Assembly: GCF_017983445.1 (NCBI RefSeq)
Contig: NZ_JAGOBJ010000011.1
Span: 1 to 64,000 of the forward strand
Source of the DNA: Halomonas sp.
Lineage (GTDB): Bacteria; Pseudomonadota; Gammaproteobacteria; Pseudomonadales; Halomonadaceae
Direction of reading: 5' to 3'
DNA length: 64,000 bases
Of the stretch, positions 1 to 64,000 are shown piece after piece (position 1 is the first letter of the stretch; the number at the start of each line of letters is the position of its first letter). The position numbers and the translations under genes are program-made. Below the pieces are notes generated by a model that ran no database searches, was not told the DNA's origin, and saw nothing but the letters and a program-made list of their open reading frames with translations.

Positions 1-39
1 TACACGCGCAATAGCGTCGATGGCTTGGCTAAAGTGCAT

Positions 40-77
40 AAAAAAAGTCCGGTACCAGAGAATCACTGGTACCAGAC
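40..77 (-). terminator. Intrinsic terminator of the idnD-idnO-gntP operon
   Basis: A 12-bp stem (47-58 with 66-77, one C/A mismatch, 7-nt loop) is followed on the minus strand by seven U residues (the A-run at 40-46). It lies 87 bp beyond the idnD stop codon and is oriented to end that transcript. Confidence 0.75.
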
Positions 78-163
78 TGTCTCATGATCTGCTAATTGAT
101 GAAAACCTTAACTGACTGGCATTAGGCATATGGCCCGCTTCTTTTATTATGTGCACTGAAATA

Positions 164-1174
164 TCAAGGCCAGAGTTCGATCAACACCTTGCCGGAGATT
201 TCAGAATCCTTGGCGATGGCAAAGGCGTTCTGGGCATCAGCGGCGGGCAGCACGTGGGTGATGACATCATCAAAGCGGGCGTCGGCAGCCAGCAGCGCAA
301 TCGCATCATCGATTTCATCATGAAAGCGGAAGCAGCCGCGTAGCTGAATTTCCTTGGCAATTAGCGGTGCCAGGGCAAGCGGCTGTGGGGTAGCGGGCAT
401 CATGCCAATCTGGGCGATGACGCCTGCCCGGCGAACCGCCAGGATTGCGCCGTTGATGGAGGCCGGTACGCCGGTACATTCCAGCACAACGTCGAAGGCT
501 TCCTGGGGAACCTCATCTTTGTCGATACGGTAGGTGTGCTGTACACCGAGAGCGCGCGCCCGAGAAAGCGGGCCTTCCAGCACATCGGTAATGCTCACCT
601 CTAAAGCGCCCTTGGCAAGTGCCGCCGCCGCTGCCAGTAGCCCGATGGGGCCTGCGCCACAGACCAGCACCCGCTGCTTCTCGACACCACCAGCCACTTC
701 AATACCGTGCAGGCCGACCGCCAGCGGCTCGGCCAGGGCGGCGCGCTTGAGCGGAAGAGAGGAAGGCAGAACCCGCACCATACCGGGATCGACATCCAGG
801 TATTCGCTCATGCCGCCCTGCGTATGCGGCCAGGTGGAAGCCGAGCCCAGGTAGGCGCCTTCCGGCCATAGGTGCGGCTTGTCCTCGATGCCTGACTGGC
901 TTTTGCCAAAGGTGGCGGGGTGCAGAGTAACCGGCGTTCCTGGAGCGAGCTTACCGCTCGGGTCTTCCTCGACTAAGCCGGCCATCTCATGGCCGGGGAT
1001 AAGCGGTTCGCGCACTACAAAGGCACCGTTGGCACCTTCATGATAATAATGAAGGTCCGAGCCACAAATTCCGCCAAAGGCCATGCGTAACCGAACTTTT
1101 CCCGCCGCCAGCTCGGGAAGGGCGATGCTCTCTTCGCGCAGATCCTGCTTACCGTGAATAATTAATGCTTGCAT
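164..1174 (-). CDS. idnD: L-idonate 5-dehydrogenase, zinc-type MDR family
   Basis: Predicted cytoplasmic NAD(P)-dependent dehydrogenase oxidising L-idonate to 5-ketogluconate (known role of the family). At 336 aa it has the usual MDR length. Visible catalytic zinc ligands are Cys37 (GGICGSD), His62-Glu63 (PGHEMAG) and Glu149 (AEP); the Rossmann motif GAGPIG is at 173-178. The loop around 86-105 that carries four structural-zinc cysteines in E. coli IdnD contains no cysteine here, so the structural zinc is probably absent. Third gene of a minus-strand operon gntP-idnO-idnD. Together with idnO it would convert idonate to gluconate, which GntK (10961-11503) phosphorylates. A sorbitol or threonine dehydrogenase of the same superfamily is less likely given the neighbours. 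Confidence 0.85.
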   Translation of the reverse strand: MQALIIHGKQDLREESIALPELAAGKVRLRMAFGGICGSDLHYYHEGANGAFVVREPLIPGHEMAGLVEEDPSGKLAPGTPVTLHPATFGKSQSGIEDKPHLWPEGAYLGSASTWPHTQGGMSEYLDVDPGMVRVLPSSLPLKRAALAEPLAVGLHGIEVAGGVEKQRVLVCGAGPIGLLAAAAALAKGALEVSITDVLEGPLSRARALGVQHTYRIDKDEVPQEAFDVVLECTGVPASINGAILAVRRAGVIAQIGMMPATPQPLALAPLIAKEIQLRGCFRFHDEIDDAIALLAADARFDDVITHVLPAADAQNAFAIAKDSEISGKVLIELWP

Positions 1175-1206
1175 GGCGTTTTATCCCAAAAGGCGGTTCC
1201 CGGAGG

Positions 1207-1977
1207 TTAGACCACCGAGGTCATGCCACCATCAACGAAAATATTTTGTCCGGAAACGAAGCTTGAAGCGTCCGAACACAGATAGACCAGCGTGCCCACC
1301 AGCTCATCGAAATGCCCCCAGCGTTGTGCAGGAGTGCGTTTTTCCACCCACTGATTGAAGCTTGGGTCTTGCCATAACGCGGTGTTCATTTCAGTTTTAA
1401 AGTAACCGGGAGAAATACAGTTGACCTGAATGTTGAAGCGCGCCAAGTCGGCAGCCATGCCCTGCGTAAGTAGCACAACGCCGCCTTTGGTTGCCGAATA
1501 GGGAGCAATGGTTTCGCGGGCAAGCCTGGACTGTACCGAGCCGATGTTGATGACTTTACCCGAGCCGCGTTCACTCATCGCCGGTGTCAATGCTCGGGAT
1601 ACGTAAAACAGACTCGACAGGTTAGTGGCGATGAGTGCATCCCAATCTTGCGTGGCATATTCATTGAACGGCGCTCGGCGTTGAAGCCCTGCATTATTGA
1701 CCAAGATATCCGGAACGCCGAATCGATCAATAAGGGCTTTCACGGCTTGCTGGGTCGCCTGGGCATCAGTGACATCGAAACTGACGGCTTCAACGCTGGC
1801 GCCTGTCTCCTGAGCGATATTGCGGGCTTCCTCCTTCACGCGATCCAGATCCCGGCCGTGCAAAATGACACGAGTGCCTTGCCCAGCAAGCCCTCTGGCA
1901 AGCGCATTGCCCAGACCTCTTGAAGACCCGGTTATTAGTGCCAGGCGATCGCTAATATCGAAAAGTGCTTTGGTCAT
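1207..1977 (-). CDS. idnO: Gluconate 5-dehydrogenase, SDR family
   Basis: Classical short-chain dehydrogenase reducing 5-ketogluconate to gluconate. The cofactor motif GSSRGLG is at 17-23, NNAG at 94-97 and the catalytic triad S147, Y160, K164. I place the start at the ATG at 1977 because AGGTGA sits five bases upstream; an in-frame GTG at 1986 would use that same Shine-Dalgarno stretch as coding sequence. The SD overlaps the gntP stop codon (TAG at 1987-1989), so translation is probably coupled to gntP. 256 aa, normal for the family. Only 32 bp separate it from idnD. Confidence 0.88.
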   Translation of the reverse strand: MTKALFDISDRLALITGSSRGLGNALARGLAGQGTRVILHGRDLDRVKEEARNIAQETGASVEAVSFDVTDAQATQQAVKALIDRFGVPDILVNNAGLQRRAPFNEYATQDWDALIATNLSSLFYVSRALTPAMSERGSGKVINIGSVQSRLARETIAPYSATKGGVVLLTQGMAADLARFNIQVNCISPGYFKTEMNTALWQDPSFNQWVEKRTPAQRWGHFDELVGTLVYLCSDASSFVSGQNIFVDGGMTSVV

Positions 1978-1986
1978 GGTATTCAC

Positions 1987-3366
1987 CTAAAACAGCATGA
2001 AAATAATGTACGCGAATATAAAGCCGACGATGGATTCGAGCGCTTGCTGAACTGTCCAGGTCTTGAGCGTCGTCTTGACGTCCATACCTAACAGGCGACC
2101 CACCAGCCAGAATCCAGAATCGTTGACATGCCCCGCAAATACAGAGCCAGCTGCTGTTGCCAGGGTAATAGCCACTACCTGCATGGAGGAAAAATCACCG
2201 CCAATCACGGCGGGCGCCATGAGTCCGGCGGCGGTTACCAGCGCGACGGTAGCCGAACCTTGAGCCAGACGCATAATCACGGCAATCACATAAGCCGCCA
2301 GGATGATCGGCAGACCAATATCGCTGAGGGAATTAGATAAGGCGTCGCCAATGCCTGACGCCCGAAGTACGCCACCGAACATGCCGCCAGCACCGGTAAT
2401 CAGTACTACCGAGCAAATCGGGCCCAAGGAAGAGTCCAGCACTTTTTCCAACGCGCTGCCCCCGATGCCCTGGCGACGGCCTAGTACTAGCATGGCTACC
2501 AGCGTTGAAATAAGCAGTGCCACCGGCGTGTTGCCAACGGCCGATAACAGTTGGAACCATAGCGCGTCGCTATCGACAACGCCCATTGAGCGTAAGAAAT
2601 TTAAGCCGGTATTCATGAAAATCAGCACAAGCGGCAGCAACAGCATGCTGATAACCACGCTGACCGAAGGCGGGTTGATAACGCTGTCATCACTGACTTC
2701 ACCGAACAGTGAGCCCGCAAGAGGGAAGGGATAGCGCTTAGCCACGATTTTCCCCCACATATAGCCTGATATCCACCAGAGCGGAAACGCGATAACTATA
2801 CCGGCAAGCAGTAGTAGACCCAGGTTCGCATTATAAAGCTCTGATGCGGTAACAGGGCCTGGGTGCGGCGGCAGGAAAACGTGCATGACCGAAAATGCCG
2901 CGGCTGCAGGCATGGCGTAAAGCAGGACAGGGCCGCCCAAACGACGCGATACGGCAAAAATGATGGGAAGCATGACGATCAAGCCCGCATCAAAAAAGAT
3001 CGGGAAGCCCATCAGTAGTGAGGTAATACCCAAGGCAAAGGGCGCGCGTTTATCACCGAACAGGTCGATCATTTTATCGGCGAGGGCTTTGGCACCCCCT
3101 GATTGCTCCACGAGTTTGCCCAGCATGGCGCCTAACCCAACCAATAACGCAACCGCGCCTAGCGTTCCCCCAAAGCTGTTCACCATCGTCGGAACAATGG
3201 CGTTGATCGGAATCTGCGTGGCTAGCGCCGTCAGCAAGCTCACCAGCATGAGCGCCAAAAAAGCATGCATCTTGAATCTGATGATCAATATCAAAAGGGC
3301 CAACACCGCTACGGCTGCAATGCCTAGCAGCGGTCCTGCGGACATCGTTTGAGTCCAACCATCCAT
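1987..3366 (-). CDS. gntP: GntP-family gluconate/idonate permease
   Basis: Inner-membrane H+/gluconate symporter of the GntP family (459 aa, a typical length), with about a dozen hydrophobic segments. Recognisable family stretches include FDAGLIVMLPI near residue 125, FLPPHPGPVTAS near 165 and GHVNDSGFW near 415. GGAG lies 8 bp before the ATG. First gene of the operon with idnO and idnD, so it may import idonate or 5-ketogluconate as well as gluconate. Tandem GntR-type operators sit 27-50 bp upstream of the start codon, which predicts induction by gluconate through the GntR encoded at 11518-12513. Confidence 0.9.
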   Translation of the reverse strand: MDGWTQTMSAGPLLGIAAVAVLALLILIIRFKMHAFLALMLVSLLTALATQIPINAIVPTMVNSFGGTLGAVALLVGLGAMLGKLVEQSGGAKALADKMIDLFGDKRAPFALGITSLLMGFPIFFDAGLIVMLPIIFAVSRRLGGPVLLYAMPAAAAFSVMHVFLPPHPGPVTASELYNANLGLLLLAGIVIAFPLWWISGYMWGKIVAKRYPFPLAGSLFGEVSDDSVINPPSVSVVISMLLLPLVLIFMNTGLNFLRSMGVVDSDALWFQLLSAVGNTPVALLISTLVAMLVLGRRQGIGGSALEKVLDSSLGPICSVVLITGAGGMFGGVLRASGIGDALSNSLSDIGLPIILAAYVIAVIMRLAQGSATVALVTAAGLMAPAVIGGDFSSMQVVAITLATAAGSVFAGHVNDSGFWLVGRLLGMDVKTTLKTWTVQQALESIVGFIFAYIIFMLF

Positions 3367-3392
3367 GCGAGCGCTCCAATCAGTGAAGGTTT

Positions 3393-3416
3393 GTTACCGG
3401 TAACGTTATCGGTGAC
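3393..3416. promoter_or_regulatory. Tandem GntR operators upstream of gntP
   Basis: GTTACCGGTAAC at 3393-3404 is a perfect 12-bp palindrome matching the core of the known E. coli GntR operator (ATGTTACCGGTAACAT). It is directly followed by GTTATCGGTGAC at 3405-3416, which differs at two positions. The same perfect core recurs at 10819-10830 before gntK. Back-to-back placement suggests two dimers bound on one or adjacent DNA faces. Confidence 0.8.
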
Positions 3417-3609
3417 ATCGTATAGATTGTCAGATTCTTGGATACACGACCTTGGTTTAAGTTAGCTATAAAAAAAGTGCTAGAAGCGTCGTAAACGACC
3501 TACAGAATGTTGGCTAGACAGAGATATACTGTTTACCACTAATTTCATTGAATATTGTTTTCTCAACGGCGGCGTGCGTTCTCGCGGATCTTTTTAAGAT
3601 GAGGTATTC

Positions 3610-4299
3610 ATGTTGGATCTTTATATTGCCAATAAAAACTACTCTTCATGGTCACTGCGTCCTTGGGTGCTGATGAAAGCGTTAAATATGCCTTTTAACG
3701 AGTACGTCATGCCTTTTGAAGGGGGAACTGGCATCAGCTACGCCACTTTTAAGCGCTTTTCACCCTCAGCATTGGTGCCGTGCCTGGTGGATGGGGATAT
3801 CGCCGTGTGGGATTCGCTTGCCATCATTGAGTACGTGGCAGAGCAGCACCCCAAGGTATGGCCGAAGGATATCGCAGCACGCGCCTGGGCGCGCTCGGCC
3901 AGCGCCGAGATGCATAGCGGCTTCTCTACCTTGCGAAATGAGTGCCCCATGAACTGCGGGGTGCGCATTGCCCCCAATGATTTATCCAGCGCCCTCAAAG
4001 ACGATATGGCACGGCTGGATGAGCAGTGGCAGCAGGGGCTTTCGCGCTTTGGCGGCCCTTTTTTAGCCGGTAAGGATTTTACCGCCGTGGATGCCTTTTA
4101 CGCGCCTGTCGTATTTCGTGTACAGACATTTGGTTTGCCGCTGAGCGAAGCCTCTCAAAAGTATGTAGCACATATGTTGGCACAGCCAGCGATGCAGGCG
4201 TGGTACCAGGACGCACTTGAAGAGGAATGGCGCGAGCCTAGTCATGAAGCAGATACGCTAAAGCAGGGCACGCTAACCGCTGATTATCGTAAGGCCTGA
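3610..4299 (+). CDS. Glutathione S-transferase family protein
   Basis: 229-aa cytosolic GST. The N-terminal thioredoxin-like domain (about 1-80) carries the YSSWSLRPW motif typical of serine-type GSTs near residues 11-19, the cis-proline context ALVPCL near 53-58 and the glutathione-contacting DSLAIIEY near 68-75. The helical C-terminal domain follows, with an N-capping-type FTAVDAFYAPVV segment near 158-169. GAGG precedes the ATG by 6-7 bp. Single gene, divergent from gntP. The physiological electrophile cannot be deduced; maleylacetoacetate isomerase is related, but no tyrosine-degradation genes are nearby. Confidence 0.8.
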   Translation: MLDLYIANKNYSSWSLRPWVLMKALNMPFNEYVMPFEGGTGISYATFKRFSPSALVPCLVDGDIAVWDSLAIIEYVAEQHPKVWPKDIAARAWARSASAEMHSGFSTLRNECPMNCGVRIAPNDLSSALKDDMARLDEQWQQGLSRFGGPFLAGKDFTAVDAFYAPVVFRVQTFGLPLSEASQKYVAHMLAQPAMQAWYQDALEEEWREPSHEADTLKQGTLTADYRKA

Positions 4300-4325
4300 C
4301 CATAATCGGCCATGCATCAGGTAAA

Positions 4326-4471
4326 CTAGGCTTTGTACGAAAACTGCTTGCGCTCGACCATACGGCGTTAAAAACCAGATCAAAATACTCATTTACACAA
4401 GTAAACTCCGTTTTTTCACTGATTTTTGCCTTGTCTGGTCTTCGCTCAGCTACTTTTCGTGTAAACCCTAG
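4326..4471 (+). repeat. 146-bp dispersed element with terminal inverted repeats, copy 1
   Basis: Begins CTAGGCTTTGTACGAAAA and ends with the inverse-complementary version (3 mismatches in 18 here). Identical in length to the copy at 21988-22133, which lies in the opposite orientation and matches at 138 of 146 positions. No coding capacity. It occupies most of the gap between the GST gene and yaeQ, and so probably displaced or supplies part of the yaeQ upstream region. CTAG at both ends could be target duplication or part of the element. Best described as MITE-like. Confidence 0.8.
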
Positions 4472-4496
4472 CGAATATTTACCGATGGATAGACCC

Positions 4497-5036
4497 ATGG
4501 CCCTTAGCGCAACGCCTTATAAAGTCGATATCAACCTCACCGATTTGGATCGTGGGGTATATGAAACGTTACGGTTTACCGTGGCACGTCACCCTTCTGA
4601 AACAGAAGAGCGTATGAGCGCGCGGCTAATTGCTTATGTGCTTTGGTACAGCGAAGCGATCGCGTTTGGGCGCGGCCTCTCCGATGTGGATGAGCCTGCT
4701 CTATGGGAAAAAAGCCTGGATGGCCGGGTACTTCACTGGATCGAAGTAGGTTTGCCGGATGCCGAGCGCCTGACGTGGTGCTCGCGCCGTGCCGAGCGGG
4801 TATCACTGCTCGCTTATGGGCGTTTTGATGTATGGGAAAACAAGGTGTTACCTGGTGTGACTAACCTTAAAAATGTTCACGTGGCGGCCTTGCCTCAAGA
4901 AGCGCTGGCAACCATTGCTCAGAACCTGCCTCGGTCGATCAACTGGGCCATAATGATTAGTGAAGGGTCGCTGTTTATCACTGATGAATCAGGCCAGCAT
5001 GAAATTACTCCTCAGTGGCTTTTAGGTGATCGTTAA
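4497..5036 (+). CDS. yaeQ: YaeQ family protein
   Basis: 179 aa, matching the E. coli YaeQ length. Family signatures are visible: the N-terminal MALSATPYK and LTDLDRGVYE, ARHPSETEERM near 33-43, the DEP turn near 68 and WIEVGLPD near 83. YaeQ has a PD-(D/E)XK nuclease-like fold, but its biochemical role is not established. The longer frame starting at 4431 would begin inside the mobile repeat, so I take the ATG at 4497 (4485 is a second in-frame ATG). No strong Shine-Dalgarno sequence is visible before either. Confidence 0.85.
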   Translation: MALSATPYKVDINLTDLDRGVYETLRFTVARHPSETEERMSARLIAYVLWYSEAIAFGRGLSDVDEPALWEKSLDGRVLHWIEVGLPDAERLTWCSRRAERVSLLAYGRFDVWENKVLPGVTNLKNVHVAALPQEALATIAQNLPRSINWAIMISEGSLFITDESGQHEITPQWLLGDR

Positions 5037-5238
5037 GCTTCCTTGTTGGGCAAGTTCTACTACGCTATACAAAAGTCAGGATTAAGAATTTTTAAGAAAA
5101 GAGCTTTAAATGGCGTTCGTTTCAGATAATTAGCCTTGTTCGCTTGCTATCTTTTTACACATTTACATACAATCAGCAATGTTTGTTGGCGTCCGGTGGG
5201 GCGCTATCATGGTTTGCCCTTCACTCAAGGAACGAGCA

Positions 5239-6228
5239 ATGCAAAAATCCTGCCTGCCTACTTGGCGTCTGCTTCCCCTTGTAGCAGCGATGGGCCTATT
5301 ACCTGCCTTCGCTAATGCAGATAACAACGTCATCGCCGTCAAGCATGAGAACGATGGTCTGGCGAGTAATGAAGATGGTCACTTTACCAGCGGTTTCGAA
5401 GTTAACTGGGCATTCAAACCCAGCCCTGAAACCTGGACTCAGCGTTTAGCCACCTCGCTGCCTGATGGCCTGATCCGGCAGGCAGATACCGTGGCCTTTC
5501 GGCTGGTGCATCAAATTTATACGCCAGATAATATCAAGCGTTCCGAGCTGATTGAAGATGACCGCCCTTATGCCGGCCTGGTGTATGGCGGCCTATCGCT
5601 TTATGAAGATATACCCATGGGGCGCTGGCAGCAGGCAACGGATCTGCATTTGGATATCGGTCTGGTTGGTCCCTCATCACTTGCCGATAGCGTGCAGCGT
5701 GAAGTGCACCGTATTACCAATAGCGATCGGCCAAACGGCTGGGACAATCAGCTGGACGATGAGCCGCTGCTTAACGTGACCATGCGCCGCCAGTGGTGGC
5801 ATAACGTTCCGCTAGCGGGTAAACGCTTTGCTCACGGCCCTAGCCTTAGCGTGGCGCTGGGTAACCTTAATACCTACGCAAGCGCCGGCTACGGCGTACG
5901 TTGGGGCGATGATGCCAGCGGTATCCCGACGTTAACTCCCAACCCAGGTAATCGCGGCCGAATGATGAGCACCACCGGCTGGCAGTGGTACTTATTTGCC
6001 AATGTCGAAGGCTACTATGTGGCACATAACCTGACGTTGGATGGCAATGTGTTCTCCAGCAGCCACTCGGTTGACCGCAAGGAGTGGGTAGGGGAGGCGT
6101 CGGCAGGGTTGGCACTTGCCTGGGATCAGTGGCAGGTTACCTATGCAGCCGTGGAACGCACGCGTGAGTTTGATGGTCAGGAAAAGCAGGATAAATACGG
6201 CGCCGTTACGCTATCACGCAGCTTCTAA
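5239..6228 (+). CDS. lpxR: LpxR-like outer-membrane lipid A 3'-O-deacylase (DUF2219)
   Basis: Predicted outer-membrane beta-barrel that removes the 3'-acyloxyacyl chain of lipid A. A signal peptide ends at about residue 27 (ANA). The mature N-terminus carries KHENDGL, equivalent to the Asn-Asp active-site pair of Salmonella LpxR, then HFTSGFE, DRPYAGLVYGGLSLYE and the QREVH stretch supplying the family's catalytic histidine. It ends in an aromatic residue (SRSF) as barrel proteins do. The start at 5239 is chosen because AAGGA lies 8 bp upstream and the resulting N-terminus is a clean signal peptide; an upstream in-frame ATG at 5179 would add 20 residues and spoil it. 329 aa. Confidence 0.8.
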   Translation: MQKSCLPTWRLLPLVAAMGLLPAFANADNNVIAVKHENDGLASNEDGHFTSGFEVNWAFKPSPETWTQRLATSLPDGLIRQADTVAFRLVHQIYTPDNIKRSELIEDDRPYAGLVYGGLSLYEDIPMGRWQQATDLHLDIGLVGPSSLADSVQREVHRITNSDRPNGWDNQLDDEPLLNVTMRRQWWHNVPLAGKRFAHGPSLSVALGNLNTYASAGYGVRWGDDASGIPTLTPNPGNRGRMMSTTGWQWYLFANVEGYYVAHNLTLDGNVFSSSHSVDRKEWVGEASAGLALAWDQWQVTYAAVERTREFDGQEKQDKYGAVTLSRSF

Positions 6229-6370
6229 CGAGCGTCAAACGGCTCGCTGGCACAAAGCGCTAATCTAAGAAACTGAGTCAAAACGCAATGGGGGCAGAGC
6301 AAGACGCCTCCGTGCGATCTTTCGTATACCCCCGAAGGGCATTCGTTATATAAACCTGACGAGAAACCCC

Positions 6371-6694
6371 ATGGCTAATCCTTATCCACATACCCCGGAT
6401 GGGCGCTATTTTGTCGCCAAGAACCGCTTATGGCGCTGTACTAATCCACACTTGGATGAGGATGAAAGGCAGGCCCATGTCAATGAACTCATGAAGGCTC
6501 GCCGCGCGGTAAAAACCGCCAAGCAGCAAGAGAATGACGAGGCGTTGAGGACGGCGCGCAATAACGTGCAAACCGCCAAAGAAGCGTTAGGCGAACGCGG
6601 GCCAGTCTGGTGGAATGATAACGCACCTGACGAGACTGGCGTTGCTCCGCATAACAGCTCATATGCTGATTGGTGGCAAAGCCAATCCCACTAA
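6371..6694 (+). CDS. Conserved small hydrophilic protein of unknown function
   Basis: 107 aa, no signal peptide or membrane segment. The N-terminal GRYFVAKNRLWRC and the C-terminal GERGPVWWND stretch resemble a family of short proteobacterial hypothetical proteins I recognise but cannot assign a role. A charged, helix-forming middle (about 35-78, alternating Lys/Arg/Glu/Ala) may be coiled coil. The CxxPxLxxxER-like segment after the Trp is conserved in such proteins. Separated from the neighbouring genes by more than 120 bp on each side, so probably its own unit. Confidence 0.65.
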   Translation: MANPYPHTPDGRYFVAKNRLWRCTNPHLDEDERQAHVNELMKARRAVKTAKQQENDEALRTARNNVQTAKEALGERGPVWWNDNAPDETGVAPHNSSYADWWQSQSH

Positions 6695-6816
6695 TCTCGT
6701 CAGGCCTTCGGCTTCCAACCTGGCGAATGTCGCCAATTGACGCTAGCTTGTCAGGGGCAAAATACCTTCAATGTTTGGCACTCAATGTGCCCGCTAACAA
6801 GGATGTTATTAAGCCT

Positions 6817-7332
6817 ATGTTTTTTAATGGTTGGGAAAACCTCTTTCGTACGCTGATTGTCGGTTTACTGGCTTACGCCGTATTGGTCATTTTTATACGT
6901 CTTTCAGGCAATCGCACGCTTTCAAAGATGAATGCGTTTGACCTGATCGTGACCGTTGCGCTGGGCTCAACGCTTGCGACCATTCTACTTTCCAAAGATG
7001 TCGCTTTAGCCGAAGGAGCGTTGTCTCTTGGGCTTTTGATCGCTCTTCAGTTCACGATTACTTGGCTGAGTGTACGTAAGCGGTGGGTAAAAAAGCTGGT
7101 AACCGGTGAGCCTTTAATGCTGCTTTACCGAGGTGAGTTTCTTAACCATGCATTGCGTAAAGCGCGAGTTACCCAAGACGAGGTACGAGCTGCTCTACGC
7201 AGCAATGGGTTAAGCAGTGTCTCAGCAGCGCATGCGGTTATATTAGAAACCGATGGCTCATTAAGCGTGGTAAAGGGAAACAGTGAGCACGACCACTCAA
7301 GTCTTAAAGATGTGTGCCGTTCCTCAGACTAA
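6817..7332 (+). CDS. DUF421 (YetF-type) membrane protein
   Basis: 171 aa with three hydrophobic segments (about 12-32, 46-64, 68-86) followed by a cytoplasmic YetF domain. Family motifs seen: LVIFIRLSGNRTLSKMNAFD near 24-43, then VALGSTLATILL, and GEPLMLLYRGEF near 108-119. Related Bacillus proteins (YetF, YrbG) act in spore envelope or membrane functions, with no defined enzymatic activity. The frame is open from 6670, but that extension overlaps the preceding gene and looks non-coding; I use the ATG at 6817, with AAGGA 13 bp upstream (a rather long spacing). Confidence 0.75.
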   Translation: MFFNGWENLFRTLIVGLLAYAVLVIFIRLSGNRTLSKMNAFDLIVTVALGSTLATILLSKDVALAEGALSLGLLIALQFTITWLSVRKRWVKKLVTGEPLMLLYRGEFLNHALRKARVTQDEVRAALRSNGLSSVSAAHAVILETDGSLSVVKGNSEHDHSSLKDVCRSSD

Positions 7333-7408
7333 GCCATAAACCCTTACGCGCTTGCTTGTAGGCATTCCCGATGTGTGCCAGCGGTGATAATCTACGCCGC
7401 TTAACTAG

Positions 7409-7447
7409 TTGTTAACGACATTTGTTAATGATATTTGTTAAAAACAT
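7409..7447 (+). repeat. Three tandem 13-bp units with TTGTTAA heads
   Basis: Units TTGTTAACGACAT, TTGTTAATGATAT and TTGTTAAAAACAT begin at 7409, 7422 and 7435. The invariant TTGTTAA heptamer recurs every 13 bp, 26-64 bp upstream of the GTG at 7473. The same heptamer at the same 13-bp period occurs at 15957 and 15970. Candidate multi-site operator for an unknown regulator. Confidence 0.6.
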
Positions 7448-7472
7448 CTGAAGAGCATACGTAGGGCTTATC

Positions 7473-7790
7473 GTGACTATTAAAGCAAACCTGTCGATTT
7501 TCGACATCATCGGGCACCTTCTGCTATGGCTGGTACTGAGTATTCTTACCCTTGGGGCTGCGCTGTTTTTCTTTCCCTACTCGTTTGCCCGTTTTGTGAT
7601 TAATCGCACGTCCGTTGTCGATCAAACCACGGGTGCCGAGCGAAAAATGGTGTGCGATATTAATATTTTCAGCAATATTGGTCACATCATCTTGTGGATA
7701 CTGATTTCGCTGGTGACCTTTGGGATTGGCTATATTTTCTATGTTTACCGAGTATGGAACTACGCGTTAAATAATTCCCGGGTGCAGTAG
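7473..7790 (+). CDS. Small membrane protein with two internal repeats
   Basis: 105 aa built from two homologous halves: IFDIIGHLLLWLVLSILTLG (about 9-28) and IFSNIGHIILWILISLVTFG (about 65-84). Each is followed by an aromatic-rich stretch ending near RFVIN or RVWNYALN. This resembles a family of short duplicated inner-membrane proteins of unknown function. Starts with GTG at 7473, preceded by AGGG at 6-9 bp. No partner gene adjacent. The 13-bp repeats upstream suggest regulated expression. Confidence 0.65.
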   Translation: MTIKANLSIFDIIGHLLLWLVLSILTLGAALFFFPYSFARFVINRTSVVDQTTGAERKMVCDINIFSNIGHIILWILISLVTFGIGYIFYVYRVWNYALNNSRVQ

Positions 7791-7802
7791 TACCTCTCAT
7801 GT

Positions 7803-7831
7803 AAAAAACGGCCTCCAGGGGCCGTTTTTTT
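7803..7831. terminator. Bidirectional terminator between the duplicated membrane protein and yghU
   Basis: Stem CGGCC (7809-7813) with GGCCG (7820-7824), extended by A6 on the left and T7 on the right, loop of 6. The flanking A and T tracts allow it to act on both converging genes. Confidence 0.85.
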
Positions 7832-7892
7832 ATTGCTGCGCTGTCTAATGCTGGGTTATTTAGTTTTGGGCTGTCGAGCGGTGCCCTATCGC

Positions 7893-8753
7893 TTAAAGCT
7901 TATCTTGGGTCTTAAGTTCGAAGTCACTGGCATCATGGCGTTCATGCAGTTGCTCGCTGGGTTCACCAAACGTGCGGTTCACCATGCGGCCACGCTGAAC
8001 GGCGGGGCGTGCATCAAGCTCATCGGCCCAGCGCATGACATTCTTGTAGGTGTGGGCTTCAAGAAATTCCGCCGCTTCGTAGACGCGGTTTTTTACCAGA
8101 GCGCCATACCAGGGGTGGATCGCCATATCGGCGATGGTGTACTCATCCCCCGCCATATAACGGTTATCGGCCAAATGGCGGTCCAGCACGTCTAACTGAC
8201 GTTTTACTTCCATGGTGTAACGATCAATGGGGTACTGGTATTTTTCCGGCGCGTAAGCGTAAAAATGGCCGAACCCACCGCCTAAAATGGGGGCACTACC
8301 CATTTGCCAGAACAGCCAGGAAAGGCACTCGGTACGCTTGGCCGGGTCGCTTGGCAAGAATGCTGAAAACTTCTCTGCCAAGTAAAGCAGGATGGCGCCG
8401 GACTCAAAAACACGCTGGGGCGGGTTGGTGCTATGGTCCATCAGCGCAGGAATTTTTGAATTGGGATTCACCTCGACAAAACCACTGCCGAACTGGTCGC
8501 CATCACCGATTTGGATCAAATGCGCATCATATTCGGCGGCTTCAATGCCTTTCTCTAAAAGCTCCTCAAGCATGACGGTGACTTTAACGCCATTAGGAGT
8601 GGCCAATGAGTAGAGCTGAAGCGGGTGTTTGCCCACTGGCAAGGGCTTGTCGTGAGTCGGACCTGCAATGGGGCGGTTAATATTGGCAAACTTGCCGCCA
8701 TTGCCGGGCTCCCATTTCCAGACGCGCGGAGGGGTGTAAGAAGTATCGCTCAT
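7893..8753 (-). CDS. yghU: YghU-type glutathione transferase / disulfide-bond oxidoreductase
   Basis: 286 aa, the length of E. coli YghU (288), with family stretches throughout: FANINRP, GPTHDKPLPVGKHPLQLYS, TPNGVKVTVMLEE, IGDGDQFGSGFVEVNPNSKI, FESGAILLYLAE, and the C-terminal QLHERHDASDFE. YghU has disulfide-bond reductase activity on hydroxyethyl disulfide and binds two glutathiones. Start chosen at 8753 (second of two adjacent ATGs) with GAGG 6-7 bp upstream, giving the canonical MSDTSYTPPRVW N-terminus. Likely part of thiol/peroxide homeostasis together with Ohr and catalase elsewhere in the window. Confidence 0.92.
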   Translation of the reverse strand: MSDTSYTPPRVWKWEPGNGGKFANINRPIAGPTHDKPLPVGKHPLQLYSLATPNGVKVTVMLEELLEKGIEAAEYDAHLIQIGDGDQFGSGFVEVNPNSKIPALMDHSTNPPQRVFESGAILLYLAEKFSAFLPSDPAKRTECLSWLFWQMGSAPILGGGFGHFYAYAPEKYQYPIDRYTMEVKRQLDVLDRHLADNRYMAGDEYTIADMAIHPWYGALVKNRVYEAAEFLEAHTYKNVMRWADELDARPAVQRGRMVNRTFGEPSEQLHERHDASDFELKTQDKL

Positions 8754-8814
8754 CATAGCCTCGCTGTGTTGTTTCTTGAGCAGTGCCAACATGGCAAAGA
8801 TTCATTGCTTCAGA

Positions 8815-8868
8815 TGCTCTAGGTACTTTATATGCTCCAAGTACTTTAGTTGCTCTAGGTGCGGTAGA
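8815..8868. repeat. Three imperfect 18-bp tandem repeats between divergent yghU and racemase genes
   Basis: Units TGCTCTAGGTACTTTATA (8815-8832), TGCTCCAAGTACTTTAGT (8833-8850) and TGCTCTAGGTGCGGTAGA (8851-8868), followed by a partial TACTTTATG. They lie 62 bp upstream of the yghU start and 94 bp upstream of the racemase start, so they may be regulatory, or simply a short repeat expansion. Confidence 0.6.
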
Positions 8869-8961
8869 TACTTTATGAGGGTAGTAAAAAGCTGGTACAA
8901 GGGGAAAGAGTAATTAGCTGATTAATAAATTAATCCATGGTGCTTCAATAAGGAGAAAAAA

Positions 8962-9657
8962 ATGCAGGTTATTGGTGTGCTGGGAGGAATGAGCTGGGAA
9001 TCAACACAAAGCTATTATCGCGCCTTGAATGAAGGAGTAAAGCAGGCGCTAGGTGGCTTTCACTCTGCCAAGATAGTGCTGGTCAGCGTCGATTTTGCCG
9101 AAATTGAAACCCTCCAACAGCAAGGCGATTGGGATAATGCGGGCGAGATACTGGCGAGTGCTGCGCAAAATATCGAGCGGGCTGGCGCTGATTTTTTACT
9201 CTTGGCAACCAATACGATGCACAAGGTGGCACCGGCCATCGAACAGGCTATCGCTATTCCACTGCTGCATATCGCTGATGCGACCGCTGAACAGTTACGA
9301 AACGATGGAATTACCTGCGTGGGGCTGTTGGGTACGCGCTTTACCATGGAGCAGGATTTTTACAAGGCTCGCTTGCAGGACGTATTCGATATCGAAGTGA
9401 TTGTGCCTGCTGAAGCCGAGCGCGAAACGGTACATCGGATTATCTTCGAAGAACTGTGTCAGGGAAGAATCCATAGCGACTCGCGCGAACGCTATCTTGA
9501 GATTATCGATAGTCTACATAAGCAGGGCGCTCAGGCAGTTATACTGGGGTGTACTGAAATCGCGCTATTGATAGAGCAGGCGCATACTCATGTGCCGCTT
9601 TACGATACCACTGCGCTGCATGCGAGCAGAGCAGTGGAACGTGCGCTTAAAGGCTAG
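8962..9657 (+). CDS. ygeA: Broad-specificity amino-acid racemase of the Asp/Glu racemase family (YgeA-like)
   Basis: PLP-independent racemase, 231 aa. The proton-transfer pair is Thr83 (ATNTMHK) and Cys197 (GCTEI), the same residues and numbering as E. coli YgeA, rather than the Cys/Cys pair of true aspartate racemases. Glycine-rich start GVLGGMSWEST at 5-15. YgeA acts on homoserine, lysine and several other amino acids, so the product could supply D-amino acids for envelope or signalling, or recycle them. AAGGAG precedes the ATG by 7 bp. Convergent with ohr, 27 bp between stop codons. Confidence 0.85.
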   Translation: MQVIGVLGGMSWESTQSYYRALNEGVKQALGGFHSAKIVLVSVDFAEIETLQQQGDWDNAGEILASAAQNIERAGADFLLLATNTMHKVAPAIEQAIAIPLLHIADATAEQLRNDGITCVGLLGTRFTMEQDFYKARLQDVFDIEVIVPAEAERETVHRIIFEELCQGRIHSDSRERYLEIIDSLHKQGAQAVILGCTEIALLIEQAHTHVPLYDTTALHASRAVERALKG

Positions 9658-9684
9658 CCATATCAGAAGCTAACGTTGGAAAAC

Positions 9685-10110
9685 TTAGGCAAGCGTCAGG
9701 GTTACGTCAATGTTGCCACGCGTTGCGTTGGAGTAAGGGCAAACGACATGGGCCTTGTCGACCAGATCCTGGGCAACGCTTTTCTCAAGGCCGGGGAGGC
9801 TGATAGTAAGCTCGACTTCAATACCAAAGCCTGTAGGAATAGCGCCAATCCCCACGCTGCCTTCAATGGCCGTGTCTTGGGGAAGCTTTACTTTTTCCTG
9901 GCTGGCGACATGCTTCAGTGCACCTAAAAAGCAGGCTGAGTAGCCCGCAGCAAACAGCTGTTCCGGGTTAGTGCCTTCACCGCCTGCGCCACCCAGCTCT
10001 TTAGGCGTACTGAGTTTGACATCCAGTGCGCCATCAGACGATTTGGCCTGGCCTTCACGACCACCGGTGACTTTGGCATGGGCACGATAGGCGACGGTTT
10101 CGATAGACAT
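9685..10110 (-). CDS. ohr: Ohr organic hydroperoxide reductase
   Basis: 141-aa OsmC/Ohr-fold peroxidase reducing organic hydroperoxides with a Cys-sulfenic/disulfide cycle. Peroxidatic Cys60 ([10 protein letters not shown]) and resolving Cys124 ([11 protein letters not shown]) sit at canonical Ohr positions, and Arg18 is in place for catalysis. AAGGAAG precedes the ATG. Lies 110 bp downstream of ohrR on the same strand, as in many proteobacteria. Distinct from the OsmC paralogue at 14599-15021. Confidence 0.93.
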
Positions 10111-10220
10111 AGCAAGCTTCCTTTTGTGTTGTTGATCAGAATAACTGGATTTAATTTAGTGCAGCTTTATTTTGTGCGCAAGGTAAAATTCAGAAAACAC
10201 TTCTTGAAGTGCGAGAAGGG

Positions 10221-10685
10221 CTAATCAATTTTTTGTAGATTATTGCGCAGCTGTACCAAGTCTTCTTTTAGCTGTGTCAGGGTTTCTACTGATTTTTCAC
10301 TGGCATTGACTACGCAGCTAGGGATGTGACGCGCCTGTTCACGCAATTCACGCCCTTTATCCGTTAAAAACAGCTCAACGATACGCTCATCCTGACGATT
10401 GCGTTGACGAATCAACAGCTGATCACCTTCAAGACGCTTAAGCAACGGCGTCAGCGAGCCTGGGTCGGTCAGCAGACGCTTGCTCAATGTGCCCACTGTG
10501 ATGCCATCTTGCTGCCATAACACCAGCATTGCCAAATATTGCGGATAAGTAAGCCCTAGCTCCTTTAGAAGCGGTTTATAAATTTTTGTCATCGTTAACG
10601 AGGTGGAGTACAGCGCAAAACATAGCTGATGGTCTAGCTCCAACTCGCTGCAAGGTTCTAGTCGACAGGGTTCTAACGAGGGCAT
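10221..10685 (-). CDS. ohrR: OhrR, MarR-family organic peroxide sensor
   Basis: 154-aa winged-helix repressor of ohr. The sensing Cys22 (HQLCFALYS) and a second Cys124 (IPSCVVNA) mark it as the two-cysteine type seen in Xanthomonas OhrR (Cys22/Cys127). The HTH and wing span about 48-105 (TVGTLSKRLLTD, LIRQRNRQDER). The N-terminus has two further cysteines in a repeated LEPC motif at 4-7 and 9-12, which is unusual. GGAG lies 6 bp upstream of the ATG. I did not find a convincing OhrR palindrome in the 110 bp before ohr. Confidence 0.9.
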   Translation of the reverse strand: MPSLEPCRLEPCSELELDHQLCFALYSTSLTMTKIYKPLLKELGLTYPQYLAMLVLWQQDGITVGTLSKRLLTDPGSLTPLLKRLEGDQLLIRQRNRQDERIVELFLTDKGRELREQARHIPSCVVNASEKSVETLTQLKEDLVQLRNNLQKID

Positions 10686-10778
10686 ATCGGCTCCGGGACG
10701 GGATGCGTTGGATTAATGTAGCGCGACCAGCCTTCGCTTACCAGACCTAGACGTTGGTCTTGAGTTGGTGGTTTTATT

Positions 10779-10830
10779 TTGACACGGATAATTTGGGTGG
10801 CTAACCTGCGTGCATTGTGTTACCGGTAAC
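10779..10830 (+). promoter_or_regulatory. gntK promoter with GntR operator
   Basis: TTGACA at 10779-10784 and a weak -10 TAACCT at 10802-10807 are spaced by 17 bp. The perfect palindrome GTTACCGGTAAC lies at 10819-10830, within TGTGTTACCGGTAACATGG, just where transcription would start. This is a classic repressor position. A second palindrome, CCCTATA-CC-TATAGGG, sits at 10882-10897 in the leader and is unexplained. Confidence 0.65.
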
Positions 10831-10960
10831 ATGGCATCATCTGCGTATTATTCAAATATCCACGCGGCTATCTATGAGGCACCCTATACCTATAGGGCAT
10901 CATATAGATTATGGTTTTGTAGTATTGCTGCCCAGCGTGTAAACCCGGAGAGATAAACCA

Positions 10961-11503
10961 ATGGACGCCGCTTCTCATCGTATTTTGGTCATGGGTGTCT
11001 CTGGCTGTGGAAAGTCACATATTGGACAGCAGCTGGCGGCGGCTTTGAATGCCAAGTTCATTGACGGTGATGACTATCATCCGCCTGCGAATGTCGCCAA
11101 AATGGCCAGTGGGACGCCGCTTGATGATGACGACCGTCAGGGCTGGCTCGAGACGCTAGCCGAGCTTTTTGCCGACCATCGCCAGCAGAATGTTAGCGTA
11201 GTGATTGCCTGCTCTGGCTTGAAGCATCGCTATCGTGATTGCTTGCGCCAAGGTGATTCGGCGCTGCGCATTCTGTATCTGGAAGGCGACCAGGCCCTGT
11301 TGCGTGAACGCCTTGAAACCCGTGAGGGACATTTCTTTAAAGGAGAGAATATGCTGGCCAGCCAGCTCGCCGATCTGGAACCACCGGGGGAAAGTGAAGC
11401 CGTCGCTGTATCGATTGCGCTTTCACCGCCTGAGATTGTGAGTCGCTTTACCAGCACGCTTAGTGCGACACTTGATCATTCATCCCGCACACCGTCACTT
11501 TAA
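10961..11503 (+). CDS. gntK: Gluconokinase
   Basis: Cytoplasmic ATP:gluconate 6-kinase feeding 6-phosphogluconate to the Entner-Doudoroff and pentose phosphate routes. 180 aa. P-loop GVSGCGKS at 12-19; family motifs FIDGDDYHP near 34-42, MASGTPLDDDDR near 48-59 and SCGLK-type ACSGLKHRYRD near 85-95. First gene of gntK-gntR, 14 bp before gntR. Acts with the permease and idonate enzymes at 164-3366. Confidence 0.93.
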   Translation: MDAASHRILVMGVSGCGKSHIGQQLAAALNAKFIDGDDYHPPANVAKMASGTPLDDDDRQGWLETLAELFADHRQQNVSVVIACSGLKHRYRDCLRQGDSALRILYLEGDQALLRERLETREGHFFKGENMLASQLADLEPPGESEAVAVSIALSPPEIVSRFTSTLSATLDHSSRTPSL

Positions 11504-11517
11504 AGGCTGGCATCCGT

Positions 11518-12513
11518 TTGAAGAAAAAGCGTCCCACATTACAGGATATTGCTGACAAGGTCGGGGCGACGAAAATGACGGTTAGCCGTTGCCTGCGGGC
11601 CCCAGATACGGTTTCGAAAGGCTTGCGTGAGCGTATCTTCAACGCTGCCGAACAGGTGGGATATATACCCAACCGGGCACCGGATCTGCTTTCGCGCGCC
11701 ACCAGTCATTCGATAGGAGTGCTGGTGCCTTCGCTGACCAATCAGGTATTTGCCGATGTCATTGTAGGGATCGAGGCATACACCGAGCCTGCGGGCTATT
11801 ACCTAATGCTCTCTCACTATGGATATAGCCCTGCCCTTGAGGAGCGCAGCCTTGCTTCCCTGCTTTCCTATAATGTAGATGGCGTGATTCTTTCTGATCA
11901 TAACCACACGCCGCGCAGTCTGCGTATGCTCGAAACGGCAGGCATCCCGGTGGTTGAAATCATGGATACACATCGCCAGCCGTTACAGCAGGCGGTAGGC
12001 TACGATAACGTCAAAGCCGCTTTTGATATGGTGAGCGCAATGATTCGCCAAGGGCGTCGCCAAGTGATTTATCTGGCGGTACGGCTGGACGAGCGAACGC
12101 AGCAGCGCGAACTGGGTTATCGTCAGGCGATGCAAGCCCACGGCCTGATGCCAGTTACGCTGCATAGCACCCAGCGTTCTTCCTATAGCGTCGGGGCAGC
12201 GCTTTTAGAACAGGTCGTGAATAACCACCCTGATACGGATGGCATCTTCTGTACCAATGATGATGTGGCGGTAGGGGCGTATTTTGAATGTCAGCGTCGT
12301 GGCATTGATGTCCCAGGAAAAATGTCTATTGCCGGCTTTCACGGCCACGACATAGGACAGGCAATGAGCCCACGCCTTGCCAGCGTCATTACTCCCCGCC
12401 AAGCTATTGGTGAAGCCGCTGCCAAGGCGCTGCTCGGCAGAATTCAGGGCGAAACATCAACTGTCAACGTCATCGATATGGGATACACCATTGAAACCGG
12501 CGGTACGCTGTAA
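11518..12513 (+). CDS. gntR: GntR, LacI-family repressor of gluconate genes
   Basis: 331 aa, strongly resembling E. coli GntR end to end: MKKKRPTLQDIADKVGATKM at the N-terminus (HTH about 6-26), IPNRAPDLLSRATS as hinge region, VPSLTNQVFADVIVGIE, and GIFCTNDDVAVGAYFECQRR plus FHGHDIGQ in the effector domain. Begins with TTG at 11518 (AAAGG 10 bp upstream). Effector is presumably gluconate. Predicted targets are the operators at 3393-3416 and 10819-10830; the latter makes it autoregulated. Confidence 0.93.
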   Translation: MKKKRPTLQDIADKVGATKMTVSRCLRAPDTVSKGLRERIFNAAEQVGYIPNRAPDLLSRATSHSIGVLVPSLTNQVFADVIVGIEAYTEPAGYYLMLSHYGYSPALEERSLASLLSYNVDGVILSDHNHTPRSLRMLETAGIPVVEIMDTHRQPLQQAVGYDNVKAAFDMVSAMIRQGRRQVIYLAVRLDERTQQRELGYRQAMQAHGLMPVTLHSTQRSSYSVGAALLEQVVNNHPDTDGIFCTNDDVAVGAYFECQRRGIDVPGKMSIAGFHGHDIGQAMSPRLASVITPRQAIGEAAAKALLGRIQGETSTVNVIDMGYTIETGGTL

Positions 12514-12585
12514 GTCCTGGCGCAAGGCTAGCGGTCTGCAGCTTAAATGGCTAAAGTACGATGTTTCGCTTGCATCGAGGCTATC

Positions 12586-13434
12586 GTGAAAGTTACTCAG
12601 CTAAATATCTATCCGGTCAAGTCCTTGAAAGGTATCAGCGTTAACCAAGGCGAGCTACTCTCGAGCGGGCTTACCTGGGATCGTCGCTGGATGCTGGTCG
12701 ACACTCAGCAGCGCTTTGTGACTCAGCGCCAGCTACCTCTTTTGGCTACGGTAGAAGTAGCATTAAACGCCGATGCCCTGGTGCTTTCACATCCCAATGT
12801 TGACCCAATTTCGATACCGCTTGAAAAGCCAAGCGGCAATTTGCGTATCGTCAAGGTGTGGGAGGACCACTGTAAAGCCTGGCCAGAAAGCGAAGAGGTC
12901 TCTCGCTGGTTGGAAGCCGCTCTGGGTGAGTCGGGAAAAGGTCTGAGTCTGGTCCGATTTGCCACCCAGTTTAAGCGCCTGGTAGAAGCGGATTTTCTAG
13001 ACGGCGGCGAAGCCGACACGCATTTTGCCGATGGCTACCCGTTCCTGGTTACGTCAACGGGCTCTTTGAGCGCGCTCAATAGTGCCCTGGAAAAGAACGG
13101 CAGCCAGCCAGTTCCCATGAATCGCTTTCGTCCCAATATCGTAGTGGAAACCGATGAGGCGTGGGCGGAAGACCGCTGGCAATCGCTACAGGAATCCACC
13201 GGCGCATTCGCGTTAACCCTGCGCAAGCCGTGTAAGCGTTGCAAGATCACCACGGTGGATCAGCAAACCGCCCACATCCTTGATCCCGCCGAGCCCCTTA
13301 AAACATTAATTACGCTCAAGACCCAGCCAGCTTTAAAAGGCGGGTATTTCGGGCAAAACGCGACGTTGAGTGCCGGTGCCGGGCAGCTTATTCGTGTGGG
13401 GGATGAATTGACGGCGATGCACCGCGCGGTTTAA
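12586..13434 (+). CDS. MOSC-domain molybdenum-cofactor-binding protein
   Basis: 282 aa. N-terminal MOSC beta-barrel domain (about 1-115: VTQLNIYPVKSLKGI, WDRRWMLVD, FVTQRQLPLLA) and C-terminal MOSC domain with FRPNIVVE near 180 and the conserved Cys in KPCKRCKITTVD near 212, the predicted ligand of the cofactor. Homologues (E. coli YcbX, mARC) reduce N-hydroxylated bases with a partner reductase; no ferredoxin domain is fused here. I use GTG at 12586 because GAGG lies 6 bp upstream; the open frame extends to 12547. The final 47 bp overlap the convergent EamA gene. Confidence 0.85.
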   Translation: MKVTQLNIYPVKSLKGISVNQGELLSSGLTWDRRWMLVDTQQRFVTQRQLPLLATVEVALNADALVLSHPNVDPISIPLEKPSGNLRIVKVWEDHCKAWPESEEVSRWLEAALGESGKGLSLVRFATQFKRLVEADFLDGGEADTHFADGYPFLVTSTGSLSALNSALEKNGSQPVPMNRFRPNIVVETDEAWAEDRWQSLQESTGAFALTLRKPCKRCKITTVDQQTAHILDPAEPLKTLITLKTQPALKGGYFGQNATLSAGAGQLIRVGDELTAMHRAV

Positions 13435-14293
13435 AGCGTATCAGCTGAGTGGCGACCGCCGTGCCCAGCAGGGTAATGATCATTCCTGCTATAACCTGCA
13501 GGCTAAGCGTCTCCTCAAGTAGCCAATAGCTCCATAGCAGCGCGCTTATCGGCACTAAAAACGTTACGGTTGACGTGGCTGTTGCGCCTGCGCTGGCTAA
13601 CAGGCCGAAGTAGAGAAGGAAGGCCAGCGCTGTGCTGAATACTGCCAACGCCAGCGCATTACCCCAGGCAAGCGTGCTGATCGGCTCGTCAGGCCAAAGT
13701 AGAATGCCGGGAATCAAAAGTACCAGAGCCGACATGGCGCTGCTGCCAGCGGCCAGAACCCGGGGCGGCAAATGGCTCAAGCGCGTTTTTGAGTAGTTGC
13801 TTGCAATGCCGTAGCAAAACGTTGCGCCAATCACCGCTAGAATAAACCAGCCGTCACCGCCTATCCCGAAATCCAGGCGGTTGGCGGAAAGAACGTATAC
13901 CCCGATCAGCGCCAGCGCAAGCCCTAGATATTGCGGGCGTTGAACCGGCGTTGCAAAAAACAGCGCGCCTAGCAGGGCGGTAAAAATGGGCGTGGTGGCA
14001 TTCAGTAATGAAGTGAATCCTGCTTCCAGGCGCACGGTCGCCAAGGCTAAAAGTGAAAAGGGTAAAACATGATTCACTATGCCCAGCAATAACAAAGGCC
14101 CTTTGTGCAGCCAGATTAGCCGCAGGTAGTGCATGTTCAGCAGTAAAGGGATCAGCAATAGTGCCCCAACGCCCATGCGGACCAGTATCAAAGGAATAGC
14201 GCCAAACTCCGGCGATGCGACGCGCATGAAAATAAACGACAACCCCCAAAGCGACGAGAGCACTGCCAGGCGTAGCGCATCAGCTGATGACAT
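13388..14293 (-). CDS. EamA/DMT-family transporter
   Basis: Inner-membrane protein of 301 codons with ten predicted hydrophobic helices in two EamA repeats (SLWGLSFIFMRVASPEFG near 12-29; second repeat from about residue 150). The EamA superfamily exports metabolites or amino acids; the substrate cannot be told from sequence. Start at 14293 preferred over 14368 because AAGGA lies 6-7 bp upstream and the protein then begins directly before helix 1. Its 3' end overlaps the MOSC gene on the other strand. Confidence 0.85.
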   Translation of the reverse strand: MSSADALRLAVLSSLWGLSFIFMRVASPEFGAIPLILVRMGVGALLLIPLLLNMHYLRLIWLHKGPLLLLGIVNHVLPFSLLALATVRLEAGFTSLLNATTPIFTALLGALFFATPVQRPQYLGLALALIGVYVLSANRLDFGIGGDGWFILAVIGATFCYGIASNYSKTRLSHLPPRVLAAGSSAMSALVLLIPGILLWPDEPISTLAWGNALALAVFSTALAFLLYFGLLASAGATATSTVTFLVPISALLWSYWLLEETLSLQVIAGMIITLLGTAVATQLIRFKPRGASPSIHPPHE

Positions 14294-14598
14294 GGCGAAT
14301 CCTTGTGATGGACCTGTATGGAGTAAAGGCTTAGTGTTCCACTCACGGTCGCGACGAGTGGTCAGCAAGTCGTGTGGACATGAATAATCGGCTTAGCAGC
14401 CTTTGGCCTAGTTGATCAGCCTAAGTGGGTTCACGCGGCGGGGGAAGCGACTTACAAGACCGGGTTCGGCAGTGCGCCAAAAATCAGCTACGCTAAACAG
14501 GGTTGCCAGTTCGCTTTAGGTGATTGGCGCTGTGACTAACCGGCTGATCAGGTAATGATTAGTCCGGTTTATCGTTATTTATGCACAAGGAGTTTTTC
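14294..14598. other. Intergenic region between EamA gene and osmC
   Basis: 305 bp holding the divergent upstream regions. An open stretch of about 50 codons ending at the TAA of 14536-14538 was seen but has no start codon or recognisable match. No clear promoter or operator identified. Confidence 0.4.
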
Positions 14599-15021
14599 AT
14601 GGATCGTAAAGCTAGCGCACGTTGGGAAGGTGGACTGAAGGATGGCAAAGGCACCGTTTCAACCGAAAGTGGCGTTCTCAATGCTAACTACTCCTTCAAA
14701 AAGCGTTTTGAAGACGAAAAAGGCACCAACCCGGAAGAGCTGATTGGAGCAGCTCACGCCAGCTGTTTTTCAATGGCGCTTTCCATGATTCTTGGTGATC
14801 AGGGATATACAGCGAATGCAATCGAAACCAGCGCAAACGTTACCTTAAAGCAAGATTCTGAAGGCTTCAGTATTTCTAAAATTCATTTGGATGTCGTTGC
14901 TGATATTGACGGCGCTGATGAGGCAAGCTTTAAAGAAGCGGCAGAGAAAGCGAAAGCAAACTGCCCAGTGTCAAAAGTATTGAATGCTGACATTAGTATG
15001 ACGGCTAAATTAAAAGGCTAA
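14599..15021 (+). CDS. osmC: OsmC family peroxiredoxin
   Basis: 140 aa osmotically inducible, OsmC-subfamily hydroperoxide reductase. Cysteines of the active pair are in AAHASCFSMALS (about residue 55) and AKANCPVSKVL (about 121). Subfamily features include RWEGGLKDGKG near the start. ATG at 14599 preferred over 14581 because AAGGAG lies 6-7 bp upstream. Single gene closed by a strong terminator. In salt-loving bacteria OsmC commonly responds to osmotic and stationary-phase stress (known of the family). Confidence 0.9.
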   Translation: MDRKASARWEGGLKDGKGTVSTESGVLNANYSFKKRFEDEKGTNPEELIGAAHASCFSMALSMILGDQGYTANAIETSANVTLKQDSEGFSISKIHLDVVADIDGADEASFKEAAEKAKANCPVSKVLNADISMTAKLKG

Positions 15022-15035
15022 CGTGTTTTGATATC

Positions 15036-15067
15036 AAAACGCCCTTCTTTAAAGAGGGGCGTTTTTT
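15036..15067 (+). terminator. osmC terminator
   Basis: Fifteen-base complementary arms (AAAACGCCCTTCTTT with AAAGAGGGGCGTTTT, one G-T pair) around a tight turn, ending in six T residues, 15 bp after the stop codon. Confidence 0.9.
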
Positions 15068-15156
15068 ATGTGCCCTATTATTTATATGCTCTATGAATGA
15101 ATAGTTTTATTAATGGGTGAAAACCTTAATCGATAGATATAAAAAACAATAGACAT

Positions 15157-15186
15157 AAAAAAGCCCCGGCATAGGCCAGGGCTTTT
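15157..15186 (-). terminator. Terminator of the PRC-barrel gene
   Basis: GC-rich hairpin (AAAAGCCCCGGC with GGCCAGGGCTTTT, one mismatch) followed on the minus strand by a U-run from the A-tract at 15157-15162, about 20 bp beyond the gene's stop codon. Confidence 0.85.
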
Positions 15187-15205
15187 ATGAACTAACAATA
15201 ACGGA

Positions 15206-15658
15206 TTAGTTATTGTTGGCTTCGAGGTTGTCGCCTGCATCGCGATCAAACTCTTCAGCTTCTTCAAGAGCTTCTTGTGATGCACTTACGCGAATTTCGT
15301 ATTCGTCGTTATCAGCATTTTGTGTCAGTTCGAGTGAATCCCACTCGATGGCTACATCTTTTTCGCCCATACCAAGGAAGCCGCCGACGCCGACAATTAC
15401 AGCTTCAATCTGGCCATCTTCATTGATAATGAGGTCGTTGATGGTGCCGATGTTTTCATCGTCTTCAACGCTGCTTTGAACATTGTTACCCGTCAGGGAA
15501 TCAGAGTAGAAAGTGCCTGCTGGTGCGGTAGTCATGTAAGTCGCTTCAGCAGTTGAAGTGGCAGTAGCGGTGTTTTCTTCAGCGCTTGCGGTACCAGCTG
15601 CCAGCATGAAGGCTGGAACCATTAAAGTACCAATAAATGCGGATTTGATCATTTTCAT
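15206..15658 (-). CDS. Secreted PRC-barrel domain protein
   Basis: 150 aa, very acidic. N-terminal signal peptide (MKMIKSAFIG then a hydrophobic stretch, predicted cleavage after TASA). A low-complexity Thr/Ala linker follows and then a PRC-barrel (about 48-115: YSDSLTGNNVQSS, IGTINDLIINEDG, VIVGVGGFLGMGEKDVAI). Such periplasmic PRC-barrel proteins are common in Halomonas and rhizobia, with no defined function; salt or envelope stress is a guess. ATG at 15658 chosen because AAGGAG is 9-10 bp upstream; the GTG at 15676 would place the SD inside the gene. Confidence 0.8.
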   Translation of the reverse strand: MKMIKSAFIGTLMVPAFMLAAGTASAEENTATATSTAEATYMTTAPAGTFYSDSLTGNNVQSSVEDDENIGTINDLIINEDGQIEAVIVGVGGFLGMGEKDVAIEWDSLELTQNADNDEYEIRVSASQEALEEAEEFDRDAGDNLEANNN

Positions 15659-16097
15659 TGCTCTTGCTCCTTGCACTTGTATGAAGGCGTAACGTTTCTA
15701 CGTTGGTGCCTCAATCAATTAATAGTGGCTGTTAATTCATGAATGACATTGGACTAAACCAATATGACGCTTCTCTGTGATAAAGGATCACTCCCTGAAG
15801 CTTGCATTCCTGCGTAACATCCTTATTACGTTTTCAGCCAACTATTACTCCTGAAATAAAATTGCGAATCGCTACGGGGATAGTTATCGCTGCCAAGCGC
15901 CTCACTGCGCTAAGACACTTATTACTGTAGACGCTATGGCCAGCATTTCAATGATTTTGTTAAAAACTTTTGTTAAGGCTTCTATAAATATCAAACGACA
16001 AGCGTTTAAACGGGATGATTAAGCAGAGGAGTAAAACAGCAATCAATACGGTGAGGGCAGTGCTTGGCGAAGATTCACCGGGCACTGTAACCGGTGA
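15659..16097. other. Intergenic region upstream of the PRC-barrel gene
   Basis: 439 bp without an ORF I can support. It contains two TTGTTAA heptamers exactly 13 bp apart (15957-15963 and 15970-15976), the motif and period also found at 7409-7441. The rest is A+T-rich and probably carries the PRC-barrel promoter. Confidence 0.5.
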
Positions 16098-16766
16098 TTA
16101 GCGGGCTGGGTCCAGCACTCCTCCGAGCGAAGCATTGCGCCTGAACCAGCCGGCAATACTCGATCTTGGGTGATGGGTCGGTAACACTTCATGAGGAATC
16201 GTCTCTGATAAGAAGCACGCGAAGGTTCCTGCTTCAGGAATCACGCGAGCCACTTCCTGGCTGGGATCGTCGGGGTGGTAAATAACCATTTCTCCACCGC
16301 CATCACTTGGCCAGTGAGGGTTTAAATAGCCTACGGTCGAAATGACGCGATTAGCGCGGCCTCGAAAGCTATCCAGGTGACGCTGATAAAAAGCGCCCGG
16401 TGGGTAGTGAGCGAAATGGGCTTCATACTCAAATAGCCCTAGAAACAGCGCCTGATTGAGTAGCTGCTGAAGCTCACTCATAGCATTCAGGTAGTGGCGT
16501 TGAGCTTCACTTTCACGATCAAGCCAGCGAATGGCATCGCCACGAATATCCTTACGCAGATGATGCTGTTGGCCACGCCCAACGCCTGCTTCCTCAAGCG
16601 CATCATGCTCCGCCATATGTGAAAGCTCGCGGTGTAAAGCCTGACAAAGTTCCAGGTTGATGACGTTCTGGCTCACGTACCAGCCTTGTTCTACCAGTGC
16701 ATCCACGATCGCCCCTTGAGCGGCGGGTGGGAACACCGGTGATGCGGTCGCGTTAAAAGGCATCAT
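16098..16766 (-). CDS. 2OG-Fe(II) oxygenase, prolyl-4-hydroxylase-like
   Basis: 222-aa dioxygenase. Iron ligands are visible as HLD (QRHLDSFRG near 129-137) and a distal His (IPHEVLPTHHPRSSI near 190), with an Arg (HPRSSIAGWFRR) to bind the 2-oxoglutarate carboxylate. Proteins of this type resemble bacterial PiuC/P4H enzymes; a candidate substrate is a protein proline or a small molecule. Its first four bases overlap the stop of the upstream Nudix gene (ATGA), so the two are co-translated. Confidence 0.8.
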   Translation of the reverse strand: MMPFNATASPVFPPAAQGAIVDALVEQGWYVSQNVINLELCQALHRELSHMAEHDALEEAGVGRGQQHHLRKDIRGDAIRWLDRESEAQRHYLNAMSELQQLLNQALFLGLFEYEAHFAHYPPGAFYQRHLDSFRGRANRVISTVGYLNPHWPSDGGGEMVIYHPDDPSQEVARVIPEAGTFACFLSETIPHEVLPTHHPRSSIAGWFRRNASLGGVLDPAR

Positions 16767-17431
16767 TTGCGCATACTCTTGGGCGTATCTGAAGGAGGGC
16801 TCGTTGATTGAGGAAGTCGGCTTTTACGTTCTGGATAATGGCGCAGCGCCCCTGGAGGCTGCTGGTATAAATCGATGGACATGCCAAACCCTTCCGCCAG
16901 TAATTCCACCAGCATCATGGCGGAAAGCCCCCAGATGATATAGTCATCGACATGGTAACAGGGTACATAATGCGGCACGCCATCGACAGGAATAACATCG
17001 GTATGGGTGCGTCGGTCTTCTAAAAAATGGCTAAGCGGCACCTCAAAAATAGCATCCAGTTCGCCTGGGTCGGCTACCAGCGGTAAATCGGGAGGAATAA
17101 TGCCCACCCAGGGGGTTACCCGCAGGCCGTGTAGTGAAATAACATCTGACAAGCGACCCAATGGCTCGACCACGGCAGGATCGAGTGCTATCTCTTCTTG
17201 AGCTTCACGCAGGGCCGTAGCGTAAAGGTCTTTGTCTTCGGGCTCACGCTTGCCGCCTGGAAATGCAACTTGGCCACTATGAGTAGTTAAGTGGCTCGCC
17301 CGGCGGGTAAAGAGTAGCGTGGGCGATGGACGATCGACCACGGGTATCAATACCGCCGCTTCCTGCATCGTAAATTGATCCAGCCGTTGCGGAGTGAGCT
17401 GTTGCAGGTTTTTGCGCAGATTCTCTAACAT
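16763..17431 (-). CDS. Nudix CoA pyrophosphatase (NudL-like)
   Basis: 222 aa. The CoA-specific motif LLFTRRASHLTTHSGQVAFP (about 40-59) precedes a full Nudix box GGKREPEDKDLYATALREAQ continuing into EEI. It hydrolyses CoA and CoA esters to 3',5'-ADP and 4'-phosphopantetheine (family knowledge). ATG at 17431 chosen: the frame is open to a GTG at 17521, but that would run into the start region of the divergent Nudix gene at 17525. Co-transcribed with the 2OG oxygenase. Confidence 0.85.
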   Translation of the reverse strand: MLENLRKNLQQLTPQRLDQFTMQEAAVLIPVVDRPSPTLLFTRRASHLTTHSGQVAFPGGKREPEDKDLYATALREAQEEIALDPAVVEPLGRLSDVISLHGLRVTPWVGIIPPDLPLVADPGELDAIFEVPLSHFLEDRRTHTDVIPVDGVPHYVPCYHVDDYIIWGLSAMMLVELLAEGFGMSIDLYQQPPGALRHYPERKSRLPQSTSPPSDTPKSMRK

Positions 17432-17524
17432 GAGGTATCCAATCACTTTGTCTCTTTTTACCCAGCAGTGGTCATGCGCGTCAAGCACGCGGTAATCTTT
17501 GCTATTTAGGCGTAGGAACACACC

Positions 17525-18082
17525 ATGAATTTTTGCAGCCAGTGCGGTGAAAAAGTACGTTTTGCCGTGCCCGAAGACGACGATCGGCCGCGTTATCTAT
17601 GTGATGCCTGCGGTACTATCCATTATCAGAATCCGCGTATTGTAGCGGGTACCTTGCCGGTGAGCGGCTCCAAGGTACTGCTATGTAAGCGTGCTATTGC
17701 ACCACGTAAAGGCTACTGGACGCTGCCCGCAGGCTATATGGAAAATGCCGAAACCACTCAGCAGGCAGCCACTCGGGAAACCCGTGAAGAAGCCAATGCT
17801 GAGATAACACTGGCAGACCTCTATACGCTGATTGATTTGCCGCACATCAATCAGGTGTACATGATTTTTCGCGCTGAACTGGTGGGCGGCTTTAGCGCAG
17901 GCGTTGAAAGCCTAGAAGTCGCTTTATTTGATGAGCACGAAATTCCCTGGGAAGAACTTGCCTTTCCCACCATTGAACGTACGTTGCGCCACTTTTACCA
18001 CGACCGGCCTTTAGGGCACTTTCCGCTTCACAGCAGCACTATCACCCCGGAAGACCGTGAACGCTACTTCGGCAGTGCTTAA
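17525..18082 (+). CDS. Zinc-ribbon Nudix hydrolase
   Basis: 185 aa. N-terminal zinc ribbon with two CxxC pairs (FCSQCG at 3-8 and CDACG at about 26-30). The Nudix box starts at GYMENAETTQQAATRETREE near 75-94. The architecture resembles ADP-ribose/FAD-type Nudix hydrolases and the NudC zinc domain, but the NudC SQPWPFP signature is missing, so decapping or NADH pyrophosphatase activity is not supported. Divergent from the CoA Nudix gene. Confidence 0.8.
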   Translation: MNFCSQCGEKVRFAVPEDDDRPRYLCDACGTIHYQNPRIVAGTLPVSGSKVLLCKRAIAPRKGYWTLPAGYMENAETTQQAATRETREEANAEITLADLYTLIDLPHINQVYMIFRAELVGGFSAGVESLEVALFDEHEIPWEELAFPTIERTLRHFYHDRPLGHFPLHSSTITPEDRERYFGSA

Positions 18083-18088
18083 ACGCAG

Positions 18089-18400
18089 CTAGAGATCGTC
18101 GAGTTGCCAGACATCGTAAGCGACTTCTTCATACGGGTGGGCGAGCTTTAGAGCGGCAATGGCGGCGTGTATGCACGAATCTTTACACACAAGCTCCACT
18201 TTAAGCTCTTCGACGTACTCAAGCTTACCCACCTCGCCAATATGCGGGTGGGCGCCTTCAGTGGGACGAAACTGACCACGGCCCTGGGTTTGAAAACAGC
18301 AGGCCTCGTAATTACCTATGCGCCCGGCGCCGGTTTCAAAAACTGCTTCCTTGACGCTTTCGGCATCGTCGACAGGGACAAAAAACGCTAGCTTGTACAT
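18089..18400 (-). CDS. NIF3/YqfO C-terminal-type standalone domain protein
   Basis: 103 aa corresponding to the CutA-like inserted domain of NIF3 proteins: YKLAFFVPVDDAESVKEAVF at the start, GAGRIGNYEACCFQT near 25-39, GQFRP near 42, and LKLAHPYEEVAYDVW near the end. Occurs as a single-domain protein in many gammaproteobacteria; probably metal- or ligand-binding, function unproven. Convergent with the Nudix gene, only 6 bp apart. Confidence 0.85.
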   Translation of the reverse strand: MYKLAFFVPVDDAESVKEAVFETGAGRIGNYEACCFQTQGRGQFRPTEGAHPHIGEVGKLEYVEELKVELVCKDSCIHAAIAALKLAHPYEEVAYDVWQLDDL

Positions 18401-18594
18401 GTCGTCACTCCTGCTAACAATGGGCTAAATATAACCATGAACTAACTAGCATCATAGCGGATAGGCGGCGTATGGTCGTGCCATAAGCGTTGTCAGTGGC
18501 GTTAAGGGGGAGAGCGATATTCGTGCAGGGTTGATCAATAGAGTCATCGCTAAGTCTATCAATGGGGTTGTGAACACGGGCGAGAAACCAATCA

Positions 18595-19545
18595 ATGGAT
18601 AAATTCGAGGTAAAGCTGGATCAGGCCGCAAGAGCAGCCTGGATGTCATACGTTGGCGGGTTGACCCAGGACGAAATCGCAATTCAGCTAGGCGTCTCCC
18701 GGCCTGGCGTCCAGCGCCTTTTAGCACTGGCGCGTCAGGAAGGTCTGATCAAGGTGCACATTGATCATCCCATTTCGACATGCATGGCGTTGGGTCGTAC
18801 GCTGCGTGATCACTTTGGGCTGACGTTTTGTGATGTTGTGCCCGCTGAAAAGAACGCGTCCGACAGCGCCACGTATTACCTGGGTGTTGCCGGAGCCGAG
18901 CGCATCAGCAAACTGGTTGAGCGCAGCCAACCGCTCACCCTGTCGCTCGGCAGCGGACGTTCTGTACGTGCGGCGGTCGAGGCGCTTGACCGTATGGAAC
19001 GGCCTCAGCACCGCTTTGTATCGCTGGTGGGTAATGTGGCCCGGGACGGTTCGGCCAACCGTTATGACTCGGTAATGCTATTGGCGGATAAAACCGGCGG
19101 GGAGCGGTTTTTATTGCCGGCGCCAGTGGTTGCGGAATCGCTGGCGGAAAAAAATGCGATGCTGTCGCAGCGCCTGTTCCAAGCCATTGCCACGGTAACA
19201 AAAAAAGCTGAAGCAGCGTTTATTGGCGTCGGGCGTATCGATCGCCGGGCCACGCTTTTTCAGGATCACTTTATCAGTGAGCGCGAGCTTGATGAACTGT
19301 TGGGGCTGGAAGCAGTGGGGGAGTTGCTTGGTTGGCCGTTAAATAGCCGGGGCGAGGTGATTGATTGCTCGATTACTCGGCGCGTTACCAGTCTGCCGCT
19401 AGAGGAATTCGGCAAGCAGATGATAGTGGCGATTGCGGGAGGATACGATAAGGCCCCAGGCATCCATGCAGCTCTTGAAGGCGGTTGGTTAAAGGGTCTG
19501 ATCACGGATGAAATAGCCGCCCAGAACATTGTCGAGCGGCTCTAG
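18595..19545 (+). CDS. SorC/DeoR-type sugar-responsive regulator of the polyol operon
   Basis: 316 aa. N-terminal HTH (about 12-45: AAWMSYVGGLTQDEIAIQLG then VSRPGVQRLLALARQEGLI) and C-terminal SorC effector domain with LTLSLGSGRSVRAAVEAL and FIGVGRID. Lies 154 bp upstream of smoE in the same direction, as SorC regulators do for polyol operons. Effector is probably a polyol or its phosphorylated product. The repeated GATCATT/AATGATC sites at 19629-19660 are the likely operator. Confidence 0.88.
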   Translation: MDKFEVKLDQAARAAWMSYVGGLTQDEIAIQLGVSRPGVQRLLALARQEGLIKVHIDHPISTCMALGRTLRDHFGLTFCDVVPAEKNASDSATYYLGVAGAERISKLVERSQPLTLSLGSGRSVRAAVEALDRMERPQHRFVSLVGNVARDGSANRYDSVMLLADKTGGERFLLPAPVVAESLAEKNAMLSQRLFQAIATVTKKAEAAFIGVGRIDRRATLFQDHFISERELDELLGLEAVGELLGWPLNSRGEVIDCSITRRVTSLPLEEFGKQMIVAIAGGYDKAPGIHAALEGGWLKGLITDEIAAQNIVERL

Positions 19546-19628
19546 CACATTTTCAAAATGGATTATTAGCAGGGTATATAAGCGTAAAGTCTAAGCCAAT
19601 GTGCTTTGATTTTTTTTGGTTTAAGTAC

Positions 19629-19660
19629 GATCATTTGTTCGGAGAATGATCAAAATGATC
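19629..19660. promoter_or_regulatory. Candidate SorC operator before smoE
   Basis: Three copies of one heptamer: GATCATT at 19629-19635 (reverse) and AATGATC at 19645-19651 and 19654-19660. The first pair forms an inverted repeat with 9-bp spacer and the last two a direct repeat with 9-bp period. Located 40-71 bp before the smoE start. Confidence 0.6.
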
Positions 19661-19699
19661 AGGCGATAACAATGCCAACATTAGCCAAAGGAGAGTTAT

Positions 19700-21019
19700 A
19701 TGCGACTCGCGCGCCACTTGCCCGTCTCCACCTTAGCAGCGGCCATTGCCGTGACAGGCCATGCTCAGGCACAAACTGAAATCACGGTCGCCACCGTTAA
19801 CAATAACGATATGGTGATCATGCAGAGCCTGACTGATGCGTTTGAAGAGGCGCATCCGGATATCACGCTGGACTGGGTCGTACTGGAAGAAAACGTTCTA
19901 CGTCAGCGCATGACCACTGATATTGCCACCGGGGGCGGCCAGTTTGACGTGATGACCATCGGCGCTTATGAAGCGCCGATCTGGGCAGAACGCGAGTGGC
20001 TTGAACCCTTGAATGATCTGCCTGATGAGTACGCTGTAGACGACTTGTTGACGTCCGTACGCGATGGGCTAAGCCTTGTCGGCACCCCATATGCGCTGCC
20101 GTTCTATGCGGAAAGCTCGATGATGTACTACCGCAAAGACCTCTTCGAGGAAGCCGGTATTGAAATGCCCGAACAGCCGAGCTGGAGCGAGGTACGCGAC
20201 TGGGCCGAGCAGCTCCACGGTGCGCAGGAAGGAGTGGCGGGGATCTGTCTGCGTGGCAAACCCGGCTGGGGCGAAAATATGGCCTTCGTCTCAACGCTGG
20301 TAAACACTTACGGTGGCCGTTGGTTTGATGAAGAGTGGAACCCCGAACTCAATTCTGAGCCCTGGAGGAATGCCATCGAGTTCTATGTGGATCTGCTAGG
20401 TAACTACGGCCCACCCGGCGCCAGCTCCAATGGCTTTAATGAAAACCTGGCGCTATTCTCACGCGGCAACTGTGCGATGTGGGTAGACGCTACCTCCGCT
20501 GCGGGAACGCTTTATGATGGTGACGAATCCAGCGTAGCCGACAACCTTGGTTTTGCCCCAGCGCCGGTGGCAGAAACGCCAAAAGGCTCGCACTGGCTTT
20601 GGACCTGGGCACTGGCGATTCCTGCCTCTTCCGAGCATAAAGATGCCGCTAAGCAGTTTATAACCTGGGCGACATCGCAGGAGTACATTGAGCTGGTCGG
20701 TGAAACCCATGGCTGGACCAATGTACCGCCAGGTACCCGCGAGTCCACCTACGCCAACGAGCAGTACACACAAGCCGCTCCTTTTGCTGATTTTGTGCTG
20801 AGTGCGATTCAAAATGCTGATCCAACTGATTCCACGTTAGAGCCAAACCCTTATACCGGTGTGCAAATTGTCAATATTCCTGAATTCCAGGCGATTGGCA
20901 CCCAGGTAGGGCAGAGCATTGCCGCTGCGTTAACCGGTGACACCACGGTAGAGCAGGCATTAAACAATGCCCAGCGCGCCACCGAGCGCACTATGCAGCG
21001 AGCGGGTTACAACGACTGA
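19700..21019 (+). CDS. smoE: Polyol ABC transporter substrate-binding protein
   Basis: 439-aa periplasmic binding protein (family 1) with a signal peptide ending at about GHAQA. Features such as ALPFYAESSMMYYRKDLFEE near 132-151, a WSEVRDWA segment and GWTNVPPGTRESTY near 335 resemble sorbitol/mannitol binding proteins (SmoE/MtlE). GGAG precedes the ATG. First gene of smoEFGK; a stable hairpin follows its stop codon. Confidence 0.9.
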   Translation: MRLARHLPVSTLAAAIAVTGHAQAQTEITVATVNNNDMVIMQSLTDAFEEAHPDITLDWVVLEENVLRQRMTTDIATGGGQFDVMTIGAYEAPIWAEREWLEPLNDLPDEYAVDDLLTSVRDGLSLVGTPYALPFYAESSMMYYRKDLFEEAGIEMPEQPSWSEVRDWAEQLHGAQEGVAGICLRGKPGWGENMAFVSTLVNTYGGRWFDEEWNPELNSEPWRNAIEFYVDLLGNYGPPGASSNGFNENLALFSRGNCAMWVDATSAAGTLYDGDESSVADNLGFAPAPVAETPKGSHWLWTWALAIPASSEHKDAAKQFITWATSQEYIELVGETHGWTNVPPGTRESTYANEQYTQAAPFADFVLSAIQNADPTDSTLEPNPYTGVQIVNIPEFQAIGTQVGQSIAAALTGDTTVEQALNNAQRATERTMQRAGYND

Positions 21020-21028
21020 TAAGTAAAG

Positions 21029-21055
21029 CGCCTACCCGTGTTATGCGGGTAGGCG
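21029..21055 (+). other. Intra-operon stem-loop after smoE
   Basis: Perfect 10-bp stem CGCCTACCCG / CGGGTAGGCG with a 7-nt loop, no following U-run. Placed between the binding-protein gene and the permeases, where such structures commonly protect the upstream mRNA and raise binding-protein yield relative to the permeases. Confidence 0.7.
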
Positions 21056-21100
21056 TGTTGTAACCGTTTCTCGTTAGTTTTTTTTCGCGCAGGTATTCCC

Positions 21101-21991
21101 ATGACTAGAACTCGTGCTTCTGGCCGTACGGTCGGCGGGCTTAGAACGTTATCGCTTCAAGCCCCCGCTGTAACGCTGCTGCTGCTATGGATGATCATAC
21201 CGTTAGGCATGACGATATGGTTCTCCTTCCAGTACTACAACCTGCTGATGCCGGGCATGAGTGGCTTTGCCGGGGTCGAAAACTACGAGTATCTGCTAAC
21301 CGACCCCGCACTTTGGAAGGCAATGGGCAATACCCTACTGCTGGTGGGTTGGGTATTGGCGATTACCGTAGTGGGCGGCACGCTGTTGGCCGTTCTGTTC
21401 CAGCAGGACTTTGCCGGGCGCGGGATTGCTCGAGTGCTGGCAATTTCCCCCTTTTTCGTGATGCCCACCGTTAGTGCGCTGGTGTGGAAAAACATGATGA
21501 TGCACCCCTCCAATGGGGTGTTGGCATGGTTGGCAAACTCACTTGGTTTGCCTGCCGTAGACTGGTTTTCAACGCTCCCTTTAACGTCCATCGTAATTAT
21601 TGTTGCATGGCAGTGGTTACCCTTTGCGCTGTTGATTCTGCTCACCGCTATGCAATCCCTGGATGAAGACCAGGTGGAGGCCGCACGAATGGATGGTGCC
21701 GGGCCTATCGCGATCTTCTTCTTTATCACGCTCCCTCATCTTAAGCGAGCCATCAGCGTGGTAATCATGATTGAAATGATCTTCCTGCTGACCATTTTTG
21801 CCGAAATTTTTGTGACCACTTCGGGCGGACCTGGGCTTGCGACCACTAATTTGGCCTATCTGATCTACATGCGGGCGCTGCTTGATTTTGATGTGGGTGT
21901 CGCCTCAGCCGGTGGGGTAATCGCGATTATCCTGGCCAACATCGTGGCAATTTTCCTGGTGCGAATGGTTGCCAAAAACCTGGAAGACTAG
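21101..21991 (+). CDS. smoF: Polyol ABC transporter permease, MalF type
   Basis: 296 aa, six predicted membrane segments. The EAA loop reads EAARMDGAGPIAIFFFITLP near 211-230, which contacts the ATPase SmoK. Begins about 80 bp after smoE. Its stop codon TAG (21989-21991) is formed by the first bases of the 146-bp repeat, so the element inserted at or immediately behind the coding end; the C-terminus KNLED looks complete. Confidence 0.9.
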   Translation: MTRTRASGRTVGGLRTLSLQAPAVTLLLLWMIIPLGMTIWFSFQYYNLLMPGMSGFAGVENYEYLLTDPALWKAMGNTLLLVGWVLAITVVGGTLLAVLFQQDFAGRGIARVLAISPFFVMPTVSALVWKNMMMHPSNGVLAWLANSLGLPAVDWFSTLPLTSIVIIVAWQWLPFALLILLTAMQSLDEDQVEAARMDGAGPIAIFFFITLPHLKRAISVVIMIEMIFLLTIFAEIFVTTSGGPGLATTNLAYLIYMRALLDFDVGVASAGGVIAIILANIVAIFLVRMVAKNLED

Positions 21992-22133
21992 GGTTTGTAC
22001 GAAAAGTTGCTGAGCGAAGGCCAGACAAGGCAAAAATCAGCGAAAAAACGGAGTTTACTGGGGTAAATGAGTATTTTGATCTGATTTTTAACGCCGTATG
22101 GTCGAGCGCAAGCAGTTTTCGTACAAAGCCTAG
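21988..22133 (-). repeat. 146-bp dispersed element with terminal inverted repeats, copy 2
   Basis: Same length as copy 1 and inverted relative to it; 138 of 146 positions agree. Its ends, CTAGGGTTTGTACGAAAA and the complement of CTAGGCTTTGTACGAAAA, match at 17 of 18 positions. It fills nearly the whole gap between smoF and smoG inside an ABC operon, and could fold into a long imperfect hairpin affecting smoG expression. Confidence 0.85.
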
Positions 22134-22162
22134 CGAGCGCCCTGGGCACTTGGAGAATACAA

Positions 22163-23038
22163 ATGACATTACTACGTTCCAATACACCAGCGCGGGCTAT
22201 GCCTAGCGCCAGCGCGGGTCGTGGGTCAGCCGGCATGAAAACGCTGTTAATCACCGTGCTCGGCTGGACGGTCGCCCTGGTGATTTTCTTTCCAATTCTC
22301 TGGATGGTGCTGACCGGCTTTAAAACCGAAGCCGCCGCGATTGCCGACCCAAGCTTTATCTTTTCGCCCACGCTTGAAAGCTACGAAGCCGTTCAGGCCC
22401 GTTCAGGCTATGCGCGCTTTGCACTCAACAGTGTCGCCGTCGCGTTTGGCTCAACCTTTCTGGCGCTGCTGATTGCCATTCCTTCTGCCTACTCCATGGC
22501 GTTTTTACCCACCAGGCGCACCAAAGGCACGTTGCTGTGGATGCTCTCCACCAAAATGCTGCCCCCCGTGGGTGTGCTGGTACCCATTTACCTGATTTTC
22601 CGTGACGTTGGGTTACTCGATACGCGCACCGGGCTGATCATTATTTATACGTTAATGAACCTGCCTATCGTGGTGTGGATGCTTTACACCTTTTTCAAGG
22701 ATATGCCCAAAGACATCCTGGAAGCTGGGCGTATGGACGGGGCCTCGACCCTGCAAGAGGTGTTTTTTCTGCTCTTGCCGCTTACTCTGCCGGGTATTGC
22801 CTCTACCGGTTTGCTATCGGTGATTTTGAGTTGGAACGAAGCGTTCTGGAGTCTCAACCTTACCTCTTCCAAGGCCGCGCCGTTAACCGCGTACATCGCC
22901 TCATTTTCAAGTCCTGAAGGGCTTTTCTGGGCCAAGCTCTCGGCGGCTTCCACCATGGCCATTGCCCCCATCCTTATTCTTGGCTGGATGACCCAAAAAC
23001 AAATGGTACGTGGCCTGACCTTTGGCGCCGTCAAGTAA
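22163..23038 (+). CDS. smoG: Polyol ABC transporter permease, MalG type
   Basis: 291 aa with six membrane segments and an EAA loop EAGRMDGASTLQEVFFLLLP near 188-207. GGAG lies 8-9 bp upstream of the ATG. Pairs with SmoF to form the channel. Separated from smoF by the mobile repeat, and 11 bp before smoK. Confidence 0.9.
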   Translation: MTLLRSNTPARAMPSASAGRGSAGMKTLLITVLGWTVALVIFFPILWMVLTGFKTEAAAIADPSFIFSPTLESYEAVQARSGYARFALNSVAVAFGSTFLALLIAIPSAYSMAFLPTRRTKGTLLWMLSTKMLPPVGVLVPIYLIFRDVGLLDTRTGLIIIYTLMNLPIVVWMLYTFFKDMPKDILEAGRMDGASTLQEVFFLLLPLTLPGIASTGLLSVILSWNEAFWSLNLTSSKAAPLTAYIASFSSPEGLFWAKLSAASTMAIAPILILGWMTQKQMVRGLTFGAVK

Positions 23039-23049
23039 AGGAGTTCTGC

Positions 23050-24198
23050 ATGGCAACCTTACAACTTAACAATATTACCAAACGTTTTGGCGACACCTCG
23101 GTGCTCAAGGGGATCGATCTTGATGTGAATGACCAGGAGTTCGTGGTCTTTGTCGGACCTTCGGGATGCGGTAAGTCGACGCTAATGCGCATTATTGCGG
23201 GGCTGGAAAGCGCCACCGACGGTGACATTGTGATCGACGGTCAACGAATGAATGACGTAGGCCCCGCTGATCGCGGCCTTGCCATGGTGTTTCAAAGCTA
23301 CGCGCTATATCCGCACATGACCGTGGAAGGCAACATGGGTTTTAGCATGCGGCTGGCCGGCGTGCCTAAAGAGGAACGACGCGCCAAGGTGCTGGAAGCA
23401 GCCAAGGTACTTCAGCTTGAGCCGCTGCTTGATCGTAAGCCCAAAGCGCTCTCCGGCGGTCAGCGCCAGCGCGTGGCCATTGGCCGGGCGATAGTGCGTA
23501 ACCCGAGTATTTTCCTGTTTGATGAGCCGCTCTCCAATCTGGATGCCGCGCTGCGCGTGCAGATGCGCATCGAGCTTGCCCGCCTGCACGATAAGCTCAA
23601 TGCCACCATGATTTACGTCACTCACGATCAGATCGAAGCCATGACCATGGCCGATAAGATTGTCGTGCTGCATGACGGTGTGATTGAGCAGGTGGGCTCA
23701 CCCATGGCGCTCTATCATCATCCGGCTAACCGCTTTGTCGCGGGCTTTATTGGCTCGCCCAAGATGAATTTCTTTGATGTCGACTTGTTAAGCGTATCGC
23801 CTGAGGGTGTTCACGTACGCCTGCCCGGCGGAGGTGAGTGCACGGTGCCCGCCAATGGCCAGACCCTTGAGCAGCACGAAGCACTTGAGCTGGGTGTCCG
23901 TCCAGAACATCTGGTGCTGGATGAAGCGGGCGCGCTAAGCGGTCAAATCGAAGTGCTTGAGCGCCTGGGCGGACAAACATCGCTTTATGTACGCATGGAC
24001 GAGCTGCTGGTAACACTGATGGCCGATGGCGATGTGGGCTATCGGGTACACGAAACCGTGCGTTTTAGCTTCGCCCCTGGGCGTGCGCATCTGTTTGATA
24101 GTGACGGTCGTGCGCTGATAAGCCTTGCCCAGCATCCGCTGGCCGGGCTTACCCGGCAGGATAACCGGACTCCAGGTGCCGCCGAGGCCCCGCTATGA
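23050..24198 (+). CDS. smoK: Polyol ABC transporter ATPase, MalK type
   Basis: 382 aa. Walker A GPSGCGKST near 37-45, Q-loop VFQSYALYPHM, signature LSGGQRQR near 135-142, Walker B IFLFDEP, H-loop YVTHDQIEAM. A C-terminal TOBE/regulatory domain starts about residue 240. AAGGAG precedes the start. Its last codons overlap the HAD gene (ATGA), so the phosphatase is translated with the transporter. Confidence 0.93.
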   Translation: MATLQLNNITKRFGDTSVLKGIDLDVNDQEFVVFVGPSGCGKSTLMRIIAGLESATDGDIVIDGQRMNDVGPADRGLAMVFQSYALYPHMTVEGNMGFSMRLAGVPKEERRAKVLEAAKVLQLEPLLDRKPKALSGGQRQRVAIGRAIVRNPSIFLFDEPLSNLDAALRVQMRIELARLHDKLNATMIYVTHDQIEAMTMADKIVVLHDGVIEQVGSPMALYHHPANRFVAGFIGSPKMNFFDVDLLSVSPEGVHVRLPGGGECTVPANGQTLEQHEALELGVRPEHLVLDEAGALSGQIEVLERLGGQTSLYVRMDELLVTLMADGDVGYRVHETVRFSFAPGRAHLFDSDGRALISLAQHPLAGLTRQDNRTPGAAEAPL

Positions 24199-24872
24199 AG
24201 GTGGTCATCTTTGATTGCGATGGCGTGCTGGTCGATAGCGAAGCGCTGGCGGAATGCGTGCTGGAAGAGTATCTCGGCCAGTGGCTGCCGGATTTAAACG
24301 TTGCCGAGCGATTAAGCCAGGCGCTGGGTATGACTACGGGCGATATTCTGAAATATCTTGAGCAGCAAAGCGCGTATACGTTACCCGATAATGCCACCGA
24401 GCTAATGGATACGGCGATTGAAGAGCGTCTGGCATGTGAGCTTAACCCCATGGCGGGCGCTTATGACGCCGTGCTTGCGATTCCCTTTGCCAAGGCGGTG
24501 GTGTCCAACAGCCGTCGCAAACGAGTAGTGGCGTCGCTTTCCAGCACCCGGTTGGCCGATGCGTTTGGCAAGGGCACGCCCATTTTTACCGCCGACCAGG
24601 TCGCTAGCCCAAAGCCTGATCCAGCGCTCTACCTACTCGCCGCTGCTGAGCTTGGTTGCTTGCCCAGTGATTGTCTGGTGATAGAAGACAGCGTAGCCGG
24701 TGTTACCGCTGCCCACGCCGCCGGTATGTGCGTGGTTGGCTTTGTAGGCGCAAGCCATGTGGATGCCGAACAGCCTGAACGGCTTCAACAAGCGGGGGCC
24801 TGGCGCATTTTAAAACATATGCAGGGGCTGAGTGCGTTGGTGAATGAGTGGCAGGCGCGCGCCGTTAGCTAA
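24195..24872 (+). CDS. HAD superfamily phosphatase of the polyol operon
   Basis: 225 aa, subfamily IA. Motif I FDCDGVLVDSE at 5-15, motif II VVSNSRRKR near 99, motif III lysine in ASPKPDPALY near 140 and motif IV VIEDSVAG near 159. Likely sugar- or polyol-phosphate phosphatase or a beta-phosphoglucomutase relative; in similar operons it may clear dead-end sugar phosphates. Starts inside the smoK stop region. Confidence 0.85.
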   Translation: MKVVIFDCDGVLVDSEALAECVLEEYLGQWLPDLNVAERLSQALGMTTGDILKYLEQQSAYTLPDNATELMDTAIEERLACELNPMAGAYDAVLAIPFAKAVVSNSRRKRVVASLSSTRLADAFGKGTPIFTADQVASPKPDPALYLLAAAELGCLPSDCLVIEDSVAGVTAAHAAGMCVVGFVGASHVDAEQPERLQQAGAWRILKHMQGLSALVNEWQARAVS

Positions 24873-24984
24873 TCCGCTGACCATCAGCATTCGATAACAG
24901 CGGGGCGTCAATGAAACTAATCCATAAAGCGGCGGTGATTACCGACGGCGCCGTCTTTTTAGCCAGTTTGTTAACAGGAGAGCG

Positions 24985-26475
24985 ATGATGACCCAGCTTA
25001 ATAATCACAATGTGGGCAAACTAGGCTCCCTTATTGGCACTCCTCTTTATGACCGGAGCGCAGTAACGCCGGGCATCGTGCATATTGGCGTGGGCGGTTT
25101 TCACCGTGCCCATCAGGCAATGTACCTTGATGCCTTGATGAATCAGGGGCTGGCGCTTGATTGGGGCGTCGTCGGGGTTGGCGTCATGCCGGATGATAAA
25201 CGCATGCAGCAGGCGCTCGCCGCGCAGGACCACCTTTATACCCTGGTAGTCAAGCACCCTGGCGGCGAGTACGAGCCGCGGGTCATTGGAAGTATGGTGG
25301 ACTACCTGTTTGCCCCAGAAGACCCGAAGGCAGTGATTGAGCAGATGGCCGACCCGGCGATTCGGATCGTGTCGCTCACCGTGACCGAAGGGGGCTACAA
25401 TTTTCATCCGGTGACCGGCGAGTTCAATCTGGAAAACCCCCAAGTGCGCGATGATCTGGCCCATCCAACGAAGTCCTCGACCAGTTTTGGCTTGGTTGTT
25501 GAGGCGCTGGTACGCCGCCGCGCGCGCGGTATCGCGCCGTTTACCGTGATGTCGTGTGACAACATTCAAGGCAATGGTGATGTGGCCAGGCGCATGTTTA
25601 CCGCCTATGCGCGTGCCCGCGATAGCCAGTTGGGAGAGTGGCTTGCCGCACACGTCGCATTCCCCAATGCCATGGTGGACCGTATCACGCCCGTTACCGC
25701 TCCGGCCGATATCGACGAGCTGGCGCATCGTTTTGGTATTGAGGATGCCTGGCCCGTGGTGTGTGAGCCGTTTACCCAATGGGTGCTGGAAGATCACTTC
25801 CCACTAGGCCGTCCGCCGCTCGAGAGAGTAGGCGTGCAGGTAGTTGAGGATGTGGAGCCCTATGAGTTAATGAAGCTGCGGCTTTTAAATGCCAGCCATC
25901 AGGCGCTCACCTATTTTGGTTATTTAGCGGGCTATCGCTATGCCCACGAAGTCTGCCAGGACCCGCTATTTGTGGACTTTTTGCTGGGCTATATGCGTGA
26001 AGAGGGCACACCCACGCTGGCCCCGGTACCAGGAGTGGATCTGGAGACGTACCGCTTAACCCTGATTGAGCGTTTTGCCAATCCTGAAATCAAGGACACA
26101 CTGGCGCGGCTGTGTGCGGAAAGCTCGGACCGTATCCCCAAATGGCTGGTGCCGGTAATTCATCACCAGCTGGCCCACGGTGGTGAGATCAAGCGCAGCG
26201 CCGCGGTAGTGGCCAGCTGGGCACGATACGCCGAGGGTGTCGATGAGCAGGGCGAACCTATCAACATAGTGGATCGCTTAAAAGACACGCTCATCGCGAT
26301 TGCTGCCGAAAACCGTACCCGGCCAAGCGCATTTATCGACAACCGTGAACTGTTTGGGGATCTGGCCGACCATCCACGCTTTCTTGATGCTTATCTGCAA
26401 ACGCTGAACTCGCTGCATAAGCACGGCGCACGGGTTACGCTGGAAGCACTTGTGGCCTCCAAAGGAACGCTGTGA
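24985..26475 (+). CDS. mtlK: Mannitol 2-dehydrogenase family polyol dehydrogenase
   Basis: 496 aa long-chain polyol dehydrogenase, NAD-dependent, zinc-independent. N-terminal Rossmann region GIVHIGVGGFHRAHQAMYLD near 30-49; the family signature with the catalytic Lys is KLRLLNASHQ near 297-306. Oxidises D-mannitol to fructose, D-arabitol to D-xylulose or D-sorbitol to fructose depending on the member. With a xylulokinase and no fructokinase following, D-arabitol is an attractive substrate. Shares one base with the xylB start. Confidence 0.9.
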   Translation: MMTQLNNHNVGKLGSLIGTPLYDRSAVTPGIVHIGVGGFHRAHQAMYLDALMNQGLALDWGVVGVGVMPDDKRMQQALAAQDHLYTLVVKHPGGEYEPRVIGSMVDYLFAPEDPKAVIEQMADPAIRIVSLTVTEGGYNFHPVTGEFNLENPQVRDDLAHPTKSSTSFGLVVEALVRRRARGIAPFTVMSCDNIQGNGDVARRMFTAYARARDSQLGEWLAAHVAFPNAMVDRITPVTAPADIDELAHRFGIEDAWPVVCEPFTQWVLEDHFPLGRPPLERVGVQVVEDVEPYELMKLRLLNASHQALTYFGYLAGYRYAHEVCQDPLFVDFLLGYMREEGTPTLAPVPGVDLETYRLTLIERFANPEIKDTLARLCAESSDRIPKWLVPVIHHQLAHGGEIKRSAAVVASWARYAEGVDEQGEPINIVDRLKDTLIAIAAENRTRPSAFIDNRELFGDLADHPRFLDAYLQTLNSLHKHGARVTLEALVASKGTL

Positions 26476-27962
26476 TGTATATTGGGGTGGATTGCGGTAC
26501 GCAAAGTACCAAGGTCGTGGTGGTTGATATCGAGCGAGGCGCTATTCTTGGCGAGGCAAGCCGACCACACCGGCTGGATGAGGGCGAGAACGGGCGACGC
26601 GAGCAGGCGCCGTCAGAATGGCTTGCCGCTTTAAAAGGTGCTTTTTTTAGCGCCCTGGAACGTGCAGGGGTAAGCGCTGAACAGGTGAGGGGGATCGGTG
26701 TTTCAGGTCAGCAGCACGGCATGGTGGCACTCGATGCCGACGGCGCACCGGTTTATCCGGCCAAGCTTTGGTGCGATACCGAAACCAGCGCACAAAACAG
26801 CGACCTTGTCGCCCGCCTGGGCGGGGAGTCTGGCTGCCTGGAAAAGCTGGGACTAGTGCTGCAAACCGGCTATACCGCCTCGAAAATCGCCTGGTTACGG
26901 GAGCATCAGCCGGATGTCTACCAGCGAATCGATAGTCTGTTATTACCCCACGACTACCTTAATTTCTGGCTGACCGGCGAGCGCGTAACCGAAGCGGGGG
27001 ATGCTTCTGGCACCGGGTATTTTGATACCCGAACGCGGCGCTGGCAGTTGGACGTCTTTTCTGAAATAGCCCCGGAACTTGATCCTCAGCGCGTACTGCC
27101 ACGGTTGTTGGAAGCCCATGAGCCAGCCGGGGTTGTGCGCCCGCTCGCGGCTCGTGAGTTAGGGCTTCGCGATAACGTGGTAGTGTCTTCGGGTGGGGGC
27201 GACAATATGTTGGGCGCGATTGGCACCGGCAATATCACCTCAGGGCTTATAACGCTAAGCCTGGGGACATCCGGTACCGTATGCGCCTATTCGCCTGAAC
27301 CGGTTATCTGCGATAACGCCATGGTGGCGAATTTTTGCTCGAGCACCGGCGGCTGGCTGCCGCTTATCTGCACCATGAATGTCACCTCGGCGACTACCCG
27401 GATACGCGAACTGTTTGGGTTGGATCTGGCCACGTTTAGCGAACAGGTAGCCAGCGCCCCGGTAGGCGCTGAAGGCGTTACCGTGCTGCCGTTTTTCAAC
27501 GGCGAACGCGTGCCTATGCTGCCGGAAGCCTCGGCGGATTTTCTGGGCTTGACCAGTTTAAATGCCACCCAGGCAAACCTTTGTCGCGCGGTGGTTGAAG
27601 GGGCAACGTTTGGACTACGCTATGGGCTTGAGTTGCTGGGAGATTTAACCGCAGGTGCTAGTCAGATTCGTCTGATTGGCGGTGGCGCCAACAGCCCAAT
27701 ATGGCGGCAAATGGTGGCCGATATTACCGGCACCGAAGTGATTTGCCCCGAGATTACCGATGCCGCCGCGTTAGGCGCCGCGATTCAGGCCGCCTGGTGT
27801 GATCAGCGTTCTCAGGGCGTTACTCTGGAGGCGTTATGTCAGCGTATGGTTCACCTTGATGCCCAGTCGCTTGCCGAGCCCAACGTGGCCCGCGTTGCAG
27901 CCTACCAGGATGTTTATGCGCGCTACACCCAAGCGCTGAAACAGCGTCACCAAGGCGTATAG
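26475..27962 (+). CDS. xylB: Xylulokinase (FGGY family)
   Basis: 495 aa sugar kinase: DCGTQSTK near 6-13, GVSGQQHGMV near 75-84, LSLGTSGTV near 260-268 and IGGGANSPIW near 395. Phosphorylates D-xylulose to xylulose 5-phosphate. I take the ATG at 26475 (AAGGA 8 bp upstream), overlapping the last base of the mtlK TGA; a GTG one codon earlier is possible. Last gene of the polyol operon. Confidence 0.9.
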   Translation: MYIGVDCGTQSTKVVVVDIERGAILGEASRPHRLDEGENGRREQAPSEWLAALKGAFFSALERAGVSAEQVRGIGVSGQQHGMVALDADGAPVYPAKLWCDTETSAQNSDLVARLGGESGCLEKLGLVLQTGYTASKIAWLREHQPDVYQRIDSLLLPHDYLNFWLTGERVTEAGDASGTGYFDTRTRRWQLDVFSEIAPELDPQRVLPRLLEAHEPAGVVRPLAARELGLRDNVVVSSGGGDNMLGAIGTGNITSGLITLSLGTSGTVCAYSPEPVICDNAMVANFCSSTGGWLPLICTMNVTSATTRIRELFGLDLATFSEQVASAPVGAEGVTVLPFFNGERVPMLPEASADFLGLTSLNATQANLCRAVVEGATFGLRYGLELLGDLTAGASQIRLIGGGANSPIWRQMVADITGTEVICPEITDAAALGAAIQAAWCDQRSQGVTLEALCQRMVHLDAQSLAEPNVARVAAYQDVYARYTQALKQRHQGV

Positions 27963-28057
27963 CACTCAGGTTTCTAGACGCTCAGACTTTCAAAGCATCG
28001 ATGCACGCAGGGGGTAACAGGCTCACTGGGAAGTTCGCCTGACCAGCGGAGACGTTC

Positions 28058-28170
28058 ATGAATATCACCCTGCGTAAACTATTTCAAGCCCAGGCGATAC
28101 GGCCTACGGCCCCCTGCAGCCGCTCAGCGGTGGAGATATTGCAGCGGTGTATGCGCTTGAACCCCCATAG
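28058..28170 (+). pseudogene. Possible remnant of a fructosamine-kinase-type gene
   Basis: One frame opens with MNITLRKLFQAQ; the -1 frame continues GDTAYGPLQPLSGGDIAAVY and ALEPP, then TAG at 28168-28170. LSGGDIAAVY resembles the N-terminal nucleotide-binding start of fructosamine kinases (typically LSGGDI followed by an aromatic residue). A frameshift plus an early stop would make it a 5' remnant only. Recognition rests on a short motif, so this is tentative. Confidence 0.35.
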
Positions 28171-28403
28171 TCATTTACTACTCTCTGACGTTGCCTACGG
28201 TGACGGCATTAAGCACTGCATAGCAGTGCTGGAGCCTTACTTCGGATAAGCCAGCGGCTCAACAATAAGGCGCAGAGTAGTGATCGAAAATCTTAAGCCT
28301 AAATAACGCTAAAAAAGTGCCTTCATACGATGCTTTGGTCTAGGGTAAAGGGGCGAGGCTTGACAATGCTGTGTACATACAATTAGGCAGACTTCAAGTC
28401 TAG

Positions 28404-28429
28404 CATACATACATGAATGTAACTATAAT
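28404..28429. promoter_or_regulatory. AcrR-like operator and -10 box of tolC-acrAB
   Basis: Read on the minus strand, 28404-28420 is ACATTCA-TGTA-TGTATG, matching the arms and spacing of the E. coli AcrR site (ACATTCA-N4-TGTATG). It ends 3 bp before a consensus TATAAT (28424-28429), so a bound repressor would block the promoter. An extra TACATACA lies at 28374-28381. Confidence 0.7.
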
Positions 28430-28491
28430 GCCATTCTTTGAAAATGGCTTACTTGCAGCACTATCCTTCGTTGACACCTAGAGGCACTTCC

Positions 28492-29964
28492 ATGCGACTG
28501 GCACACTGGGCAGTCAATGCCCCTTTACGACCCTTATTATTGGCTGTTCTTACTGCCTCTGTTGCGCTGCCCGCACAGGCAGCTGACCTTGTCACCATTA
28601 CCCGCGATGCATTGAGCAACAATGCTTCATTGAATTCGGCGCGCGCCCAGTATTCGGGTGTGGAAGCCGCACGGGATGTAGCACGTGGCGGGTTGCTGCC
28701 CCAGGTAAATGCGTCAGGCAACGTGGTACATCATGAACAGTTTGAAAGCCAGTCGTCAGCAAGAGCCCCAGCAGCCGGAACCGGCGCGGGAGCCGGTGCG
28801 GGCGTAGGTGTCGGTGGTAGCGAAGATCGCTATAACAGCCTGTCGCTTACCTTGGAAGCCACCCAGATACTTTTTAACGAAGTCACGCGCCAGCAAGTAA
28901 CCCAAGCCGAGCGCCAGATTGACCAGCAAGTGTATTTGCTGGCCGCGACCGAGCAACAGTTACTGATTGATGTGGCGAGCGCTTATTTCGATATTCTACG
29001 GGCCAACGAGGTGCTGGAAGCCAGGCAGGCTCAAGAGCGTGCGATTGGGCGCCAGCTAGAGCAGGCCAGTGAACAGTTTGAAGTAGGCTTGATTGCGATT
29101 ACCGAAGTGGAAGAAGCGCGGGCAAGCTTTGACCAGTCGCGTGCTGATCGTATTGCGGCAGAAAGTAATCTTCAGGTTGCTTTTGAAGTGCTTGAGCAGT
29201 TAACCGGCCAGCGGTATGCCGATATCGACTCTCTGGGCGATATGCCCGTTGCCGTACCCACTAACGACCGTGATTACTGGGTCGAGCAAGCTATCGAACG
29301 TAACCCGCAAGTACTTGCCCAGCAGGCGGGTATCGAAATTTCCCGTGTAGGTGTCGATATTGCCCGTGCTGGTCGTCTTCCAACCTTTCAGGCATTTGCT
29401 AATTACCAGCATGCCGACAATGACCTTGATGCTGTCAGCGGCTATGACGCCTCAAGCCAGATTGGCGTATCTGCCAACCTGCCTATCTACACCGGCGGTA
29501 GCACCAGCGCGAGCATTCGTCAGGGGACTTACCAGCTAGAAAGCACCCAGTACGAGTTTGAGTCGCAGCGTCGTACCACCATCCAGCAGGTACGTTCGCT
29601 CTATACCCAGGTGAGCAACAACGTCGAAACGGTTGAAGCGCGCCAGCAGGCCATTGTGTCTACAGAAAGTGCACTGGAAGCCACGCGGGCAGGCTATGAA
29701 GTCGGTACGCGTAACATTGTTGACGTACTGAATGCCGAGCAGAACTACTACAACGCTATCGCGAACTATGCGGAAGCCCGTTACGACTATGTGGTGAACC
29801 TTCTCTCGCTGCGCCAGCAGTCAGGCCTGCTTGACGTGCCGGCAATCGAAGAAGTCAACGCGTGGCTAACCGGTGAGCAGGTGAGCTTTACACTGCCCGA
29901 TGGCGGTGAAGACGATTATCAGCGTGCCATGGATATCGGGGCTCCGCCCACTCGCGGCATGTAA
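28492..29964 (+). CDS. tolC: TolC-family outer-membrane efflux protein
   Basis: 490 aa. A signal peptide ends at about LPAQA. The mature protein has two long alpha-helical repeats typical of TolC (for example QAERQIDQQVYLLAATEQQL near 144 and QQAIVSTESALEATRAGYEV near 386) and the C-terminal DVLNAEQNYYNAIANYAEAR. An insert rich in Gly/Ala (about residues 86-104) sits in the first half. GAGG lies 8 bp before the ATG at 28492, whereas the open frame begins at a TTG at 28438. First gene of tolC-acrA-acrB. Confidence 0.88.
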   Translation: MRLAHWAVNAPLRPLLLAVLTASVALPAQAADLVTITRDALSNNASLNSARAQYSGVEAARDVARGGLLPQVNASGNVVHHEQFESQSSARAPAAGTGAGAGAGVGVGGSEDRYNSLSLTLEATQILFNEVTRQQVTQAERQIDQQVYLLAATEQQLLIDVASAYFDILRANEVLEARQAQERAIGRQLEQASEQFEVGLIAITEVEEARASFDQSRADRIAAESNLQVAFEVLEQLTGQRYADIDSLGDMPVAVPTNDRDYWVEQAIERNPQVLAQQAGIEISRVGVDIARAGRLPTFQAFANYQHADNDLDAVSGYDASSQIGVSANLPIYTGGSTSASIRQGTYQLESTQYEFESQRRTTIQQVRSLYTQVSNNVETVEARQQAIVSTESALEATRAGYEVGTRNIVDVLNAEQNYYNAIANYAEARYDYVVNLLSLRQQSGLLDVPAIEEVNAWLTGEQVSFTLPDGGEDDYQRAMDIGAPPTRGM

Positions 29965-30083
29965 CAACGTTTAATAGACATGGCTTCAGACTAGCGACCT
30001 GGCTGGCTTTATAAGTTTAGCGTCGCTTAAAAGCATTGTGGTGTCGTTAGTCAACGTTTTGAAAGATCAAGGGATACCAACGT

Positions 30084-31361
30084 ATGAGAAAGTTGATTCA
30101 CTCAGGCCGAGCGAGTCTAGTAACGCTGATTGCTGCGCTAGCGCTGACGGCCTGCGGCCAGGAAGAGTCTCAAGAGGAACAGGGCGCTCAGCAGGAAGCG
30201 CCGCCTCATAAGGTAGAAGTGGCCGAAATGGCGCGCCAGGATATTCCGCTCAACAAGTCCTATCCATCGCTGTTGCGCAGTGATCGCGAAGTGACGCTGG
30301 TGGCCCGTGTAAGTGGGTATCTGGAAGAGCGTCATTTTGAGCCCGGGCAGATGGTGGAAGAGGGCGATTCGCTTTATACCATCGAACCTGACCTTTACCA
30401 GGCAACGGTCAACCAGCGTGAAGCTGACCTGCAGAGTGCACGCGCCGAATCTTCCCGTGCCCAGCGGGATGCCCAGCGTTTTGAACAGCTATTAGGCCAG
30501 AACTCGGTAAGCCGTCAGCAGTATGACCAGGCTCAGGCAGAGCAGCGTGTAGCGCAAGCCAATGTTGCTCAGGCAGAAGCTGCCTTAACCAGCGCCAACC
30601 TGGATCTTGGCTATGCCAACGTATCGGCGCCTGTCTCCGGCATGATCAGCTTGAGCCAGATCAACGTGGGAAACTTCGTTAATTCGGGAACCGAACTTGC
30701 CACCATCACGCCGCTGGATCCACTGGAAGTGCGTTTCCAGATGCCTCAGCGCGATGCGTTTGAGCTGCGCCGTCAGTTAAATGAAGCTGGCGATGCTTCC
30801 AATATTACTGCGCGCCTGCGCGTCCCTGGCTTGAGTGGTTCAGACGACTCGGAGCTGGAAGGGCGTTTAGAGTTTTTGGGTTCGCGGGTTGATAGTGGAA
30901 CCAGTACGGTTCAGGCATCAGCCATGTTTGATAATCCTGATGGCGCTATCCTGCCTGGCCAGTTTGTACGCGTGAGTCTTGATGGTTTAAGGCGTTTTAA
31001 CGTGTTGGCCGTGCCGGAAATTGCCGTCACCCAAGGCTTGATGGGTCCGCGAGTGTTTGTGCTGGATGAAGAAGACCAAGCACGCGAGCGCACCATTCAG
31101 CTAGGCGAAGTGGCTGGCCCCTGGCAGCTGATTGCCGATGGCCTTGAAGAGGGCGACCGCGTAGTAGTGGGTGATCCAGCGGGTCTGGAACCCGGTATGG
31201 CGATTGATCCCCAGCCCTTCAACGGCAATGCCGATGAGCTGGTGGAAAGCGTTGAAGAAGCCGAAGCGAAAGAACAGCATCAACAGGCTGAGGCCGCGTC
31301 AGAAATGACCGGCGGCGCTGGCGCAGCGCCAGCAGGTGAAGGGGAAGAGGGTGCTCAATAA
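30084..31361 (+). CDS. acrA: RND efflux periplasmic adaptor lipoprotein
   Basis: 425 aa membrane-fusion protein. Lipoprotein signal with lipobox LTAC and acylated Cys24. Biotinyl-lipoyl-like, alpha-hairpin (about 100-165, many Gln/Ala) and beta-barrel domains follow, including RVSGYLEERHFEPGQMVEEG and GYANVSAPVSGMISLSQINV. The Glu/Ala-rich C-terminal tail (about 380-425) is probably disordered. Stop codon TAA shares its final A with the acrB ATG. Confidence 0.92.
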   Translation: MRKLIHSGRASLVTLIAALALTACGQEESQEEQGAQQEAPPHKVEVAEMARQDIPLNKSYPSLLRSDREVTLVARVSGYLEERHFEPGQMVEEGDSLYTIEPDLYQATVNQREADLQSARAESSRAQRDAQRFEQLLGQNSVSRQQYDQAQAEQRVAQANVAQAEAALTSANLDLGYANVSAPVSGMISLSQINVGNFVNSGTELATITPLDPLEVRFQMPQRDAFELRRQLNEAGDASNITARLRVPGLSGSDDSELEGRLEFLGSRVDSGTSTVQASAMFDNPDGAILPGQFVRVSLDGLRRFNVLAVPEIAVTQGLMGPRVFVLDEEDQARERTIQLGEVAGPWQLIADGLEEGDRVVVGDPAGLEPGMAIDPQPFNGNADELVESVEEAEAKEQHQQAEAASEMTGGAGAAPAGEGEEGAQ

Positions 31362-34300
31362 TGAATCTCTCTAACTTCTTTATCAGTCGTCCGATTTTCG
31401 CCACGGTACTGGCGATTATCCTGACGCTGGTAGGTGCCATGGCCATGCGGATACTGCCAATTGAGCAGTATCCGAGCGTGGTGCCGCCCACTGTTTCGGT
31501 GCAGGCCCAGTTCCCCGGCGCGGATGCTGAAACCGTTGCGCAAACGGTAGCGGCACCGCTTGCAGAGGCGATCAACGGTGTAGAGGATATGTTGTACATG
31601 ACCTCTAACAGCGCTGATAACGGCATCATGAGCCTGAGTGTGGCGTTCAATATCGGCACCGATGGTGATATCAATACCATCAACGTCAACAACCGCGTAC
31701 AGGGAGCGCTTTCTCAGCTACCTGAGCAGGTGCAGTCTCAGGGCGTGACCGTTGAGCTGCGCTCTGACTCCATCTTGATGTTGATCGCCCTGACTTCACC
31801 CAGCGGCGACTACAACAATGTTTATATGCAGAACTACGCCACCCTTAACGTACTCGATGAATTGCGCCAGGTGCCTGGCGTAGGTAACGCCGAGGTATTG
31901 GGTGGGGGCGAGTTCGCCATGCGTATCTGGATGGACCCCGACAAGCTGGCGCAGTACGACTTGACCCCGAGTGAAGTCGCCAGCGCCATTCGCTCGCAAA
32001 ACACTGAAATTCCGGCAGGTAATCTGGCGGCAACCCCGCAGGGAGAGCCGCGCGCCTATACCTACACGATCACCGCTGGCGGTCGTCTTTCCAATACGGA
32101 TGACTTTCGCAATATCTATCTGCGCACTAACCCCGATGGCTCATCACTGCGCCTTCAGGACGTAGCGCGTATCGAATTGGGCGCCTCGTTTTACGGTATT
32201 GATGCACGGTTAAATGGCTCCACCATGACGCCCATCATCATTAACCAGCAGCCGGGTGCCAACGCCTTGGCAACTGCTGATGCGGTGCGTGCGACAATGG
32301 ATGACCTGGCCGGACGTTTCCCGCCTGGGCTTGAATATGTAACGCCTTATGACACTACTCAGTTTATCGATGCATCGGTAGAAACGGTATTTCATACCTT
32401 TATTGAAGCCTTCCTGATCGTTATCGTCATTCTGTTTATCTTTCTGCAAAACTGGCGCTTTACCGTTATTGCCATGTCGGTGGTTCCGGTCTCGGTCATT
32501 GGTACCTTTGCAGGCTTTTACCTGTTCGACTTCTCGATCAACCTGCTCACGCTGTTTGCGCTGGTGCTTTCGATAGGGATCGTGGTGGATGATGCGATAC
32601 TCGTTGTTGAAAACGTCGAGCGTGTGCTGAGTGAAGAAGATGATATTTCTGTTCATGACGCCACGGTTCGCGCCATGAAAGAAGTTGGCGGGCCGGTTAT
32701 TGCTACCTCCCTGATCATGGCGGCGGTCTTCGTACCGGTTGCCTTCCTGGGTGGCTTTACCGGGCAGATTTATCAACAGTTCGCGATTACCGTGGCGATC
32801 TCGGTGGCCCTGTCAGCCTTGATGGCATTGACGTTTACGCCGGCGCTTTCGGCCATCTTTATCAAGCACAACCTGCACCAGACGCGCGAATCGGCATTTA
32901 AGCGGGCAATTACGACGCCTCTGCGCCTGTTTGACCGTCTGTTTGCTGGTATTACTGCGGTTTACATGTGGTTTGTGGTAAGGCTGGTACGCTTTTGGGT
33001 GCTGGCGTTGGCGTTAACGGTTGCGGTCGGGGCAGGCTCTTACTGGCTATTTGTTAATACGCCTTCAACGCTTGTACCAGAAACCGACCAAGGGATCGTA
33101 CTGGTCAGCGTATCGCTACCCGATGCGGCCTCGCTTGATCGCACCCAAACGTATATGGCGAAGCTTAGCTCCGCGATAGAAGGTATTCCTGGCGTGCAGT
33201 ATTCCTCGGCGATAGCGGGCTATGACATCTTGGCAAGTGCTGTAAATACGGCCCGGGGGATTATCTTCGTCAATATGGTGCCTTGGGGCGATCGTGATCT
33301 GACGGCTGGCGCATTAGTCGGGCAGATCATGCAGCTTGGGTCAAGTATTGACGGCGGTACGGCCATGGCCTTTAACGTTCCGCCGATCATGGGGCTTTCA
33401 ACGACGGGGGGCTTCACTGGCTATCTTCAGTCGTTTGATGGTGCTTCGCCTCGTGAGCTTTACGAAGCCTCGTTGCAGATCATGGGCGCGGCCAACCAGC
33501 ACCCAGCGTTAAATCAGGTGTTCTCCACGTTTAACGTTAACGTGCCTTCGTACCGTGCTGAAATTGATCAGCAAAAAGCCTTGAGCTATGGCGTGGCACT
33601 GGAAAATATCAACTCGGCGCTTGCCAACACCTTCGGTAACGGGTTTGTTAACTTCTTCAGTTATCAAAACCGTAACTTCCAGGTGTATCTGCAAAACGAG
33701 GATACCTTTCGTAAAACGCCGGATGACATAAGTAGCGTCTTCGTACGAGGTGGTAACGGCGAGCGTATTCCGCTGTCTGAGTTTGTCACACTGGAGCGTC
33801 AGGTAGGCCCCTCGGTTGTTTCACGCTTTGGGGTATATAGCGGTGCGCAGTTCCAAGGTGGTTCGGCTCCCGGCTATAGCTCGACTCAGGCAATCGAGGC
33901 GATGGATCAGGTGGTCATGGACACGCTAGGTCCTAACTGGGGCATGGGGTGGACAGGTACGGCTTACCAGGAAGCCAACCTGGGTAATACGGCGATGCTG
34001 GCCATCGTGTTCGGTATCATGATGGTCTTCCTGATCCTGGCTGCTCAGTACGAAAGCTGGTCACTGCCCCTGGCGGTACTGACCGCCACACCGTTTGCAT
34101 TCCTCGGTGGCATCGGGGGTATTGCGTTACGCGGACTCGATACCAGTGTATATGTTCAGATAGGTATGCTGGTGGTCGTGGGGCTTGCAGCGAAGAACGC
34201 CATATTGATTGTGGAGTTTGCCGAGCTGCAGCGTAAAGAGCAGGGCAAGTCGATCCGCGAGGCGGCGATTACCGCGGCGGAGCTACGCTTCCGGCCTATC

Positions 34301-34546
34301 GTCATGACATCACTTGCGTTTATCTTCGGTACCTTGCCGTTGGCACTGGCTACCGGCGCGAGCGACGTCAGCAGTCACCACATTGGCACCACGGTTGCTG
34401 TAGGCATGGCATCGGTTGCGATCCTGGGCAGTCTGTTTATCCCCAGCTTTTACGCCATGATTGCTACCGTGTCTGACTGGCTGTATCGCAAACGCCACCC
34501 TAATCGTGATAATCAAAAGCCAGCACTGGAGCACGACCAGCAGTGA
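31361..34546 (+). CDS. acrB: RND multidrug efflux pump, HAE1 family
   Basis: 1061 aa, full-length inner-membrane proton/drug antiporter with twelve transmembrane helices. N-terminus NFFISRPIFATVLAIILTLV; the proton-relay acidic pair is in SIGIVVDDAILVVENVERV near 400-418 and the lysine helix near GLAAKNAILIVEFAEL (about 943). Polyspecific drug, bile-salt or solvent export is the family role. A strong terminator follows 30 bp after the stop. Confidence 0.95.
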   Translation: MNLSNFFISRPIFATVLAIILTLVGAMAMRILPIEQYPSVVPPTVSVQAQFPGADAETVAQTVAAPLAEAINGVEDMLYMTSNSADNGIMSLSVAFNIGTDGDINTINVNNRVQGALSQLPEQVQSQGVTVELRSDSILMLIALTSPSGDYNNVYMQNYATLNVLDELRQVPGVGNAEVLGGGEFAMRIWMDPDKLAQYDLTPSEVASAIRSQNTEIPAGNLAATPQGEPRAYTYTITAGGRLSNTDDFRNIYLRTNPDGSSLRLQDVARIELGASFYGIDARLNGSTMTPIIINQQPGANALATADAVRATMDDLAGRFPPGLEYVTPYDTTQFIDASVETVFHTFIEAFLIVIVILFIFLQNWRFTVIAMSVVPVSVIGTFAGFYLFDFSINLLTLFALVLSIGIVVDDAILVVENVERVLSEEDDISVHDATVRAMKEVGGPVIATSLIMAAVFVPVAFLGGFTGQIYQQFAITVAISVALSALMALTFTPALSAIFIKHNLHQTRESAFKRAITTPLRLFDRLFAGITAVYMWFVVRLVRFWVLALALTVAVGAGSYWLFVNTPSTLVPETDQGIVLVSVSLPDAASLDRTQTYMAKLSSAIEGIPGVQYSSAIAGYDILASAVNTARGIIFVNMVPWGDRDLTAGALVGQIMQLGSSIDGGTAMAFNVPPIMGLSTTGGFTGYLQSFDGASPRELYEASLQIMGAANQHPALNQVFSTFNVNVPSYRAEIDQQKALSYGVALENINSALANTFGNGFVNFFSYQNRNFQVYLQNEDTFRKTPDDISSVFVRGGNGERIPLSEFVTLERQVGPSVVSRFGVYSGAQFQGGSAPGYSSTQAIEAMDQVVMDTLGPNWGMGWTGTAYQEANLGNTAMLAIVFGIMMVFLILAAQYESWSLPLAVLTATPFAFLGGIGGIALRGLDTSVYVQIGMLVVVGLAAKNAILIVEFAELQRKEQGKSIREAAITAAELRFRPIVMTSLAFIFGTLPLALATGASDVSSHHIGTTVAVGMASVAILGSLFIPSFYAMIATVSDWLYRKRHPNRDNQKPALEHDQQ

Positions 34547-34575
34547 TGCTTGATTAAAAAGGTAAGTGGTTAATG

Positions 34576-34611
34576 AGCGGGTGTTGCCTTCAGGCAGCAC
34601 CCGCTTTTTTA
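34576..34611 (+). terminator. Terminator of tolC-acrAB
   Basis: Thirteen-bp stem (AGCGGGTGTTGCC with GGCAGCACCCGCT), TTCA loop, followed by T6. Confidence 0.95.
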
Positions 34612-34758
34612 GATAGGAATAACACGCGTCAATACACTTAAGAGCAGAAAAGAATAGTTTGAACTACGCTAAAAGAGGTAAATCGTTTTCAGCTTGAACT
34701 AATAAAATCATCGCAAGCGAAAACAGCACCGGGCGATATGCCTGGAGGAGGACACGCC

Positions 34759-35433
34759 ATGCAACCGTTTGTTTCTGCTGCACTGCAGTTTCCCACTATA
34801 GTGTTTACTTTCCTGCTCGCTCTAGTAGCGCTCTATTGGTTATTAGTACTGGTGCGAATAGCACCGCTTGAGCTATTTGAGCGTGACAGCCTGCGAGACG
34901 ACCATATGGCCAGTACGCTGGTATCGTTAGGTTTTGCAGGTGTGCCGGCTACACTGGCCCTGACGTGTCTAATTGTCGTGGCAGGGGTGCTTTCCTTGAC
35001 CGTTGAGCTTTTAGTACTACGTTGGCTGCCGTTGGGCATGCTGCGCGTACCGGTAGGTGTGCTTGTCTTATGGGCCGTATTTGCAATTGCCTCACCCATT
35101 GCCGCCATGATGTGCCATATGCTGCAGCGTAATTTGCATCGCTATAAGCCGTTCACACGGCGCTGTCTGCTAGGCGCCACGGTGGTGGTATTTGATCGTG
35201 AAAGCACTGAATTTGCGACAGCGGTCATTGAAAACGAGCCGAATAGCCGCGTAAGGCTGCATTGCAAGCAGGGCGATTGTCCGCAAGAGGGTGAGCGCCG
35301 TGTACTGGTGAAATATCTGGCCGATGAAGGCGCATACCGTAGTGTCACCGAGCAAACGTATCTTGAGACCCGGGTACGCTTGAATAAACTGCGCCTTAAC
35401 CATAAAAGTCATGATACAGGTTATTTGACCTGA
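34759..35433 (+). CDS. YqiJ-like (DUF1449/OB-fold) membrane protein
   Basis: 224 aa: three to four hydrophobic segments (about 10-34, 55-80, 88-115), then a soluble C-terminal domain with TRRCLLGATVVVFDRESTEF followed by strand-rich sequence. The N-terminus (ALQFPTIVFTFLLALVALYW) is typical of YqiJ-type proteins, which usually sit beside a flotillin (YqiK); none is present here. ATG at 34759 chosen: GGAGGA lies 8 bp upstream, whereas the ATG at 34738 would make that SD coding. Confidence 0.65.
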   Translation: MQPFVSAALQFPTIVFTFLLALVALYWLLVLVRIAPLELFERDSLRDDHMASTLVSLGFAGVPATLALTCLIVVAGVLSLTVELLVLRWLPLGMLRVPVGVLVLWAVFAIASPIAAMMCHMLQRNLHRYKPFTRRCLLGATVVVFDRESTEFATAVIENEPNSRVRLHCKQGDCPQEGERRVLVKYLADEGAYRSVTEQTYLETRVRLNKLRLNHKSHDTGYLT

Positions 35434-35442
35434 TGTGATATG

Positions 35443-36381
35443 TCACTTGAACCAACGCCGCCATTGTCTTGTTAGCCACTGCCCTATAGGTAGCGCATCA
35501 TTGGCGGTGGGGCTGGGTGGCTGAGTGGGCATTGATTGGGCGGGTAGCGGTTGCTGGAGAAACTGACGAATGGGGGTCACCTGTTCTAAGCGATCCAGCA
35601 TGGGCGCATGCCCGCAGCCTTGTGCGGTCAGCGTTACCAGATCAGGCTGATCTTTTGTCATGCGCGGTAATGTGGCTTCATCCAGCAGCGTTGAATGTTC
35701 ACCACGAATGACCATGACAGGGCAGCGAATAGCCGCCCAATCTTTCCACATATCTCGCGGAGTATCATGAATAAACTGCTTGTTGATACGTGGATCGAAA
35801 TGGTGAGTCCAGCTGCCATCAGGTAGGCGGCGAGCGCTGTTCAGCAATAGCTCACGCCAGGTTGTTTCTTCTTGAATCCCAAAGCTTGCGTAATGCTCTC
35901 TTAGCTCAGCGTACAGTTCGCTCAGGGTAGTGAAGCGGTGATGAGCATTAAAGTAGCTTGCCAGTTCAATCAGCCCCTGCTTGTTTAATTCAGGGCCAAT
36001 GTCGTTAAGCACAAGACGTGTGATGCGCTTGCTGTACTCTGGATGGGCGGCCAGCTGTATGCCCAGCAAACCGCCCATCGACGTCCCCAGCCAGTCTGTT
36101 TGCTCAAGTTTGAAGTGATCCAGTACCGCAATGGCAACATTAACGTAGTGGCTGTAAAGATAATCGTGGGAGGGAAAAAGTGACCAGCTGGAAAGTCCTC
36201 TACCCGGCGTATCGGGAGCAATAATTCGCCATTCATCACCCAGTGCACGGGCGAAGGCGTTAAAGTCGCCCCCGTGGCGGGCTAGGCCGTGCCAAGCTAT
36301 CAGCGTGCGTGGTGCGTTAGGGTTCCAAATACGTATGGCAACTTCTAGTTCGCGTACGCGTATAAATTCCAGGGCGTCCAT
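35443..36381 (-). CDS. Alpha/beta hydrolase
   Basis: 312 aa. Nucleophile elbow GTSMGG (Ser near 103), oxyanion-hole context WHGLARHG near 31, and catalytic His in GCGHAPML near 258. Cap region about 135-210. The C-terminal Pro-rich stretch QPPSPTANDALP is unusual and may be a linker. Substrate unknown: an esterase, epoxide hydrolase or lactonase all fit. ATG at 36381 chosen with GGAG 7 bp upstream. Confidence 0.85.
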   Translation of the reverse strand: MDALEFIRVRELEVAIRIWNPNAPRTLIAWHGLARHGGDFNAFARALGDEWRIIAPDTPGRGLSSWSLFPSHDYLYSHYVNVAIAVLDHFKLEQTDWLGTSMGGLLGIQLAAHPEYSKRITRLVLNDIGPELNKQGLIELASYFNAHHRFTTLSELYAELREHYASFGIQEETTWRELLLNSARRLPDGSWTHHFDPRINKQFIHDTPRDMWKDWAAIRCPVMVIRGEHSTLLDEATLPRMTKDQPDLVTLTAQGCGHAPMLDRLEQVTPIRQFLQQPLPAQSMPTQPPSPTANDALPIGQWLTRQWRRWFK

Positions 36382-36448
36382 GGGATGCTCCAAAGCATGC
36401 GGTCATCCCAGTATAGGTAGATTGCTGCGTTGCAGCGAATGACGTTAA

Positions 36449-37060
36449 CTAACGATGCATGATGCGTATCAGGGTATCAATCAGCTCGCCGCCACGCTGG
36501 CGTATGGAGAACGCATCCGGGGTGCGCAGCCAGTCGTGAAAAAGGCCACCAAGTACCGACTGCATCATGCGGGTTGCGACCTCAGGAGTTAAATCCTCAC
36601 GCAGCAGCAGCTGATGTTCGGCTTCCTTGAATACGATCAACATTTCGGAGTAGCACTCCTCCCCGATCTCATCCTGCATGGCGAGCGGATTAATATCGCT
36701 AAAAAACTCGCAGCGATGCAGCAAAATCGACAGAATACGCTGATGAGAAGGTTGCTCTAAACGTGCCAGACCCGCATGGCAGGCAAGCCGAATGGCTTCC
36801 ATCGGGGAGATCTTTTCGTCGGCTTTACGGACGGCGTCCATCAACGACTGGAACGGCATGCGTACACGTTCCACGAGCGCCATGAACAGGTCGCCCTTAT
36901 TTTTAAAATGCCAGTAGACCGCACCACGGGTTAACCCTGCATGCCGAGCAATCTGCTCAAGAGATGTACGTGCGACACCCTTTGCAAAAAATACCTCCTC
37001 GGCAGCATCCAGCAGCGCTTCACGAGTAGCAGCCGCTTCCGCTTTGGTCTTTCTTGCCAT
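36449..37060 (-). CDS. acrR: TetR-family repressor, AcrR/TtgR type
   Basis: 203 aa. N-terminal HTH (about 10-55: TREALLDAAEEVFFAKGVAR, LEQIARHAGLTRGAVYWHFK), as in AcrR and TtgR, followed by the ligand-binding TetR C domain (FHDWLRTPDAFSI near 172-184). An AcrR-type operator lies 63-79 bp upstream of its start codon and another precedes tolC at 28404-28420, predicting that it controls the pump and itself. Separated from acrB by two genes, unlike the divergent acrR-acrA arrangement of E. coli. Confidence 0.88.
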   Translation of the reverse strand: MARKTKAEAAATREALLDAAEEVFFAKGVARTSLEQIARHAGLTRGAVYWHFKNKGDLFMALVERVRMPFQSLMDAVRKADEKISPMEAIRLACHAGLARLEQPSHQRILSILLHRCEFFSDINPLAMQDEIGEECYSEMLIVFKEAEHQLLLREDLTPEVATRMMQSVLGGLFHDWLRTPDAFSIRQRGGELIDTLIRIMHR

Positions 37061-37122
37061 GGAAACGCAACCTCAGTAATGACACAAGATGACCTTATTT
37101 TATCTGATACGGCACGATTTTT

Positions 37123-37139
37123 ACATTCAAAACTGTATG
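37123..37139. promoter_or_regulatory. AcrR-like operator upstream of acrR
   Basis: ACATTCA-AAAC-TGTATG, the same arms and 4-bp spacing as at tolC and as the E. coli AcrR site. Located in the 235-bp gap between acrR and the aspartoacylase-like gene. Confidence 0.7.
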
Positions 37140-37295
37140 GATAGATGATTAAACGCATTACATGTGTTATCAACTTTGTATATGTTTAACAACGCACAAG
37201 CGTTAACGCTGCTAACAAGCATTTAGACTCAAGCATCTCTCGGGTAATGCCATCGTGCATGCGTGGGCAATATCGTTGGTAATAGGAACTTAAAG

Positions 37296-38327
37296 ATGGC
37301 GCGAGCAGCTTTTCAACTCGCTGGGCATACTGTAGAGCCTGGCCAACGTTCACAAATCGACGTGCCGGTTGCGCGTCTTTATACCCATACACCCCTGCAT
37401 ATTACGGTTGAAGTCGTACACGGGCGTAAAGAAGGCCCCGTCATGCTGGTGTGCGGCGGGATTCATGGCGATGAAATCAATGGGGTGGAAATTGTCCGCC
37501 GCCTGCTGCGCTCAAAAGCTATCAAAAGTCTGCGCGGCACGCTGATTGCCGTGCCCGTGGTGAACGTATTTGGCTTTTTGCAGCAGACCCGTTATCTGCC
37601 AGACCGACGTGACCTTAACCGCTGCTTCCCCGGGAGTGAAACAGGCTCCCTAGGTGGGCGAATTGCCGCGCTGTTTCGTGAGCAGATCGTGGATAAAGCC
37701 ACGCATATTATTGACCTGCATACGGGCGCCATCCACCGTACTAATCTTCCGCAAATTCGCGCGCAGCTAAGCCCTGGCAGCGAAACCGAGCGTATGGCCG
37801 ATGCTTTCGGCGCACCGGTTATACTCAACGCCGAGCTTCGCGAGGGGAGCCTTCGCCACTACGCACAAAACCGAGGCATTCCCGTGCTTACCTATGAAGC
37901 GGGCGAAGCGCTACGATTTGACGAATGGGCCATTGCCCCAGGCGTGCGGGGCATACTACGTGTGATGCGCCGCTTAGATATGCTGACCGGCGAACAGCGG
38001 CGGCGTTCTACTGCGCCAGCTGAGCTTGCCAATGGGTCTAGCTGGGCACGCGCGCCTATCGACGGCATCTTGAGACCTCAGGTGCGTTTGGGCGCCCGGG
38101 TGGCTAAAGGCGAGGTGCTGGGAAAAGTCGCCGATCCGTTTGGCAATCAGGAAGATGAAGTTAAATCGATGGCTGATGGCATCGTGATCGGCATGAGCCG
38201 TTTACCGCTTGCCAATGAAGGGGAGGCGCTTTACCACATTGCCCGCTTTGACGAGATTGAGGAGGCGGAAACCGCAATTGAAAGCTTTCAATCAAGCCTC
38301 ACGCCTTTGCCTGACGCGTTGTATTAA
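37296..38327 (+). CDS. Succinylglutamate desuccinylase/aspartoacylase family amidohydrolase
   Basis: 343 aa zinc carboxypeptidase-like enzyme. Zinc ligands: His and Glu in GGIHGDEINGVE near 55-66, and His in IIDLHTGA near 151; LPDRRDLNRCFPG near 113-125 is the substrate-binding Arg region, and TYEAGEA near 215 holds the catalytic Glu. A C-terminal beta-barrel-like region from about 255 (APIDGILRPQVRLGARVAKG) resembles a lipoyl-like fold. Possible substrates are N-acyl amino acids, including compatible-solute precursors (for example DoeB-type deacetylation), but no ectoine genes flank it. ATG at 37296 with AGGAA 9 bp upstream. Confidence 0.8.
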   Translation: MARAAFQLAGHTVEPGQRSQIDVPVARLYTHTPLHITVEVVHGRKEGPVMLVCGGIHGDEINGVEIVRRLLRSKAIKSLRGTLIAVPVVNVFGFLQQTRYLPDRRDLNRCFPGSETGSLGGRIAALFREQIVDKATHIIDLHTGAIHRTNLPQIRAQLSPGSETERMADAFGAPVILNAELREGSLRHYAQNRGIPVLTYEAGEALRFDEWAIAPGVRGILRVMRRLDMLTGEQRRRSTAPAELANGSSWARAPIDGILRPQVRLGARVAKGEVLGKVADPFGNQEDEVKSMADGIVIGMSRLPLANEGEALYHIARFDEIEEAETAIESFQSSLTPLPDALY

Positions 38328-38520
38328 TCGCACCATATAAAAAGCCTATCGGCCCAATAAATAAGCAATTCAGCCAGATAAATGGCGTAATGTCTCGCGC
38401 TTGACTATACCTGTGGGAGCCTTAATTAGCTTAAATTAAAAAAATAACGACTGCTCAGTACTTAAATTTATAAAAAGCGGCGCCCAGGCGTCGTGCCAGC
38501 CGTGACATGGAGGAAAGGTA

Positions 38521-39975
38521 ATGACGAGCGGTAATTCCAACTATACGACGACAGGTGCCGGTATTCCGGTTTCAAGCGATGAGCATTCGCTTTCAGTAGG
38601 GCCTGATGGCCCCATCGTTCTACACGATCATTTTCTGATGGAGCAAATGGCGGCGTTCAATCGGGAGATGATTCCTGATCGTCAGCCTCACGCCAAGGGT
38701 AGCGGCGCCTTCGGCCACTTTGAAGTCACTCATGATGTCAGTCAGTACACCAAAGCCAAGTTTCTGAAGAAAGGCACTAAGACCGATGTGCTGATTCGCT
38801 TCTCAACCGTGGCCGGAGAAAGCGGCAGCCCGGATACCTGGCGTGATCCGCGGGGTTTTGCTATAAAGTTCTATACCGAAGAAGGCAACTTCGACCTGGT
38901 GGGTAACAATACCCCCGTATTCTTTGTCCGTGACCCGATGAAGTTCCAGCACTTTATCCATTCGCAAAAGCGCCGGGCGGATAACGGCCTGCGTGATCAC
39001 GATATGCAGTGGGATTTCTGGACGCTGGTGCCTGAGTCCGCTCACCAGGTGGCCTGGCTAATGGGCGACCGCGGCGTACCCGCTACGTGGCGACACATGA
39101 ACGGTTACTCCAGCCACACCTATATGTGGGTGAATGACGAGGGTGAACGCTTCTGGGTGAAGTACCACTTCAAAACCGACCAGGGCATCAAGTGCATGAC
39201 CCAGGAGCAAGCTGACCAGATGGCAGGTAACGATGCGGATTACCACCGCCGTGACCTGTTTGAAGCCATCAAGCGCGGCGAGTATCCCACTTGGACACTG
39301 CAGATGCAGATCATGCCCTTCGAGGATGCTAAAACGTATCGTTATAACCCCTTTGATCTCACCAAAGTGTGGCCCCACGATGATTACCCGCTGATGGAAG
39401 TGGGCAAGCTGACCCTTAATGAAAACCCCACCGACTTCCATAGCCAAATCAATCAGGCCGCCTTTGAGCCAAACAATATGGTGCCTGGCACCGGGCTTTC
39501 ACCCGATAAGATGCTGCTAGCGCGCTCGATCTCCTATGCCGATGCGCATCGGGCTCGCCTGGGTGTAAACTACAAGCATATTCCGGTCAATACGCCCAAA
39601 TGTCCGGTCAATAGCTATACCCAGGGCGGAGCAATGCGGATACATAACGCAACGGATCCGGTATATGCGCCGAACAGCAAGGGCGGCCCCAAAGCAGACG
39701 GCGAGCGTTTTCCGGAAGATGCCGTATGGGCGACCAACGGTGAGTTTGTGCGTACCGCCTATACCCTGCGTAAAGACGATGACGACTGGAGCCAGCCGCA
39801 CACATTGGTGCGTGAGGTAATGGACGACGCTGCACGTGACCGTTTGGTGTCCAACGTGATTGGTCACCTGTCAGATGGCGTTACTGAGCCTGTTCTGGAG
39901 CGCGCCTTTGAGTACTGGCGCAATATCGATCAAGAAGTCGGTGAGCGTATCGAGAAAGGCGTGCGCGGCAACTAA
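38521..39975 (+). CDS. katA: Heme catalase, small-subunit clade
   Basis: 484 aa monofunctional catalase decomposing H2O2. Distal His57 lies in [15 protein letters not shown] (canonical IPERVVHAKG, so two unusual residues precede it), the distal Asn in [11 protein letters not shown] near 128, and the proximal Tyr in [15 protein letters not shown] near 337-351. [18 protein letters not shown] near 97-114 is conserved. GGAGG and AAAGG precede the ATG. Monocistronic. Confidence 0.95.
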
Positions 39976-40008
39976 ACCCACGAACGTGGATTAATCGCCG
40001 CACACATG

Positions 40009-40038
40009 CAGCCCGCTACGTTAAGTCGTAGCGGGCTG
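40009..40038. terminator. Hairpin between katA and dusA
   Basis: Perfect 12-bp stem CAGCCCGCTACG / CGTAGCGGGCTG, loop TTAAGT, overlapping the dusA stop codon. Little U-run on either side, but placed to separate two converging genes. Confidence 0.65.
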
Positions 40039-41082
40039 TTCGCGTTCTTGTGCCTGCTCTTGGCACTGATCTTGAGAAAGCTCGCTAACCAGTCCAATGG
40101 CATCATCAAACAAGCGTAACCCAGCGCCCTCTTTGTGTGCATGTTCTGATAGCAGGCGCCGAAAACGCCGGCCACCGGGGCAACCCTGAAAAAGCCCCAG
40201 CAGATGGCGGGTGATATGATTAAGCTTCGCACCTTCATCCAACCGCTGCTGAATATACGGGCGAAACGCCTGGGCCGCCTCAACGCGGCTAGTGACAGGC
40301 CCCGGCTCACCGTAAAGCAGCCTGTCGACTTCAGCGAGTAACCAAGGGTTTTGGTACGCTTCCCGGCCAATCATCACGCTATCCACATGCTCAAGCTGCG
40401 TCTGACACTCTTCAAGCGTTTTAATCCCGCCGTTGATGCCAATATGCAGCTCGGGGTGATCCTGCTTTAAACGATGCACACGAGGGTAGTTGAGCGGTGG
40501 CACATCGCGGTTCTCTTTAGGTGATAATCCTTTAAGCCACGCTTTGCGCGCATGCACGGTAAATGTCTCGCAACCGGCGTCCGCGACTATATCGATAAAG
40601 CGCGCCAAATCGGCATCTTCATCCTGGTCATCAATCCCGATACGGCACTTAACCGTCACCGGAATTGACACCGCGTCCTGCATGGCGCGCACGGCGTCGG
40701 CGACTTTTTCTGGGTAGCCCATCAGGCAGGCGCCAATCATGTTGTTCTGCACCCGATCGCTCGGGCAGCCCACGTTCAGATTGACCTCGTCATAGCCCCA
40801 CGCTTCGGCAATCGCCGCGCACTCGGCAAGCTCCCCGGCGTCGCTACCACCCAACTGCAGGGCAATTGGATGCTCCACTTCGCTGTAACCCAAAAACCGC
40901 TCACGCGGTGAGCCGTGCAAAACAGCCCCGGTAGTAACCATTTCGGTATACAGCAACGCGCGCCTGGTTAACGTACGCGCAAACGCCCGGTAGTCCCGGG
41001 TCGTCCAATCCATCATGGGCGCCACAGAAAAACGGCGGGCCGCATCTGCTGGGCTTAACTTATTCATATCAATCACTTGCAT
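40021..41082 (-). CDS. dusA: tRNA-dihydrouridine synthase A
   Basis: 353 aa FMN enzyme reducing U20/U20a in tRNA. SVAPMMDWTTRDYR at 19-32 is the FMN-binding start, catalytic Cys106 in NLNVGCPSDR, and VTVKCRIGID and FTVHARKAWLKGLSPKENR are DusA-type. The Gln/Glu-rich C-terminus (about 338-353) is extra. Its 5' side (41083-41372) carries a decayed integrase fragment; dusA is a known integration target for phage and islands. Confidence 0.94.
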   Translation of the reverse strand: MQVIDMNKLSPADAARRFSVAPMMDWTTRDYRAFARTLTRRALLYTEMVTTGAVLHGSPRERFLGYSEVEHPIALQLGGSDAGELAECAAIAEAWGYDEVNLNVGCPSDRVQNNMIGACLMGYPEKVADAVRAMQDAVSIPVTVKCRIGIDDQDEDADLARFIDIVADAGCETFTVHARKAWLKGLSPKENRDVPPLNYPRVHRLKQDHPELHIGINGGIKTLEECQTQLEHVDSVMIGREAYQNPWLLAEVDRLLYGEPGPVTSRVEAAQAFRPYIQQRLDEGAKLNHITRHLLGLFQGCPGGRRFRRLLSEHAHKEGAGLRLFDDAIGLVSELSQDQCQEQAQEREQPATT

Positions 41083-41201
41083 CTTTCGGATGCTGTATAG
41101 AAAAGCATATTCAATACCCTTGCTACGGTATAACCATGCTCGATGTACCAGACTTGTACCAAAAGCACGAAATCAGATGATTATCTAAAAAGGGGTACAC
41201 C

Positions 41202-41372
41202 ATGGCGACGTATCAAAAGCGGGGGATTCGTTGGTGGGCAATTGTACGCAAGAAAGGGTAGCCAGTACAAAGCAAGACGTTTTCTACCGAAATGCAAGCG
41301 CAAGTGCTGCCGGTGCCTGACCCAACTCCTGATATTGAAAACATATCCAAGCGTATAAAATCAGAGTGTTAG
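41202..41372 (+). pseudogene. N-terminal remnant of a tyrosine recombinase (integrase)
   Basis: Reads MATYQKRGIRWWAIVRKKG, then TAG (41259-41261), then PVQSKTFSTEMQAQV in the same frame before similarity ends. This is the usual N-terminal arm-binding segment of phage-type integrases (MATYRKRG-RWRA-V-RKG-..-S-TF-TK-EAQ). The TAG stands where such proteins have Tyr (TAC), so one substitution explains it. AAGGGG precedes the ATG by 6 bp. The catalytic domain is missing. Starts 119 bp from the dusA start. Confidence 0.6.
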
Positions 41373-41380
41373 ATAATTAA

Positions 41381-41406
41381 AAAGGCCGCCTGTAAAGACG
41401 GCCTTT
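41381..41406. terminator. Hairpin downstream of the integrase remnant
   Basis: AAAGGCCG / CGGCCTTT 8-bp stem with a 10-nt loop. It could end the minus-strand gene at 41458-41769 or the remnant's transcript. Confidence 0.55.
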
Positions 41407-41457
41407 AGTTGGTTCTATGCTGGGCATAGAAAAGCGTCAATATTTGTGGGCGGTAAG

Positions 41458-41769
41458 CTATTCGCTTCCTTTAGGGTCGGCTTTATCAGACTTCTGATCA
41501 ATATTGTCTTTATGAGCGCGCTTTTCCTTGGCTACCTGAGCACCTGGAATGGGCGTTGTTTTGCCTGACGTATTATGGCCAGGCTCTGAACGAGATTTTT
41601 CGCTTTTCTGATTATCGACGTTTGCGTCTGGTCGATAAGGGCGTGGCTCTTCATGCTGTGACGCTTTTTGTGGGACATCAGCATCGCGAGGAGTGTCTTT
41701 ATCCATCACCTGTTTGGCTTTTTGAGCTTCTTCACCCTTGTTACGCTGTTCATCCGATCCATGGTTCAT
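41458..41769 (-). CDS. Small highly charged, probably disordered protein
   Basis: 103 aa, about half Lys, Glu, Asp, Gln and Asn, with no hydrophobic core: MNHGSDEQRNKGEEAQKAKQ at the start and AKEKRAHKDNIDQKSDKADP near the end. It resembles desiccation or stress-type hydrophilic proteins in composition, but I recognise no family. ATG at 41769 has AGGAG 8 bp upstream; the frame is open to 41814 without an SD. Confidence 0.55.
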   Translation of the reverse strand: MNHGSDEQRNKGEEAQKAKQVMDKDTPRDADVPQKASQHEEPRPYRPDANVDNQKSEKSRSEPGHNTSGKTTPIPGAQVAKEKRAHKDNIDQKSDKADPKGSE

Positions 41770-41967
41770 AGCTTTACTCCTATGCTTGCCTAGTGTTTGC
41801 CTTGAAAAAGCCAAATTGACTCTTTCTATTTATAGGGTAGAACAGCCCTTTAAAAACTGCAGGCGCAAAAAAGCAGCATCAGATACTTTCATACTATGTA
41901 TCCAACCCACACCAATGTTTGTCTTACCGTCGCGTCAGTATTCTTACGCAGGCGGCGGGTACCTTAA

Positions 41968-41995
41968 ACACTCGGCACATCGGATGGCCGAGTGT
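41968..41995 (-). terminator. Hairpin after hicB
   Basis: ACACTCGGC / GCCGAGTGT, 9-bp stem and 10-nt loop, 13 bp beyond the hicB stop; followed on the minus strand by UUUAAGG. Confidence 0.55.
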
Positions 41996-42007
41996 GTGCA
42001 ATAGGGA

Positions 42008-42427
42008 TTATGCGCCCTTACGTGCCCTGGTCAGTTCCGCCATAGCGACGCGTGCGAGAAAGCCACTTCGCGTTTTATCCCCAGGGTGGACGGCCACAAA
42101 GTCATCAATCTGCTTGAGCAGCAGGTCGGGAAGGGTGACATTTATTTTGTGACTTTTACCGAGGTAAGGGGTTAGATCAATATCCACCACAGCCCAAATC
42201 CAGCCCTCAAAATCAGGGTTATCCATATGGTGTTCAATAGATGTGGCTTCGGGAATGGGGTCGCCGTATTGCACGGCCACTTCCAACCAGCCTTCGATAG
42301 CTTCCTTGGCGTTAATCATTGCCTCTTCAAAGTTGTCGCCTGCTGAGTGGCAGCCGGGCAAATCGGGCACTGTCACGCCATAGGCGTGATCATTGTCGCC
42401 ACGTTCAATGGCAATGGGAAACAACAT
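42008..42427 (-). CDS. hicB: HicB antitoxin
   Basis: 139 aa antitoxin. N-terminal partial RNase H-like HicB domain (AYGVTVPDLPGCHSAGDNFE near 15-34; AKEAIEGWLEVA). The C-terminal region INVTLPDLLLKQIDDFVAVH and SGFLARVAMAEL is a ribbon-helix-helix-type DNA-binding segment. GGAGG precedes the ATG at 42427; the open frame to 42463 lacks one. Second gene of hicAB, 38 bp after hicA. Confidence 0.9.
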   Translation of the reverse strand: MLFPIAIERGDNDHAYGVTVPDLPGCHSAGDNFEEAMINAKEAIEGWLEVAVQYGDPIPEATSIEHHMDNPDFEGWIWAVVDIDLTPYLGKSHKINVTLPDLLLKQIDDFVAVHPGDKTRSGFLARVAMAELTRARKGA

Positions 42428-42465
42428 GCGTTGACCTCCGTTAGTAGGGGCAGCAGTGGCCAACC

Positions 42466-42648
42466 TTATTCAAGGCCAGCGCTTTTTCTGATTCCTTTAA
42501 CCAGCCCGATTTTTAAATCCTTTTTGGGGTGTGGCACAGTCACTGTGCCGGGCTTGGTTGGGTGCCTGAAATGGTGATGGCTGCCTTTTACTCTGGCAAG
42601 TTCCCAGCCATCCGTTTCCAGTTCTTTAATCAGCTCTCTGCTATTCAC
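42466..42648 (-). CDS. hicA: HicA mRNA interferase toxin
   Basis: 60 aa double-stranded-RNA-binding-fold toxin that cleaves mRNA. Canonical sequence MNSRELIKELETDGWEL, the catalytic His in KGSHHHFRHPTKPG (22-35) and TVPHPKKDLKIGLVKGI. Begins with GTG; the AGGAG directly touching the start is too close, so AAAGGGG six bases further upstream probably serves as the SD. Neutralised by HicB. Confidence 0.93.
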   Translation of the reverse strand: MNSRELIKELETDGWELARVKGSHHHFRHPTKPGTVTVPHPKKDLKIGLVKGIRKSAGLE

Positions 42649-42672
42649 CTCCTGCCCCTTTATTTTAATACT

Positions 42673-42707
42673 GGAGTTACTGTAACCCCAAAAAAAGGGT
42701 TGGTCAA
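42673..42707 (-). promoter_or_regulatory. hicAB promoter with overlapping palindrome
   Basis: On the minus strand, TTGACC (42707-42702) and TACAGT (42684-42679) are spaced 17 bp. The -10 lies inside the inverted repeat GGAGTTAC-T-GTAACCCC (42673-42689, one mismatch), an apt binding site for the HicB RHH domain and hence autoregulation. Confidence 0.7.
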
Positions 42708-42858
42708 TTTTATAACTCTGATAACCCCTTGGTCGTTGAGGCTATGCGGGCCCGCGTTCGTGTTAACAGCTTACGACCTGTAATTCTTACTATGAGTGGT
42801 GGCTCTAGCAGCCTTTTTACTCGCCCCATGGTCAGAAAAAGTAAGTATAACAATCCCG

Positions 42859-43467
42859 CTACATGCCCACCAAAGGCACCCAAACATGCTCATAACCCAT
42901 AGATAAAGCAACGCCCGCTAACAACAAAGCCATCAACTGATTAAAGCGTTTGAACACGGCAGGGTTTCTTATCCGGCCACCCACTAAGCTACCTACCCAG
43001 ATGTAACTTCCAGGAGCGCCTGCAGCAAGCAATGCTAATCCCAGCGACCAAACTACTAAGCTAGCCCCTTGAATACCTAAGGCGGGGAACTGCAGGGTGG
43101 CGATGGGTAGGGTTGCCACAATGCCTTTAGGGTTTAAGAGCTGTAGCACCAGCCCATCGCGATAGCGTAGTGTCGGCGGGGGCTGGGTGATCGAATCGAG
43201 ATCCACGCGTGCTTTAGCGATGTGTACCGCTAGATAAATAATATAGGCACAGCCGACAATGCTCACCGCTATCAGTAGCTGACCATTGATCCAGGCGGCT
43301 CCTGCCCAACCGAAGAGTAAAAACAGTAAAAACATTGCCGTGCCTACACCCAGGCAGTATCCCAGCGACGTTTTGGTCTGCCCGTTCATACCGGCATTCA
43401 GGCCTAGAAAATTCACCGGCCCAGGCGAATACATTACGCCCAAGGCATAAGCAATAATGGCTAGCAT
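42859..43467 (-). CDS. LysE/RhtB-family exporter
   Basis: 202 aa inner-membrane amino-acid or metabolite exporter, six hydrophobic segments. Family start SPGPVNFLGLNAG near 14-26 and QLLNPKGIVATLP near 110. ATG at 43467 preferred (GAGA upstream) over the TTG at 43488, which would overlap the araC-type gene. It lies 10 bp after that regulator on the same strand and is probably controlled by it. Confidence 0.85.
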   Translation of the reverse strand: MLAIIAYALGVMYSPGPVNFLGLNAGMNGQTKTSLGYCLGVGTAMFLLFLLFGWAGAAWINGQLLIAVSIVGCAYIIYLAVHIAKARVDLDSITQPPPTLRYRDGLVLQLLNPKGIVATLPIATLQFPALGIQGASLVVWSLGLALLAAGAPGSYIWVGSLVGGRIRNPAVFKRFNQLMALLLAGVALSMGYEHVWVPLVGM

Positions 43468-43477
43468 AAAGGTCTCT

Positions 43478-44314
43478 TTATTCAGCAATAAGATGGCGCT
43501 GATATTGGTAGGGCGTTACGCCGTATATGCGCTTAAAGCGTCGGTTGAAATGGCTAAGGTCGGTAAAGCCGTAGCGAAACGTCACCTCGCTAAGCGAAGC
43601 ACCTTTTTCAAGTGCACTGCATGCCGCATTAACCCGGCAGTTGATCACGTACTGGTAAGGCGTAATCCCTAGCTGCTGACGAAACAGCCGCAGGAAATGA
43701 AACTTGGAAAGATGCGCCGCCTGGCTAATTGCTTCAAGCGATAGGTCGGTATCCAGATGCGCGTGAATATACTCCTTGGCCAAGCCGAGTAGTGCATCGG
43801 GCCGCGTACAGATGTGTCCAGACTGGTAGGCGCCGCCAAGCTGAGTGATTCGCTCAACGATTTGGTAGAGCGCATCTTCCTGATCAATCTGGTTGCCGGT
43901 TGCTGTGGTAATAAGCTGAGCAGCATTGGTTATCCGCTCGCGTAGCATGGGGTCCTGCACCAACGTGCTGTCGAATCGAAAGTGGGTAGACTTCTCCTGC
44001 CCCAAAGCAGTGTCAAATAGGGCTTCCACCTGGTCCGGATGAACATACAGCATGATGTAATCAAGCGTACGGTCGCCACCTGGTTGGCCGTCATGAACGT
44101 CATCTGGATTGAAGATAATCACGTTGCCTGGCGAGCTGCGATGATATTGCCCACCACTGAAAAAGTCCTGACGGCCTGAAAGCGTTACCCCAAAAGCGTA
44201 CTCTTCGTGCGCATGAGGGTCATAGCGAAAATCGAACATCGCTGCCTGTAGCACTTTCAATGTGGGTATGTACTGGCTTTTAGTGAACTGAAAGCGGCTT
44301 GACGATTGCCCCAT
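43478..44314 (-). CDS. AraC-family regulator of the adjacent LysE exporter
   Basis: 278 aa. N-terminal cupin-like AraC-binding domain (HAHEEYAFGVTLSGRQDFFS near 34-53, IIFNPDDVHDG near 66-76). C-terminal pair of HTH motifs: LSLEAISQAAHLSKFHFLRL and SLSEVTFRYGFTDLSHFNRR, then KRIYGVTPYQYQ. ATG at 44314 follows a G-rich stretch; the frame opens further up to 44383. Tight spacing with the LysE gene suggests a small export unit induced by its substrate. Confidence 0.85.
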   Translation of the reverse strand: MGQSSSRFQFTKSQYIPTLKVLQAAMFDFRYDPHAHEEYAFGVTLSGRQDFFSGGQYHRSSPGNVIIFNPDDVHDGQPGGDRTLDYIMLYVHPDQVEALFDTALGQEKSTHFRFDSTLVQDPMLRERITNAAQLITTATGNQIDQEDALYQIVERITQLGGAYQSGHICTRPDALLGLAKEYIHAHLDTDLSLEAISQAAHLSKFHFLRLFRQQLGITPYQYVINCRVNAACSALEKGASLSEVTFRYGFTDLSHFNRRFKRIYGVTPYQYQRHLIAE

Positions 44315-44542
44315 TGCTAAGCCCCCCCTAGCGAAAAGATATGGCGTTAGTTTAACGCTCGCGACTTGTCGCAGCTTGTACAAAATTGCGCTTTATGGGC
44401 GACTGCTGCTGATCTTGAACGGTTGGGGTTCTTTTTAATGAATCATAAAGTCAAGCGAGCTTTGGTTTCGCCCTGAGTCCTGGCTGCTACGCTAGGTTGG
44501 TAGACGTTGAATCCCTGCACGGTTAAAGACAAGGAGGTTCCG

Positions 44543-45589
44543 GTGAAACCGATCAACTCGTTCGACCCTTCACGCCGCCAGGTAGTCGGTGGTTTAGCGA
44601 CCGGTATGGCCGCCGCTATTGCCGCTCCCGCTTTCGCTCAATCATCCACTTCCCAGCCTGCCGCCAGTACTGGCGTGGCGGGCGCAAGCTCTACAGGAGG
44701 CTCCATGCCACAAAAGCAGGACCCGACCAGTCAATATCCCGCACCGCCGTTTTCAGAGCAGCCACAGGAGTGGCCAGGGCTTGCCAGTCAAATGGACCCA
44801 CGGCCTGATCATGGTGAAGAGAGCTATCGTGGTAGCGGGCGCCTGAAAGGACGTAAAGCCCTGATTACCGGTGGTGACTCCGGTATCGGCCGGGCAGCTG
44901 CAATTGCCTATGCCCGCGAGGGCGCTGATGTAGCGATCAACTATCTGCCTGAAGAAGAATCCGATGCGCGGGAAGTGATCGAGTTGATTGAGGCAGAAGG
45001 GCGCACTGCGGTTGCCATCCCCGGTGATATCCGTGATGAAGCATTTTGTAGTGAATTGGTCGAGACGGCAGTACAGCAACTGGGTGGATTGGATATTCTG
45101 GTCAATAACGCCGCCCGTCAGCAGTGGAAGCCGTCGATTACCGACCTGAGTCACGACGATTTTGACGCCACGATGAAAACCAACCTTTACGCCATGTACT
45201 GGATAACCCAGGCAGCGATGCCTCACCTGGAAGCAGGTGCTGCGATCATCAACACCACATCGGTGGTGGCCTACGATCCGCCTAAAATCCTGCTGGATTA
45301 CTCGATGACCAAAGCGGCGATTGTTGCGTTCACCAAGGCGCTGGCCAAGCAGCTTGCCGAGCAGGGCATTCGCGTTAATGGCGTGGCCCCCGGCCCGTTC
45401 TGGACGCCGCTACAACCAAGCGGTGGCCAGCCGCAAGACGCCGTACAAAGCTTCGGTGAAGACGGCCCTCTGGGGCGCCCAGGCCAGCCGGCAGAACTCG
45501 CCGGTGCCTACGTGCTCTTGGCCTCGCAAGAGTCCAGCTTTACCACGGGTAACATTTATGGCGCTGGCGGTGGCAATGGTCATCCTTGA
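44543..45589 (+). CDS. SDR oxidoreductase with Tat signal peptide
   Basis: 348 aa. N-terminal twin-arginine motif PSRRQVVGG (Arg11, Arg12), a hydrophobic stretch and AFAQ cleavage site. A Ser/Ala/Gly and Pro/Gln linker follows to about 105, then a classical SDR domain: GGDSGIGRA, NNAA, TTSVVAYDPPKILLDYSMTK (Ser and Tyr-x3-Lys). It resembles YhdF/YhxC and general stress protein 39-type SDRs, which are usually cytoplasmic. GTG at 44543 chosen because AAGGAGG lies 5 bp upstream. Export with bound NAD(P) through Tat is plausible (family precedent limited). Confidence 0.82.
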   Translation: MKPINSFDPSRRQVVGGLATGMAAAIAAPAFAQSSTSQPAASTGVAGASSTGGSMPQKQDPTSQYPAPPFSEQPQEWPGLASQMDPRPDHGEESYRGSGRLKGRKALITGGDSGIGRAAAIAYAREGADVAINYLPEEESDAREVIELIEAEGRTAVAIPGDIRDEAFCSELVETAVQQLGGLDILVNNAARQQWKPSITDLSHDDFDATMKTNLYAMYWITQAAMPHLEAGAAIINTTSVVAYDPPKILLDYSMTKAAIVAFTKALAKQLAEQGIRVNGVAPGPFWTPLQPSGGQPQDAVQSFGEDGPLGRPGQPAELAGAYVLLASQESSFTTGNIYGAGGGNGHP

Positions 45590-45746
45590 ACATCTCTAAG
45601 TAGTTCTGGTCCAGCGGGCATTCAAAACGCTGGGCCAAGCCTTCTTTTACATCTCTCCTGATGATTCTCTTCCCGCTATCCTCATGCTGTATTGTCTGGT
45701 AATTTCAAGCTTAACTACTGAGCCTTTTTTCAAAGGATAGCTATCC

Positions 45747-46640
45747 ATGTTTACCGGCCTAAGCGCATTTCCATTAACGCCCATGAACGAGCAGGGGATT
45801 CGTGAAGGCGAATTTTCCAATTTAGTGGAACGCTTGGCCAAGGCGCAGGTGGACTCCATCGGCGTGCTGGGCTCAACCGGTAGCTATGCTTATCTCTCCC
45901 GAGAGGAGCGGACTCGCGTTACCCAGTTGGCGGTAAGCAGCGCAGGTGAGGTGCCGGTGATTGTCGGCATTGGCGCATTGCGCACATGTGATGTACTGGC
46001 ACTGGCAGAAAATGCCCAAAAAGCAGGCGCCAGCGGTGTCTTGCTGGCGCCGGTTTCTTATCAAAAGCTGACCGATGACGAAGTGTTTAGCCACTATGAA
46101 ACAGTCTGCCGTTCGTTAAGCGTACCGCTGTGTGTTTACGATAATCCGGGTACCACCCACTTCGAGTTCAGCGACGAGCTGCATAGCCTAATTGCTCAGC
46201 TGCCTCAAGTGCGGTCGATAAAGATCCCGCCCGTCAGCACCGATCTCAACGCCGCCCGAGATCGGGTTGCGCGTTTACGCGCCTTGATTCTAGAGGATGT
46301 CACCCTGGGGATTAGTGGTGACGTCGTCGCGGCCACCGGCCTGCTCGCGGGGTGCGATAGCTGGTATTCCGTACTGGGCGGGCTATTTCCTGAAACGGCG
46401 CTGGCGATTACTCGCGCCGCCCAGGCAGGCGATGCCCAAACGGCGCAGCGCCTTTCTGATCAGTTGGAACCTTTCTGGGCACTGTATCGCGAATATGGCG
46501 GAAGCCTGCGGGTTATCGCTACCGCAGCGGAAATACTTTGCAAGGCCAGCACGCCCTGCTTGCCGTTACCGCTAAACACGTTGCAGGGGAAGCAGCGAAC
46601 AAGAGTCGAGCAGGTCATTGAACAACTGGATTTACGCTAG
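45747..46640 (+). CDS. Dihydrodipicolinate synthase/N-acetylneuraminate lyase family protein
   Basis: 297-aa class I aldolase-type TIM barrel. GSTGS near 42-46 (carboxylate binding), Tyr in CVYDNPGT near 128 and the Schiff-base Lys in SIKIPP near 158. The motif set departs from true DapA (no GGTGE or KEA context), so this is probably a paralogue acting on another 2-keto acid. Unlinked to lysine genes. AAGGA 10 bp upstream. Confidence 0.8.
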   Translation: MFTGLSAFPLTPMNEQGIREGEFSNLVERLAKAQVDSIGVLGSTGSYAYLSREERTRVTQLAVSSAGEVPVIVGIGALRTCDVLALAENAQKAGASGVLLAPVSYQKLTDDEVFSHYETVCRSLSVPLCVYDNPGTTHFEFSDELHSLIAQLPQVRSIKIPPVSTDLNAARDRVARLRALILEDVTLGISGDVVAATGLLAGCDSWYSVLGGLFPETALAITRAAQAGDAQTAQRLSDQLEPFWALYREYGGSLRVIATAAEILCKASTPCLPLPLNTLQGKQRTRVEQVIEQLDLR

Positions 46641-46650
46641 GCGAAAGAGC

Positions 46651-46677
46651 CTAACGCCCGGCCAGGCCGGGCGTTAG
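46651..46677. terminator. Hairpin between converging genes
   Basis: Perfect 12-bp stem CTAACGCCCGGC / GCCGGGCGTTAG with a CAG loop, no U-run; lies between the DapA-like and glycerophosphodiesterase genes and likely serves both. Confidence 0.65.
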
Positions 46678-46689
46678 CGCGATAGGGGG

Positions 46690-47625
46690 TTACTCGGTAA
46701 GTTCGATCAGCCGATCAGGGTAGTTGGTAAATAAACCATCCACGCCCCAGTCCAATAGACGCTGCATCTGCTCGGTTTCATTAATGGTGTAGATATGCAC
46801 CGGAAGACCGTTGTCCTGTGCCTTTTGGATAAACGCTGCATCAATTACCTCTTCACCTTCATAGGTAAAGTTGGTGCCCAGACCCACTGCATACTCGGCC
46901 ACCGCCTGGAAGTCTTCATCGGTGATTTCCTGCGGCCCCGGAGTAACGCCTGTCCACTCAACCAGGCGAGAGCTATCTTCTTCGCTGGGGTAATACCATA
47001 CCAACTGGATCAGTGGGATCTTATCGTTGAGTTCATGAATCTTCAGCAAGCTCTCCTGCTCAAACGACTGAATCAGCACGCGCCCAGTGTCGATCATGTC
47101 AAACGCTTCCAAGCGCTTAACAAGCGCTGCTTCGACGCCGGGGTTCAAGTGAGGTGACTTGGTTTCCAGGTAGTAGCGGGCATCCTGACCGAAACGGTCG
47201 AAGACCTCTTCAAGCGTTAATATTTCGGTGCCAATAAAAGCGTCATCCGCCTGGTCAGGGTAGGCGTCGTTAAACCACGACCCCGTATCCAGGTCTTTAA
47301 TTTCGGCAAGCGTATAATCGTTAATGTGTCCTTCGCCGTTGCTGGTGCGCTCGATAGTATCGTCGTGAAAGGCGACCAGCTCACCGTCGGATGTCATCTG
47401 AATATCCAGTTCCAGATAGTCGACTCCCCAGTCGTGAGCCAACTCCAGCGCCGCCATGCTGCTTTCCGGCGCATGTCCGCTAGCGCCGCGGTGCGCAATC
47501 ACTTGAAACGACTCTAGATCCTTTAGCTGTTGTTCCAGTGGTAAAGTTTCTGCTAACGCAGAAGAAATGGTAACACCAGCGAAAAGACCCAGCGACACAG
47601 TGGTAAGCAATGGGTATCGTTGCAT
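46690..47625 (-). CDS. Periplasmic glycerophosphodiester phosphodiesterase
   Basis: 311 aa with signal peptide (MQRYPLLTTVSLGLF then hydrophobic to ALA). GDPD TIM barrel with HRGASGHAPESS near 43-54, metal ligands in DYLELDIQMTSDGELVAFHD near 69-88 and the second His in AFHDD. Hydrolyses deacylated phospholipids to glycerol 3-phosphate plus alcohol (family). AAGGA 8 bp before the ATG. Confidence 0.9.
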   Translation of the reverse strand: MQRYPLLTTVSLGLFAGVTISSALAETLPLEQQLKDLESFQVIAHRGASGHAPESSMAALELAHDWGVDYLELDIQMTSDGELVAFHDDTIERTSNGEGHINDYTLAEIKDLDTGSWFNDAYPDQADDAFIGTEILTLEEVFDRFGQDARYYLETKSPHLNPGVEAALVKRLEAFDMIDTGRVLIQSFEQESLLKIHELNDKIPLIQLVWYYPSEEDSSRLVEWTGVTPGPQEITDEDFQAVAEYAVGLGTNFTYEGEEVIDAAFIQKAQDNGLPVHIYTINETEQMQRLLDWGVDGLFTNYPDRLIELTE

Positions 47626-47953
47626 GAGAGTTCCTTTAATTGAATATGTGATTAATGACCTTACCGGTTATATTCCGCTAATCCAAACTGAATTTAAATG
47701 GGTGATTGGCATAGTGAGCCGAATAGAATGCTTATGCTCGCTCACGTGTTTAAGTGAGATGCATGGCATGTTATCCGCTGAAGAGCCATTAAGGGGTTGG
47801 CAATACTCCGATTGTCCGAATTTTTATTGGCAGGCTGATGTGATATAGCCTCGGTTACGGATACTTTGGCGCATCTTTCAATAACATTTGATTCAACCTG
47901 CTAGGCTTACAAAATCAACCTACGTTACCCCCTTTTTAAATTGAGACGCGACG
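47626..47953. other. Intergenic region between GDPD and PQQ dehydrogenase genes
   Basis: 328 bp between divergent genes, presumably carrying both promoters. I see no repeat, operator or small gene that I can support. Confidence 0.4.
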
Positions 47954-49546
47954 ATGGCAGACAAACCTGGATGGACCCCTACAATAATTAATTTTCTCAT
48001 CGCCTTATTTGTAGGCATCGTTTCAGGAAGTGTCATTCATACGCAGATAAACCTTAGTGCCCTCATAGGTATGGGCGTTGAGATACCCCTAAACCTTTGG
48101 TTGACGACGACACTGCAGGACCTACTCACGTTTGCGCCTATTTATGCCCTGCTGTTCTCGGTAGGTTTTTTGCTCTCGCAATTGCTTGCGGTGTTTGTTG
48201 CTCGTCGTCTTGGCGATCGCTTTCAGGCGCTACTGAGTATTGTGGGGGCAGTATTGGCGCTGACGGTTACCTTCAAAGTGGTCGATGCCTTCGCCCCGAT
48301 GCCGACGCTGATCGCCGCTACGCGAGAAACCCTGGGGTGGGGATTAATGTTGATAAGTGCAGTGCTGGCCGGTGGGCTATTTGCCTGGTTAAGAGTCCGC
48401 TCGATAAGGCGTGTACGCCACTCTAGTGTGGCAGGCTTGGTATTGATGTTCGGGCTTAGCGGCTTGGTTTTGGGTGTACCCCCGGTACAGGCCCAAGAAC
48501 TTCCGCCGTATCAGCTCACCACTATAGCCGAAGGGTTGGAGTACCCTTGGTCGCTCGCCTTTCTACCGGATGGACGCATGCTGGTTACCGAGCGCCCAGG
48601 GCGTCTGCGCTTATTAAGTCACGAGGGTGAAACGCTTATTGAGTCCATCAACGGCGTACCCGAGGTTTACGCATCGGGCCAGTCGGGGCTATTTGACGTG
48701 CTGCTCTCACCGCAGTTTGAAAACGACCAGCAGCTGTTTCTAAGCTACGCCTGCGGTAACTGGGAGGCTAACCATACGTGCCTGGCCCGCGCAGTATTAA
48801 CGGAAAATAGACTGGAAGAGGTCACGGAAATATTTCGTGTACAGCCCGCCAAACGGGGCGATGCCCACTATGGCGGGCGCTTGGCTTGGCTGGCGGATGA
48901 CACCTTGATACTCACCCTGGGCGACGGCTTTGACTACCGCGAAGAAGCACAAAATCTGGGTAACCATATAGGCACGCTTGTGCGCCTCAACCGCGACGGT
49001 AGCGTGCCAAACGATAATCCGTTCGTGGGCAATGTCGAGGCTCGCCTGGAAATCTACAGCTATGGCCACCGCAACGTGCAAGGGCTGGTAGTGGATGCTG
49101 AGAATCAGCGCGTGATTATTCACGAGCATGGCCCACGCGGCGGTGATGAAATCAATATCATTGAAGCAGGCGCTAATTACGGCTGGCCGATCGCCACCAC
49201 CGGCCTGGATTACACCGGCGCCCGCGTAACGCCTTTTCAGGAGTACCCTGGCACCGAGCCGCCGCTTTTAGAGTGGACACCCTCAATTGCGCCTTCGGGC
49301 ATGACGCTTTACACCGGTGAGCTGTTTCCGCAGTGGCAGGGCGACTTGTTGGTGGGTGCACTGGTGAGCAAAGAAGTTCGCCGGGTAAGGCTTTCCGAAG
49401 ATGGGACGCATGCTGACGATGCAGAAGGGCTGTTCGGGGAGCTGGATGAGCGTATCCGCGATGTGCGCACAGGCCCCGAAGGTGCTATTTACCTACTTAT
49501 CGATAATCCAGACGGCCGCGTACTGCGTGTTACGCCAGCGGAGTAA
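47954..49546 (+). CDS. PQQ-dependent sugar dehydrogenase fused to a membrane domain
   Basis: 530 aa. The N-terminal ~180 residues contain five hydrophobic segments (about 10-30, 58-85, 92-113, 128-147, 158-178), the last ending like a signal sequence at VQAQ. Then a soluble six-bladed propeller of the aldose sugar dehydrogenase (YliI/Asd) family: LEYPWSLAFLPDGRMLVTER, GDAHYGGRLAW, YGHRNVQGL, HEHGPRGGDEIN. The propeller oxidises aldoses in the periplasm using PQQ. Ordinary Asd proteins have only a cleavable signal peptide, so this membrane domain may anchor it and pass electrons to quinone. Confidence 0.82.
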   Translation: MADKPGWTPTIINFLIALFVGIVSGSVIHTQINLSALIGMGVEIPLNLWLTTTLQDLLTFAPIYALLFSVGFLLSQLLAVFVARRLGDRFQALLSIVGAVLALTVTFKVVDAFAPMPTLIAATRETLGWGLMLISAVLAGGLFAWLRVRSIRRVRHSSVAGLVLMFGLSGLVLGVPPVQAQELPPYQLTTIAEGLEYPWSLAFLPDGRMLVTERPGRLRLLSHEGETLIESINGVPEVYASGQSGLFDVLLSPQFENDQQLFLSYACGNWEANHTCLARAVLTENRLEEVTEIFRVQPAKRGDAHYGGRLAWLADDTLILTLGDGFDYREEAQNLGNHIGTLVRLNRDGSVPNDNPFVGNVEARLEIYSYGHRNVQGLVVDAENQRVIIHEHGPRGGDEINIIEAGANYGWPIATTGLDYTGARVTPFQEYPGTEPPLLEWTPSIAPSGMTLYTGELFPQWQGDLLVGALVSKEVRRVRLSEDGTHADDAEGLFGELDERIRDVRTGPEGAIYLLIDNPDGRVLRVTPAE

Positions 49547-49664
49547 GGTGCTGTTAAATGCCTGGCAGGCTCGGTTGAGCGGACCTACAGAGCACCACCA
49601 TATTAGTAATCACTGCTTTAAGGCATGCTTAATGATGTGACAATAAAACTGCAAGGAGCTTTGT

Positions 49665-50294
49665 GTGAATACGTTGACCTGGCTGACCTACGTGGGTGTC
49701 ATCTTTGCCTTGATTATTTTTCCAGGACCGGTGGCACTGCTTTGTACAAGCCATGGGCTCAAGTTTGGTCGAAAGCACACGAATGCTACTGTGTTGGGAG
49801 GCACCTTGGCCTCGCTGGTCTTAATGATGGTTTCCTCGCTGGGATTGGGCGCTATCCTGGCCGCTTCGGAAAGTGCCTTTTATATTCTGAAACTAGTGGG
49901 TGGCGCTTACCTGATTTACTTGGGCATCGCGGCCTGGCGGGATTCATCTAGCATTGATATTCAGAACCCTCCAACCGCCAGTAGTCAGCGCGTACCGATG
50001 AAAACCCTCTTTCGGCGTGGCTTTATGGTGGGGATCAGTAACCCCAAGGATTTGCTGTTCTTCGCAGCGCTCTTTCCCAACTTTATTGATGTGGGCCAGC
50101 CGCAACTGATCCAGTTCGTGATTCTTGCGGTGACGTGGCTGGTAATCGATTTTACCCTCATGTCGACCTATGCTGGCCTTGGCTCAAGCATAAGCCGCTG
50201 GTTTCAAAGCCCGCGCCGCTACAAGCGCTTCAATCGCGCCACCGGTGGCCTGTTTATTGCTGCCGGGGGAACATTAATGGTATCTAACCATTAA
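49665..50294 (+). CDS. LysE/RhtB-family exporter
   Basis: 209 aa with six hydrophobic segments. IIFPGPVALLCTSHGLKFGR near 17-36 and GFMVGISNPKDLLFF near 116-130 are the family motifs. GTG start at 49665 with AAGGAG 7-8 bp upstream. Close to but not overlapping its neighbours; 45 bp before the DUF2235 gene. Paralogue of the exporter at 42859-43467. Confidence 0.85.
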   Translation: MNTLTWLTYVGVIFALIIFPGPVALLCTSHGLKFGRKHTNATVLGGTLASLVLMMVSSLGLGAILAASESAFYILKLVGGAYLIYLGIAAWRDSSSIDIQNPPTASSQRVPMKTLFRRGFMVGISNPKDLLFFAALFPNFIDVGQPQLIQFVILAVTWLVIDFTLMSTYAGLGSSISRWFQSPRRYKRFNRATGGLFIAAGGTLMVSNH

Positions 50295-50339
50295 AAGGAG
50301 CCGTTTTCATTCACCGCTCAAGCGTCAAGGAGAGACCTC

Positions 50340-51383
50340 GTGGCGAATATCGTAATATGTGCCGATGGTACCTGGAATCAACCCGAAGAAGACCTGGAAG
50401 CCGATTATCCCACCAACGTACTGAAGCTGGCGCGAGCCATTTCTCCCTTCGCGGGTGAGGCGCGCCAGCATGTTTCATATGGGTGGGGAGTCGGTTCGTA
50501 CTGTAACCAGATCAGCGGTGCGCTAACCGGCGCCGGGATCGAAAAGAACATCATTGATGGCTACCGCTACATCGTTCACAACTATGCCCCAGGCGATAAC
50601 ATCTACCTGTTCGGTTTTAGCCGCGGCGCTTACAACGTGCGTGCCTTGAGCGGGCTCATCAATAACTGCGGCATTCTCAAGCGTTCGGAGGCCGGCCGGA
50701 TTACCCAGGCCTGGGACATGTACCAAGACGACGCCGACGAAAACTGGCCGGGCGGTAACGCAGCCAAGGCGTTTCGGGAGGCTTTCTGTCATCCTTCGCG
50801 CCGTATTCATTTTATCGGTGTATGGGATACCGTCGGCGCGCTTGGTATACCGCTGAGCCTGTTAGGCGGGTTGTTCAATAATGAAGACGAATTTTACGAC
50901 ACCAAGATGGGCAGCAATATCAACATGGCTCGCCATGCGCTCGCCATTGACGAAAAGCGCAAAGACTTCGAACCCACCCTTTGGGAGGCCCGTGAGGGCA
51001 TTGACTTGAAACAGGTATGGTTCGCCGGTGTACACAGTGATGTGGGCGGTGGCAAAGAACCTGATGAGAACGGCATTCAGGCCTCCGACACTCCCTTTAA
51101 GTGGATGGTGAAGGAGGCCAATGCCGCTGGGCTTGCCACAGAAGCTTATCTTCATAAGCACCTGACCAACGGATCACAGGGCGAGTTACACCACTCTCGT
51201 CGGCATGTCTACCGCTTAAGGCCCCGGCTGCATCGCCCGCTCGTCAGTCAAGACAAACCAACGCAGATTCACCCTAGCGTCAAAGAGCGCTACCAGCGCG
51301 ATAGTAACTATCGTCCACCCAATCTTAAAACCCTGGTGGAAAAGCACGGCTGGGAAAATCTCGGTATGGAAAGCAACGCCTGA
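50340..51383 (+). CDS. DUF2235 alpha/beta hydrolase (Tle1-like)
   Basis: 347 aa. Nucleophile motif GFSRGAYNVRAL near 93-104, catalytic Asp-containing VHSDVGGG near 228-235, and the N-terminal CADGTWNQPEE near 7-17. Family members include type VI phospholipase effectors (Tle1), but no VgrG, PAAR or immunity gene adjoins, so a housekeeping lipase role is equally possible. GTG start with GGAGAG upstream. Confidence 0.85.
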   Translation: MANIVICADGTWNQPEEDLEADYPTNVLKLARAISPFAGEARQHVSYGWGVGSYCNQISGALTGAGIEKNIIDGYRYIVHNYAPGDNIYLFGFSRGAYNVRALSGLINNCGILKRSEAGRITQAWDMYQDDADENWPGGNAAKAFREAFCHPSRRIHFIGVWDTVGALGIPLSLLGGLFNNEDEFYDTKMGSNINMARHALAIDEKRKDFEPTLWEAREGIDLKQVWFAGVHSDVGGGKEPDENGIQASDTPFKWMVKEANAAGLATEAYLHKHLTNGSQGELHHSRRHVYRLRPRLHRPLVSQDKPTQIHPSVKERYQRDSNYRPPNLKTLVEKHGWENLGMESNA

Positions 51384-51554
51384 GCGCATTGTTGGGCGTT
51401 TATTTTGCCGTACTCTCAGCCGGGGAGCGTTACTGACTTTTACGGTAGCCCGCCAACCTGCACCGCTGCGATGCTGATCTGGCTATTACAGTGGTGAAAC
51501 CGGGGGGCGGAGACACGTCACGTTTCGCATACTAGGGGGCGGGCCGCCACGCAG

Positions 51555-51808
51555 TGGAGCGAGCGGATTCTACATGAGCTGGAGCTTGCCCTCAGTATTC
51601 AATCAGGTAGCAGCCACCAAAGCGGGCTTGGGGTGGAGCTACTCCCTCACTTTGTAGCGCTGGATAGCTGGTTTGCGTTGCCTTGGATACCTGCATCGAC
51701 CAGCCCATTTACCTTGTTATTCAAACCAATCTCACTTCATCAGGCCGCATCTGTGATTTCACGGATTCTCTTGCCGACCTTAAGAACCATGAGCGCCTAA
51801 ACGGATGA
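51555..51808 (+). pseudogene. 3' remnant of a LysR-family regulator
   Basis: Frame 1 reads WSERILHELELALSIQSGSS then SGLGVELLPHFVALDSWFAL and PWIPASTSPF. After a missing T (between 51708 and 51713) the next frame gives YLVIQTNLTSSGRICDFTDS and LADLKNHERLNG to a TGA at 51806-51808. GLGVxLLPxFVA...LPW.P..SPxYLVxxxNLxxSxRIxxFxDxLA is the standard C-terminal end of LysR effector domains. No HTH part is left. Confidence 0.7.
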
Positions 51809-51845
51809 ACCCGCTTACGTTTTTAAAAAGAAAACTATACGACAT

Positions 51846-51859
51846 ATTGGTTTACCAAT
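51846..51859. promoter_or_regulatory. FadR/GntR-type operator, distal
   Basis: ATTGGTTTACCAAT, perfect 14-bp palindrome with the TTGGT-NN-ACCAA core typical of FadR-subfamily GntR sites (UxuR site: AAATTGGTATACCAATTT). It lies 303 bp before the transketolase start. Confidence 0.65.
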
Positions 51860-52131
51860 TTTCTGTAATGTCTTCTGGCTCGAAATAGCACAGCGGCCGG
51901 TAGTACGCAATTCAGTAGTGGTCTTTTTGACGTTAATCTAAAGTATTAGTCCTTTTTTAACTAAACAATAAAAAAGTGAATTAATAGATAATAACTTTAA
52001 ATTTCATAAATTTATTATTTTATTGAGAACCGATGTTTCATTGTGGCTGCATAATTAAAGTCGAACGCTTAATCACAACTCTGCTTGTAGACTAAAGTAT
52101 TCTATCAAGATTGACGTGACGCATTTATCTT

Positions 52132-52149
52132 CAATTGGTCAACCAATTG
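52132..52149. promoter_or_regulatory. FadR/GntR-type operator, proximal
   Basis: CAATTGGTCAACCAATTG, perfect 18-bp palindrome with the same core, ending on the first base of the GGAGG ribosome-binding site of the first cluster gene. Binding here would block elongation of transcription into the cluster. Probably recognised by the regulator at 59548-60267. Confidence 0.75.
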
Positions 52150-52161
52150 GAGGTGACTTGA

Positions 52162-53034
52162 ATGAGTCAAACAGCTACCGCACCGAAGGCCGACACTGTT
52201 AAGGCGCTTCGTCAGCGAGCTTACAATATTCGCCGCCATGCCCTGCGCATGGGTGAGGTGCAAGGTCAGGGCTATGTGGGTCAAGCTCTGGGAATCGCCG
52301 ATGTACTGGCTGTTTCCTACTTCCACGCTTTAAAAATCGATCCTAAAAATCCCGAATGGGAAGAGCGAGACCGTTTTCTGCTTTCCATAGGCCACTACGC
52401 CATCGCTCTTTACGCCGCTCTGATCGAGGCCGGTGTAATCAGCGAAGACGAAATCGAGGATTACGGCAGCGACGACAGCATCCTGCCTATGTCCGGCATG
52501 GCCGCTTATACACCGGGTATGGAAATTACCGGCGGCTCTCTGGGCCACGGCCTGGGTATCGGCGTCGGCATGGCGCTGGGGCTCAAGCGAAAACAGAGCG
52601 CTTCGCGAATTTTTAACCTGTTGTCGGATGGCGAACTCAATGAAGGCTCCACTTGGGAAGCCGTCGCCTCCGCGTCCCACTTCAAACTGGATAACCTGAT
52701 TGCCATCGTCGATGTCAACGACCAGCAGGCCGACGACAAGTCTTCCCTGGTGCTCAACTATGAGCCGATCGCTGATAAGTGGATGGCGTTTGGCTGGGAA
52801 ACCTACCGCGTTGATGGCAACGACCTTGAAGCCGTGCTGGAAGCCTTTGATAGTGCTTTGGCAAGCAACTCCGACAAGCCCCGTGTGATCATCTGCGACA
52901 CCTTGATGGGCCGTGGTGTGCCGTTTTTAGAAAAACGGGACAAGAACCACTTTATTCGTGTGGATGAAAACGAATGGAGCGTGGCGCTCAAAGAGCTTGA
53001 TGAAGTTTACGGTATTCAGTCAGGGGAGAAATAA
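52162..53034 (+). CDS. Transketolase, N-terminal subunit
   Basis: 290 aa carrying the pyrophosphate-binding half of a split transketolase. TPP/Mg motif LSDGELNEGSTWEAV near 153-167 with DVNDQQAD near 189, and GSLGHGLGIGVGMA near 126-139. GGAGG lies 8 bp upstream of the ATG. Split transketolases transfer two-carbon ketol units and often belong to catabolic clusters for unusual sugars (known cases: apulose-4-phosphate, sulfofructose). The operon starts here. Confidence 0.9.
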   Translation: MSQTATAPKADTVKALRQRAYNIRRHALRMGEVQGQGYVGQALGIADVLAVSYFHALKIDPKNPEWEERDRFLLSIGHYAIALYAALIEAGVISEDEIEDYGSDDSILPMSGMAAYTPGMEITGGSLGHGLGIGVGMALGLKRKQSASRIFNLLSDGELNEGSTWEAVASASHFKLDNLIAIVDVNDQQADDKSSLVLNYEPIADKWMAFGWETYRVDGNDLEAVLEAFDSALASNSDKPRVIICDTLMGRGVPFLEKRDKNHFIRVDENEWSVALKELDEVYGIQSGEK

Positions 53035-53035
53035 G

Positions 53036-54031
53036 ATGAGCGCCAAGAAGAAGCTTAAAACGTCGGCCATGATCGCCTCCATCGCGGGGGAAGACCAGCC
53101 GACTACCTCGGCGCCGTTCGGCCACGCGCTGGTCGAAGCTGCCGGGAAAAACGACAAGATCGTCGGTATGACCGCGGACCTGGGCAAGTACACCGACCTG
53201 CATATTTTTGCTCAGGCCTACCCCGAGCGTTATTACCAGATGGGCATGGCCGAGCAACTGCTGATGATGTCAGGGGCGGGCATGGCTCGCGAAGGCTTCA
53301 TTCCCTTCGTGACTACCTACAGCGTGTTCGCTTCACGCCGCGCCTACGACTTTATATGCCTGGCGATTGCCGAAGAGAACCTCAACGTCAAGATCGTCAG
53401 CGCCTTGCCTGGCCTCACTACCGGCTACGGCCCGAGCCACCAGGCCACCGAGGATGTCGCCATCTTCCGCGGCATGCCGAACCTGACCATCCTCGATCCG
53501 TGCGATGCGGTGGATATCGAACAATCCGTCCAGGCGATGGTAGATTTCAACGGCCCGGTGTATCTGCGCCTACTGCGGGGCAGGGTGCCGCGCGTGCTCG
53601 ACCGCTTCGAAGGCTACCGTTTCGAAATCGGCAAGGCCAAGCAACTGATTGATGGAAAGGACGCCTTGATCATCTCGTCGGGCCTAATGACCATGCGCGC
53701 CATTGAAGCTTCCGACGAGCTCAAGAAGATGGGCAAAGAGGTTGGCGTGCTGCACTGTGGCACCATTAAACCGCTGGATACCCAGGCCATTCTGGAAGAA
53801 GTGCGCCGTTACCCGAACCGCCCCGTTTTCGTTGCCGAAAACCACTCGGTGGTCGGGGGATTGGGTGAAAGCGTAGCCTCGCTTTTGATGAAAGAAGGTG
53901 TCGCCGTCAAGTTCTACCAGATCGGCCTGCCGGATGCGTTTCTGGATGCTGGCGCGCTGCCTACCTTGCACGACCGCTACGGTATTTCCACCAAGGAGGT
54001 CATTAAGACCATCGAACAGCACGTTGTTTGA
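53036..54031 (+). CDS. Transketolase, C-terminal subunit
   Basis: 331 aa with the pyrimidine-binding and C-terminal domains. The catalytic Glu is in MGMAEQLLMMSGAGMAREGF near 68-87; FASRRAYDF, TTGYGPSHQATEDVAIFRGM and VAENHSVVGGLGESVASLL are further family stretches. ATG at 53036 lies one base after the stop of the N-terminal subunit, GGGGAG 8 bp upstream; coupling assures equal amounts of both chains. Confidence 0.9.
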   Translation: MSAKKKLKTSAMIASIAGEDQPTTSAPFGHALVEAAGKNDKIVGMTADLGKYTDLHIFAQAYPERYYQMGMAEQLLMMSGAGMAREGFIPFVTTYSVFASRRAYDFICLAIAEENLNVKIVSALPGLTTGYGPSHQATEDVAIFRGMPNLTILDPCDAVDIEQSVQAMVDFNGPVYLRLLRGRVPRVLDRFEGYRFEIGKAKQLIDGKDALIISSGLMTMRAIEASDELKKMGKEVGVLHCGTIKPLDTQAILEEVRRYPNRPVFVAENHSVVGGLGESVASLLMKEGVAVKFYQIGLPDAFLDAGALPTLHDRYGISTKEVIKTIEQHVV

Positions 54032-54102
54032 CACGTAAGTTTTCTCACTCGTTGATATGCCAGTCACAACCTACAACAATTAATTTAACTGAGAGAAACG
54101 TC

Positions 54103-55083
54103 ATGAAAAAAACTGTACTTGCTACTGCCGTTGCCGGTGCCGTGTTGTTTGCAGGAAACGCCGCCGCCCAGCAGGTTCTTCAGCTGACCCACAACGCAGC
54201 GGAAGGCAACCCCAAGTGGGAAGCCTCCGCGCTTTTTGCCGAGCTGGTTGAGGAAAAGACCGACGGTGAACTGAGAGTCGATGTTGGCGGCAACGCCCAG
54301 TACGGCGACGATATGGAAGCCTTGACGCTTATGCGCATGGGTACTTTGGCGTTCAGTACCAATAGTCAGGGCGCTACATCAAGCGTTGTGCCGCAGTTCT
54401 CCGTGCTAGGGCTGCCTTTTCTCTTCGACTCGCTGCCCGCGGCCTGGGAGGTCATGGATGGCGAAGTAGGTGAAGAGCTCAAGCGCCTAGCAGAAGAGCA
54501 GCACCTGGTGCTGCTCGGCCTGTGGGATAACGGCATTCGTCACGTCAGCAACAACGTGCGCCCGATCGAGATGCCGGAAGATCTGCGAGGCCTGAAGATT
54601 CGCACGCCGCCGGATGAAATGACGGTGGATATTTTCGAGGCGCTGGGCGCCAACCCCACGCCCATGAACTTCTCCGAGCTTTACATCGCGCTTGAGCAGG
54701 GCGTGGTGGATGGCCAGGAAAATCCCCTGATGAATACCTACTCCTCAAAACTTCACGAAGTTCAGGACTACATCTCGTTGACCGGGCACAAGTACGAATC
54801 CACGCCGCTGCTCATGAGCAAGATGATGTGGGACATGCTCACGCCGGAACAGCAGCAGGCGGTTCAGGAAGCGGCCGACGAGGCGGGTGAATTCAACCGT
54901 CAGGCGTCTTTAGAAGCCGATGAGAAGCTGCGTACTCTTCTGGAAGATGCCGGTGTCGCCATCAATGAGGTCGATACCGCACCTTTTGTCGAGGCGACCT
55001 CATCGGTCTACGACCTGTGGCGTGAAGAGTACCCCGAGCTTGTGGACATGGTGGTGGACGCCGCTCATAACGGGCAGCAGTAA
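54103..55083 (+). CDS. dctP: TRAP transporter substrate-binding protein, DctP family
   Basis: 326 aa with signal peptide (MKKTVLATAVAGAVLFAGNA, cut near AAA-QQ). Family features: DVGGNAQYGDDMEAL, LKIRTPPDEM near 161 (conserved Arg that binds the ligand carboxylate), MNFSELYIALEQGVVDGQEN. The conserved Arg argues for an acidic ligand. The TRAP ligand is not identifiable from sequence. Confidence 0.9.
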   Translation: MKKTVLATAVAGAVLFAGNAAAQQVLQLTHNAAEGNPKWEASALFAELVEEKTDGELRVDVGGNAQYGDDMEALTLMRMGTLAFSTNSQGATSSVVPQFSVLGLPFLFDSLPAAWEVMDGEVGEELKRLAEEQHLVLLGLWDNGIRHVSNNVRPIEMPEDLRGLKIRTPPDEMTVDIFEALGANPTPMNFSELYIALEQGVVDGQENPLMNTYSSKLHEVQDYISLTGHKYESTPLLMSKMMWDMLTPEQQQAVQEAADEAGEFNRQASLEADEKLRTLLEDAGVAINEVDTAPFVEATSSVYDLWREEYPELVDMVVDAAHNGQQ

Positions 55084-55102
55084 CAAACCGGAGGGGCATT
55101 TC

Positions 55103-55666
55103 ATGACGCTCTCAGCTGAGAGCCGCAAAAGCGAAGCCGGCCCGCCGGCTTCGCTTCTAATCGGCTCGAAAAATGTGATTTATCAGATATCCAAGTGGGT
55201 GGCGATCATCTCGATCGTGACCATTTTCGTATCCCTGCTCACCGGTGTGGTGATTCGCTACCTTTTCTCGACGAACCTTGGCTGGGTGACGGAAATTCCC
55301 AACCTGTTTTTCCCCTGGCTAACCATGGGTGCCATCGTGGCGGCAGCCGCTAAAAACGAACATATCGGCATCGAGCTGGTGGTGGAAAAGCTGCCAAGAC
55401 TCCCTCGGAAAGTCGTGACACTCAGTGTCAACGTGATCGCGCTGGTGGCTTTCAGCACCATGGCCTATCACGGTTTGAACGTGGTGGATATCGCTGGCGG
55501 CCAGCGCTTTCCCATTACGCGCCTTGGCATGTCCTGGGCGTACTGGTCGGTGGTAGTCGGGTTTGCAGGGCTGGCGCTGGTCGCGCTGGTCAATATCGCG
55601 TTGACTCTGGTGGTCGGTGAGGCGCAGGCCGACCCGCAGGTCTCGCACGGGGAGGAAGGAATATGA
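55103..55666 (+). CDS. dctQ: TRAP transporter small permease, DctQ
   Basis: 187 aa with four hydrophobic segments (about 35-60, 70-90, 110-130, 150-175), including FFPWLTMGAIVAAAAKNEHI. GGAGG upstream of the ATG at 55103. Overlaps dctM by four bases (ATGA). Confidence 0.88.
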   Translation: MTLSAESRKSEAGPPASLLIGSKNVIYQISKWVAIISIVTIFVSLLTGVVIRYLFSTNLGWVTEIPNLFFPWLTMGAIVAAAAKNEHIGIELVVEKLPRLPRKVVTLSVNVIALVAFSTMAYHGLNVVDIAGGQRFPITRLGMSWAYWSVVVGFAGLALVALVNIALTLVVGEAQADPQVSHGEEGI

Positions 55667-56922
55667 CGGTTCAAATGCTCGCGGCGTTTGTTCTTTTCTT
55701 GCTGATGGCCATGCCGGTCGGATATTCGCTGGTCATCAGTGGCTGGGCGGCGCTTTCGGTCTTCGGCCCCATGCCATCGAGCATGGCAATCATGAAGATT
55801 TTCCAGCCTACTCAGAGCTTCCCTCTGCTGGCGATTCCCTTCTTCATTCTGTCCGGTAGCTTAATGATGTCGGGCAAGCTTGGGCAGAAGTTGGTGGGAC
55901 TTGCTTCGATGCTGGTGGGTAAGTATCACGGCGGGCTCGGTCAGGTAAGCGTGGTGGGCTCGACGGTGTTCGGGGGCGTGTCCGGTTCATCGGTAGCGGA
56001 AGCCTCGGCGCTTGGATCGATGCTCATCCCCTGGCAGAAACGGGAAGGCTACCCCGGCGCGTTCGGCGCGGCGGTCACATCGGCGTCCTCGGTCATCGCG
56101 GGACTGATGCCGCCATCGATTCCGCTGATTCTGTTTGCCACCGTGTCAAACACCTCGATCGCGTCGCTGTTCATCGCCGCGGTCATTCCTGCGCTGATGC
56201 TGGCGGCGGGCATGATGCTGGCCTGTTACTTTGTGGGTAAACGCCGCGGTTTTCCTCGCCTTACTCTCAAACACACGCGCGTCGAGATGATAAACACGCT
56301 GTTTACCGCGCTGCCGGCGCTATTGATGCCGGTATTCATCGTGGTGCTGCTGAGAGCCGGTATTGCCACGCCCACCGAGGTCAGCATTATCGCCGTAGCC
56401 TATGCGCTGGTAGTCAGCGGTACCATCTATCGCGACTTGACTGGCGAGCGGGTGATGGCGGCGCTGGTCAACACGGTGATTACCACGGGGATCGTGATGC
56501 TGATCATCGCGGCGGCCAATATCATCGCGTATATCCTGACCTCTGGCGGCGTGCCGCAGGCCGTGGCCCAGTGGGCCGTCGAGTATCTAAAACACCCGCT
56601 TCTGATCATTCTGGCGATCAATTTGCTGCTGCTGTTAATCGGCATGTTCCTGGATTTGCCTGCTGCCATCCTGCTCCTGGGGCCCACACTTGTCTCAATC
56701 GCCAACGCGATCGGCCTGGATCTGGTGCAGCTCGGCATCATTATGTGTGTGAACCTGAGTATCGGTCTGTTTACGCCGCCTATTGGCACGACGCTGTTCG
56801 TCTCCGCGGCGATTGCCCGTGAGCGTATCGGCGCGGTCGTCAAGGAACTCGTACCTTTCTATCTGGTGGCCATTATCGTGCTGCTGCTTGTCTCCTACAT
56901 ACCGGCATTGATCATCTACTGA
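55663..56922 (+). CDS. dctM: TRAP transporter large permease, DctM
   Basis: 419 aa, twelve or more hydrophobic segments: GWAALSVFGPMPSSMAI, VFGGVSGSSVAEASALGSML, PPSIPLILFATVSNTSIASL, and the C-terminal LSIGLFTPPIGTTLFVSAAI. With DctP and DctQ makes a Na+-coupled importer. Confidence 0.92.
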   Translation: MTVQMLAAFVLFLLMAMPVGYSLVISGWAALSVFGPMPSSMAIMKIFQPTQSFPLLAIPFFILSGSLMMSGKLGQKLVGLASMLVGKYHGGLGQVSVVGSTVFGGVSGSSVAEASALGSMLIPWQKREGYPGAFGAAVTSASSVIAGLMPPSIPLILFATVSNTSIASLFIAAVIPALMLAAGMMLACYFVGKRRGFPRLTLKHTRVEMINTLFTALPALLMPVFIVVLLRAGIATPTEVSIIAVAYALVVSGTIYRDLTGERVMAALVNTVITTGIVMLIIAAANIIAYILTSGGVPQAVAQWAVEYLKHPLLIILAINLLLLLIGMFLDLPAAILLLGPTLVSIANAIGLDLVQLGIIMCVNLSIGLFTPPIGTTLFVSAAIARERIGAVVKELVPFYLVAIIVLLLVSYIPALIIY

Positions 56923-56930
56923 GGTTCGAT

Positions 56931-57836
56931 ATGCATAACATAGCCTTTGCAGGACTCGGCGCCATGGGCCGCCCCATGGCGACGTGCTTGAAGAGCGCCG
57001 GCCTCGACGTACTGGGGATCGATGCGTTCGAGCAGATTGAAAACGCCTTCAACGGTCAGCCCACCTCCAGTGAGGCAAAGCGCCGCTACCTCAATGAGTG
57101 CGAAGCGCTGTTCATCATGGTGGTGAACGCCGAGCAGGTGCGCGCCGTACTGTTTGGTAACGATGCAGCTGACGATACAACATCAAGCGTGGTGCATTCG
57201 CTGAAAGACGGCGCCTGTATCGTGCAGATGTCGACCATCGCGCCGGGCGACGCCGCCGATATCGCCACCGAAGTGGCGGCAGTGCGCCCGGACCTTCACT
57301 ACATCGACGCGCCGGTGTCCGGTGGCGTCGTCGGTGCCCAAGCCGGGGATCTGACCATCATGGCTGCCGGCAGCGATGAGGCACTCGCCCGTTGTTCGCA
57401 GGCCTTCGATGTAATAGGCAAGGCGGTGTTCGTCGCAGGCCCCACGCCGGGTCAAGGGGCAGCCATGAAAGCCGTCAATCAATTGCTGTGCGGCGTGCAT
57501 ATCGCCGCAGCCGCCGAGGCGCTGGCGCTGGCGGAAAAGAGCGGCATCGAAGCATCGGTCATGCTCTCCATGGTTCAGGGCTCGGCCGCCTCAAGCTGGA
57601 TGCTCAAGGATCGCGGCCCGCGTATGATTTCAGAACCCGGCGATGTCACCAGCGTCATCGATATTTTTTGTAAGGACATGGGCATCGTCTGCGACTCCGC
57701 CAAGGCATCCAGAGCGTTCACCCCACTGGCGGAAACCGCCCGGCAGATGTTTGTGGCAAGCTCCGAGCGTGGTGAGGGCAAGCTCGATGACAGCCAGCTC
57801 ATCCGCACCTACCGCTTACTCAATGGTCGGAGCTGA
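56931..57836 (+). CDS. 3-hydroxyisobutyrate/L-threonate dehydrogenase-type oxidoreductase
   Basis: 301 aa beta-hydroxyacid dehydrogenase. Rossmann GLGAMGRPMA at 8-17, substrate motif DAPVSGGVVGAQAG near 126-139, catalytic Lys180 in GQGAAMKAVNQLL. LtnD (L-threonate 2-dehydrogenase) and sulfolactaldehyde reductase both belong here, as do tartronate-semialdehyde reductases; sequence alone does not choose. Eight bp after dctM. Confidence 0.85.
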   Translation: MHNIAFAGLGAMGRPMATCLKSAGLDVLGIDAFEQIENAFNGQPTSSEAKRRYLNECEALFIMVVNAEQVRAVLFGNDAADDTTSSVVHSLKDGACIVQMSTIAPGDAADIATEVAAVRPDLHYIDAPVSGGVVGAQAGDLTIMAAGSDEALARCSQAFDVIGKAVFVAGPTPGQGAAMKAVNQLLCGVHIAAAAEALALAEKSGIEASVMLSMVQGSAASSWMLKDRGPRMISEPGDVTSVIDIFCKDMGIVCDSAKASRAFTPLAETARQMFVASSERGEGKLDDSQLIRTYRLLNGRS

Positions 57837-57844
57837 AACGCCCT

Positions 57845-58693
57845 ATGGCGATGTCAACGAGCTTTATATCCGTCAGTACTGCCGCCTTCGATGGCTACGG
57901 GTTCGATGTGATCCTGCCATCGCTTGCGCGCTGCGGGGTGAAAAATGTCGAGTTCGCGTTCATCGATGGCTACGTCGAAGCGTTTACCGACAGCGATTTC
58001 ACCCAGTCCTTCGCCAACGACTTGAACAGCGAAATGCACCGCCATGGCCAGCAGTGTCGTTACTTTTCAGGCCATATCGACCTGGGGCTCGAGAACGCTG
58101 CCGCCCGGCTTGAAGCGCGCTGCCGTTTCGCGGCGTGGCTGGGGGCCGAGTTCATTATTACCAATGCAGCCGTGCGTGAATACGAGCGCACGTTCTTCAA
58201 GCAGGCCGATACCCTGGCCGCTATTGCACGCGACCACGGCGTGCGTATTCTGCTGGAAAACCCCGGTAACGGGGTTCCCAACCTCTTCGATAGCGCAAGC
58301 GATGCGCAGGCGCTGCTCGAGCGATTGGGTGATGACGCCTTTGGCATCAACTACGACATGGGTAATCTGCTGTCGCATTCTCCTCATCAGAATGCACTTG
58401 ACGACGCCGGGGCAGCCATGTCGATTACCGATCACTATCATCTCAAGCCCTGCGTTCGTCACGGCGACGGCATCGACTTTGTGTCGTTCGGCGCAGGTGA
58501 TACGGAAGATGCAGCGCTTGCCCGGGCGCTGCTTGATCAGGGCAAACCATTTTCGCTGGAACTACCGTTTCGTCTGCACCGCGATGCCCGCGCTCAGCCT
58601 TGGCGCGATGAACAACCCGTGGCGCTCGAAAGAATCGAGTCGCTCATTTTACGCTCCCTTGAGGAGCTGGCTTTACTTACCCAATATCAGTAA
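57845..58693 (+). CDS. Xylose isomerase-like TIM-barrel protein
   Basis: 282 aa, AP-endonuclease-2/sugar-phosphate-isomerase superfamily. Probable metal ligands: Glu in LLENPGNG near 138, Asp in NYDMGNLL near 174, His in SITDHYHLKPC near 195-205 and Glu in SLELPFR near 239. Hydroxypyruvate isomerase and OtnI (2-oxotetronate isomerase) share this fold and often accompany LtnD-type enzymes. Eight bp after the dehydrogenase. Confidence 0.8.
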   Translation: MAMSTSFISVSTAAFDGYGFDVILPSLARCGVKNVEFAFIDGYVEAFTDSDFTQSFANDLNSEMHRHGQQCRYFSGHIDLGLENAAARLEARCRFAAWLGAEFIITNAAVREYERTFFKQADTLAAIARDHGVRILLENPGNGVPNLFDSASDAQALLERLGDDAFGINYDMGNLLSHSPHQNALDDAGAAMSITDHYHLKPCVRHGDGIDFVSFGAGDTEDAALARALLDQGKPFSLELPFRLHRDARAQPWRDEQPVALERIESLILRSLEELALLTQYQ

Positions 58694-58705
58694 GAGGAAA
58701 ATGTC

Positions 58706-59458
58706 ATGCTGCTTAAAGACAAGGTATGTATCGTGACCGGCGCGGCCGGCGAGAAAGGCATTGGCCTGCGAACCGCGCGGCTTTTCTACGAGCACGGTGC
58801 GTCCATCGTGATTTCCGATATCAATGAACAGGCCTGCGAGGCAATTAGCGAAGAGTTCGACGCCGAGCGCTCGCTGGTCGTCACGGGCAACGTGGTTAGC
58901 CGTGATGATTGCTTCGACCTGGCCCGCGCTGCGATGGAAAAATTCGGCAGAATCGATGTGCTGGTGAACAACGCAGGCGTTACCCAGCCGGTCAAGTTCG
59001 AAGAGATAAAGCCCGAAGATTACGACCGCATTATGGACGTCAACCTGCGTGGCATGATGTACATGTCCCAAGCCGTGGTACCGCACATGAAGCAGGGCGG
59101 AACGGGGTCGATCATCAATACCTCATCGGTTTCCGCCCAGCGCGGCGGTGGTATCTTTGGTGGCCCGCACTACAGCGCGGCCAAGGCGGGAATGTTAGGC
59201 CTTGGCAAGGCCATGGCGCGGGAGCTGGGGGCTTCGGGCATCCGTGTCAACTCGGTAACGCCAGGTTTGATTACCACCGAGATCACTGCCGGCAAGCTGG
59301 ACGATCAGATGAAGGCCAAGATTATCGAAGGCATTCCGTTGGCCCGCCTGGGTGCACCGGACGATATCGCCAATGCCTTCCTGTTTCTGGCAAGCGACCT
59401 TTCCAGCTACATCACCGGCGCCACGCTTGATGTGAACGGCGGTATGCACATTCACTGA
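58706..59458 (+). CDS. SDR-family dehydrogenase
   Basis: 250 aa. GAAGEKGIGLRTA (cofactor), NNAG near 92, INTSSVSAQRGGGIFGGPHY followed by SAAK (Ser, Tyr-x3-Lys). Last catabolic gene in the cluster. The Glu-Lys insert in the glycine motif (GAAGEKGIG) is unusual. It may oxidise the imported hydroxy compound to the ketose used by the transketolase (inference). Confidence 0.85.
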   Translation: MLLKDKVCIVTGAAGEKGIGLRTARLFYEHGASIVISDINEQACEAISEEFDAERSLVVTGNVVSRDDCFDLARAAMEKFGRIDVLVNNAGVTQPVKFEEIKPEDYDRIMDVNLRGMMYMSQAVVPHMKQGGTGSIINTSSVSAQRGGGIFGGPHYSAAKAGMLGLGKAMARELGASGIRVNSVTPGLITTEITAGKLDDQMKAKIIEGIPLARLGAPDDIANAFLFLASDLSSYITGATLDVNGGMHIH

Positions 59459-59547
59459 CTATGATAAGCTGCCCCTGTACTTATAATACGTACTTATATT
59501 GCACCAGCGATCACGACAGGGTATAGGGGTGGCACTTGGATGACGTT

Positions 59548-60267
59548 ATGAGCCAAATCGATCCGAACCTTTTGGATAGGCTTAAGGAGTTTGTTTCCGT
59601 CTCCGAACTGTCCAAGGATGGCCGGTTGAAACTTCCGCCTGAAAGAGCGCTCTGCGAGCACTTCGACATGCACCGCTCGTCGGTCAGGAACGTTCTTTCG
59701 ATCTTGCACAGCCTTGGGTTCATTGAGCGCAAGCAGGGCAGTGGTACCTTTCTCAAGATGCCCGAGCCAGTGTTTATTCAGCTCTATTTTGAGCTGGCGC
59801 TCAAACTCAATTATATCTCGGTAGATCATCTCGAAACTGCCCGGGAGATGTTTGAAAAAGAGATTGTTCAAGCAGCCGCCGTCAACCATCAGGCCCATGA
59901 ATTAGCCAAGCTTGAGGTACTTTGCAGCAAGATCGTCAACTCCACTGATGTACTTGAAGGCATCCAGGCAGATTACGAGTTTCATGAGCTATTGGCGATT
60001 ATGGCCAAAAATCCTGCCGTGCTGATTATTTTTCAAGGGCTCTCATCGGTTCTCAAGAAAGTGCTTCACCAGCGCAGAGTTCTAGCCAGACAATCCAAAG
60101 AAGCACAAAAGAAAACTAACGAGACGCATATCGCAATCGTTGATGCCATCAAAACCCGTGATCGGGAGTTGGCGCGCCAGGCAATGCATGATCATTTTGA
60201 AACCTGGAACCAGCACACAATGCGCACTTTCAAAGAGTTAAGAACCCCCGATTTGCTGGCCGAATAA
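59548..60267 (+). CDS. FadR-family GntR regulator of the TRAP/transketolase cluster
   Basis: 239 aa. N-terminal winged helix (SKDGRLKLPPERALCEHFDM, RSSVRNVLSILHSLGFIERK, QGSGTFL) and all-helical FCD effector domain with the metal-binding-type DYEFHELLAIMAKNP near 144-158 and HIAIVDAIKTRDRELARQAM near 194-213. TTG at 59536 is an alternative start. It ends the cluster, 77 bp or more after the SDR, with a direct repeat GTACTTATA (59477 and 59490) in that gap. Likely repressor acting on the two palindromes at 51846 and 52132. Confidence 0.85.
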   Translation: MSQIDPNLLDRLKEFVSVSELSKDGRLKLPPERALCEHFDMHRSSVRNVLSILHSLGFIERKQGSGTFLKMPEPVFIQLYFELALKLNYISVDHLETAREMFEKEIVQAAAVNHQAHELAKLEVLCSKIVNSTDVLEGIQADYEFHELLAIMAKNPAVLIIFQGLSSVLKKVLHQRRVLARQSKEAQKKTNETHIAIVDAIKTRDRELARQAMHDHFETWNQHTMRTFKELRTPDLLAE

Positions 60268-60298
60268 ACTCGGCTAGCTTTCCAAACGGTTACGCTAA

Positions 60299-60430
60299 AT
60301 GCCCAGGATCAATGACCTGCATCCGGAGTTGCAAGCCTACTTGGTCAGGCAGAAAGAAAGCATGTTACCGTGTGATAAAGTCAACGGCCCTGAAATAGAT
60401 CAGCTATGGCCAGCCCCAACTCCCGTTTAA
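60299..60430 (+). pseudogene. Possible short remnant of a hydrolase N-terminus
   Basis: Frame of 43 codons starting MPRINDLHPELQAYLVRQKE and ending at a TAA inside the 3' end of the trpI gene. The opening (DLHPELQAYL) resembles the N-terminus of alpha/beta-hydrolase esterases. Short and unsupported by an SD; may be chance. Confidence 0.2.
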
Positions 60431-61301
60431 GCCACTCGGCCAGCTGTTCACTGCGCTGGCTGTTGTGGTGGCGGGGCAGCCACAGGCAGAGCTTGGCTGG
60501 CGTTTCGATAAATCCCCAGGGCGCGATGAGTCGTCCGCTTCTCAGATCATCTTGTACCAGCAATTTGGGCGCAATCGCCACTCCGAGGCCTGCCACGGCG
60601 GCTTCCATCAAGTAATAGAGATGATCAAACCCCTGGCCTTGGCGTAAGGCCTCTTCAAGGTATGCCTGTTCGAGCCCCTGGGCGCGGGCCCACTGCGGCC
60701 AGGCCTGGGGGCGCGAGGCCGTATATAAAAGCTTGCTGGAAAAAAGTGTCTCGGGTTGCGCTGGGTCGAGCGTTGCCTCAAAGCGCGGGCTTACTACTGC
60801 GCAAATCTGTTCGGCCATGAGTTCAACAACCTCTACCTCGGCGGGCCAGGGCGGCTCGGAAAAGGCCAGGGTTGCGCTGATAGTTTCCTGCTTGGTGGGC
60901 AGCTCGCTTTCACTGACCACGACCTGCAGTTTGAGCTGGGGGAGTTCGCGGTGAAGCCTATCCAGCCGGGGAATCAGCCAGCGGGCCAAGAGGCTGCCGG
61001 GGCAGGCGAGCGTAAAGGGCGCTTCTTCCACATCACGCTTGAGGTCCGCGCAACTATCGCGCAGGCGGGTAAACGCCTCGCCAATGCCGTGATGAAGCCG
61101 TTCGCCGTGGTGAGTCAGCTCAATACCGCGGCCCGCTTTGGCAAACAACGTCACGCCGAAGTGTTCATCCAGGCTTTTCAGCTGGCGGCTAATCGCACCG
61201 TGGGTCACGCTCAGCTCGTCGGCGGCAGCGGTCACGCTGCCAAGCCTTGCGGTGGCTTCAAACGCGCGCAGGGCGCTCAAGGGCGGCATGCTGTGTTGCA
61301 T
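60381..61301 (-). CDS. trpI: TrpI, LysR-family activator of trpBA
   Basis: 306 aa. N-terminal HTH (about 10-55: MPPLSALRAFEATARLGSVT, VTHGAISRQLKSLDEHFGVT). The effector domain shares extensive stretches with Pseudomonas TrpI: EAPFTLACPGSLLARWLIPR, TASRPQAWPQWARAQGL, GQGFDHLYYLMEAAVAGLGV. Divergent from trpBA across 105 bp, the arrangement in which TrpI with indoleglycerol phosphate activates trpBA. ATG at 61301 with GGAG about 10 bp upstream. Confidence 0.92.
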   Translation of the reverse strand: MQHSMPPLSALRAFEATARLGSVTAAADELSVTHGAISRQLKSLDEHFGVTLFAKAGRGIELTHHGERLHHGIGEAFTRLRDSCADLKRDVEEAPFTLACPGSLLARWLIPRLDRLHRELPQLKLQVVVSESELPTKQETISATLAFSEPPWPAEVEVVELMAEQICAVVSPRFEATLDPAQPETLFSSKLLYTASRPQAWPQWARAQGLEQAYLEEALRQGQGFDHLYYLMEAAVAGLGVAIAPKLLVQDDLRSGRLIAPWGFIETPAKLCLWLPRHHNSQRSEQLAEWLKRELGLAIADLFQGR

Positions 61302-61406
61302 CGATAGTTGACTCCAGCTCACATATTACTGACATCTTATCGATTTTTATCCTCGCCTGCTTGCGCTACTTTCAATGCAACTGTTTACTCGCTTTGAGAG
61401 GTCATC

Positions 61407-62612
61407 ATGAACCAACCTGTGATCCAGCCTGATATCAACGGCCTGTTCGGCCAATTCGGCGGCCGCTTCGTGGCCGAAACGCTGATGCCGCTGATTCTTG
61501 AGCTGCAGGCCGAATACGACACTGCCAAAGATGACCCCGAATTCCAGCGCCAGCTGGCCTACTTTCAGAGCGATTACGTTGGGCGCCCCAATCCGCTTTA
61601 TTTCGCCGAGCGGCTGACCGAGCACTTTGGTGGGGCAAAGATTTTCCTCAAGCGGGAAGAGCTTAACCACACCGGCGCGCACAAGATCAATAACTGCATC
61701 GGTCAGATACTGCTGGCCAAACGCATGGGTAAAAAGCGCATTATTGCCGAAACCGGTGCGGGCATGCACGGCGTTGCTACCGCGACGGTGGCGGCGCGTT
61801 TTGGGCTCTCTTGCGTCATCTATATGGGCAGTACGGATATCGAACGCCAGCAACCCAACGTATTTCGTATGAAGCTGCTGGGCGCTGAAGTCATCCCGGT
61901 TACTTCCGGCACCGGCACGCTGAAAGATGCCATGAACGAGGCGCTGCGTGACTGGGTCACCAACATCGATGACACTTTCTACATCATCGGTACCGTGGCC
62001 GGTCCGCACCCGTATCCCGCCATGGTGCGCGACTTCCAGGCAGTAATTGGCCACGAAACCCGCGCGCAAATGCAGGAAAAAGAGGGCCGCCTGCCGGACT
62101 CGTTGGTGGCCTGTATTGGCGGCGGCTCCAACGCCATGGGGCTTTTCCACCCATTCCTGAACGATGCCTCGGTCGAGATGATTGGCGTTGAAGCCGGCGG
62201 CAAGGGCGTCGAGAGCGGTCAGCATGCAGCAAGCCTGAACGGCGGCGCACCGGGCGTGCTCCACGGAAACCGCACCTATCTTTTACAGGATGAGGACGGC
62301 CAGATCATTGATGCCCACTCCATCTCGGCAGGGCTGGATTACCCCGGTATCGGTCCCGAACACGCGTGGTTGCACGAGCAGGGCCGCGTTGAGTACGTAT
62401 CGGCCACTGACGAAGAAGCGCTTGAAGCGTTTCAAACCTGCTGCCGCCTGGAAGGCATCATTCCCGCCCTGGAAACCGCCCATGCGCTGGCCGAAGTGGC
62501 CAAGCGAGCGCCGAATTTACCCAGCGACCATTTGATGGTGGTCAACCTGAGCGGGCGTGGCGATAAAGACATGATGAGCGTGGCCCACTACCTGGGAGAT
62601 AAATTCAAATGA
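61407..62612 (+). CDS. trpB: Tryptophan synthase beta chain
   Basis: 401 aa PLP enzyme joining indole and serine. PLP-binding Lys93 in [21 protein letters not shown] at 18-27; Glu in [13 protein letters not shown]; phosphate loop GGGSNAMG near 231-238. Normal length. GAGAGG precedes the ATG. Confidence 0.98.
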
Positions 62613-62632
62613 GCGTGCTTAAGGAGACAGCC

Positions 62633-63484
62633 ATGAACGACGTAACAGCCCCTAACGCGCGTCTTGCAGCACGCTTTGCTGCACTCAAAGCCGAAAATCG
62701 CCCGGCGCTGGTAAGCTACGTGACGGCGGGCGACCCGGATATGGCGACATCACAACGCATTCTGGACGGCCTGCCTGCTGCCGGTGTGGATGTGATCGAG
62801 CTGGGCATGCCGTTCAGCGACCCCATGGCCGATGGCCCCGCAATTCAAAAAGCCGCCCTGCGTGCCCTCAAAGAAGGCCAGACCCAAGCCAAAACGCTGG
62901 AGATGGTGCGCGCCTTTCGCGAAAAAGACACCACCACGCCCATCGTGCTGATGGGTTACTACAACCCGATCTACCGCTATGGCGTTGAACGCTTTTTGAC
63001 CGACGCCGCCCAAGCCGGGGTGGATGGCCTGATCGTGGTGGATATACCACCCGAGCACGACGACGAGCTGTGCCAGCCCGCCGCCCAGCACGGCATAGAC
63101 TTTATTCGCCTGGCCACTCCGACCACCGATGCCAAGCGCCTGCCCAAGGTGCTGGGCAATGCCTCCGGATTTGTCTACTACGTCTCGGTGGCAGGCGTTA
63201 CCGGCGGCAGCGCCCCCTCGCCTGAGAAACTTGAGCGTTCCGTCAGCCAGCTACGTGAACACACGAAGCTTCCCATTGCTGTCGGCTTTGGTATCCGCAC
63301 CCCGGAACAGGCCGCCATCATTGGCCGGTTCAGCGATGCGGTCGTGGTGGGCTCCGCGCTGGTGGATTGCATCGAAAAGGCCGCAACGCCTGATGAAGCT
63401 GTCAACGGCGTGCATAACCTTGCCCGTGAGCTGGCGCAAAGCGTGTGGGAGTGCCGCGAGGTGCGTGAGCCGCAAGTGAGCTAA
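62633..63484 (+). CDS. trpA: Tryptophan synthase alpha chain
   Basis: 283 aa TIM barrel cleaving indole-3-glycerol phosphate to indole. Catalytic Glu56 ([11 protein letters not shown]) and Asp67 (MADGPAIQ), corresponding to Glu49 and Asp60 of Salmonella. ATG at 62633 taken because AAGGAG lies 6-7 bp upstream; the earlier ATG at 62609 overlaps the trpB stop. Confidence 0.97.
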
Positions 63485-63507
63485 TCAGCGCCACCCAGAA
63501 AATGCAT

Positions 63508-63539
63508 ACCAAGAGTAGGCCATTGAGCCTGCTCTTGGT
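63508..63539 (+). terminator. Hairpin after trpA
   Basis: Twelve-bp stem ACCAAGAGTAGG / CCTGCTCTTGGT (one G-T pair), loop of 8, 24 bp after the trpA stop. No U-run, so termination efficiency is uncertain. Confidence 0.6.
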
Positions 63540-63688
63540 GTGTCGAGCAACTACCGTTCTAATAGCTGATCGGCTATAGAAATTGGTCATATAGACAACG
63601 TTGGGTTAATAAAAAATTGAGTTTTGGTTGCCTACTGAATATTTTCTTGCTGAAGTGAACAAAATATTCTGCTTTAAGGCGCTTTGAG

Positions 63689-64000
63689 ATGAAACCTGTA
63701 GGCTATGCGTACCTTCATGAACACTTAGCTTTAGGGGTATGCTCACCTATGTGTCCTGCACGGGTGCGTCCCGTCACGCGCATTATGGCTATGGCGAAGG
63801 AGATAGCGGTACCTGCCAGCCGCGCACCAGAAGCCTCGCTACTTGCTCATCTGCTTTTCGCACTGAAACACGAGGGTATTGACCTTGCTATTCTCGCGGG
63901 GGCTTTGCCACACCTGCCAACAGAAGAGTTACAAGATGCCTTGCATGCTTCACCAAACGGCATTTATTTAAGAAAGTTAGGTTATCTATACGAAGCGTTA
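63689..64000 (+). CDS. Fic-family protein, N-terminal part (runs off the window)
   Basis: 104 codons with no stop before the window ends. VGYAYLHEHLAL at the start and LAHLLFALKHEGIDLAILAG then GIYLRKLGYLYEAL match the N-terminal helical region found in many Fic (AMPylase-like) proteins ahead of the Fic core, which would follow outside the window. The catalytic HxFx(D/E)GN motif is not visible. AAGG about 10 bp upstream of the ATG. Confidence 0.6.
   Translation, partial: MKPVGYAYLHEHLALGVCSPMCPARVRPVTRIMAMAKEIAVPASRAPEASLLAHLLFALKHEGIDLAILAGALPHLPTEELQDALHASPNGIYLRKLGYLYEAL

Follow-up and report, generated by a model that had tools for sequence, protein, structure and literature searches.

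AptAB is a transketolase divided between two chains in a sugar pathway, and D-apiose pathways using this apulose-4-phosphate transketolase were reportedly described by Carter and colleagues in 2018. The gene cluster considered here shares with that system a split transketolase in a sugar pathway but lacks a kinase. SqwGH is likewise split and acts within a catabolic cluster on an unphosphorylated donor, sulfofructose (available text of PMC11659671). The same text gives the phosphate-orienting motif of canonical transketolases as R-S-F-H-R, at positions 358/385/434/461/520, and the motif of SqwGH as R-A-F-D-R. ChTK of Carboxydothermus hydrogenoformans (6yaj/6yak) resembles the present enzyme in its two chains, its ThDP/Mg site and its overall sequence; however, it has His, His, Arg, Ser, His and Asp at positions 26, 100, 358, 385, 461 and 469 (E. 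coli numbering, used throughout), all six of which the present enzyme lacks. Split transketolases have been regarded as confined to archaea and some thermophilic bacteria (available part of PMC7661550). In contrast, the named loci carrying the present type, which are the best 80 of at least 583 matching stretches, include many from mesophilic Pseudomonadota.

A transketolase also acts on an (omega-1)-keto aldonate in the conversion of 5-keto-D-gluconate to tartaric semialdehyde, although there, in the text available, the enzyme is engineered or only proposed (PMC12016104, PMC11066805), whereas a dedicated natural family is proposed here. In Rhizobium leguminosarum, RL2718-RL2725 comprises two transketolases, a CUT2 binding protein and an SDR (short-chain dehydrogenase), for which the authors suggested a role in arabinogalactan metabolism (PMC3333776, in part); Rhizobium variants found in this work are alike in gene content. 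The LtnD-OtnI-OtnK-OtnC pathway has in common with the cluster its TRAP genes, an LtnD-like dehydrogenase and an AP_endonuc_2 barrel. In the cluster, however, the dehydrogenase falls under the LtnD cut-off, the barrel is not OtnI, and there is no OtnK or OtnC. A literature search covering few subscription papers found none that assigns a pathway to the cluster, which supports the suggestion of the preliminary description that the pathway is an undescribed one.

Organisation of the gene cluster

The window, that is, the whole 64,000-nucleotide stretch of Halomonas sp. DNA that was analysed, carries the cluster at 52162-60267, with all of its genes on the same strand (Table 1). Seven linked genes and a regulator had been reported; the linkage and the regulator are present, while the structural genes number eight. 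Their spacing, calculated from the coordinates, is in order 1, 71, 19, -4, 8, 8 and 12 bp. All three TRAP subunits score above their Pfam cut-offs, giving a complete transporter. Pfam and NCBIfam profiles detected no kinase and no aldolase among the nine genes, as had been claimed, nor any sulfosugar gene type above cut-off, and the idea of a self-contained unit for uptake and degradation is supported.

Table 1. Genes of the cluster, with coordinates in the window and profile matches
Gene	Position	Strand	Assignment	Evidence
tkN	52162-53034	+	ThDP-binding half of split transketolase	PF00456, E 1.5e-40
tkC	53036-54031	+	Pyrimidine and C-terminal half of split transketolase	PF02779, PF02780
DctP	54103-55083	+	TRAP solute-binding protein	PF03480, above cut-off
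DctQ	55103-55666	+	TRAP small permease	PF04290, E 7e-24; start set by comparison with L062
DctM	55663-56922	+	TRAP large permease	PF06808, E 2e-119
LtnD-like	56931-57836	+	LtnD-like beta-hydroxyacid dehydrogenase	PF03446, PF14833
Barrel	57845-58693	+	Xylose-isomerase-like TIM barrel (AP_endonuc_2), putative enzyme	PF01261, E 3.5e-16
SDR	58706-59458	+	SDR dehydrogenase	PF13561, E 8e-71
GntR/FCD	59536-60267 (alternative ATG 59548)	+	GntR/FCD regulator	PF07729, PF00392

The nearest solved relatives of DctP in the PDB are TRAP binding proteins, their ligand class being taken from a few titles, and an AlphaFold model of DctP built with 52 sequences reached a pLDDT of 90 (39 from the single sequence). 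The transporters near split transketolases look like acid importers; the best models are a D-galactonate transporter (L143) and a metabolite/H+ symporter (L113), both below cut-off. Variants of the cluster that combine an ABC system with an Amidohydro_2 gene may start from a neutral sugar.

The LtnD-like dehydrogenase matches the NCBIfam model for L-threonate dehydrogenase best, at 272 bits against a cut-off of 350, and is 39% identical to the LtnD of the same genome, which itself scores 433.6 bits (ThreonDh). The barrel had been described as of the hydroxypyruvate isomerase type, a view that the profiles do not support. It matched no NCBIfam family at E 0.001 (the sole match being IolO, at E 0.2), neither the OxoTetrIsom nor the OH-pyruv-isom model up to E 10, and nothing in the PDB by phmmer at E 0.01. 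Compared with the genome's own 2-oxo-tetronate isomerase, OtnI (400.5 bits, cut-off 325), it gave E 0.006 over 81 residues. An assignment as hydroxypyruvate or 2-oxo-tetronate isomerase therefore lacks support. A complete canonical set of ThreonDh, OxoTetrIsom, OxoTetrKin and OxoTetrPhDc lies above cut-off on another contig, with adjoining TRAP genes. While the cluster lacks OtnK and OtnC, as first noted, the organism has both, a finding that speaks for a different function of this cluster.

Active site of the split transketolase

Pfam places the PP and the Pyr+C domains in two separate reading frames, for which the nearest solved chains are 6yak (tkN, E 8e-62) and 6yaj (tkC, E 6e-64). The transketolase model is the best NCBIfam model for both halves, scoring 216 bits with tkC against 187 bits for dxs. 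Residues were compared in 118 tkN and 124 tkC sequences, sets that contain duplicates (117 distinct tkN among 125 loci). The cofactor site is intact: D155, N185, H66 and E160 are kept in 118/118 tkN, E411 in 124/124 tkC, and the tkC of the cluster retains R520, E411 and H473. The substrate pocket is different. The tkN of the cluster has neither His26 nor His100, two residues in the substrate pocket of canonical transketolase, and in all 118 tkN these are replaced by Tyr and Ser. Every one of the 124 tkC has S385 changed to Y, F434 to Y and H461 to L, with R520 kept, so that Y-Y-L-R stands at 385/434/461/520; the equivalents of Arg358 and Asp469 are absent throughout, and the cluster's tkC departs from R-S-F-H-R accordingly. 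The 13 full-length transketolases found on the same loci all keep H26, H100, H461 and R520, and nine of them also lack R358 and S385.

From these substitutions, the split transketolase appears to have lost most of the usual phosphate grip. Since the phosphate-binding motif is remodelled in all 124 relatives checked, the enzyme probably uses an unphosphorylated substrate, as had been proposed. Some phosphate binding may remain, given an Arg or Lys one residue ahead of the R358 position in 58/124 tkC and a Lys at position 384 in 123/124. In the available portions of the literature, Tyr385 is predicted to clash with the substrate phosphate (PMC5073344), and aromatic aldehydes were the substrates used to select the engineered S385Y. 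An R358I/H461S/R520Q transketolase converts 5-keto-D-gluconate to tartaric semialdehyde (PMC12016104, available text); this engineered enzyme lost R520, which the tkC of the cluster keeps.

Conservation of the cluster

Split tkN genes are present in 24 of 398 sampled Pseudomonadota genomes, this one included (E 1e-90), and a scan of GTDB found at least 583 stretches encoding relatives. The 80 named loci, all at least 65% identical, were kept from these because they match the query best, and close relatives are therefore over-represented among them. Neighbourhoods were read from codon-usage gene calls and frame-independent tblastn, as GC-rich loci yield antisense ORFs. Counts refer to 98 further non-redundant loci (L055 and higher, minus those whose tkN DNA was already represented), a set that includes some Halomonas loci (e.g. 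L062, L066 and L070) and keeps contig-cut loci in the denominator.

The comparison of neighbourhoods that had been recommended bore out the grouping of the genes. At 86 of the 98 loci the transketolase has an SDR nearby that is 45% or more identical to the best of three queries, two of which come from loci in the set, and at 82 this SDR is on the same strand and within 6.5 kb; some of the 12 loci without it are short contigs. DctP is near 73/98 loci (near 66 of the best 80 of at least 583, against 12/23 in the phylum sample). LtnD-like genes are found near 32/98, and near 15 of 19 split-transketolase loci of Halomonadaceae, while the window's barrel type is near 9/98 and a second type near 11/98, the barrel being absent from most split-transketolase loci of other taxa. 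As the barrel and LtnD-like genes are optional, the SDR and the transketolase form the core. When 103 named and sampled loci were scored for SDR, LtnD-like, both barrel types, DAK, TRAP, ABC binding protein and Amidohydro_2 partners, 25 had only SDR and TRAP beside the transketolase, which makes the SDR product the likely transketolase substrate.

Among 26 other Halomonadaceae genomes where the barrel was found, 18 keep the order transketolase-TRAP-(LtnD)-barrel-SDR-GntR. In the remaining eight, L051 is rearranged and has no LtnD-like gene, L046 is cut by a contig end, and six have no split transketolase in the stretch examined. This conserved order, together with the recurrence of the SDR and split transketolase pair in alpha-, beta- and gammaproteobacteria, shows that the association exceeds chance, and the core pair is widespread in Pseudomonadota. 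The regulator near most other loci is of the LysR rather than the GntR/FCD type.

A proposed pathway and its alternatives

It is attractive to assume that the cluster takes up and degrades an anionic sugar acid of the aldonate type by means of the SDR and the atypical split transketolase, a reading to which we give a probability of about 40%. On the observed gene content, order, conservation and active-site remodelling, we infer the following course. The TRAP transporter would bring in the sugar acid, whose penultimate carbinol the SDR would oxidise to an (omega-1)-keto acid, HOCH2-CO-(CHOH)n-COO-. The two-chain ThDP enzyme would then move the HOCH2-CO unit to an aldehyde. What is left would be an aldehydo acid with two carbons fewer, so that a pentonate would yield tartronate semialdehyde and a tetronate would yield glyoxylate. 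This remainder might be the substrate of the LtnD-like dehydrogenase and the barrel, unless these two serve to convert a second stereoisomer to the keto acid that the SDR makes; the GntR/FCD protein would control the unit locally. As the imported substrate, a C5 acid has a slight advantage. At a single locus, L098, the operon has an extra 2-hydroxyacid dehydrogenase and a MOFRL-family kinase of the glycerate 2-kinase type, which fit the needs of tartronate semialdehyde or hydroxypyruvate; the Halomonas genome has no MOFRL glycerate kinase, its own glycerate kinase belonging to the PF02595 family. The changed phosphate site makes a phosphorylated acceptor doubtful.

The barrel could be given a larger part if the SDR made a beta-keto acid from an imported C5 acid and the barrel decarboxylated this to erythrulose, in the manner of the 3-oxo-isoapionate decarboxylase OiaC. 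The split transketolase would use the erythrulose unphosphorylated, in place of the DAK-type kinase, TPI and RpiB of other species. Six Halomonadaceae loci combine TRAP, SDR and barrel genes with DAK-kinase genes and have no split transketolase in the stretch examined; they point to a C3 or C4 ketose and so speak against the aldonate reading. L050 also has TPI-like, RpiB-like and SorC-type genes, relatives of the barrel adjoin DhaK/DhaL in Shinella, Rhizobium tropici and Pasteurella, and DAK, RpiB and similar genes lie beside the split transketolase at L070, L071 and L088. The genome has no Dak1 match, which suits such a replacement and makes disproportionation to erythrulose unlikely in Halomonas sp. 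However, the barrel occurs near too few transketolase loci to precede the transketolase as a general step, which weakens its candidacy as a general decarboxylase there, and we consider this route unlikely, though a serious contender. A C4 acid is a rather less probable starting point. Here the SDR, or the LtnD-like enzyme with the barrel, would form 3-oxo-tetronate and the transketolase would yield glyoxylate and a C2 ketol, replacing OtnK and OtnC. The dehydrogenase's best model and its likeness to LtnD favour this, as do the L113 and L158 operons, in which a transketolase and an LtnD-like gene occur while no SDR nearby reaches 45% identity; its sub-threshold score, the non-OtnI barrel and the tetronate set already present elsewhere tell against it. 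The canonical OtnK pathway itself was rejected for this cluster on the same dehydrogenase and barrel results and the lack of OtnK and OtnC.

The remaining alternatives concern the chemistry of the transketolase. Loss of the His100 and Asp469 equivalents, and the match of tkC to the dxs model, would suit, instead of a ketol transferase, a DXS-like acyloin enzyme whose donor is a methyl-ketone or 2-oxo acid and which moves acetyl or acetaldehyde; a stabilised transketolase of E. coli took pyruvate once H100L had been added with D469T (available text of PMC10787763), so that the donor may be something other than a hydroxyketone. Yet the transketolase model fits both halves better, and the TRAP, the sugar-acid-type partners and the SDR fit a hydroxylated substrate, leaving the acyloin reaction improbable. 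It is very improbable that an ordinary spare sugar-phosphate transketolase lies by chance among unrelated catabolic genes: intact cofactor residues, Arg520 and the basic residue beside position 358 would allow it, but the altered phosphate motif, the SDR linkage conserved across classes and a full-length transketolase elsewhere in the genome (540 bits) do not favour it. A sulfosugar pathway of the SqwGH kind would share the split chains and the unphosphorylated donor, and the dehydrogenase matches sulfolactaldehyde reductase weakly (127 bits, cut-off 348). Y-Y-L-R without the first Arg in tkC, against the R-A-F-D-R of SqwGH (PMC11659671, in part), was the main ground for rejecting this pathway, which we regard as having hardly any chance of being correct.

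Implications

The wider proposal is that split ThDP enzymes of this type (His26Tyr, His100Ser, Y-Y-L-R) are a class, widespread yet undescribed, that transfers ketol units from unphosphorylated keto acids and, with an SDR, provides kinase-free and aldolase-free degradation of sugar acids in Pseudomonadota; we hold it tentatively, at somewhat less than an even chance. If true, this would be a natural transketolase working without sugar phosphates, in a sugar-acid route that bypasses dehydratases, kinases and aldolases, and evolution would have arrived at Ser385Tyr, one of the substitutions made by engineers in E. coli transketolase. Assigning the substrate would annotate many genomes whose genes are labelled just 'transketolase', and biocatalysis might gain a natural enzyme for reactions for which, up to now, E. 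coli transketolase has had to be engineered. Many of the named loci (the best 80 of at least 583) are from Methylobacterium, an observation that prompted the idea of formaldehyde as acceptor, in the manner of a dihydroxyacetone synthase.

Gene content of the cluster

The cluster at 52162-60267 is best read as a catabolic route built on a transketolase whose active site is distinct and whose substrate probably is too. Gene calls, together with domain and family models, give nine genes, all on the + strand, with short intergenic gaps and a 4-bp overlap of DctQ and DctM. The preliminary description had counted seven genes beside the regulator, one too few, but correctly saw neither a kinase nor an aldolase; domain and family model searches find none among the nine. 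DctP matches number 25 in this 3.9-Mb genome.

Genes of the cluster and of the tetronate pathway in the same genome
Gene or product	Location	Strand	Assignment or score
tkN + tkC	within 52162-60267	+	two halves of a split transketolase
DctP, DctQ, DctM	within 52162-60267	+	complete TRAP importer
beta-hydroxyacid dehydrogenase	within 52162-60267	+	nearest: L-threonate dehydrogenase
xylose-isomerase-like TIM barrel	within 52162-60267	+	
SDR	within 52162-60267	+	
GntR/FCD regulator	within 52162-60267	+	
LtnD (ThreonDh)	contig C14		433.6 bits, over NCBIfam cut-off
OtnI (OxoTetrIsom)	contig C14		400.5 bits, over NCBIfam cut-off
OtnK (OxoTetrKin)	contig C14		620 bits, over NCBIfam cut-off
OtnC (OxoTetrPhDc)	contig C14		346.9 bits, over NCBIfam cut-off

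Literature searches turned up no paper in which these genes together are given a pathway. The nearest mention, likened by its described gene content, is RL2718-RL2725 of R. leguminosarum, in the accessible part of PMC3333776.

Remodelling of the transketolase active site

Residues are numbered as in E. coli TktA, against which 118 tkN (the ThDP-binding half) and 124 tkC (the pyrimidine and C-terminal half) sequences were aligned, neither set being de-duplicated. In all 118 tkN sequences His26 is replaced by Tyr and His100 by Ser, while His66, His261, Asp155, Glu160 and Asn185 are retained. All 124 tkC sequences carry Tyr for Ser385, Tyr for Phe434 and Leu for His461, have an alignment gap at Asp469, and retain Glu411, His473 and Arg520. 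Arg is absent at position 358 in 124/124, with Arg or Lys one residue earlier in 58/124, and position 384 is Lys in 123/124. Full-length transketolases encoded at the same loci keep His26, His100, His461 and Arg520 (13/13); their R-S-F-H-R motif is whole in four, reads I-P-Y-H-R in eight and W-A-Y-H-R in one. In alignments, the characterised split transketolase of Carboxydothermus hydrogenoformans (ChTK), unlike that of the window, carries the usual residue at each of the six altered positions.

In the accessible portions of the papers cited, R-S-F-H-R of ordinary transketolases is said to orient the substrate phosphate, the sulfofructose transketolase having R-A-F-D-R (PMC11659671). Tyr385, engineered for aromatic aldehydes, would clash with phosphate (PMC5073344); H100L with D469T makes pyruvate usable as a donor, and Arg520 is able to orient carboxylates (PMC10787763). 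With an R358I/H461S/R520Q transketolase, tartaric semialdehyde is formed from 5-keto-D-gluconate (PMC12016104), a step also proposed for grapevine (PMC11066805); that enzyme has lost Arg520, whereas the natural split family keeps it. The natural split family thus unites several changes known to shift transketolase off sugar phosphates, which is indirect evidence for an unphosphorylated substrate.

Conservation

A search of 201 family genomes for the barrel (E 1e-15) gave 27 positives, the genome of the window among them, and 16 kb around the barrel gene was compared in the other 26. At six family loci the tkN DNA is identical to that of named GTDB records (Halomonas, Salinicola or an unclassified gammaproteobacterium), which identifies the family as the one Halomonas belongs to. 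Split transketolase, TRAP, barrel, SDR and GntR genes co-occur in 19 of these 26 loci, 18 of which keep the gene order of the window; in the exception, L051, the transketolase and GntR genes are divergent. An LtnD-like gene lies near 15 of the 19. It is absent from L031, L047 and L051 and reduced to a short piece in L045, from the same genome as L026; a contig end interrupts L046. Six loci (L048-L050 and L052-L054) have TRAP, barrel and SDR genes but no split transketolase within 16 kb, and all six contain a gene of the DAK kinase cluster. These loci may represent a different route downstream of a shared import module. L050, examined in detail, also has TPI-like and RpiB-like genes, a SorC-type regulator, a ribose-type ABC transporter and a Zn-dependent dehydrogenase; genes of tetritol or erythrulose type stand there beside the TRAP-barrel-SDR set.

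In a sample of 398 genomes from the phylum, a tkN profile matched in 24, again including that of the window (E 1e-90). A GTDB scan yielded at least 583 stretches that encode relatives; the 80 best, each with an identity of 65% or more, were retained. These named loci (the best 80 of at least 583) contradict the confinement of split enzymes to archaea and some thermophilic bacteria, as stated in the accessible text of PMC7661550.

Neighbourhoods were counted at 98 further non-redundant transketolase loci, a few still from Halomonas. An SDR at least 45% identical is near 86, on the same strand and within 6.5 kb in 82; the 12 with no such SDR nearby include some short contigs. LysR (81/98) and DctP (73/98) genes are also frequent, followed by LtnD-like genes (32/98), an Amidohydro_2 protein (15/98; best model L-fuconolactonase, far under cut-off) and DAK kinase (14/98). 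A second barrel type occurs near 11 and that of the window near nine. Among eight kinds of companion counted, SDR and TRAP are the sole ones in 25 of 103 named and sampled loci. Acidovorax sp. GW101-3H11 (L097) has SDR and TRAP genes beside its split transketolase, and the environmental H. campaniensis SK03 (L065) carries the cluster as well. From these counts, the core is the SDR with the split transketolase; the barrel and the LtnD-like enzyme are accessories.

The split enzyme family is wider than the present cluster. More distant members occur in L163 (tkN 53%) and L164; L163 also has a mandelate-racemase-type acid-sugar dehydratase gene, and a similar one was seen by eye in L164.

Proposed route and alternatives

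The best explanation is a route for an aldonate. The TRAP system would import an anionic sugar acid, and oxidation by the SDR at the carbinol adjoining the terminal CH2OH would produce a ketol whose far end bears the carboxylate. The two-chain ThDP enzyme would then remove a C2 ketol, so that the aldehydo acid left over is shorter by two carbons. From a C5 acid this would be tartronate semialdehyde, which would fit the LtnD/GarR-type dehydrogenase of the cluster, as well as the 2-hydroxyacid dehydrogenase and MOFRL-family glycerate-2-kinase-type protein of a single operon, L098. The C2 units may finally enter the pentose phosphate pathway, since a full-length I-P-Y-H-R transketolase is encoded downstream of the split one, on the same strand, in seven loci (L083, L085, L111, L117, L120, L132 and L144).

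Alternatively, the barrel might decarboxylate a C5 keto acid to erythrulose. Its association with DAK-type kinases, in the family loci lacking the split transketolase and among several barrel relatives, ties it to dihydroxyacetone or erythrulose, and favours this reading for at least the species with DAK-linked barrel loci. The loss of His100 is such that the donor could instead be a methyl ketone or pyruvate. Against the aldonate route, L113 and L158 combine the transketolase with an LtnD-like gene and have no SDR at least 45% identical nearby. Also against it are the phylum sample, where TRAP genes adjoin no more than roughly half the loci (DctP near 12/23), and the ABC and Amidohydro_2 variants, which may start from a neutral sugar.

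Distant barrel relatives (25-36% identical) are found on plasmids of R. tropici (L057), Klebsiella (L058) and Pasteurella (L059), adjoining DhaK/DhaL, RpiB, TPI, transaldolase or transketolase genes, in a set that differs per record.

Relation to the tetronate pathway

The canonical tetronate pathway was considered for the cluster and is ruled out. The dehydrogenase reaches 272 bits against an L-threonate dehydrogenase cut-off of 350, and the barrel, previously taken for a hydroxypyruvate-isomerase type, matches neither that model nor the 2-oxo-tetronate isomerase model. As both fail, and the same genome encodes the complete LtnD-OtnI-OtnK-OtnC set elsewhere, the cluster is not this pathway; it may work on an acid similar to tetronate.

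Beside the canonical cluster (L168, C14:50500-69500) lie TRAP genes, together with others that by eye are of tripartite-tricarboxylate transporter type. A protein cluster with one member typed DRL (PF21135; in L111) lies near the split transketolase in L111, L132, L154, L156 and L161; proteins with a similar N-terminus, by eye, adjoin OtnK-family genes in L168 and L169. On another contig (L170, C1:42143-44067), a RuBisCO-like protein is encoded directly before an OtnK-family (PF07005) protein, with TRAP genes upstream. The RuBisCO-like protein scores 379 bits with the OiaX model (cut-off 700), and the locus is possibly a second sugar-acid pathway.
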